Below, one piece after another: positions 1 through 32,806 of a DNA stretch of 32,806 bases (the stretch's first letter is position 1; each line of letters begins with the position of its first letter). The DNA is from an uncultured Prochlorococcus sp. (GTDB taxonomy: Bacteria; Cyanobacteriota; Cyanobacteriia; PCC-6307; Cyanobiaceae), in the NCBI GenBank assembly GCA_913048245.1, contig CAJWWR010000010.1:1-32806 (forward strand). The letters run 5' to 3'. A program made the position numbers and the translations under genes. Below the pieces are notes generated by a model that was not told the DNA's origin, searched no databases, and saw only the letters and a program-made list of their open reading frames with translations.

Positions 1-1326
1 GGAATTTTTGTAACTTTTGAAGAATCACCTTTAGATATCATTAGAAATGCAGCTAGTTTTGGTTGGGATTTGCAGGGACTTATAGATCAAAATAAACTTT
101 TTATTTTAGATGCATCTCCTGACCCAGATGGACAAGATGTAGCAGGTAACTTCGATCTCTCAGGATTAATTGAAAGAATTAGCTATGCTATTAGAAAGTT
201 CAAGGCAAAAAGAGTTGCAATTGATTCAATTACTGCTGTTTTTCAACAATATGATGCAATTTACATTGTTAGAAGAGAGATATTTAGATTAATTGCAAGA
301 TTAAAGGAGATAGGGGTGACGACTGTTATGACAACGGAGAGAGTTGACGATTATGGACCCATTGCTCGTTATGGAGTCGAGGAATTTGTTTCTGATAATG
401 TTGTTTTATTAAGAAACGTTCTTGAATCAGAAAAAAGGAGGAGAACCTTAGAAGTTCTCAAGCTCAGAGGGACGGTCCATATGAAAGGAGAATTCCCTTT
501 TACCATGGGTGAAGATGGTATCAGTGTTTTTCCTCTGGGTGCTATGAGATTAACGCAAAGATCTTCAAATGTCAGAATTAGTTCTGGAGTAAAAGATCTT
601 GATGATATGTGCGGTGGTGGATATTTCCAGGATTCTATTATTTTGGCGACAGGTGCAACAGGCACAGGAAAGACTATGCTTGTATCCAAATTTATTGAGG
701 ACGCTTACATAAATAAAGAGCGTGCAATTCTTTTCGCGTATGAAGAATCAAGAGCACAGTTACTCAGGAACGCTACAAGTTGGGGAATAGATTTTGAAAA
801 AATGGAGGAAGATGGCTTACTTAAAATCATCTGTGCATATCCAGAATCAACTGGTTTAGAAGATCATTTGCAAATTATAAAAACTCAAATTAATGAATAT
901 AAGCCCACAAGGATGGCAATTGACTCTTTATCTGCTCTGGCTAGAGGGGTAAGTTTAAATGCATTTAGACAATTCGTAATAGGAGTGACAGGTTATGCAA
1001 AACAAGAGGAAATAGCAGGGTTTTTTACAAATACTGCCGAGGAATTTATGGGAAGTCACTCAATTACAGATTCTCATATTTCTACAATTACCGATACGAT
1101 TTTGCTATTACAATATGTTGAAATAAAGGGAGAAATGGCCCGAGCATTAAATGTTTTTAAAATGAGAGGTTCTTGGCATGATAAGCGAATTAGAGAGTTT
1201 ATTATTACTAGTGATGGGCCTGAAATAAAAGATTCGTTTTCTAATTTTGAACAAATATTTAGCGGTGCCCCTCACAGAGTTGTCTCTGAAGAGAATCTTC
1301 CAAATGTTTTTAAAGGTATGGACTAG
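1..1326 (+). CDS. kaiC: Circadian clock ATPase/autokinase KaiC, 5' end cut off by the window
   Basis: KaiC is a double RecA-like ATPase and autokinase at the core of the cyanobacterial clock. The frame is open from base 1, so the first about 70 residues, including the CI Walker A loop, lie outside; 441 residues remain. The visible part starts just before the CI catalytic pair EE (FVTFEE), then linker, then the CII Walker A motif GATGTGKT (bases about 652-675), and the CII phosphorylation region SHISTITDT (bases about 1072-1098), where the Thr, Ser and Thr equivalent to S. elongatus T426, S431 and T432 are all kept. By comparison with the S. elongatus protein as I remember it, the C-terminal tail after the A-loop is about 8 residues shorter. 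That tail binds KaiA, and Prochlorococcus is known to lack kaiA. kaiB is expected just upstream. The gene ends 12 bases from the convergent nblS. Confidence 0.97.
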   Translation, partial: GIFVTFEESPLDIIRNAASFGWDLQGLIDQNKLFILDASPDPDGQDVAGNFDLSGLIERISYAIRKFKAKRVAIDSITAVFQQYDAIYIVRREIFRLIARLKEIGVTTVMTTERVDDYGPIARYGVEEFVSDNVVLLRNVLESEKRRRTLEVLKLRGTVHMKGEFPFTMGEDGISVFPLGAMRLTQRSSNVRISSGVKDLDDMCGGGYFQDSIILATGATGTGKTMLVSKFIEDAYINKERAILFAYEESRAQLLRNATSWGIDFEKMEEDGLLKIICAYPESTGLEDHLQIIKTQINEYKPTRMAIDSLSALARGVSLNAFRQFVIGVTGYAKQEEIAGFFTNTAEEFMGSHSITDSHISTITDTILLLQYVEIKGEMARALNVFKMRGSWHDKRIREFIITSDGPEIKDSFSNFEQIFSGAPHRVVSEENLPNVFKGMD

Positions 1327-1338
1327 GAGTGAAATTGA

Positions 1339-3408
1339 TTATTGCATTTGAGTAATTGATATATTGTCACTACTATTGATTGATTGAGTTAGTATTTCAT
1401 CTTTATCCGACTGTTCAAGAGGTAGGTCAAACCAGAATGTAGTTCCGATCCCTAATTCACTAGCCATCCTTATTTCACCCCCATGCTTTTCTATAATTCC
1501 CCTCACAATAGATAAGCCTAATCCAGTTCCTTGTTCAGTATGCACAGCATTTTCAACTCTAAAAAAACGATCAAATATTTTTTCTTGATCTGCCTGGGAT
1601 ATTCCACAACCAGTATCAGCTATTTCAATTCTTACTTTAGGTAATGGAGAAATTAATTCACACTGAGGAGCATTTTTATTACTATTTTCATTTAAAGGTA
1701 AAGCAGGACATGTATCAGGCCATGTGTAAGCTCTTATCATTAGTGTGCTACCTTTAGAACTAAACTTAAAGCCATTTCCTAGTAAATTATCAAATACTTG
1801 CAGCAAAAGATCCCAATTCCCAAGAATTAGGGGTAAGTTGTCTTCAATATCCTTAGCAAGTGATACTTCTTTCTCCGTTGCATTTAGTCGATAATTCCTT
1901 AATGTTTGTTCTATTGCAGGCTTAATATCGATTGAATCTAACTGTATTATTTTTCCAGATTCTAATCTTGATAGGTCAAGAACATCGTTAACTAATCTAG
2001 TTAATCTATCTGTTTCTGAATTGGCAATACTTAAGAAGTCAAGTTGCTCTTCGTTTGTTAATTGGTCTTTTAAATCATATAGTGTTTCTACATAACTTTT
2101 AATATTGAATAGAGGTGTTCTCAATTCATGTGAGACATTACTAATGAATCTATTTTGAGCGGCATTCAGTTCAACCTCTCTAGTTAAATCCTGAACTGTA
2201 ACTGCAATTCCTTTTAACTCTACTTTGCTTGTATCTAATACTGATTGTAAAACAATTCTTAGAGTGCGAGGAGGTTCTCCAGTACTACATCTAATATCGT
2301 CAGTTTCTTTCTCTTTTTTTAAAATAGATTCAATAGTTACATGAAGATCATTTGAGAGAAGTTCGGGGATTTCATTTAAGAAGTCTTTACCTTCAAGATT
2401 CCGACCTTCCCACCTGAAAATCCTTTTAGCGGTAGGGTTAGTAAGTACAATTTTGCCTTGAGCATTAAGTAAAATAGCTCCATCAGCCATGGTTGCAATA
2501 AGAGATTGCTGCTTAGTTTGTGCCGCTTTTAGCTCTTCAATGTTGGCTTCATCATAACTTTCTAATTGAGTTGCCATTTTGTTAAAGCAAGTCAGTAATT
2601 CGCCTAATTCACCTGTCATAGGTATTGAAATACGAGATTTGAAGTTCCCTTGTGATATCTCTCTAACACCTCTCACTAATTCTCTAACAGGTCTAGTAAT
2701 TGTCAGTGCGTTGAATACTGCACCTAAAATAACTAGTACCCATATTGATATAAAAACTGCAACTGTAACTTCTCTAGTTAGAGCCGCACTTGCAAGTGCT
2801 TTCTTGTTAGGTGTAACTCCTAAGGCTAATGTACCTAGGTATTCCCCTTTCCATAACATTGGAACAAAAACGTCTGTCACCTGTCCTTGAGGAGTAGAGT
2901 GTTGTCTAACGAGAGGAAACTGTGGCCTCTTTTTTAATTCAGGGGGCAATTTTAATTTTCTAGTTAATTGATATTGGCTATTTGTATTTGAAGGAGTAGC
3001 ACTAATTGGGATCCCAAGTTGAACAATATCTTCAGCATCGGTGAAGAAAATATATCTTAAATTTCTACTTGATCTCCAGAACTTTTCTGCAACATTAGAT
3101 ATTTCATTCCTTTGGTTATTGGCAACTAACTCAGTAACATTACCTGAGAGTAAAAGACCTAAGTCTCTTGCATATCTTGTATCGTTCATCCCTGCATCTC
3201 TTTGTATGCTATTTAGAGCAAAGAAAGTGATGCCAGTCATTAATAGGCTTACAACAAGAGTTGCTATGGCTAACAATTTTGTTCTGAGACTAAATCCACT
3301 CCACCATTTAATAAATTTTTCCCACCAGTAACTACTTTCTGTGTCAATATTAATTTCCTCAACATCCAAGATATTTAACTTATTAATATCTTGTTTTTCA
3401 CTGTCCAT
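1339..3408 (-). CDS. nblS: NblS/Hik33-type membrane sensor histidine kinase
   Basis: A 689-residue membrane-bound sensor kinase. In order: first transmembrane helix about 45-66, extracytoplasmic sensor region about 67-207, second helix about 213-237, HAMP about 238-290, PAS about 300-410, HisKA with phospho-acceptor His427 in SHELR, and a HATPase domain with N-box Asn541/Asn545, G1 motif DTGCG (598-602) and G2 motif GTGLGLS (627-633). This HAMP-PAS-HisKA-HATPase layout and the large periplasmic domain fit NblS (Hik33, DspA), which with the regulator RpaB controls hli and photosystem genes under high light and nutrient stress in other cyanobacteria. The start ATG overlaps the purD stop by one base (TAATG), so translation is probably coupled to purD. 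The name rests on domain layout and remembered neighbourhood with purD; a generic Hik is the alternative. Confidence 0.9.
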   Translation of the reverse strand: MDSEKQDINKLNILDVEEINIDTESSYWWEKFIKWWSGFSLRTKLLAIATLVVSLLMTGITFFALNSIQRDAGMNDTRYARDLGLLLSGNVTELVANNQRNEISNVAEKFWRSSRNLRYIFFTDAEDIVQLGIPISATPSNTNSQYQLTRKLKLPPELKKRPQFPLVRQHSTPQGQVTDVFVPMLWKGEYLGTLALGVTPNKKALASAALTREVTVAVFISIWVLVILGAVFNALTITRPVRELVRGVREISQGNFKSRISIPMTGELGELLTCFNKMATQLESYDEANIEELKAAQTKQQSLIATMADGAILLNAQGKIVLTNPTAKRIFRWEGRNLEGKDFLNEIPELLSNDLHVTIESILKKEKETDDIRCSTGEPPRTLRIVLQSVLDTSKVELKGIAVTVQDLTREVELNAAQNRFISNVSHELRTPLFNIKSYVETLYDLKDQLTNEEQLDFLSIANSETDRLTRLVNDVLDLSRLESGKIIQLDSIDIKPAIEQTLRNYRLNATEKEVSLAKDIEDNLPLILGNWDLLLQVFDNLLGNGFKFSSKGSTLMIRAYTWPDTCPALPLNENSNKNAPQCELISPLPKVRIEIADTGCGISQADQEKIFDRFFRVENAVHTEQGTGLGLSIVRGIIEKHGGEIRMASELGIGTTFWFDLPLEQSDKDEILTQSINSSDNISITQMQ

Positions 3409-4736
3409 TATATTTTATTCTCCTTTTTGATATTTCTAACTTGGTGCCCTATGTCTTTTCTATAAAAAATCCCTTCAAATGAAATCTCATTTAGGGCTGA
3501 GTAGGCTTTATCAAAAACTTCATCAAAGGAATTTCCTTGAGCAACAACACTTAAAACTCTACCTCCATTAGTTATTAGATTACCAAATTCATTAGTGGAT
3601 GTTCCTGAATGGAAAACTTGAATATCATTTGTTTTTGTATTTTGAAGTTGGATTGGATATCCTATTTGAAAATCTAGCGGATATCCCTTGGAACTTGCAA
3701 TAACACATCCACTGCATTGTTTATCTGTAGACAGTTTTTCATCGCCTTTAAGAAGTCCCATTGCGCATTTATAAAGAAGATTTACAAAGTCTTTATCCAT
3801 TAGAGGCATGATTGTTTGACATTCGGGATCACCAAAACGACAGTTATATTCTATAACTTTTGGTCCAGAAGTTGTGATCATTAACCCAAAATATAAAACA
3901 CCTCTATAGTTTATTTTTCTTTTTATTAATTCTTTTATAGTAGGTTCAACTATAATTTCGCAGATTTCTTGTAATTCAGTCTCTGAAATTAATGGTGTAG
4001 GGGAATATGCACCCATCCCTCCAGTATTTAAACCTTTATCTCCCTCTCCTATTCGTTTATGATCTTGTGCAGTAGGCAGTAATACATATCTTTCCCCATC
4101 GCAAAGAGCAAATACAGATATTTCTGGACCAGAGATCTTCTCCTCAAGTACTACAGTTTTACCCGCTTTCCCAAATTTACCTTCAAGAATCTCTTTCGAA
4201 ATAAAAATAGTCTCATTTTTCGTTTCTGGAATAAAAACTCCTTTGCCGGAAGCCAATCCATCAGCCTTGACTACCAATGGCTTTGCTGAGGCATTTATGA
4301 TTTTGATTGATTCTTCGATTGTGGTTGCTTTCCAAAAATTTGCAGTTGGTATATTTGCATCTTTCATAAAACTTTTTGCCCATGATTTGCTAGATTCAAG
4401 TCTTGCCCCATCTTTATCTGGACCAAATACTAAGAAATTCGCTTTTCTCAACTCATTTCCTAATCCCATTTCAAGTGGTATTTCAGGGCCTATAATTACT
4501 AAATCAATATCTAATTCAGATAATTTCTTTATAAAAGTTTCGGTATCAGCATAATTAAGAGAAATTGTCTTACATTTATTTATTAAATTTGAACCTCCAT
4601 TTCCAGGTATTAGATAGATGTTTTTAATTGATTCATTTTTTTGTATAGCCCATGCTAAGGCGTTTTCTCTTCCTCCATTTCCTACTATTGCTACATTCTC
4701 GAGTCTAGTTGTATTATTATCTTTTTTAAAGTTCAT
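3408..4736 (-). CDS. purD: Phosphoribosylamine-glycine ligase (GARS)
   Basis: PurD joins 5-phosphoribosylamine and glycine with ATP to form GAR, the second step of de novo purine synthesis in the cytoplasm. The 442-residue protein has the N-terminal nucleotide-like motif VGNGGREN (18-25), the ATP-grasp segment with KADGLASGKGV, and the typical GGMGAYSP and YNCRFGDPE motifs, in the usual order and at the usual length (about 420-430), with a short extra N-terminus. It starts with ATG, faces purC across a 130-bp gap, and its stop overlaps the nblS start by one base. The pairing of a purine gene with a stress sensor kinase in one transcript is an inference from this overlap. Confidence 0.96.
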   Translation of the reverse strand: MNFKKDNNTTRLENVAIVGNGGRENALAWAIQKNESIKNIYLIPGNGGSNLINKCKTISLNYADTETFIKKLSELDIDLVIIGPEIPLEMGLGNELRKANFLVFGPDKDGARLESSKSWAKSFMKDANIPTANFWKATTIEESIKIINASAKPLVVKADGLASGKGVFIPETKNETIFISKEILEGKFGKAGKTVVLEEKISGPEISVFALCDGERYVLLPTAQDHKRIGEGDKGLNTGGMGAYSPTPLISETELQEICEIIVEPTIKELIKRKINYRGVLYFGLMITTSGPKVIEYNCRFGDPECQTIMPLMDKDFVNLLYKCAMGLLKGDEKLSTDKQCSGCVIASSKGYPLDFQIGYPIQLQNTKTNDIQVFHSGTSTNEFGNLITNGGRVLSVVAQGNSFDEVFDKAYSALNEISFEGIFYRKDIGHQVRNIKKENKI

Positions 4737-4866
4737 AAATTTAGCTTTGTTAAATTATGCATACAATCGAAGATCATATCTTATTTATTTTAGACATGCT
4801 TGTGATTAAAAATTAATATAGTTAATCTATTTATATTCTAGGTTTCTAAATCAAAAATATTTTCCA
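4737..4866. promoter_or_regulatory. Divergent purD/purC promoter region
   Basis: A 130-bp A+T-rich gap between two divergent purine genes must hold both promoters. A possible -10 for purC is TATATT at 4832-4837, which would give a leader of about 22 bases. A possible -10 for purD on the minus strand is TATGAT (complement of 4773-4778), giving a leader of about 30 bases. No convincing -35 boxes and no long palindromic operator are visible. These boxes are common by chance in DNA this A+T-rich. Confidence 0.4.
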
Positions 4867-5604
4867 ATGCATACAAACAGCAAGCTTATTTATGAAGGGA
4901 AGGCAAAACAAATATTTGCTATCAATGATCCAAATCAAGTTTTGATTAAATTTAAAGACGATGCTACTGCATTTAATGCAGCAAAGAAGGCTAAGTTTAA
5001 AGGCAAAGGTATACTGAACTGTTCAATAAGTACGAATATATTTGAATATTTAATGGCAAATGGCATACCCACACATTTTATTAGAAGGGATGGAGATAGT
5101 TCAATTATTGCTCAGAAAATCAATATTATTCCTATAGAAGTGGTTCTTAGAAATACTGCATATGGATCAATTTGTAAGCAAACTAATTTGATTCCAGGTA
5201 CAAAACTAAAAAAACCTTTAATTGATTTTTATTTTAAAAACGATATTCTCAATGATCCTTTATTGACTAGAGAGAGGATAAAACTAATGGAAATATTGAA
5301 AGATGAAGACTTGAATTTTATAGAGCAACTCACTTATAAAATAAACACTATATTAAAGGACTTTTTTCTCAATATAGAACTTGATCTAATCGACTTTAAA
5401 CTCGAATTTGGATTGAACAAAAATAATGAAATAATACTTGGGGATGAATTTAGTCCAGACAATTGTAGATTATGGGATATGAAGACACAAAATGTTAATA
5501 TAAAAAGTCTAGACAAAGATAGATTTAGAAATGATTTAGGTGACTTGATAGAGGCTTACACTGAAATAAACAAAAGAATTGATCATTTTATGAGCTCTCC
5601 CTAA
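4867..5604 (+). CDS. purC: SAICAR synthetase
   Basis: PurC condenses CAIR with aspartate, using ATP, in de novo purine synthesis. The 245-residue protein matches the bacterial family length and keeps its marks: the N-terminal LIYEGKAKQIF strand-loop, KFKDDATAFNAAKK, the IPIEVVLRN-A-GS motif, and GDEFSPDNCRLWD near the C-terminus. It starts with ATG and diverges from purD. It is followed 25 bases later by bamA on the same strand, so it probably heads the envelope operon, as the spacing shows no room for a strong terminator plus promoter. Confidence 0.96.
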   Translation: MHTNSKLIYEGKAKQIFAINDPNQVLIKFKDDATAFNAAKKAKFKGKGILNCSISTNIFEYLMANGIPTHFIRRDGDSSIIAQKINIIPIEVVLRNTAYGSICKQTNLIPGTKLKKPLIDFYFKNDILNDPLLTRERIKLMEILKDEDLNFIEQLTYKINTILKDFFLNIELDLIDFKLEFGLNKNNEIILGDEFSPDNCRLWDMKTQNVNIKSLDKDRFRNDLGDLIEAYTEINKRIDHFMSSP

Positions 5605-5629
5605 AAAATCTAAATTAGATTTAATAATT

Positions 5630-7765
5630 ATGAAAAATCAACGCATTAGAGTTAAAAAATTATTTGCAAGCCTAGGCTTCCTTTCATTGATATTTGTTTC
5701 AAATAGTAGTGAATTAAATGCCCGATATGGATTGACATCTGAAATTGATGATGAATCTAATTTATTGCTGGATAATATTAATCTCGACTCCCTAAACACG
5801 AATGATAGAAATTCATTTTCCAGCATATATTTAAATAATTATGAGCAAATTAATTTAGCACAAGAAGACAATGATGCTAATCCTAGCGTTTTGATATCAG
5901 AAATTGTTATTGAAGGTTGGGAAGATCATCCAGAAGGAAGAAAATTAGAATTAGCCGCATATGATTCTATGTCCATAAAACCTGGTACATCTGTGAATAA
6001 CGAGATGGTTTCAAAAGATCTTAATTCAATTTATGCAAGTGGTTGGTTTTCTGGAGTGAAAATTAAATTTGAAGAGGGATCATTAGGAGTGAGGCTAATA
6101 GTTACCATAGTCCCTAATCCATTATTAAAAGAAGTTCAAATAAGCCCAGAAAACGTTGTTATTGCAGATGATTTCATTGATGAAATTTTTAATGATTATT
6201 ATGGAATGACTTTAAATCTTAATGAACTGCAAGAAAGAATAAATTTAATGAAGCAATGGTATGAAGAAAGAGGTTATTCTTTAGCAAGGATTAATAGCCC
6301 AGAGCGAATTTCAAGTGATGGAATTATTCAATTACGAATAGATGAAGGTATTGTTTCTAATGTTCAGTTAAGATTTATTGGCCCTGATGAAAAGATTAGG
6401 GATGGAAAAACTCAAGAATGGGTTATAAGAAGAGAATTACAAACTGATTCAGGAGATGTTTTTAATAGGAAAACTTTAGAAAATGATATAGCGAGACTTT
6501 ATGCAACATCGTTATTTAGTGATATAAAAGTTTCTCTTGCCCCTGATACTGATAATCCAGGACAAATAATAATTGCTCTTGATATTAGTGAACAAAGAAC
6601 GGGATCTCTAACTGGGGGTATAGGATTTAGCAATTCAGCAGGCATCTTTGCTCAGCTAGGCTTGCAGGAGTCTAATGCTTTTGGAAGATCATGGGCAACA
6701 AGTTTCAACATAAATTTTGGAGAATATTCATCGACCTATAATTTTTCACTTACTGACCCTTGGATTAAAGGAGATAACTATAGAACTGCTTTTAAAGCAA
6801 ACTTCTTCCTAAGTAGAGATTATCCTCAAGAATTTAAAAGTGAAGATAATGGCAGACTATATGCTGTCGATGATCAAATTAGTGATAGTAATGACACATT
6901 ATCTTCTATTGTATTGGAGAACTTTGGGGGAGGTTTTTCATTTATAAGACCTTTAAACGGAGGAGATCCATTTGCTAATTCGGCTTGGAGAGTTCAACTA
7001 GGAATGAATTTCAAGCAAGTTTCAATGATTGATAGTGATAGGAATGAGAAGCCTTTCGCAACTAGACAACCTACAACTGCAAATATCAATGAAATTATAT
7101 GCATCGGCTATACCTCACAGGATGGAAGTTGCCCTTCCACAAATACATTAATGAGCTTCTTGGTTAGTGCCTCTCGTAATAGATTGAATAGTTCAGTAAG
7201 CCCAACTTCTGGAAATGTCTTAAGATTTGGAACAGAACAATTTATCTCACTAGGAGATGATTCACCCACTTTTAATAGAACGAGAATTTCTTATGCTTGG
7301 TTTATACCCACTAGATTCATTAATTTAACAAAAGATTGTAGGTCAGAAGAATCTGATAATAATAGTTGCGCTCAAACAATTGCAATACAAGTTAAGGCGG
7401 GTACTATTTTAGGAGAACTCCCCCCTTATGAGGCATTTTGTATGGGAGGATCATCATCAGTTAGGGGGTGGGGCTCATGTGATCTGGCTGTGAGTAGAAG
7501 TTTTGCTGAAGCAACGATAGAATATAGATTTCCAGTTTGGAGAATGATTTCAGGTTCATTATTTGCTGATGCGGGGACTGACTTGGGCTCCCAAGCTGAT
7601 GTGCCGGGCAAGCCTGGTGAACTACTACAAAAAGATGGTTCAGGTTTTTCTCTTGGTTTGGGTATAGGAGTGAAAACTCCTATTGGGCCAATAAGACTAG
7701 ACATAGCTAGTCAAGACTTAAGTGGCGAAGTTAGATATACACTTGGTGTTGGTTGGAAATTTTAA
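5630..7765 (+). CDS. bamA: Outer-membrane protein assembly factor BamA/Omp85
   Basis: A 711-residue Omp85-family protein that folds and inserts beta-barrel proteins into the outer membrane. An N-terminal signal peptide is visible (basic start, hydrophobic 11-25, likely cleavage after Ala31). A polar linker follows, then three POTRA-like repeats at about 85-164, 165-240 and 241-322, the number known for cyanobacterial Omp85, rather than the five of E. coli BamA. The remaining residues, 323-711, are the barrel, with the GSSSVRGW motif of the family's conserved VRGY/F-like loop and a terminal aromatic residue (GVGWKF). The stop codon is followed at once by the lpxC GTG with no gap. Its position ahead of the lipid A genes places both arms of outer-membrane biogenesis in one transcript. 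A TamA-like role is the less likely alternative. Confidence 0.94.
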   Translation: MKNQRIRVKKLFASLGFLSLIFVSNSSELNARYGLTSEIDDESNLLLDNINLDSLNTNDRNSFSSIYLNNYEQINLAQEDNDANPSVLISEIVIEGWEDHPEGRKLELAAYDSMSIKPGTSVNNEMVSKDLNSIYASGWFSGVKIKFEEGSLGVRLIVTIVPNPLLKEVQISPENVVIADDFIDEIFNDYYGMTLNLNELQERINLMKQWYEERGYSLARINSPERISSDGIIQLRIDEGIVSNVQLRFIGPDEKIRDGKTQEWVIRRELQTDSGDVFNRKTLENDIARLYATSLFSDIKVSLAPDTDNPGQIIIALDISEQRTGSLTGGIGFSNSAGIFAQLGLQESNAFGRSWATSFNINFGEYSSTYNFSLTDPWIKGDNYRTAFKANFFLSRDYPQEFKSEDNGRLYAVDDQISDSNDTLSSIVLENFGGGFSFIRPLNGGDPFANSAWRVQLGMNFKQVSMIDSDRNEKPFATRQPTTANINEIICIGYTSQDGSCPSTNTLMSFLVSASRNRLNSSVSPTSGNVLRFGTEQFISLGDDSPTFNRTRISYAWFIPTRFINLTKDCRSEESDNNSCAQTIAIQVKAGTILGELPPYEAFCMGGSSSVRGWGSCDLAVSRSFAEATIEYRFPVWRMISGSLFADAGTDLGSQADVPGKPGELLQKDGSGFSLGLGIGVKTPIGPIRLDIASQDLSGEVRYTLGVGWKF

Positions 7766-8602
7766 GTGTTTAATTGGCCATCAAATTACGATTCTTGCTT
7801 TACCTTGCGTTCTTCAATTACAAGGGAAGGGATTGGATTACACAGCGGAGAAAAAACAAAAATAGTAATTTCGCCATATCAAGAGGAGGGCTACTTTGTC
7901 TCTTTTAAAGACAACCCAAATAAAATCTATAAATTAGAACAGAGTCTTATTGGTAGTACCATGTTGTGTACTGCAGTTAAACTTGGTACTAGAAACTTAT
8001 ATACTATTGAACACTTATTGTCATCTTTGGCCGGTTGTGGATTGAGTTATATACATATTCAGGTTGATGGTAAAGAAATACCATTGTTAGATGGGTCCGC
8101 AATATTATGGGTTAAGGCTTTTGAGGAGGTAGGAATTAGAGAAGTTATAAAACCTAAGAATTTTATGATGGAAATACATTCTCCCCAGATATTTTCTAAG
8201 GGCGACTCGACAATAGCAATAACTCCTAACAGCAAATTAAAGATAATTTCGATTATTGATTTTTCTTATAAAGCAATTGGTAAACAAACATTCATTATTG
8301 ATTTAAGTCCTAAAGATTTTGTAGAAAATATCGCTCCTGCAAGAACATTTGGTTTTAAGGACCAATTTCAAGAACTCAGCGAAATAGGTTTAATTAAAGG
8401 TGGCAGTCTTGAAAATGCATTAGTTTGCGATGGGGAGACGTGGGTGAACCCTCCTTTGCGTTTTGATAATGAACCAATAAGACATAAGATTTTGGACTTG
8501 ATTGGAGACCTTGCTTTGGTAGGGTTACCTAAGGCTCAAATTATTGTTTATAAAGGGTCGCATTCTTTAAATGCATTATTAGCCTCATCACTCACAAATT
8601 AA
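7766..8602 (+). CDS. lpxC: UDP-3-O-acyl-N-acetylglucosamine deacetylase (GTG start)
   Basis: LpxC is a zinc amidase that removes acetate from UDP-3-O-acyl-GlcNAc, the first committed step of lipid A synthesis. The 278-residue protein, somewhat shorter than E. coli LpxC, keeps the zinc ligands His83, His240 and Asp244 (in RHKILDLIGD), the catalytic Glu82 next to His83, and His267 in the KGSH segment. The start is GTG directly abutting the bamA stop (TAAGTG), and the sequence from ITREGIGLHSG onward matches the family N-terminus, which supports this start. No Shine-Dalgarno sequence is needed if ribosomes reinitiate. Confidence 0.96.
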   Translation: MFNWPSNYDSCFTLRSSITREGIGLHSGEKTKIVISPYQEEGYFVSFKDNPNKIYKLEQSLIGSTMLCTAVKLGTRNLYTIEHLLSSLAGCGLSYIHIQVDGKEIPLLDGSAILWVKAFEEVGIREVIKPKNFMMEIHSPQIFSKGDSTIAITPNSKLKIISIIDFSYKAIGKQTFIIDLSPKDFVENIAPARTFGFKDQFQELSEIGLIKGGSLENALVCDGETWVNPPLRFDNEPIRHKILDLIGDLALVGLPKAQIIVYKGSHSLNALLASSLTN

Positions 8603-8617
8603 TTAATTTTTAAAATT

Positions 8618-9076
8618 TTGGAAAATCAACACCCTACTAGTAATTTACAACTTTATTCAGAAGATATTCTAGGACTCTTGCCACATAGATATCCTTTTGC
8701 ACTCGTAGATAGAGTTATAGAACACGTTCCTGGAAAAAAAGCTGTTGCGATTAAGAATATTACGATTAATGAGCCTCAATTTCAAGGCCATTTTCCAAGT
8801 AGACCTTTAATGCCTGGGGTTTTGATAGTTGAATCAATGGCTCAAGTGGGAGGCTTAATAGTTTCGCAAATGCCTGAATTGCCAAAAGGACTTTTTGTAT
8901 TCGCAGGAATCAATAATGTTAAATTTAGAAAACCAGTGATACCTGGAGATCAATTAGTAATAACTTGCGAATTAATAAGTATTAAAAGAAAAAGATTTGG
9001 GAAAGTCATAGGGGAGGCACATGTGAACAATAAGCTTGTTTGTTCAGGTGAATTAATGTTTTCTTTGGTAGATTGA
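8618..9076 (+). CDS. fabZ: 3-hydroxyacyl-ACP dehydratase (TTG start)
   Basis: FabZ dehydrates 3-hydroxyacyl-ACP in fatty acid elongation and competes with LpxA for hydroxyacyl-ACP, which fits its place between lpxC and lpxA. The 152-residue hot-dog-fold protein has the family motif [14 protein letters not shown] and the catalytic His58 ([11 protein letters not shown]) and Glu72 (VESMAQ). No ATG lies upstream of the conserved core; TTG at 8618, 15 bases after the lpxC stop, gives a natural 20-residue lead. The stop is one base from the lpxA ATG. Confidence 0.95.
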
Positions 9077-9077
9077 G

Positions 9078-9914
9078 ATGAACCAAAAAAATAATATTTC
9101 CTATCAAGAAGGAGCTAAAATTCATCCAAATTCTTATGTAGATAAAAGGGCACAATTAGGTATTGGTGTTGTAATTCAGCAGGGTGCAATTATTGGTCCA
9201 AATGTTGTACTTGGGGAAGGCACTGAAGTTGGACCTAATTCTATAATTCAAGGAAAAACAACTATAGGAAAAAATAATAAGATTTACCCGCAAGTGTTTA
9301 TAGGTCTTGACCCTCAAGATTTAAAATACAGAGGGGCTGAAACAGAGGTGATTATTGGAGATAATAATACCCTAAGAGAATGTGTGACTATTAATAAGGC
9401 AACTGATGAAGGAGAAAAGACAATTATAGGGAGCCATAATTTGCTAATGGCTTATACTCATATTGGACATAACTGCGAATTAGGAAATAATATTGTTCTT
9501 TCTAATAGTGTCCAGGTCGCCGGCCATGTTCACATTGACGATTGTGCAATAATTGGCGGTTGCCTAGGTATTCATCAATTTGTACACATTGGTTTTTTAG
9601 CAATGGTTGGGGGCATGACCCGCGTAGTAAAAGATGTCCCACCATTCACTTTAGCGGAAGGACACCCTGGTAAGCTTAGAGGTTTGAATCGTGTTGGTAT
9701 TAAAAGAAGTGGTTTAATTGAGTCAGGTAAACTTGATCTGAAATTATTGCAAAAAAATTGGAACACTATTTTTAAATCTAACAATGTTCTTTCTAAATCT
9801 TTAGAGAATGTAATGCAGGATGATTTGGATTTTGCATCTAAAAAATTATGTGCATTTGTCAAAGAATCAATATCGAAAAATAGACGTGGACCAATGCCAA
9901 TAGGAAATACATGA
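9078..9914 (+). CDS. lpxA: UDP-N-acetylglucosamine O-acyltransferase
   Basis: LpxA adds 3-hydroxyacyl chains from ACP to UDP-GlcNAc, the first reaction of the lipid A route. The 278-residue protein shows many hexapeptide repeats of the left-handed beta-helix (G-V-V-I/I-G-P-N type) at about 12-190. The catalytic His is His131 in THIGHNC, equivalent to E. coli His125, and the family segment AIIGG...HQFVHIG follows. The C-terminal helical part after about 195 ends at a TGA that overlaps the lpxB ATG by four bases (ATGA). Confidence 0.96.
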   Translation: MNQKNNISYQEGAKIHPNSYVDKRAQLGIGVVIQQGAIIGPNVVLGEGTEVGPNSIIQGKTTIGKNNKIYPQVFIGLDPQDLKYRGAETEVIIGDNNTLRECVTINKATDEGEKTIIGSHNLLMAYTHIGHNCELGNNIVLSNSVQVAGHVHIDDCAIIGGCLGIHQFVHIGFLAMVGGMTRVVKDVPPFTLAEGHPGKLRGLNRVGIKRSGLIESGKLDLKLLQKNWNTIFKSNNVLSKSLENVMQDDLDFASKKLCAFVKESISKNRRGPMPIGNT

Positions 9915-11089
9915 AGTATAAAATATTCATTAGTACAGGAGAAGTTTCTGGAGATTTACATGGTGGTTTATTAGCAACTGCAATTTTTAATGAAGCAAGA
10001 AGAAGATCAATAGATATTCAAATATTAGGCCTGGGAGGAAAAAATATGAAAAGAGCAGGAGTCAAGATTTTATATGACACAACCTCTATTAGTTCTATTG
10101 GTTTTTGGGAAGCACTCCCTTTAGTTATTCCTACATTAAAAATACAAAAGGAGTTTTATAAGTCTTTAATTTCTTCAGAACCAGATTGTTTGATTCTTAT
10201 TGACTATATGGGACCTAATATAAATATTGGCAGAAAATTAAGAAGAAAAAAAATAGATATCCCAATCTACTATTACATAGCACCTCAGGAATGGGCTTGG
10301 AGGGTAGGTAATAATAGCACTACAGATTTGATCAGCTTCTCTAATAGAATCTTTGCCATTTTTAAAGAAGAGGCTAAGTTCTACAAAAAGAGGGGTGGGA
10401 ATGTGACTTGGGTTGGACATCCAATGATAGATCTTAAAAGAAAATTACCTACAAAAAAAGAAGCAAGAAAGAATTTAAAACTCAGATCGAATCAAAATGT
10501 ACTACTAATAATGCCAGCTTCGAGGAAACAAGAGATCAAGTACTTAATGCCAGTTTTCATGAAGGTTGCTTATAAACTTCAAAAGAAATACCCCGACCTA
10601 TTTGTTTATATTCCGTCTTGCCGTAAAGAATTTGATTATAAATTCAATAAGGCGTTGAAGAAATATAAAGTTATCGGTAAAGTGATTCCTGAATCAGATA
10701 CAAAAACTGAAAAGGAAAATATATACTCATTAACTAAATTAGCTCTATGCAAATCAGGCACAGTAAATATGGAAATAGCTTTAAATGGGATCCCCCAAGT
10801 CGTTGGATATAAAGTAAGCAGAGTAACTGCCTTTATTGCCCGGAAACTTCTGAATTTTAAGGTGAAATTCATTTCTCCAGTTAATTTATTAATGAAAAAA
10901 CTTATTGTTCCTGAATTTGTCCAGAAGGAATTCGACGTAGAAAAAATATATAAAAAATCATGTCAATTAATAGATAGAAAAAATGATAAAATCAAAATGA
11001 AAAGAGGTTATTCTTTGCTTCAAAAAGAACTAGGTGAAAAAGGCGTAGTGGATAGAGCAGCAAAAGAAATTTTAGACTCTTTGATTTAA
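9911..11089 (+). CDS. lpxB: Lipid A disaccharide synthase
   Basis: LpxB joins lipid X and UDP-diacylglucosamine to form the lipid A disaccharide at the inner membrane. The 392-residue protein begins with the family motif STGEVSGDLHGG (residues 8-19) and keeps the IGFWEALP, DYMGPN, YYIAPQEWAWR and CKSGTVNMEIAL-G-PQV-YK motifs of the GT19 fold. Its start overlaps the lpxA stop by four bases, so the two are probably translated together. lpxD is not in this window. The msrA gene follows after 15 bases. Confidence 0.96.
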   Translation: MKYKIFISTGEVSGDLHGGLLATAIFNEARRRSIDIQILGLGGKNMKRAGVKILYDTTSISSIGFWEALPLVIPTLKIQKEFYKSLISSEPDCLILIDYMGPNINIGRKLRRKKIDIPIYYYIAPQEWAWRVGNNSTTDLISFSNRIFAIFKEEAKFYKKRGGNVTWVGHPMIDLKRKLPTKKEARKNLKLRSNQNVLLIMPASRKQEIKYLMPVFMKVAYKLQKKYPDLFVYIPSCRKEFDYKFNKALKKYKVIGKVIPESDTKTEKENIYSLTKLALCKSGTVNMEIALNGIPQVVGYKVSRVTAFIARKLLNFKVKFISPVNLLMKKLIVPEFVQKEFDVEKIYKKSCQLIDRKNDKIKMKRGYSLLQKELGEKGVVDRAAKEILDSLI

Positions 11090-11104
11090 TTAAAATTTAT
11101 TCTA

Positions 11105-11701
11105 ATGAGAATTTTTTTTTCTTTTATTACTTTCCTAATATTAATAATTCCACAAAATGTTTATGCTGAAGATGTGATTCTTGCCGGAGGGTGTTTCTGG
11201 TGTATGGAACATGACTTTGAAACTATTGATGGAGTTAATTCAGTCAAAAGTGGCTATTCTGGAGGCATGCTTGAGAAGCCTACATATGAGAATCACTCAG
11301 GTCATCAAGAAGTTGTTTTAGTAGATTATGATCCACTGGTTATTGAATTCAATGATCTTCTAAGGACATATTTCAGGAATATAGATCCGCTCGATCGAGG
11401 AGGACAATTTTGCGATAGAGGAGATTCATATAGAGCAGTAATCTTCTTTAAAGACGCATTCGAGGAGTCTCAAGCAAAAAAGGCCTTCACTTCTGTGTCT
11501 CAAGAATTACATGTTCCCCTGGAAGAAATCAGGGTTGATCTTGAACCAAGAAATAAATTTTGGATTGCAGAGGATTATCATCAGGATTTTGCGACTAAAA
11601 ACGAACTTAAATATAAGTTTTATAGGTTTTCATGTGGAAGAGATAAAAGATTAGATCAACTATGGGGGGATAATGCACGCACGGACAATCCTTGGTTGTG
11701 A
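11105..11701 (+). CDS. msrA: Exported peptide methionine-(S)-sulfoxide reductase MsrA
   Basis: MsrA reduces the S-form of methionine sulfoxide in proteins. The 198-residue protein carries the active-site motif GGCFWCME with catalytic Cys30 and Trp32; it has Cys33 where many family members have Gly. A YSGG motif and a C-terminal Cys in FSCGR, a possible resolving residue, also fit. The first 21 residues form a clear signal peptide: a hydrophobic run of about 14 and a likely cut in VYA-ED. So the enzyme probably works in the periplasm or thylakoid lumen. It follows lpxB by 15 bases on the same strand and ends 5 bases from the convergent pepA. Its place last in an envelope operon fits repair of exported proteins; that role is an inference. 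Confidence 0.93.
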   Translation: MRIFFSFITFLILIIPQNVYAEDVILAGGCFWCMEHDFETIDGVNSVKSGYSGGMLEKPTYENHSGHQEVVLVDYDPLVIEFNDLLRTYFRNIDPLDRGGQFCDRGDSYRAVIFFKDAFEESQAKKAFTSVSQELHVPLEEIRVDLEPRNKFWIAEDYHQDFATKNELKYKFYRFSCGRDKRLDQLWGDNARTDNPWL

Positions 11702-11706
11702 AAATG

Positions 11707-13182
11707 CTAGTCACAAGAATTCTTAAGAAATTTTACGAGTGTTTTTACACCATACCCAGTAGCTCCTGATGGATTGATATCTTTGTCTTTTTCTGTCCAA
11801 CAAGTGCCAGCAATGTCAATATGCGCCCATTTAATTGATGGGTCAAAGAATTCTTCTAAAAATAAAGCTGCTGTAATTGAACCACCTGCTCGAGGACCTG
11901 TATTTTTCATGTCTGCAATATGTGATTTAAGTCCTTCTTTATAAGATTTTTGTAAAGGCATTGGCCATAAACCTTCGCCTGAATCTTTAGCAGAATTAAT
12001 TAAGGCTTTTGTTAATTCTTCATTATTACTCCATAAGCCTGCAACATCATTACCCAAAGCGACAACACAAGCGCCCGTTAGAGTCGCAAGATCAATTATG
12101 CAATCTGGTTTTAAATCTGAGGCATAAGTTAGAGCATCTGCAAGAGTCAACCTGCCTTCAGCATCAGTATTATTAATTTCAATAGTTTTACCATTGGATG
12201 CTTTTACAACATCCCCTGGATGAATAGCAGAGCCGTTAATCATATTTTCGCATGCTGCGACGATAAAGTGAACCTCTAAACCTTCTGGTTTGAGTGCTCC
12301 AATAGCCCTTGCTGTTCCCAAAACAGCTGCACTTCCACCCATATCGTATTTCATCATCTCAATCTGGGATGCTCCAACCTTTAAATTGTATCCACCTGAA
12401 TCGAAAGTTAGCCCTTTGCCTACAAGTGCAATTTTCTGCTTTATGGGGTCATTTGATTTATAAGTTAAATGAATAAATTTAGGTGGGAGATCTGATCCTC
12501 GAGATACTGCTAGATAGGCACCCATACCAAGTTCCTCGCAATCTTTCTTTTCAAGAACCCTTATAGATAAACCTTGTTCATGAGCTATATTGGAAGCTAC
12601 CTTTGCCATTTCAGAAGGGGTCAAAATATTTGGAGGGGCTTTCACAAGCTCTCTCGCAAGCTCAACTCCCGAACATAATTCTTCAGTCTCTCTGAAAGAT
12701 ATTATGGATTGATCATTCAAATTTAGAAATTCAATTTTTTCTAGGAACTCTTTATCACTTCTTTTACTATTAAATCGATTGTCTTTAAATATTGATAATC
12801 TTATTGATTCCGCTACGAGATATATAGTATTTAATTCCAGATCATTCCAAGGGAGTAGTATACCTACCACTTTATCTAAGCCGGAAATACTTCTGATAGC
12901 TTTTGACACAACAATTTTTAAGTTTTGTTTGTCAAAAATTTTTTTATCTCCAAGCCCTACAAAAGAAATTGATTCAATTTTCTGATTGATAAATTCAAGT
13001 GTAATATTTTGTCCTTTTTCTCCATTGAATTTTTTATTTTTTATTTTTATCAATATATCTTCTGAATTTATTATGTGATCAATTGTTTCTAATTGCTTTT
13101 TAATATCGGTCTCAAAAATACCGTAAATCAATGACTTACCATTCCATGAATTTAAAGGTTGTTGGAAAATAGAAAATTTCAT
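11707..13182 (-). CDS. pepA: Leucyl aminopeptidase (M17 family)
   Basis: PepA is a two-metal cytosolic aminopeptidase that removes N-terminal residues, often leucine, and forms hexamers in known family members. The 491-residue protein has a variable N-terminal domain (about 1-165) and the conserved C-terminal catalytic domain. The metal ligands and catalytic residues are visible: Lys256 and Asp261 in [11 protein letters not shown], Lys268, Asp280, Asp340 and Glu342 in the signature NTDAEGRL, and Arg344. Length and start ATG are normal. It is transcribed toward msrA, with 21 bases separating its start from the end of the GIY-YIG-like gene upstream of it. Confidence 0.96.
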
Positions 13183-13203
13183 ATTTAAAATTAAATTTAA
13201 TTT

Positions 13204-13815
13204 TTAAATGTTTGTGAATGTGGTTGACCATATATTTCTAGTTTCCTTATTAAAAGGCGGCAACCATAAATAAATTAGCTTCTTTTCTAATTTACGCCTA
13301 AATTTGACATCTTTGGGGACATCTAAGAGAAAACGTATATCTAAATGATTTTTAATTTCATGAGAATGTAAGGTCTCTTTATAGTTGTTAATGTAAGTTT
13401 TGCAATCATGAACCCCTTTCCATCTTTCGTCCGCTGAAAAGGTTTCTCCAATGTAAAGGATTATATTTTTATCAAATATTTTGTCAATCACAAAATATAT
13501 AGCAGAGCTTTTGCTGATTAATTTGTTAGATCTCCAAAAATTGATTGAATGACTAGTTAATTTAAAAGGATTAATTTTTTTTATTTCGGAATCATAGATA
13601 TCAACATTAGGGGATTTTTGTAAATATGGATCATGTAAGTTCTTGAGTATTTTTTTTTGATATAGATAAATTTTCTTTTGCCATTCAATAATTTCTTTAT
13701 AGCTCTGAATTGGTAACTTGTTAGATTGCGAATAACTCGAAAAGATATCTTTTGTTTTGAAAAGTTCAATTTGTTTGGTTTTATTGGTATTTTTTTGATT
13801 TTTTTGATTGCTCAA
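13204..13815 (-). CDS. GIY-YIG-like nuclease-fold protein of unknown function (TTG start)
   Basis: A 203-residue protein with a probable GIY-YIG domain at about 103-192: AIY at 105-107, YIG at 121-123 followed by ET, Arg131 in ERW, a possible metal Glu177 and the PPFNKE end seen in UvrC/Slx1-type domains. The N-terminal half (1-100) is Lys/Gln/Asn-rich, with a short NQK repeat at 3-8, and I do not recognise it. The only in-frame start after an upstream stop is TTG at 13815; there is no ATG before residue 100. It lies 21 bases upstream of pepA and diverges from DUF1825. Nuclease activity is a family inference; the first motif is AIY instead of GIY. Confidence 0.75.
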   Translation of the reverse strand: MSNQKNQKNTNKTKQIELFKTKDIFSSYSQSNKLPIQSYKEIIEWQKKIYLYQKKILKNLHDPYLQKSPNVDIYDSEIKKINPFKLTSHSINFWRSNKLISKSSAIYFVIDKIFDKNIILYIGETFSADERWKGVHDCKTYINNYKETLHSHEIKNHLDIRFLLDVPKDVKFRRKLEKKLIYLWLPPFNKETRNIWSTTFTNI

Positions 13816-13968
13816 GGATTCTTAATTCTTTGTTGGAATAATAATATTGATTTATGTCTTCATAAATGATTTATTTGTAAACTATAATTTTCTTAATTAA
13901 AACTTTAATTTCTTATATTCTTGTTATCTTTAGTACAAGGATAAAACCAAAGATAAATTCTCTAAAAT
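13816..13968. promoter_or_regulatory. Divergent promoter region before the DUF1825 gene
   Basis: A 153-bp A+T-rich gap between divergent genes. A perfect TATAAT box lies on the plus strand at 13883-13888, and a second box, TATATT, at 13914-13919. Either could be the -10 of the DUF1825 gene, giving leaders of about 75 or 45 bases. No matching -35 is evident. Confidence 0.4.
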
Positions 13969-14292
13969 ATGAGTTTTTTCGAGTCAGACATTGTTCAGGA
14001 AGAAGCAAAAAAGCTTTTCAACGATTATCAAGAACTTATGAGAATAGGTTCTGATTATGGAAAGTTTGATAGAGAAGGGAAAAAAATGTTTATCAAAAAA
14101 ATGGAATCCTTAATGGACCGTTATAAGATTTTTATGAAAAGATTTGAGTTATCGGAAGACTTTCAAGCCAAAATGACTGTTGAGCAACTCAAAACACAAC
14201 TAAATCAATTTGGTATTACTCCAGAACAGATGTTTGATCAAATGAATAAAACCTTGATAAGAATGAAGGAAGAGCTTGATAAGAGTTCCTAA
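13969..14292 (+). CDS. DUF1825 family protein, cyanobacterial conserved, function unknown
   Basis: A 107-residue soluble, highly charged and helical protein, beginning MSFFESDIVQEEAKKLF and continuing with long amphipathic helices rich in Lys, Glu and Met. I recognise it as DUF1825, a family found widely in cyanobacteria with no established function. There are no cysteines, signal peptide or membrane segments. It has its own likely promoter (TATAAT at 13883) and is followed after 33 bases by tyrS on the same strand, so they may share a transcript. Confidence 0.85.
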   Translation: MSFFESDIVQEEAKKLFNDYQELMRIGSDYGKFDREGKKMFIKKMESLMDRYKIFMKRFELSEDFQAKMTVEQLKTQLNQFGITPEQMFDQMNKTLIRMKEELDKSS

Positions 14293-14325
14293 GGATTACT
14301 AGTAAATTCTCATAACAAAAAATTT

Positions 14326-15564
14326 ATGAAAAACGAATTACAACTACCCAAATGGTTGACTAGAGGAATTTCAGAATATTTCCCCAAAAATGAATTCGAA
14401 GATTCTTTTGCAAAAACAATGCATTCATCAACAGAGAATGGAGAAAAATTAAGAGTTAAGCTAGGTATTGATCCAACTGGTACTGATATCCATTTGGGAC
14501 ATAGTATTTTGTTTCGGAAATTAAGATTATTCCAGGATCATGGACATACTGCAGTCTTAATTATTGGAGACTTTACTGCTCAAATTGGAGATCCTACTGG
14601 TAAAAATAAAACTCGCATCCAACTGCCAGAAGATAAAGTATTGGAAAATGCTAAAACATATTTAAAGCAATTAGGCTTGGGGAAACCTGCTAATGAGTCA
14701 ATTTTAGACTTTGAAACTAAGGGGAGGATAGAGATTAGACATAACAGTGAATGGTTAAAAGATTTAAATTTAAATCAGGTAATTAAACTTCTGAGTGCTT
14801 CTACAGTAGGTCAAATGCTCGCAAAAGAAGAATTTAATAATAGATACAATTCTCAAACTCCAATATCTCTTCATGAATTCTTATATCCTTTGTTGCAAGG
14901 GTACGATTCGGTTGTAGTAAATTCAGATATTGAATTGGGAGGCACTGATCAGAAATTTAATATTGCAATTGCTAGAGATCTTCAAAGGCAATTTAAACAA
15001 AAGCCTCAATACGGTCTTCTATTGCCTATCCTGACTGGTCTTGATGGAGTGAAAAAAATGAGCAAGTCAGAATTTAATACTGTTGGTATCAGCGAAGATC
15101 CTTTATCAATGTATTCCAAATTAGAGAAAGTTAAAGATGACATCATCCCTTCTTATCTTGAATTACTTACATCATGTGATTTGTTATCCATATCAAGAAA
15201 AGAACCTAGAGAATTGCAGAGATTTATGGCTTTTGAAGTTACTTCACTATTTCATGATCGTCAAAAAGCTATCGAGGCTCAGAAAAACTGCGAAAAGATT
15301 TTTCTTGGTGAAAAGGAAGAAGTAGGAGACATTCCACTTATTTCACTAAAAGAAATAGAATTTCCGTTGAAGTTTTTTTATTTATTGAGCAAGTTGAATC
15401 TTTTTAGCTCTAGCAGTGAATCTAAAAGAACTATAAAGGGAGGAGGAGTAAAGCTTAATAGTGAAAAAATAAATGATCCTGATATTGCCATCAAGGTTAA
15501 AGAAGATTTAGTAGGAAAGATTTTACAGATAGGCAAGAAAAAATCATTTAGATTCGAAGACTAA
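14326..15564 (+). CDS. tyrS: Tyrosyl-tRNA synthetase
   Basis: TyrRS charges tRNA-Tyr with tyrosine in the cytoplasm. The 412-residue class I synthetase shows the HIGH-type motif HLGH (56-59), a [13 protein letters not shown] segment, the tyrosine pocket stretch with QGYDSV and [10 protein letters not shown], and the KMSKS loop at 244-248. The C-terminal part, about 345-412, looks like the S4 RNA-binding domain ([10 protein letters not shown]). Length is normal for the bacterial type. Its stop is one base before the pyrF ATG, so pyrF is probably read from the same transcript. Confidence 0.96.
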
Positions 15565-15565
15565 G

Positions 15566-16288
15566 ATGATTAAGAAATCTGATGCTACTGAAAAAATAAT
15601 CTTAGCCATTGATGGTTTTAATAAGCAACAAGCTATTTCACTTTTAGAAAGTTGCCCCAATATAAAATGGATAAAAGTTGGATTAGAATTATTCTCAAGG
15701 GAAGGTCCAGAAGTAATTAAAATTTTTAAAGAGATGAATAAAAAAGTATTCTTAGATTTAAAGTTTCACGATATTCCAAATACAATGCAATCTGCATGTT
15801 TTGAAATAGCACAATTAGGAGTAGATATTATTTCATTACATGCTATGTCAGGTTCAAAAGCTTTGAAGGCTTCTAAGGAAGCAACTATTGAAGGCGCCCA
15901 AAAGGTTAATGTTGAATATCCTTTGGTCATCGGAGTCACTGTTTTAACAAGCTTTTCTCAGAAAGAGTTTATTGAAGAACTAATTCCAACTTCTTCAATT
16001 GAAGAAAGTGTCATGAGATTTGCTATGGTCTCGAATAAAGCAGGGTTGGATGGTTGTGTATGCTCTCCTTGGGAAGCCAAGAAATTAAGGTTAGCTTTTG
16101 GTCCGAATTTTCAATTAATTACACCTGGCATAAGACTTGATGATGACAATAGGAATGATCAATCTAGAATAATGAGCCCTAATAAGGCCATATCAAACGG
16201 TGCGTCAAAAATAGTCATTGGCAGATCTATCACTCAATCTTTAAATCCTCATAAAGTCTTTGATCAGATTTGTAATCAATTAAGTTGA
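15566..16288 (+). CDS. pyrF: Orotidine 5'-phosphate decarboxylase
   Basis: PyrF converts OMP to UMP, the last step of de novo pyrimidine synthesis. The 240-residue TIM-barrel protein has Asp16 (AIDG), Lys38 (IKVGLE), and the family signature [10 protein letters not shown] with Asp64, Lys66 and Asp69, plus the phosphate-binding end TPGIR and IVIGRSIT. It starts one base after tyrS and its last 9 bases overlap the convergent plsY. Confidence 0.96.
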
Positions 16289-16882
16289 TTTATTCTTTAA
16301 TCTAGGCTCTTTACCTTTTATCATTCTTCGAATATTCTCTCTGTGTTTCCAAATTACTAGAATGGAAATTATAAAGCTTATTATTGTAAACGGCTGATCT
16401 AAAGTTCCAGTCTTTGCATACATCAAAATTGGTAAACTAATAGCTCCAGAAATACTTGCTAAAGAAACTATTTTGAATATAGAAAGAACTAATAAAAAGA
16501 TGCCTAGAGCGCTAAGACCTACTTGCCATGCAAGAGCTAAAAACATGCCTAAACCAGTTGCCACTGCTTTTCCTCCTTTCCCTTTAAGCCAAATTGGCCA
16601 TATATGACCAGATATTGCAAAAACTCCTGCTAAGATTTCAACTAAATCGATATTAACAAAAGTATGAGCTATCTTAACAGCAACAAATCCTTTTAATACA
16701 TCAACTGTAAATACAAATAATGCAGACCATTTGCCGACATTCCTAAGGACATTTGTTGCTCCTGTAGATCCTGAGCCTGCTTCTCTTAAATCAATACCTT
16801 TAATTTTCTTTGCAATCAGGAATCCTGTAGGTGTAGAGCCTAAAAGATAGCTAATTATTAGCACAAAAAATATTTCTTTCAT
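16280..16882 (-). CDS. plsY: Acyl-phosphate:glycerol-3-phosphate acyltransferase
   Basis: PlsY moves the acyl group from acyl-phosphate to the sn-1 position of glycerol-3-phosphate, the first step to phosphatidic acid, in the cytoplasmic membrane. The 200-residue protein has several hydrophobic helices and the three family loops: [16 protein letters not shown], the phosphate loop [13 protein letters not shown], and a C-terminal loop with KHRENIRR. It is the last gene of the minus-strand set starting at the sugar transporter, 5 bases after DUF3086, and its stop lies inside the end of pyrF. Confidence 0.95.
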
Positions 16883-16887
16883 TTATG

Positions 16888-17946
16888 TCAATACATTTCA
16901 AGATCATTATATAACTCATTATCTGTTCCAGCAAAAGCAAGCCATAGAGGAAATTGAATAATTGGTATATCTAGAGATCTTTCCGAAGCATCAACGATAA
17001 TCAAAGGGATCTCGTCATTCTCCTCTAATCTATCAGCCCTTTCAATAACTCCCTCGGCCCTCTCAAAAAGCATTATTCCACTATTTGGACCGAAATCTTC
17101 TCTTGTGAGCCCAAGCGAATCTTGGAGTATTCTTCTCCACTCTCCTAGCCTCTCGGGTTGGGAAGCTAGAATTAGAGTCTGGAACTGATCGCCATACAAT
17201 TCACCAAGAATAGAAATAAGACCAGCAGTAACTAATACATTTTTTTGTCTAGACCCTTTGCTTTCTAATGCACCTCTTCCTCCCATATTAAAGAACCAAT
17301 CTTCTAGTATTTCTATGTCACTAGAATCTAAGCTTCTTCTTAATTTCCAAGGCTCAGCATAAAAATCCGGTTGTTCTATAAAGCTTGCAAAACATTTTCT
17401 TATTATCTCTTCATCAGGTTTAAATGTGTCTGCTAGAGCAGGGACATTGATTTTTTCTGGCTCATTTGATAATGTTTCCTTGCCATCCAAAGGAGAAGGC
17501 TTAACAATAATAGGTTGAGAGACTAATTCCAGCTTTTCAACTGATTGAGATAAATTCTGCAGTGCGCCTGTCAAATAGACTTGGAATCCTTTTACCTGCT
17601 TTGCTATATCTTCTGTCTGCCCATTAAATGTTTCACCAATTTCCTTAGTTAATTTGCCTTTTTTATACTCTAAATTTTTTATTTCTTTTTCTAAATCAAC
17701 TTTCTTTTTGTACAAATCTTTCAGGATTTTTGTAGATAGATCATCTTTTGATTGCTCCTTTTCAATTTTGTTTCCCTTCAGTTGCTTTTTTTCTCTCTCA
17801 ATTGGTTTCACATCTGAGTCCTGCTTCTCAATATTTTTTTCTTCTTTCATATTATTGATATTGGAATCCTGCTTTAGTGCATCGACTTGCTCTTTATCAT
17901 TTTTATAAGAAGAAGATCTGTTTTCAGTCATTTTAGAATCTGTCAT
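16888..17946 (-). CDS. DUF3086 domain protein, cyanobacterial, function unknown
   Basis: A 352-residue soluble protein. Residues 1-75 are low-complexity and rich in Lys, Glu, Gln and Asp; about 75-140 look like a coiled coil with heptad-like Leu/Lys/Glu spacing; about 185-350 are the conserved globular part with FYAEPWKLRR, EDWFFNMGGRGALESKG and a final IPIIQFPLWLAFAG segment. I recognise this part as DUF3086. There is no signal peptide or membrane helix, and the function is unknown. A second ATG at residue 6 is an equally possible start. Its place between DUF3119 and plsY suggests an envelope or lipid-linked role, which is only context. Confidence 0.82.
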   Translation of the reverse strand: MTDSKMTENRSSSYKNDKEQVDALKQDSNINNMKEEKNIEKQDSDVKPIEREKKQLKGNKIEKEQSKDDLSTKILKDLYKKKVDLEKEIKNLEYKKGKLTKEIGETFNGQTEDIAKQVKGFQVYLTGALQNLSQSVEKLELVSQPIIVKPSPLDGKETLSNEPEKINVPALADTFKPDEEIIRKCFASFIEQPDFYAEPWKLRRSLDSSDIEILEDWFFNMGGRGALESKGSRQKNVLVTAGLISILGELYGDQFQTLILASQPERLGEWRRILQDSLGLTREDFGPNSGIMLFERAEGVIERADRLEENDEIPLIIVDASERSLDIPIIQFPLWLAFAGTDNELYNDLEMY

Positions 17947-17977
17947 TTGATTGCTTAAGAATTAAAAGATTATTTGA

Positions 17978-18379
17978 TTAATTATTTTTTATTTCTAAAG
18001 ATTCGACATTTTTCATGAGTTTATTTTTTAATTGCTCTGGATTAAACAATATTGGCAAAAGATGTGGGCTAGATTTTTCTCTAAAATAAAAAATAATAGG
18101 AAAATATGGAAAAAACATTCTCCAGGCTATCCAATTTTCAAATGGAAAAGTTCTAATCACTTTGCCAAGTTGTAATACAACGAAATCATCTTTAGTGATT
18201 TTTATTCTTAGGGTAAATGCCTGTAAGAGCAAAAAGAAACTAAATGAGGCGGATATTATCGTGGGCCAAGAACCTATTTTTAGAAAAAGAAGCATGAAAC
18301 TTAAGAAAATAAGGATTATTGGCAGTTGATAAGAAGGAGAAAGAATTTCTGTATCATCAACTATTTCTTTTTTAAACAT
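17978..18379 (-). CDS. DUF3119 family small membrane protein
   Basis: A 133-residue protein with two hydrophobic segments at about 19-34 and 37-57, then a soluble part with a beta-rich pattern (KITKDDFVVLQLGKVIRTF) reminiscent of bPH/PH-like membrane-anchored domains. I recognise it as DUF3119, cyanobacterial and of unknown function. The chosen ATG at 18379 begins MFKKEIVDD and follows the lipid permease stop by 4 bases. A longer reading from ATG at 18415 would add 12 residues but overlap the permease by 32 bases and has no visible ribosome site. The similarity to PH-like folds is my impression from the pattern, not a match. Confidence 0.8.
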   Translation of the reverse strand: MFKKEIVDDTEILSPSYQLPIILIFLSFMLLFLKIGSWPTIISASFSFFLLLQAFTLRIKITKDDFVVLQLGKVIRTFPFENWIAWRMFFPYFPIIFYFREKSSPHLLPILFNPEQLKNKLMKNVESLEIKNN

Positions 18380-18383
18380 AAAT

Positions 18384-19139
18384 TTATCCAAATAAGATTT
18401 GAGTAAGAAGTACATCCATTAAAGATACTGTAACAAGTGTCATTACTACTGCACCTGTAGTACTTGTTCCAACTTCTTTGGGACCACCCCTTGTAGTAAG
18501 CCCCCACCCACATGCAATTATGGCAATTTGCAGTCCAAATATAACTGACTTTATAACCATTGAACCTAAATCATGTGGCGTTAAACTAAATGATCCAAGT
18601 CTTATGGAATCTATAAATTTGTCAGGTTCCACACCATAAAAAATTTCACTAAAGATTTGCCCACTCCATAGCCCAACCATGAGAAATAAAAAACATTGAA
18701 TTGGTGACATTATTACCATTGACAATATTCTTGGGACTACTAAATATTGAACTGGATCTGTTTTTAGCATTGTAATAGCGTCTATTTGTTCAGTAACTTT
18801 CATAGTCCCCAATTGTGCGGCATATGCAGTAGCAACTTTACCAGTCATCAATGTTGCTGTAAGTAATGGAGCCATTTCTCTTGCCATGCCAACTGCTAAT
18901 AAACCCCCTATTCTATCTTTTAAACCTAATACTGAAAGTTCAGATGCAATTTGAATATTAAAAACTGTTCCTGCTGCTATTCCTGTGATCAGTACAATTA
19001 AGAAACTTCCTGGTCCAGCTTCCATTAATTGTTCTGATAAATCGTTTCTTGAGATTTTGCCTCTAAATATATAACTGATTGCTTGACCTCCTATGAGGAG
19101 GCTTTTGAAAAGTCTTTTAAAGGATTTTGGAAAACGCAT
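18384..19139 (-). CDS. mlaE: MlaE/TGD1-type lipid ABC transporter permease
   Basis: A 251-residue inner-membrane permease with about five to six hydrophobic segments. Family marks of the MlaE (DUF140) permeases are clear: GIAAGTVFNIQIASELSVLG, REMAPLLTATLMTGKVATAYAAQLGTM-V-EQIDA, and the late CGWGLTTRGGPKEVGTSTTGAVV. In Gram-negatives MlaE, with an ATPase and an MCE protein, moves phospholipids between the membranes; the chloroplast relative TGD1 imports lipids to the thylakoid. The ATPase and MCE partners are not in this window. DUF3119, DUF3086 and plsY follow closely. The gene starts 9 bases after the sugar transporter stop. Confidence 0.92.
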   Translation of the reverse strand: MRFPKSFKRLFKSLLIGGQAISYIFRGKISRNDLSEQLMEAGPGSFLIVLITGIAAGTVFNIQIASELSVLGLKDRIGGLLAVGMAREMAPLLTATLMTGKVATAYAAQLGTMKVTEQIDAITMLKTDPVQYLVVPRILSMVIMSPIQCFLFLMVGLWSGQIFSEIFYGVEPDKFIDSIRLGSFSLTPHDLGSMVIKSVIFGLQIAIIACGWGLTTRGGPKEVGTSTTGAVVMTLVTVSLMDVLLTQILFG

Positions 19140-19148
19140 TTTTATAAT

Positions 19149-20540
19149 TTACTGAAAAACTAATCGTTTATCCCATTTTCTCATAACCAAAAGCCCTAAG
19201 ATCACTAATAATGAAGGTATCAGACCTATACAGATTCTAATAGTTAATTGAGCTAACGAGGACTGTTGAATTATATTAATCGAATTCTCATCTATGATGC
19301 ATGCTTTATATCCAGATATGAATAATAAAACACCAAGTATTTGTACTGCGATTCCTATGCCAATCTTTTGAACTAAAACCATCCATGCTGTGTATATTCC
19401 AGCTGGTTTCTCGGGGTCTTCATCAATCGCATCTGGTAAAAGGGACCAAGGTATTAAATAAGCCGTTGATGCGCCTACTCCTATTAAACAAATAATTATA
19501 AATAACAAAATAAATAAAAGAATGTTGTTACCCTCTTGCAGGAAATCAAATCCTAATCCAGATGTTTTTAGGAAAGATGGGAAGAATAATGCAGCAGTAC
19601 AAGAAATTATCCATAAAATCGATCCATACTTAAGCGCTATTAATCTTCCAGCACTATTTGATACTTTGCTCCATACTTGTAGACCAATTAAGGCGCTTAC
19701 CATAAAAGGAATTGGAGCTAATACTGCTAAATCAGTTGGCACATTTAAAACGTCTTCTACATAAATAATCGCTACGGTTTGCATTAACTGCAAACTACAC
19801 CATAACAATATATATAAGGCTATAACTTTTCTGAACTTCTTATTACTAAAAATTCTCTGAAATTGAAGCATTATGGCTTCTGCTTTACCTGTTGGTTTTC
19901 TGGCTGTTTTTGCAAACCTGGCTAGCCCCCAGCAGGATATCAAAGTAGTCAGAAAGACAATAATACCACTAAGTTTTCCTATTAAGAAATAGTTCTCAAC
20001 TGTTTGAACTCTGATTAATATTACTCCAGCAATTATTAAGCCACTTAAACTCGCAATAATTGATCCTGTAAATCTTGCTGCGTTTAGTTGTGTCCTTACT
20101 GAAGTCTCCTCGGATATTTCAGTTGATAAAGCGGCAAATGGAAGATTGACTCCTGTATAACCTGTCATCAAGATTATGGATATTAGCCCATAATAAATTG
20201 TTTTTTGAATTATGTTTCCTGGGGGAATCCACCAAATCGCAGCTATCGAAAAGGCAAGTGGAACTGATGAAATAATCATCCAAGGAATTCTTGGCCCCCA
20301 TTTAGTACGCGTTTTGTCGCTTAACCTTCCAATTAAAGGATCATTGATCGCATCCCATAGTTTTATAGTCATTAATATAGAACCAGCTATCAATGCGGGT
20401 AAACCAGCTGAGCAAGTTAGAAATCTAAATAGATGAAAACCTAATAAAGTTGCTGCGAGACCCGTCCCGGCATCGCCAAGACCATAAGAGAGCATTAATC
20501 TCGTATTTTTTTTATTTATATTTGAGTGAGAATTTTTCAA
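19149..20540 (-). CDS. glcH: GPH-family (MelB-like) sugar:cation symporter, probable glucose transporter GlcH
   Basis: A 463-residue MFS protein with about 12 membrane segments. The N-terminal part matches the glycoside-pentoside-hexuronide symporters: LSYGLGDAGTG followed by LWDAINDPLIGRLSDKTRTKWGPRIPW. Asp63 and Asp67 occupy the places of the MelB Na+-site aspartates (D55/D59), suggesting cation-coupled sugar uptake. From memory, gene order between kaiC and ftsZ in Prochlorococcus SS120 places the experimentally studied glucose transporter Pro1404 (GlcH, formerly annotated melB) here; this needs an alignment. The start is TTG at 20540; ATG at 20495, just before LSYGLGD, is the alternative. 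It diverges from a tRNA and is close to glgX. Substrate cannot be read from sequence alone. Confidence 0.85.
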   Translation of the reverse strand: MKNSHSNINKKNTRLMLSYGLGDAGTGLAATLLGFHLFRFLTCSAGLPALIAGSILMTIKLWDAINDPLIGRLSDKTRTKWGPRIPWMIISSVPLAFSIAAIWWIPPGNIIQKTIYYGLISIILMTGYTGVNLPFAALSTEISEETSVRTQLNAARFTGSIIASLSGLIIAGVILIRVQTVENYFLIGKLSGIIVFLTTLISCWGLARFAKTARKPTGKAEAIMLQFQRIFSNKKFRKVIALYILLWCSLQLMQTVAIIYVEDVLNVPTDLAVLAPIPFMVSALIGLQVWSKVSNSAGRLIALKYGSILWIISCTAALFFPSFLKTSGLGFDFLQEGNNILLFILLFIIICLIGVGASTAYLIPWSLLPDAIDEDPEKPAGIYTAWMVLVQKIGIGIAVQILGVLLFISGYKACIIDENSINIIQQSSLAQLTIRICIGLIPSLLVILGLLVMRKWDKRLVFQ

Positions 20541-20604
20541 TCTTTGGAACTCTGTTGGTTGCTTTGCTAATGTATTATTGCAGAGGTAAGTTTTTTTGCA
20601 TCCT

Positions 20605-20675
20605 GCGGGCGTGGTTTAGTGGTAAAACCTCAGCCTTCCAAGCTGAAGATGCGGGTTCGATTCCCGCCGCCCGCT
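20605..20675 (+). tRNA. trnG: tRNA-Gly (anticodon TCC)
   Basis: A full 71-base cloverleaf. Acceptor GCGGGCG (20605-20611) pairs with CGCCCGC (20668-20674), with T20675 as discriminator. The anticodon arm is TCAGC, loop CTTCCAA (20635-20641), GCTGA, so the anticodon is TCC (20637-20639), reading GGA and GGG. The T arm is GCGGG, TTCGATT, CCCGC. CCA is not encoded. The discriminator base is also the first base of the glgX stop codon on the other strand. Confidence 0.97.
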
Positions 20676-22759
20676 TAATCATTTTTAATACTTGTCTCAT
20701 ATATTTTTTTAGAGATAAGCAGAATGGCGCTTCTGCTTTCTAGATCAACTGAATTCCCTGATATTTGTTTAGGTTCAGTGATATTAGAATCTGCTGTGTC
20801 TATGATCTTTAGCCATTTGCTTGTACTTTTTGGTAAACAAAAATTAATATTTTTTTTATATGCATTTAAACCACACCAAAGAATAGGACTACTCTTATTT
20901 ATGCTAAAAGCTAATGTATGAGACCAACTACTCCAATCAGGATTGTTGATAGTTGTTCCATGCCAATATATTTCTGGGAGATTCTCCCTGCTTGATTTGT
21001 TCATTGGATTTATGAACTTAGATAATTTTTTTCTTATACGTATGAGTTTCTTTACAAAAGCTAATAATTCAAGGTCTTGGTCTTTTTCATTCCAATTCAT
21101 CCATGCTAAAGAATTATCTTGACACCAAGTGTTATTATTCCCTCCTTGAGATCTCCCAACTTCGTCTCCCATAAGTAACATTGGAACACCTCTTGATATT
21201 AATAATGTAAAGAGAAGATTTCTTTGCTGTTTTTTTCTTAAGGAATTGACTCCTAAATCATTAGAGGGTCCCTCTACTCCATGATTCCAAGAGTTGTTAT
21301 GATTTTCTCCATCTTTGTTTTGTTCCCTATTAGAAAAATTATATTTGTTATTAAAACTTACTAAATCTTTTAATGTAAATCCATCATGGGCAGTAATGAA
21401 ATTAATTGATTTGGGGTATGTATTCTTACCTTCATAAGTATTAGGACTTATCTGCAATTTGCTAGATAAATTCCATGCAGTATCGTCTTCACCTTTCCAG
21501 AATTTTCTCGAATCATCTCTAAAATATCCATTCCAAGTGAAAACATTTTTTGCTGGAAAATCTTTTGATTTATATAAACCTCCGCAATCCCATGGTTCAC
21601 TTATAAATTTTACTTCAGTTAATTCCGGATCTGATTCTAGGTCTTCAAAAAAAGGAGGATTTAAAAGGGGAATTAAATTTTCTCCTCGCGATAATGCTAT
21701 TCCAAGATCAAATCTAAATCCATCTACACCTAATTCGTTAGCCCAACACTTTAATGATTCTATAATAAGTCTTCTTACTAATCCTCTATTAGCGGCAATT
21801 GTATTTCCGCATCCAGTGACATCCTGGAAGTTTTTCTTTTTATCTATGAAGTAAAAGAGACTTTCATCAAAGCCTTTCCAAGACAAAATCGGACCATCTT
21901 TGTTCCCTTCAGATGTGTGATTGTAGACAACATCCAGAATTACTTCAATATTATGATAATGACATGCTTCTACAAATTTCCTAAACTCCTTCCTACTACC
22001 CTCTGAAGATGAATTTGTAAAATATTGAAAATGAGGTGCAAACCAATTAATTGGACTATACCCCCAATAATTTTGTAATCCATTTGGTGCATCATTTGGA
22101 TCAAAACAAAAAATAGGTAATAGTTCAATTGTTGTAACTCCAAGATCTTTAAGGTAGGGAATTTTTCTTATCAATTTCTCAAAACTGCTTTCCTGAGACT
22201 CCGTTTCGACATTCTTTAAATTCTTGGTAAAAGCATTGATATGTAATTCATAAATAATAGTTTTTTCCCATGAATGTTTTGGCCTTGGGAAATTGTCAAA
22301 GTCAAATTTATCTCTTTCGCAGACAATACTTTTAAGGCAAGTATTCAGATTGCTTTCTTGATGGCATGCATTTTCTCTATTGTATATATCCCACCCAGTT
22401 ATTTCACGACTGCAAGGATCTAGAAGTATTTTTTTAGAATAATTAGAATCGCAATTGTACTTTTGGTGAACTCTGAATCCATAAAGAGCTCCTTTTTTTA
22501 GACCTTTTATCTCTGCATGCCAGTATGGCCCTGAACAATGTGAGCTATCTAATTTGAATATAATGTAGGGATTAACTGCATTTTTACTATCAAAAATTAA
22601 GAGTTCAATAAACTCTGCATTAGAAGCTATAACTGAAAAATTTACTCCATTATCAGTTATTGAACTTCCCAAAGGAGAGGGATTCCCTATGTTAATTTCT
22701 AGGACTTCTTTAACTTCTGATTTGAGCAGATTAGTTTTATTAATATTTCTTTCTTTCAT
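20675..22759 (-). CDS. glgX: Glycogen debranching enzyme (isoamylase-type, GH13)
   Basis: This enzyme cuts alpha-1,6 branches during glycogen breakdown. The 694-residue protein has an N-terminal CBM48-like domain (about 25-125) and the GH13 barrel. The catalytic residues are the nucleophile Asp351 in DGFRFDLG, the acid/base Glu388 in SEPWDCGG, and Asp459 in TAHDG. DVVYNHTSEG (276-285) is the first conserved GH13 region, and NNTWCQDN fits the GlgX/TreX subfamily. The start is ATG at 22759, preceded by the 522-bp gap. The stop overlaps the tRNA-Gly end by one base. Being near the sugar transporter fits use of glucose and glycogen. Confidence 0.94.
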   Translation of the reverse strand: MKERNINKTNLLKSEVKEVLEINIGNPSPLGSSITDNGVNFSVIASNAEFIELLIFDSKNAVNPYIIFKLDSSHCSGPYWHAEIKGLKKGALYGFRVHQKYNCDSNYSKKILLDPCSREITGWDIYNRENACHQESNLNTCLKSIVCERDKFDFDNFPRPKHSWEKTIIYELHINAFTKNLKNVETESQESSFEKLIRKIPYLKDLGVTTIELLPIFCFDPNDAPNGLQNYWGYSPINWFAPHFQYFTNSSSEGSRKEFRKFVEACHYHNIEVILDVVYNHTSEGNKDGPILSWKGFDESLFYFIDKKKNFQDVTGCGNTIAANRGLVRRLIIESLKCWANELGVDGFRFDLGIALSRGENLIPLLNPPFFEDLESDPELTEVKFISEPWDCGGLYKSKDFPAKNVFTWNGYFRDDSRKFWKGEDDTAWNLSSKLQISPNTYEGKNTYPKSINFITAHDGFTLKDLVSFNNKYNFSNREQNKDGENHNNSWNHGVEGPSNDLGVNSLRKKQQRNLLFTLLISRGVPMLLMGDEVGRSQGGNNNTWCQDNSLAWMNWNEKDQDLELLAFVKKLIRIRKKLSKFINPMNKSSRENLPEIYWHGTTINNPDWSSWSHTLAFSINKSSPILWCGLNAYKKNINFCLPKSTSKWLKIIDTADSNITEPKQISGNSVDLESRSAILLISKKIYETSIKND

Positions 22760-23281
22760 GATAATTCTATAAATAACAAATAAATCAACTCTTGTATTTC
22801 AAAAATTGAATAGATTTGAGTTTGTTTTTAAGACATATATATAAATCTATATATAGTTTTTCAGTCTTTAGAACTTTATTAAGGAATACTGATATTTATT
22901 AAAAACGCTTACTGACATGTGATGAGAAGAAAATATATTAGAAAGTTAATAAAAAATAATATAAATTTTGATTTTTTATTATTTCCCAATAAATCTTATT
23001 TTTATGTATGGATACTCTTTATATAAATTTCTTTAAAAATCTAGTGATATCAATAAGTTTCTAGTATATCCATGGCGCTTGATCGAGTATGGTTTTTGTG
23101 TGATTACTGATTCAAAGAATCAATCTTTTAGAAATAATTGTCAACAAACTTTGTATAAAGCTTTGCGCCAACGGGATTTTCGGTTGCCGTATTTGGATTT
23201 GCTCCATATGATATGCAAGTTCGGGATATTTAGACTTATTCAAAACAAGTCTTTAAAATCTCTGCTTTAAAAAACAATTCA
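22760..23281. other. 522-bp gene-free stretch between glgX and the HU gene
   Basis: The only gap over 300 bases. Its left part, to about 23060, is extremely A+T-rich and holds a perfect 10-base palindrome CTATATATAG (22847-22856); the glgX promoter must lie here. The right part is different: about half of the bases in 23160-23226 are G or C, against roughly a third around it. Two small hairpins are visible: TGATTC-AAA-GAATCA (about 23107-23121) and AGACTT/AAGTCT (23232-23237 with 23247-23252), the second about 30 bases before the HU start. I see no tRNA, no Yfr1-like ACTCCTCACAC motif, and no convincing coding frame. A structured leader or small RNA for HU is possible. Confidence 0.45.
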
Positions 23282-23557
23282 ATGAACAAAGCTGACTTAG
23301 TAAATCTTGTTGCTGCTCGTACCGAGCTCACAAAAACAGATGTTTCTTTAGTTGTTGATGCAGCTATTGAAACTATCGTAGATTCAGTAGTGGAAGGCAA
23401 AAAAGTCTCCATACTTGGATTCGGTTCATTTGAACCAAGAGATCGTTCTGCAAGACAGGGATTAAACCCTAAAACAGGCGAAAAAATTGCAATCCCTGCT
23501 AAAAGAGTACCTACATTTTCAGCAGGAAAATTGTTTAAGGATAGGGTGCAGGGCTAA
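23282..23557 (+). CDS. hup: HU family DNA-binding protein
   Basis: HU is a small nucleoid protein that bends and compacts DNA without strict sequence preference. The 91-residue protein begins MNKADLVNLVAARTELTK, carries the hinge and arm motif GFGSFEPRDRSARQGLNPKTG, and ends at the normal family length. It starts with ATG and has no Shine-Dalgarno sequence in the preceding A-rich stretch. A clear hairpin terminator follows 28 bases after the stop, so it is probably transcribed alone with the leader described upstream. Confidence 0.97.
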   Translation: MNKADLVNLVAARTELTKTDVSLVVDAAIETIVDSVVEGKKVSILGFGSFEPRDRSARQGLNPKTGEKIAIPAKRVPTFSAGKLFKDRVQG

Positions 23558-23580
23558 TATAGCTAACCTCCATATTCTTA

Positions 23581-23610
23581 CAAAGGGCTCTTATAATGAG
23601 CCCCTTTTTT
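23581..23610 (+). terminator. Rho-independent terminator of the HU gene
   Basis: Stem GGGCTC (23585-23590) pairs with GAGCCC (23598-23603) around the loop TTATAAT, followed by C and a run of six T. The AAA before the stem can extend it by pairing with the first T's past one bulged C. It is the clearest terminator in the window. Confidence 0.9.
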
Positions 23611-23670
23611 ATTTTTCAATCCAATCAATTTGAAATACTAGAATCAATTTAAGATTGTAAGTTCTAAGCA

Positions 23671-23982
23671 ATGTTTTTTTTTAAAGCATTTTTTTATTTG
23701 TTAATCTCACTTTATTTTGTTTCTCCAAGAGTTACAAGATCGATGGATTTATTTTTCTTAAATGAGATAAAATATTGTCTGGATAATCAATTAAAAGACA
23801 AATGTAAAGAAATAATTTTAGAATTAGAAGCTCTTCAGACTATTGAAGAGGAAAAAGGCAATTTTAGATGTCAAACAAGTATCCTGGGTCTTCAATCTGA
23901 ACTAATTAAGGCTATTAATTCCAATCATAGAAATTTCGATTTTGAAGGAGTTTCGATTACATTCGTAATTAAAAATTGTTAA
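23671..23982 (+). CDS. Small exported protein with four cysteines, function unknown
   Basis: A 103-residue protein with an N-terminal hydrophobic stretch (3-20) that looks like a signal peptide or anchor. The remaining part has four Cys (in EIKYCLDN, DKCKE, NFRCQTS and the C-terminal KNC) spread over predicted helices. The Cys count is compatible with disulfides outside the cytoplasm. I do not recognise a family. ATG start, no Shine-Dalgarno sequence; it lies 60 bases after the HU terminator with its own transcription likely. Confidence 0.65.
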   Translation: MFFFKAFFYLLISLYFVSPRVTRSMDLFFLNEIKYCLDNQLKDKCKEIILELEALQTIEEEKGNFRCQTSILGLQSELIKAINSNHRNFDFEGVSITFVIKNC

Positions 23983-24035
23983 ATAATAGAAAAACCAAAT
24001 AAATTATAATAATATGTTAAAAATTTAATTTGTTT

Positions 24036-24281
24036 ATGGAAAAAGGTTTTGCAGATAAAGAAGAAAAATTCAACGATAACAGATCAGAACTAGTTACAAA
24101 TAAAAAAGGTATTGCAAAGTTTCTTGAAGGTAAACAGTTTACTTATACATTACCTGGTAAAAAACAAATAAATATTTTTGGATCTCTTGTATTAGGACTT
24201 AATTTAATATTAATAATTGTCACGTTACTTTATTTAAACAATGAATCATTTCATGACTTTATATTTAATATAGGGCGTTAA
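24036..24281 (+). CDS. Small single-pass membrane protein, function unknown
   Basis: An 81-residue protein from ATG at 24036; a TTG two codons earlier at 24030 is possible. A charged N-terminal half (1-46, many Lys/Glu/Asn) is followed by one hydrophobic segment at about 47-66 (INIFGSLVLGLNLILIIVTL) and a short tail. It lacks the chlorophyll-binding motif of HLIPs. I recognise no family. It sits 53 bases after the exported-protein gene on the same strand. Confidence 0.6.
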   Translation: MEKGFADKEEKFNDNRSELVTNKKGIAKFLEGKQFTYTLPGKKQINIFGSLVLGLNLILIIVTLLYLNNESFHDFIFNIGR

Positions 24282-24347
24282 AGATATTAAAAAGATACAA
24301 CAAATAAGATGATATATTAATTATTTATTAGATAAATATTTTTTCAA

Positions 24348-24608
24348 ATGATGAAAACTATAAATATGATATTTCAGATTTTCATAATTTTTATTATTGC
24401 CACAATTTTAATTTTCTGGTTAATTGGATTTAAATCAGCTTTTGAAGCAGATCAATACTGTCATTATGATCTGACAACAAAAAATAATGTTAGTGCTAAA
24501 TTTGGCTGTGATCATGATTTAGAGACTCATCAATGGGTACTCTTTGAGAATCAAGATGATTCAACTCCAGCTAAAATCATTAAAAGATACAGGTATAGAT
24601 TTTTATAA
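24348..24608 (+). CDS. Small membrane-anchored protein, function unknown
   Basis: An 86-residue protein with a hydrophobic N-terminal segment (about 6-27) and a soluble part with two Cys (DQYCHYD and FGCDHD), His and acidic residues, then a basic end KRYRYRF. ATG at 24348 or the next codon, also ATG, can start it. The soluble part is probably outside the cytoplasm. No family is recognised. It ends 3 bases from the convergent small protein on the other strand. Confidence 0.6.
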   Translation: MMKTINMIFQIFIIFIIATILIFWLIGFKSAFEADQYCHYDLTTKNNVSAKFGCDHDLETHQWVLFENQDDSTPAKIIKRYRYRFL

Positions 24609-24611
24609 GTT

Positions 24612-24803
24612 TTATTTACTGTAAATGAATTTAGCAACAAAAATAGAAAACATTGCGGTTAAAGAAAAAGTTAGATATTGACCCAAATCACCTTCACTGT
24701 AAATATTGTTATTTAGGAATATATAAAGGTCTAATAAAGAAGCTACAGTTCCCCAAATGATTACCCATAGTGAGATGTAAAGTATGATTTTAAATTTTTC
24801 CAT
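24612..24803 (-). CDS. Small two-helix membrane protein next to hli, function unknown
   Basis: A 63-residue protein with two hydrophobic stretches (about 6-29 and 44-60) joined by a short polar loop (NNNIYSEGDLGQ). It follows the hli gene by 8 bases on the same strand, so the two are likely co-transcribed. Pairing with an HLIP suggests a thylakoid membrane role, which is inference from position only. No family is recognised. Confidence 0.6.
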   Translation of the reverse strand: MEKFKIILYISLWVIIWGTVASLLDLYIFLNNNIYSEGDLGQYLTFSLTAMFSIFVAKFIYSK

Positions 24804-24811
24804 ATTAATAG

Positions 24812-25039
24812 TTAATTAATTCCAAATATAGCTGAAGTAACTGGTCTACCCTTAAATACTAATTCAGTTAAAATTAGCATAAGAAATCCGATCATTGCCG
24901 CTCTCCCATTGACAAGTTCCACACTTTTATTAAAGCCGAATACATTTTTAACTTCATCACCCTGATTATCTATCCACTTGCTAAATTCTTCCGAATCTGT
25001 AATTGTATTAGGTCCGTTTGTTAATTCTTTATTTTCCAT
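24812..25039 (-). CDS. hli: High-light-inducible protein (HLIP, one-helix LHC-like)
   Basis: HLIPs bind chlorophyll and carotenoid in the thylakoid membrane and help protect photosystems and assembly intermediates under light stress. The 75-residue protein has a hydrophilic lead and one helix at about 43-62 with the chlorophyll-binding pattern ELVNGRAAMIGF (Glu41, Asn44, Arg46). The lead of about 35 residues makes it one of the longer HLIPs. hli genes are known targets of the NblS/RpaB pathway in other cyanobacteria, and nblS lies in this window, but I see no complete HLR1 site upstream. The downstream two-helix protein is probably in the same transcript. Confidence 0.93.
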   Translation of the reverse strand: MENKELTNGPNTITDSEEFSKWIDNQGDEVKNVFGFNKSVELVNGRAAMIGFLMLILTELVFKGRPVTSAIFGIN

Positions 25040-25097
25040 TAGTTGAATTATTTTTTACATCTTAATAAATTAAAAAACTTTTTAGTACTTTATATAT

Positions 25098-26111
25098 TCA
25101 ACTTAAATAAAATATCAATGTAAAAATGACTGTCCACATTATTTCTAGTCTTATTATTAGTTGGCAAATATATTCAATAGAGTAATTACTACATGGATTC
25201 CCCTCTCTATTTATTTCTGGCTTAATTGATATACCGTTTGCATACTCATTTTCTCCTCCCAGTCTTATATTGACTAAATACGCAAATATTGCCTCAGAGA
25301 TTCCAGAATTTGGTGATTCATATTTACTTCCATCACTAAAAACTTTTTTTATAGTATTAAAATAACTACTAACTTCTCTCTGGATTAGGGGTAGGGTAAT
25401 GACAACTAATCTTGAAGGTACAAAGGTTGCTATATCTTCAATCTTTGCGCTGAAATATCCTATATATTTATATGCTCCATATTTATAACCAATCATTGAA
25501 TCTAATGTGCTGATAGCCTTATATGTAAACCCTAATGATAGTGGCCCAGGCAAATTTGGTGAATATTTAATAGAAATTGCACCTATAAAAATCCAGAAAA
25601 GTGGTCCGAAAACACCATCTACTGCATTTTCTGTAAGACTCTCAGTCGCAGATCTTAGTAAGTGCGTTTTGTCCGATTTACTAACGTCTCTACTAACAAT
25701 CTTTTGGACTTTTTTCTTAATTAAGGCAAGAGAAGCTTCTCCTTCATTTTCTACACTTAATGAATTTGATATATCCTTAACACTTGAAATAAGACCTTTT
25801 GTCGCTAGGCAACTTGATAAACCCAAAAAAAGAAAAACTGTGAAAATTAAATTAAACTTTGGCTGATTAAGTTGAATTTCAATAAACTTACCAGTAAAGA
25901 AACTAACACTTATAGTAGAAATCGATATTAAGAATCCTGAGAGAAATAATATTACTTTATTTTTTTCGAAATTTTTTATAAAGAAATTAGTTGTTTTTTT
26001 TATATAAATGCCTATTACTTGCACTGGGTGCAGAAAAATTTCCGGGTCGCCAATTAATAGGTCAAAGCCTATCGAAGAAATTATTATAAAAAATATATTT
26101 ATTTCAGCCAA
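25098..26111 (-). CDS. cobD: Adenosylcobinamide-phosphate synthase (TTG start inside ilvC)
   Basis: CobD/CbiB attaches the aminopropanol side arm to adenosylcobyric acid in B12 (here probably pseudocobalamin) synthesis at the membrane. The 337-residue protein has several membrane segments and the family marks [21 protein letters not shown] at the start, [16 protein letters not shown], and [16 protein letters not shown] late. The start is TTG at 26111, 13 bases inside the end of ilvC; no ATG lies before the conserved start of the protein, which supports the overlap. It is probably translated by reinitiation after ilvC. Confidence 0.93.
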
Positions 26112-27088
26112 CTGAACATTGATCGAAGTCCTTTGCCAACTTTTTCAATTTCATGTTTAGAATTTTCCTGTCTTAATTTATTCATTAGAGGTTTGCCTTC
26201 CTCGCATTCCGATACAAAATTCTTAGCGAATACACCTTGTTGAATATCCTCTAGAATTTTTTTCATTTCATTTTTTGTATCTTTATTAATTAGTCTTTTA
26301 CCACTGACATAATCTCCGTATTCTGCTGTATTAGAGATTGAGTCCCGCATTTGAGATAGACCGCCTTTGACCATAAGATCTACAATTAATTTCACCTCAT
26401 GTAGACATTCGAAATAAGCCAATTCAGGTTGGTAACCTGCCTCTACTAATGTTTCGAAGCCCGCTTTTACCAGCTCCGAAAGCCCACCACAAAGTACTGC
26501 TTGTTCACCAAATAGGTCTGTTTCGGTTTCCTCTTTGAAATTGGTTTCTAAAATACCAGCTCTTGTGCCTCCAATCCCTTTTGCGTATGCCATCGCTAGT
26601 GATCTTGCATTGCCAGAAGAATCTTGCTCTACAGCAAATAAAGCAGGCACTCCTTGACCATTTTGATATTCCCAACGAACTGTATGGCCAGGTCCCTTAG
26701 GGGCAATCATAACAACGTCTACATTAGAAGGGGGTTTGATTAAGCCAAATCTTATGTTAAATCCATGGGCAAAACTTAATACTTTACCTTCTTTTAAATT
26801 TGGTTCTATTTCTTTGAGATATACGTCCTTTTGAAATTCATCAGGCAAAAGTATCATTATCCAGTCTGCTTTACTACTTGCTTGTGCAACTGAGAATACT
26901 TTTAATCCATCTTGCAGAGCTTTACTTTCAGATTTACTGCCTTTATATAATCCTACAATCACATCAAGTCCACTATCTTTTAAATTCAGTGCATGTGCAT
27001 GACCCTGGGATCCATATCCAATGATAGCTATAGTCTTATTATTCAATAGACTTAAATCAGCATCAGAATCATAAAAAAGTTGGGTCAT
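26099..27088 (-). CDS. ilvC: Ketol-acid reductoisomerase
   Basis: IlvC converts acetolactate and acetohydroxybutyrate in valine, isoleucine and leucine synthesis, using Mg2+ and NADPH. The 329-residue class I protein has the Rossmann motif [13 protein letters not shown] (23-35), His108 in FAHGFN, and the metal residues Asp191, Glu195, Glu227 and Glu231. Length and ATG start are normal. Its end overlaps the cobD start by 13 bases. Confidence 0.97.
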
Positions 27089-27201
27089 TTTAAAACTATT
27101 AGATTTTACATATACATTATTTTAAACTTTTGTTGATTAAATAAACCATATTGATCATTAAAAGAATAATTTTTTATATTACTAAAAGTTTTTAAAAGAA
27201 A

Positions 27202-27807
27202 TTAGTTCGCTTCACTAGGATGTGTTATTACTCTATCGATTAATCCATAGTTTTTTGCTTCTTCTGCGCTTAAAAAATAATCTCTGTCAGTATCTTTTTC
27301 AATTTTTTCAAATGATTGCCCTGTCATCGTTGCCATGGATTCATTAAGCATATCCTTAATTCTTAGTATTTCTTTTGCTTCAATTTCAATATCACTGGCT
27401 TGCCGTTGAGAGGTGCCTCCTAAAGGTTGATGGATCATTATTCGACTGTGTGGCAGTGCTACTCTTTTACCTTTAGTGCCTGCAGCAAGTAAAAAGGCAC
27501 CCATTGAAGCGGCTAATCCAACGCATATCGTAACAACATCACTTTTTACATATTTAATTGTGTCATAGATTGCTAATCCTGCAGTTACCGAACCACCTGG
27601 ACTATTTATATACAGGTAAATAGGCTTAGAGTTGTCGTCTGAGTCCAAATACAGCATTTGAGCGACAAGACTATTTGCAATACCATCATTAACTTCTTGT
27701 CCTAGGAAAAGTATTCGTTCTACACCTAATCTAGTGTAAATATCTACCCATCTTTCATACTGACTTCCTGGAAGTCTATAAGGTACGCTTGGTGTTCCTA
27801 TTGGCAT
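27202..27807 (-). CDS. clpP: ATP-dependent Clp protease proteolytic subunit, active (ClpP3-type)
   Basis: ClpP forms the serine-protease core that works with a Clp chaperone. The 201-residue protein keeps the catalytic triad Ser101 (GLAASMGA), His126 (MIHQPLGG) and Asp176 (DRDYFLS). It follows clpR by 12 bases on the same strand. In S. elongatus, paired clpR and clpP3 genes make a mixed ClpP3/R core served by ClpC; the pairing supports the same reading here. Confidence 0.95.
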
Positions 27808-27819
27808 AATAAAAATAAA

Positions 27820-28482
27820 TTAGATTGTTGTTGGTAAGTCTTTTTGACTAGTTAGAACTCTATCTATAACCCCATAAGATACAGCTTGTTCAGGGTTCAA
27901 GTAACTCATTCTATCTGAGTCTTTTGATAGCTCTTCTATGCTTTTCCCAGTATTACGTGAGAGGATTTCAAGCATGGATTGTTTGTTTTTAAGGACTTCT
28001 TCGGCTCTAATTTGTATATCAGTAGCTTGTCCTCTTGCCCCGCTTATTGGCTGATGTAAAACTATTGATGCATGAGGTAATGCAGCTCTTTGGCCTTTAG
28101 TGCCAGACGAGAGGATTACTGCTGCCGTCCCCATTGCTTGACCTATACAAATTGTATGTACTGGTGGCTTTATGTAACTAATAGTGTCGCAGATTGCGAA
28201 AGCTTCGGTTTCGAAGCCAACTGCATCTCCTGTATACCAACTGGTGCCAGTTGAATTTATATAAAAATAAATAGGTTTTTCAGGATTATCAAATTCAAGA
28301 TATAAAAGCTGAGCAATAATCAATTCAGTTACATCCATGCCAAGTTGCCTCTTTGCATCATCATCAGAAAAAAGAGGTAACCCAAGATAAACAATCCTTT
28401 CTTTGAGTAGTAAAGAAGGCAAATCAGGGGGTGGGGTTCTCATTACGGTGTTATCACCGTAATAGGGGGCAGAAACCGTCAT
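27820..28482 (-). CDS. clpR: ClpR, inactive ClpP-like core subunit
   Basis: A ClpP-family subunit that lacks a working active site. In the 220-residue protein counted from the ATG at 28482, the catalytic Ser position is Gly118 (GQAMGTAA), His143 remains (VLHQPISG), and the Asp position is Met192 (DRMSYLN). A 9-residue longer segment, TGTSWYTGDAVGFETEAFAI, replaces the [12 protein letters not shown] loop of ClpP, as is known for cyanobacterial and plastid ClpR. A TTG at 28491, three codons upstream, is an alternative start. It is followed by clpP after 12 bases; the two subunits probably assemble together. Confidence 0.94.
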   Translation of the reverse strand: MTVSAPYYGDNTVMRTPPPDLPSLLLKERIVYLGLPLFSDDDAKRQLGMDVTELIIAQLLYLEFDNPEKPIYFYINSTGTSWYTGDAVGFETEAFAICDTISYIKPPVHTICIGQAMGTAAVILSSGTKGQRAALPHASIVLHQPISGARGQATDIQIRAEEVLKNKQSMLEILSRNTGKSIEELSKDSDRMSYLNPEQAVSYGVIDRVLTSQKDLPTTI

Positions 28483-28520
28483 AAGTCCCAAAGTTATTCA
28501 ATATATTTATTGTAGAAGAG

Positions 28521-29630
28521 TTAATTCGGAGTTGCTTGAGATTTGAGAGATTTGTTGGACTCTGGATCATTGCTCAGCTTTCCAAAGACCATTCTTCCAG
28601 TTGGAGTTTGTAATGCACCTGTTATGACTATATTTAATCTTGATCCTACAAATTTTTTTGCTTCTTCAACTACGACCATTGTTCCGTCGTCAAGATATCC
28701 AATACCTTGTTGCTTTTCTTTTCCTTCTCTTACTATTTTTAAGTTTAAAGATTCGCCCGGCTGAACTTCGGGTCTCAAGGCAATTACTAAATCGCTTAAG
28801 TTTAGGACTTTTAATTCTTTAACTTCGGCAATTTGGGATAAATTATAGTCAGCAGTTATCAAAGTTCCTGACATATCTTCAGTTATCCTTAGAAGTTTTT
28901 CATCAGTACCGTCACCTTCGTATTTTGTGGGATTAATAACTAGCCTCCTTCCATATATTTCTCTTAATTCTTTAAGCAATTTTAATCCTCTTCTTCCTTT
29001 TGACCTTTTTTCATTGCTGCTTGAATCAGCTAGAGTTTGCAATTCATCAATAACGCTCTGTGCAACAATTATTTGTCCTTCTAATAAACCACAATTTAGA
29101 AGACCATTAATCCGTCCATCTATAATCACGCTTGTGTCTAATATTTTGGCACTGGCAGCAGGTAATATACCTTCATTAACCAAATAGGCATCAGTATTAT
29201 TGGGATTAAACAACCTCAATAAAGTTCTACCATGTGTATCAGCCAGCTTATAACCAAGTACACCAAAAAATATGTTGCTTAAAATAGCTGATAAAGGTTT
29301 AGCAAAAAATACCTCTCTTGGGAAAGGTATTAGCAATATTGGTGCCAAAAGAAGGTTCGCTACTAGCAAGCCTAAAATTAGACCAACAGATCTACTAATT
29401 AATAAATCAGTCGGCATGGTCTTAATTTGATCTAAAAATGTTTTTCTTAATTGCAAGAAAACAAATCCAGCCGCTAATCCAATAAAAGAACTTATAATTC
29501 CTAATACAATTCTCAACCCCTCAATGTTTGTAACATCCTTCAAAATGTCTATAGGCAAAAGATCTACACCTAACCAGCCAGAGGCGGCTCCAGACAATAT
29601 AAATAAAATAAGTACTAAAATATCTGTCAT
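28521..29630 (-). CDS. PIN-TRAM domain membrane protein (YacL-like)
   Basis: A 369-residue protein with about four N-terminal hydrophobic segments (about 3-25, 38-60, 80-102, 113-130), a PIN nuclease-fold domain at about 160-285 with the acidic residues Asp165, Glu196 and Asp261, and a TRAM domain at about 288-350. This layout is that of the YacL family. PIN domains are typically Mg2+ ribonucleases, but the activity of these membrane forms is not established to my knowledge. ATG start; a 30-base gap or so separates it from clpR. Confidence 0.9.
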   Translation of the reverse strand: MTDILVLILFILSGAASGWLGVDLLPIDILKDVTNIEGLRIVLGIISSFIGLAAGFVFLQLRKTFLDQIKTMPTDLLISRSVGLILGLLVANLLLAPILLIPFPREVFFAKPLSAILSNIFFGVLGYKLADTHGRTLLRLFNPNNTDAYLVNEGILPAASAKILDTSVIIDGRINGLLNCGLLEGQIIVAQSVIDELQTLADSSSNEKRSKGRRGLKLLKELREIYGRRLVINPTKYEGDGTDEKLLRITEDMSGTLITADYNLSQIAEVKELKVLNLSDLVIALRPEVQPGESLNLKIVREGKEKQQGIGYLDDGTMVVVEEAKKFVGSRLNIVITGALQTPTGRMVFGKLSNDPESNKSLKSQATPN

Positions 29631-29729
29631 AACCCTAATCTACTAATGTTTATTAATTGAGTAAATAAAAATTTTGTTTTTAGAATGTTTATTAAGAAAT
29701 TCAAATGAAAAAAATTGTTGAGTAAATTA

Positions 29730-30953
29730 ATGTTGAAACCGCCTAGAAGTGCATATATACATATTCCTTTTTGTCATAGAAGATGTTTCTATTGCGATTT
29801 TGCAATTATACCCTTAGGAGATAATGCAGACAGTAATGGAGGAGTTGGGAGTAAGACGATAAATGATTATTTATTTTTTTTAAAAAAAGAAATATTATCA
29901 ATCAAACACAAATCTCCACTTTCAACTATTTATATAGGAGGTGGAACTCCCTCTATTTTAAATCCTAATCAAATAAAAGATTTAATAGATATTTTCAAAC
30001 TAAATTATGGAATTGATAATGGTGCTGAAATAACAATGGAAGTCGATCCAGCAAGTTTTAATGAGAATGATTTATTTGGATTTATTAAAGCAGGAGTTAA
30101 TAGATTCAGCTTAGGAGGACAAAGCTTTAATAATAATTTACTTGAAAAGGCAGGCAGAAGGCATACTTTTGAGGATTTAGAGAATTCATGTGATTGGCTA
30201 CAAAAAGCTTATTCTGAAAGGTTAATTAGAAGTTGGAGCTTAGATTTAATTCAAGATCTACCTTCAAGTAATTTAGATTTATGGGCGATTGATCTAGAAA
30301 AAGCTCTAACATTTAAACCACCGCACATTTCGATTTATGATCTAAATATTGAAGATGGCACAGTATTTCAAAGAATGATTGAGATAGGTAAGATTGCTTT
30401 ATTGAACGACGAAGAATCATTTCAGAATAGTAAATTGACTAACTCGATTTTAAGAAAATCTGGTTTTTCAAGATATGAAATCTCAAATTATTCAATCCCT
30501 GGCCACCAATCGAGACATAATAGAGTCTATTGGAAGGGGATAGGGTGGTGGAGTTTTGGTCAGGGATCTACTAGTGCTCCATGGGGAATTAAATTTACGA
30601 GACCGAGAATAAGTCAAGATTATAAACAGTGGGTTACTAGTCAATGTGATGAAGGTCTTGAATATTCCTTAGTGAACAAAAGCATCCCGTATCTAGATTT
30701 AGACGAGAAAATAATGCTTGGAATGAGACTGAAGGAGGGTGTAAATTTAAAACGATTATTTATTGAACAGGGGTGGGATGAAGAAAAAACGAAAACTTAC
30801 TTAAATCAGTTACTAGATACGTGGAAAGATTTTAGAGAAAATGGGATTTTATGTAATGAAGGTGATCGTTTTTTTCTAAGTGACCCAATTGGTATGGATT
30901 TGAGTAACCAGGTTCTTATAAATATGTTTAGATGGTGGGAAAATATTAGTTGA
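29730..30953 (+). CDS. hemW: HemW-like radical SAM heme chaperone
   Basis: A radical SAM protein of the HemN/HemW group. Counted from ATG at 29730 (407 residues), the iron-sulfur cysteines are Cys15, Cys19 and Cys22 ([10 protein letters not shown]), the SAM motif GGGTPS is at 70-75, and the HemW marker HNRVYW lies at 263-268. The Cys cluster lacks the extra Cys of true HemN coproporphyrinogen oxidase, so HemW, a heme-binding insertion factor, is the better name. A TTG at 29715 would add five residues. The end overlaps the convergent panB by 8 bases. Confidence 0.92.
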
Positions 30954-31719
30954 TGCGCTCAGCTTTAACCCATTCTTTTAGCTTATCTACAAATATTTTT
31001 CTACCTTCAAAGACAGGTTTGCAGAACGGGGGTTGTTTTTCACTTAGTCCTATCAGATCAGCTGTTACCCTTACTTGACCATCACATAAATTGCCAGCAC
31101 CAATTCCAATTACTGGTATTTTTAGGTCATCTCTTATCTCTTTTGCTAACAAATCAGGAATATGTTCTAGAACCAAAGAGAAGCATCCTAAATCTTGAAG
31201 TAATAGTGATTCCTTTTTAATTTTTTCTTTGCTTAAATTACTTTCTCCTTGTTTTCTCAATCCTTGATTTAGATAGCTTTGTGGTGTAACGCCTAGGTGA
31301 CCCATTACTGGGATACCCATTCTAATTAGTCTAGATATTACTGCTTGTATTTCAGGTTCAGCTCCTTCAAGTTTAACTCCTTTTGCGGGTGTCTCTTTGA
31401 TGATTCTTCCAGCATGTTCGACAGCCATATCCTGACCGCAATGATAACTCAAGAAGGGCATATCGCAAATGACTAATGGTTGGTTCTCTATTGTTTTTTG
31501 GAAACCTCTGCAGACAGCATTTGTATGATCGATCATATTATCTAAAGTAACTGGTAAGGTCGTCTTAAAACCTAATGCAACCATTGCTAATGAATCTCCT
31601 ACAAGGACAATGTCTGCTCCTGCACCTTCAGTAAGTGATCCCGATATGGAATCCCATGCTGTTAATGCAATGATTTTCTTGCCACTTTCTTTATATTTAA
31701 CTAGATCTGAAGGAATCAT
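30946..31719 (-). CDS. panB: 3-methyl-2-oxobutanoate hydroxymethyltransferase
   Basis: PanB adds a hydroxymethyl group from methylene-THF to ketoisovalerate, the first step to pantothenate and CoA. The 257-residue TIM-barrel protein shows [10 protein letters not shown], the metal and substrate motifs LVGDSLAMV and [23 protein letters not shown] and PVIGIGAG, in family order and near the usual 264 residues. ATG start. Its end lies inside the end of hemW, and the SRP RNA gene diverges from its start. Confidence 0.96.
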
Positions 31720-31751
31720 AATAATAATTACCTTTTGATAGCAAAACTTGT

Positions 31752-31757
31752 TATATT
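31752..31757 (+). promoter_or_regulatory. Likely -10 box of the SRP RNA gene
   Basis: TATATT ends 6 bases before the first base of the SRP RNA helix (31764), the right distance for a transcription start. No good -35 is seen at the usual spacing. Confidence 0.5.
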
Positions 31758-31763
31758 AATTAT

Positions 31764-31857
31764 GACTCGGCCTTTCGCGGTTTTAACGCCTAAATCTGGT
31801 CAGGACTGGAAAGTAGCAGCCACACGGGATGCTTGAGGCAGGCGAGATAACCGGGTC
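31764..31857 (+). ncRNA. ffs: Signal recognition particle RNA, small bacterial (4.5S) type
   Basis: SRP RNA binds Ffh and targets membrane proteins during translation. The ends GACTCGG (31764-31770) and CCGGGTC (31851-31857) pair. The Ffh-binding tip is plain: GGTCAGGACTGGAAAGTAGCAGCC around the GGAA tetraloop (31808-31811), with the conserved asymmetric loop AGCAGCC. Length is about 94 bases, a single-hairpin form without the Alu domain. It lies between panB, from which it diverges, and the convergent ftsZ. Confidence 0.95.
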
Positions 31858-31874
31858 ACAATAATAAAGAACTT

Positions 31875-32806
31875 TTAACTTTCCTCTTTTTTATTCTGCC
31901 TTAATCTAAGAAATTCAGGAATACTTGCTCCTTTCTCTTTATTTTCAGAAATATTAAATGAACTAGATCCTGTTAATCTATTTTTGATTCTCTGTTGATT
32001 ACTTTGTTTAGTGTCAAATCCAGTAGCAATTACGGTTACCTGTATTTCACCTTCCATACTTTCATCGACAACTGCTCCAACAATAATATTTGCTTCTTGG
32101 TCGACTACTTCGTAAATAGCTTCTGATGCAGAAGTCATGTCTTCAAGAGTCATATCTTTCCCACCTGTTATATTTATTACACATCCTCTTGCTCCATTTA
32201 TTCTGGCCGCTTCAAGTAATGGACTATTCATAGCTGCCTGAGCAGCTTCAATAGCCCTTGCTCTTCCTGAACCAATTCCAATTCCAAGAAGAGCTGTTCC
32301 TGCCTCAGTCATAACTGAGCGAACATCAGCAAAATCTACATTTACAAGTCCTGGGCAAGTAATAATATCACTAATACCCTTTACTCCCATTCTCAAAACA
32401 TCATCTGCATTTCTAAAAGCTTCTTGCAGTGGGGCTCCAGAAATGACATCTTTTAGACGGTCATTAGGTATTACTATTAAAGTATCTACATTTTCAGCTA
32501 ATCTTGATATTCCCTCTTCTGCTTGACGCATACGTCTTTTGCCTTCGAAAGAGAACGGTTTAGTTACTATTCCTACTGTTAATGCACCGCTTTGTTTGGC
32601 GACTTCAGCAACAACTGGAGCCGCACCTGTACCAGTGCCTCCACCCATTCCCGCTGCAATAAAAACTAAATCTGCACCTTCAAGAGTTTGCTGAAGTTCT
32701 TCTCTCGATTCTTCTGCTGCTTTCTGTCCTATACTTGGATTTCCTCCAGCCCCTAGTCCCCTAGTTAGGTTTTGACCCAGTTGAACTCTTTGTTGTGCAG
32801 AAGATT
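31875..32806 (-). CDS. ftsZ: Cell division protein FtsZ, 5' end cut off by the window
   Basis: FtsZ is the tubulin-like GTPase that forms the division ring. The frame runs open from the right edge to the stop at 31875 (309 residues), so the N-terminus is missing. The tubulin signature GGGTGTG (near 32628-32648) is present, followed by the GTP-site and T7-loop region [11 protein letters not shown] with its catalytic Asp and neighbours. The C-terminal tail after about base 31990 is short and variable, ending [15 protein letters not shown], which resembles the conserved IPxFLR partner-binding peptide. The gene is convergent with the SRP RNA gene. Confidence 0.96.

What the first reader, a model, noticed from the sequence alone, without database searches (positions are those of the whole stretch)
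23094..23281. GC-richer leader before the HU gene, possible regulatory RNA
In a 522-bp gap that is otherwise extremely A+T-rich, 23160-23226 is about 48% G+C by my hand count, and two hairpins flank it. The frame that runs through it uses CGC and CGG codons that are rare in the neighbouring genes, so coding is unlikely. A structured 5' leader or small RNA controlling HU is the best reading.
Basis: partly seen in the sequence, partly recalled or inferred. Interest (0 to 1): 0.55.

Follow-up and report, generated by a model that had tools for sequence, protein, structure and literature searches.

The report
Conserved promoter of the HU gene
The GC-richer patch in front of the gene for the DNA-packaging protein HU looks like a deeply conserved promoter (the switch where transcription starts) rather than a structured RNA, although a small conserved RNA stem-loop does lie just behind it at the start of the message.

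Summary
23160-23226 is 47.8% G+C in a 522-bp gap whose remainder is 21.3%, and it is strongly conserved. The best reading is a promoter, not a structured leader. In 165 distinct HU upstream regions, every one has TTGNNN (23184-23189), a 17-bp spacer of variable sequence, and TANNNT (23207-23212); 0 of 20,000 column permutations match that score. An invariant G at 23219 sits where +1 is expected. In 20 divergent family genomes with no or weak model hits, 19 keep TTGC-spacer-TANNNT near HU, against 0.15% of shuffles and 0 of 6 copies in other families. The GC-rich block is not folded (mean z +0.16 over 67 sequences); the predicted 63-nt 5'UTR behind it is (mean z -2.18), with a covarying stem-loop. 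An upstream block (23157-23171) may be an operator; its factor is unknown. No transcript 5'-end data were available. Ordinary in kind, unusually conserved.

The parts
23184..23189 (+). predicted -35 element, TTGCCG (-35 to -30 relative to predicted +1)
   Evidence: TTGC in 165 of 165 sequences; 23184-23187 each 67 of 67 in the thinned set; one of 7 sites flagged by the simple promoter scan
23190..23206 (+). 17-bp promoter spacer; 23190-23201 variable in sequence, 23203-23206 (TCCA) conserved
   Evidence: length 17 in 165 of 165; 0.02-0.77 bits at 23190-23201 without gaps
23207..23212 (+). predicted -10 element, TATGAT (TACGAT/TACCAT in most sequences of other genera)
   Evidence: TANNNT in 165 of 165; T23207, A23208, T23212 each 67 of 67
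23213..23218 (+). discriminator between -10 and +1; commonest bases TAGCGC in the thinned set, ATGCAA here
   Evidence: column counts, alignment
23219..23219 (+). predicted transcription start (+1), G
   Evidence: G in 67 of 67, 7 nt after the -10 hexamer; start itself inferred, not mapped
23157..23171 (+). conserved upstream block AAAGCnTTGCGCCAC (-62 to -48), possible operator
   Evidence: information content; one exact AAAGCNTTGCGSCA site in the own genome
23178..23183 (+). conserved TTTCGG abutting the -35
23154..23159 (+). TATAAA, possible second upstream -10 (weaker case)
   Evidence: 88 of 88 sequences with the Prochlorococcus-type CATATGAT marker, 46 of 67 thinned
23219..23265 (+). 5'UTR stem-loop; inner stem 23232-23237 with 23247-23252
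   Evidence: fold of L001 5'UTR; mean z -2.18 over 67 sequences; covariation in 22 relatives
23266..23281 (+). unpaired tail before the start codon, no Shine-Dalgarno-like core in most relatives
   Evidence: fold; SD-like core in 2 of 67 thinned
23282..23557 (+). HU coding sequence, 91 aa plus stop
23585..23603 (+). intrinsic-terminator-like stem after HU, followed by T run

Best explanation
The GC-richer block is the HU promoter: -35 TTGCCG (23184-23189), a 17-bp spacer, -10 TATGAT (23207-23212) and +1 at G23219, read by the main (sigma-70-type) RNA polymerase. A conserved block at -62 to -48 (23157-23171) probably binds a factor that sets promoter strength. The transcript then has a 63-nt 5'UTR that folds, starting at its first bases, into a stem-loop (23219-23265), leaving about 16 nt of unpaired sequence before an AUG that lacks a Shine-Dalgarno sequence. 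The stem-loop most likely protects the 5' end and keeps the start region open. Shown by computation: conservation, fixed spacing, lack of excess folding in the block, folding with covariation in the 5'UTR. Inferred: the exact start site, sigma factor, operator role and the stem-loop's stabilising role.
For: Conserved in the genus: 160 of 200 genomes match strongly (E below 1e-27). Of the other 40, I checked 8: 7 have no HU hit in the assembly and 1 has HU cut off at a contig end. A sequence model finds the region in 206 of 300 family genomes and 47 of 59 genera, own genus included. Information content is maximal (67 of 67) at T23184, T23185, G23186, C23187, T23207, A23208, T23212 and G23219 (also at A23158, T23178, A23206), low at 23190-23201. 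-35, -10 and the 17-bp spacing hold in 165 of 165; the promoter score is 12 of 12, reached by 0 of 20,000 column permutations. In 20 divergent family genomes with no (13) or weak (7) model hits, 19 have TTGCNN-17-TANNNT 30-150 nt before HU, against 0.15% of shuffles and 0 of 6 copies in other families. G208 was already in the alignment, so 18 of 19 were unseen. Distance from -10 to ATG varies there from 39 to 144 nt. The block does not fold (z +0.16), the 5'UTR does (z -2.18); controls -0.03 (upstream), -0.99 (HU CDS), -1.05 (5'UTR reverse strand). Stem-loop: covariation score 0.330 against 0.226 +/- 0.021 shuffled, 0 of 500. Main fold begins within 7 nt of +1 in 62 of 67.
Against: No transcript 5' ends were available; the start-site paper I tried is not held. 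The promoter score was devised after I had seen the alignment. The simple promoter scan found 7 sites in 22700-23700 against 5.0 +/- 1.9 in shuffles, so its flag alone means little. The -35 is TTGC rather than TTGA. TCCA before the -10 and the block at -62 to -48 are about as conserved as the hexamers, which a plain promoter does not need. An upstream TATAAA is present in 46 of 67 thinned and 88 of 88 CATATGAT-type sequences. One of 20 divergent genomes (G247, L279) lacks the pattern; L268, L283 and L284 have altered hexamers. RNAalifold on 13 Prochlorococcus sequences alone gives a consensus fold (-9.48 kcal/mol) that involves the block, though these are near-identical there; on 22 relatives it gave no fold, but it missed the 5'UTR stem too, so it is not decisive. 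The same caution holds for the covariation scan, which was not structure-aware. HU coding sequence also folds somewhat better than shuffles (z -0.99). The stem-loop register slides between genera; 76.6% of cells pair, the count of pairs with two-sided changes (10 of 14) was reached by 17 of 500 shuffles, and I chose the 22 sequences for similar layout and drew the structure from their folds.
Confidence: 0.86

Rival explanations
1. The block is transcribed from an upstream promoter (TATAAA, 23154-23159, start near 23166) and acts in the RNA as a leader or small RNA.
For: TATAAA is kept in 88 of 88 CATATGAT-type sequences. Block 23157-23221 is highly conserved. The window sequence alone, and 13 Prochlorococcus sequences together, give folds that pair parts of the block.
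Against: No excess folding over 67 sequences (z +0.16; reverse strand of the core -0.42). No helix seen among the best covarying pairs listed. TATAAA is lost in 21 of 67 while the inner hexamers are invariant. Fixed 17-bp spacing with a variable spacer is not expected of an RNA motif.
Confidence: 0.07
2. Two promoters: the invariant inner one plus an upstream TATAAA start in some genera, so that part of HU mRNA carries the block as extra leader.
For: TATAAA in 46 of 67; many Prochlorococcus sequences also share GCTAAAAATGTC-like sequence further upstream.
Against: Upstream element absent from several clades; a -35 partner for it was not tested.
Confidence: 0.15
3. The block is a short protein-coding gene on either strand.
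For: Minus-strand frame 0 is open across the core in 141 of 165 sequences, and an ATG-led minus-strand reading can be made from the window sequence.
Against: Stops interrupt every frame in some relatives (5 to 141 of 165 open; 4 to 48 of 67 thinned). Conservation follows promoter positions with a variable spacer, not codon positions.
Confidence: 0.02
4. The block is an autoregulatory HU-binding site in DNA or RNA.
For: It is a single strong site in the own genome, in front of HU; HU proteins are known to bind structured nucleic acids (recalled).
Against: HU binds dsDNA without sequence specificity (start of abstract of PMC5683647 seen in the listing), which does not call for a near-invariant sequence. 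Binding was not tested here.
Confidence: 0.08

Closest known systems
Bacterial sigma-70-type promoter (-35 TTGACA, 17 bp, -10 TATAAT; consensus recalled)
   Same: TTG / TANNNT at 17-bp spacing in 165 of 165 sequences; a purine 7 nt after the -10 in 67 of 67
   Different: -35 reads TTGC; conserved TCCA before the -10; a conserved block at -62 to -48; more conserved than a plain promoter needs
5'-terminal stabilising stem-loops of bacterial mRNAs (type case recalled: E. coli ompA)
   Same: stem-loop beginning within a few nt of the predicted 5' end, unpaired region before the AUG
   Different: stability effect not tested; no sequence relation tested
Cyanobacterial Yfr small RNAs (Yfr1, Yfr2-5, Yfr7 and others)
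   Same: conserved intergenic elements in the same group of organisms
   Different: no Rfam match here; the word finds in PMC1242208, PMC2518516 and PMC7368042 gave no hit for hup or histone in their main texts; the core shows no excess folding
Riboswitch or ribosomal-protein-type autogenous leader
   Same: conserved sequence upstream of one gene
   Different: the core shows no excess folding and most likely lies upstream of +1

Membership tests
sigma-70-type promoter | -35 and -10 hexamers with 16-18 bp spacing | tested here: met
   165 of 165 with 17 bp; 19 of 20 divergent genomes, 18 of 19 unseen
sigma-70-type promoter | spacer constrained in length but not in sequence | tested here: met
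   23190-23201 0.02-0.77 bits, no gaps in 67; but 23203-23206 are conserved
sigma-70-type promoter | transcription starts about 7 nt after the -10 | not testable with these tools
   no 5'-end data; invariant G at the expected place
structured cis-regulatory RNA covering 23160-23226 | folds better than shuffled sequence across relatives | tested here: not met
   mean z +0.16 (23157-23219), +0.51 (23153-23226), n 67
structured cis-regulatory RNA covering 23160-23226 | covarying helices | tested here: inconclusive
   no nested run among the best pairs listed, but that scan also showed the 5'UTR stem only weakly; RNAalifold found no fold in 22 relatives and one fold in 13 near-identical Prochlorococcus sequences
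structured 5'UTR stem-loop at 23219-23265 | folds better than shuffles and covaries | tested here: met
   z -2.18, 55 of 67 below -1; covariation score reached by 0 of 500 shuffles, two-sided pair count by 17 of 500
known Rfam family | score above gathering cut-off | tested here: not met
small protein-coding gene | one frame open across relatives | tested here: not met
   best frame open in 141 of 165 and 48 of 67
multi-gene regulon operator | same site in front of other genes | tested here: inconclusive
   block 1 in own genome: 1 exact, 1 with one mismatch, 26 with two (control 6 in all), neighbours not examined. Promoter core: 64 of the 82 genomes with a hit have one site, and no genome has two exact listed hits.

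The most novel reading that the evidence does not exclude
HU in picocyanobacteria is controlled by a dedicated, unknown DNA-binding factor that reads the block at -62 to -48 together with the TTGC and TCCATA boxes (a TTGC pair two helical turns apart). It would serve essentially one promoter per genome and have been kept across the family, so that these regulator-poor cells reserve a private switch for their main nucleoid protein.
Probability: 0.2. Interest if true: 0.5.

Novelty: new member of a known kind. Interest (0 to 1): 0.3.

Why it matters
It turns a candidate structured RNA into a concrete, testable promoter map for HU, a nucleoid protein of very abundant marine phototrophs. The promoter is recognisable across a family in which the sequence just upstream of it is not conserved, so it could serve as a reference promoter for picocyanobacteria. 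The block at -62 to -48 gives a defined bait for finding a regulator. It is also a warning that GC-rich conserved patches in AT-rich genomes can be promoters rather than RNAs.

Tried and rejected
Structured leader over 23160-23226: rejected mainly by folding over relatives; the covariation scan and RNAalifold point the same way but are weak tests. An outer stem pairing AAGC/GCGC with GCGC/GCUU looked attractive by eye but breaks without compensation in several clades (my reading of the alignment, not counted). Coding on either strand: every frame is stopped in some relatives. Rfam: nothing relevant. Multi-gene regulon: the block-1 pattern with up to 2 mismatches gives 28 sites in the own genome against 6 for the reversed-pattern control, but only one exact and one 1-mismatch site; the neighbours of the others were not examined. 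Exact hits away from HU in 61 family genomes exist and were not followed up. A 'strict' pattern was off by one base and gave 0; corrected (with slightly wider -10 letters) it gives 17 of 20 family and 0 of 6 others. Presence outside the family: no clear match in 194 genomes of the class search (best E outside the family 2.8e-4, a locus without an HU hit). Papers: main-text word finds in five papers and six answered searches showed no description of this promoter or leader in what was displayed; supplements could not be read.

Rows dropped before counts: loci without an HU hit (L135, L171, L187); L120-L122, which repeat L117-L119; loci with under 165 nt upstream of HU; identical upstream sequences; then 165 distinct sequences thinned to 67 at under 85% identity.

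Full report
What was checked. Rfam has no match at its gathering scores there, and 23060-23300 folds like its shuffles.

Conservation. A DNA search with 23020-23300 in 200 genomes of the genus (own included) gives 160 strong matches (E below 1e-27); the other 40 have only chance-level E-values. I looked for HU in 8 of those 40, three of them at least 90% complete: 7 have no HU hit at all and 1 has HU cut off by a contig end, so none shows HU without the block. Aligning 90 loci on the HU start showed a near-invariant block that ends abruptly upstream of TTTGTATAAAG. Outside the genus the block lies in front of HU in 25 of 26 loci examined, or 22 of 23 once three repeated loci are set aside. A sequence-only model of 35 sequences finds it in 206 of 300 family genomes, 140 of 196 near-complete ones and 47 of 59 genera, own genus included. 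In the own genome it finds one strong site, next best E 0.115. Outside the family nothing convincing turned up in the class search.

What the conservation looks like. Of 165 distinct upstream regions I kept 67 less than 85% identical (8 with the CATATGAT marker of the genus, plus L002 of the genus without it) and measured each column. Three conserved boxes appear: AAAGCnTTGCGCCAC (23157-23171), TTTCGGTTGCCG (23178-23189) and TCCATACGAT (23203-23212), plus an invariant G at 23219. Between the second and third box lies a variable stretch without any gap. TTGC and TA...T are invariant, and the spacer is 17 bp in 165 of 165 sequences. A score for the key bases TTG and TA...T at 16-18 bp, devised after seeing the alignment, reaches its maximum of 12; no permutation of the columns, both strands, out of 20,000 does so, and 62 reach 10. 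The promoter scan had flagged the same site as one of 7, where shuffles give 5.0 +/- 1.9. The invariant G is 7 nt after the -10 hexamer, where +1 is expected. That makes block 1 lie at -62 to -48 and the 5'UTR 63 nt long.

Test on divergent relatives. I took 20 family genomes in which the sequence model had found nothing or only weak matches, plus 5 genomes of other families, and fetched their HU genes. TTGCNN-17-TANNNT lies 30-150 nt before HU in 19 of the 20 and in 0 of 6 HU copies of the other families; shuffled upstream regions give 0.15%. The fuller form TTGC-N17-CATAYVRT is in 17 of 20 and 0 of 6. One of the 20 (G208) was also in the alignment of 67, so 18 of 19 were truly unseen. The exception is G247 (L279). 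Distance to the start codon ranges from 39 to 144 nt, so the element behaves as a unit independent of the leader. In the 19, an upstream TTGC stands 21, 22 or 23 bp before the -35 TTGC in 2, 4 and 1 cases, with three further cases at 12, 13 and 16 bp, so block 1 persists only in part there. A pattern for the two inner boxes, one mismatch allowed, hits 82 of 101 family genomes, 64 of them once, against 4 control hits; no genome has two exact listed hits. I did not check every hit for an HU neighbour.

Structure. Over the 67 sequences the core 23157-23219 has mean z +0.16 and 23153-23226 +0.51, so no excess folding. The 5'UTR 23219-23281 has mean z -2.18, with 55 of 67 below -1. Second run with controls: 5'UTR -2.16, its reverse strand -1.05, 63 nt upstream of the core -0.03, an HU coding stretch -0.99. 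A covariation scan on the sequence alignment shows no helix in the core among the best pairs listed; it shows the 5'UTR stem only in scattered pairs, so it is a weak test. RNAalifold gave no fold for 22 relatives and a fold of -9.48 kcal/mol, with pairs in the block, for 13 Prochlorococcus sequences that hardly vary there. In 22 relatives chosen for a similar layout, a 14-pair stem-loop drawn from their own folds keeps 76.6% of cells paired. Its covariation score is 0.330 against 0.226 +/- 0.021 in shuffles (0 of 500); 10 pairs have two-sided changes (17 of 500 shuffles reach that); sliding the partner drops pairing to 41-47%. RNAalifold on the same alignment gives a weak 7-pair version, -2.46 kcal/mol. 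The main fold starts within 7 nt of the predicted +1 in 62 of 67, and 61 of 67 leave 14-26 unpaired nt before ATG. A Shine-Dalgarno-like core is present before HU in 2 of the 67, 7 of the 20 divergent genomes and 6 of 6 copies in other families.

How it most likely works. RNA polymerase with the main sigma factor binds TTGCCG/TATGAT and starts at G23219. A factor may bind the block at -62 to -48. The message opens with a stem-loop that probably slows 5'-end attack, followed by an unpaired stretch where ribosomes load without a Shine-Dalgarno sequence. Only conservation, spacing and folding are shown; the start site, sigma factor, operator and stability effects are inferred.

What remains open. 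An upstream TATAAA is present in 46 of 67 and in all 88 sequences with the CATATGAT marker, so a second start cannot be excluded. Why TCCA before the -10 and block 1 are so conserved is not explained by a plain promoter. The 26 two-mismatch sites of block 1 in the own genome were not examined. The papers seen (search answers, of which one search listed none; passages of PMC1242208, PMC2518516, PMC7368042, PMC5069720 and PMC3898218) do not describe an HU promoter or leader of this group in what was shown. PMC3898218 reports 745 5'UTRs in MED4 with a median near 29 nt and no Rfam elements (passages). The start-site paper I looked for is not held.

Noticed in passing
L037, L041, L043, L045, L047, L049, L050, L051, L052, L053, L058, L086, L090; HU coding sequence after codon 8: 13 of 90 loci of the genus carry an HU that differs soon after the start (e.g. 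MNKADLVNMVSAATGE instead of MNKADLVNLVAARTEL) behind the same promoter. In L041, the one printed in full, the C-terminal half is nearly identical to the window's, as if a segment had been exchanged.
   Followed up: partly
20-nt stretch before HU ATG, family versus other families: HU has a Shine-Dalgarno-like core (loosely defined) in 2 of 67 thinned family sequences and 7 of 20 divergent family genomes, but in 6 of 6 HU copies of other families.
   Followed up: partly
window 23585-23603: Intrinsic-terminator-like site after HU (6 pairs, then a T run), so HU is probably a single-gene transcript.
   Followed up: no
window 31764-31860 and 20605-20675: Bacterial small SRP RNA and tRNA-Gly (TCC) genes on the plus strand.
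   Followed up: no
window 20675-22759, minus strand: The divergent neighbour (glycogen-debranching-like by recall, no family search run) is divergent to HU in 30 of 67 thinned loci, 225-835 bp away; in the other 37 no match was found in the stretch held, which is often short.
   Followed up: partly
G001, G010, G027, G106, G165, G181, G195: Seven genomes of the genus, among them three at 92, 94 and 100% completeness, show no HU hit at E up to 1e-10; missing assembly, masked stretch or true absence was not distinguished.
   Followed up: no
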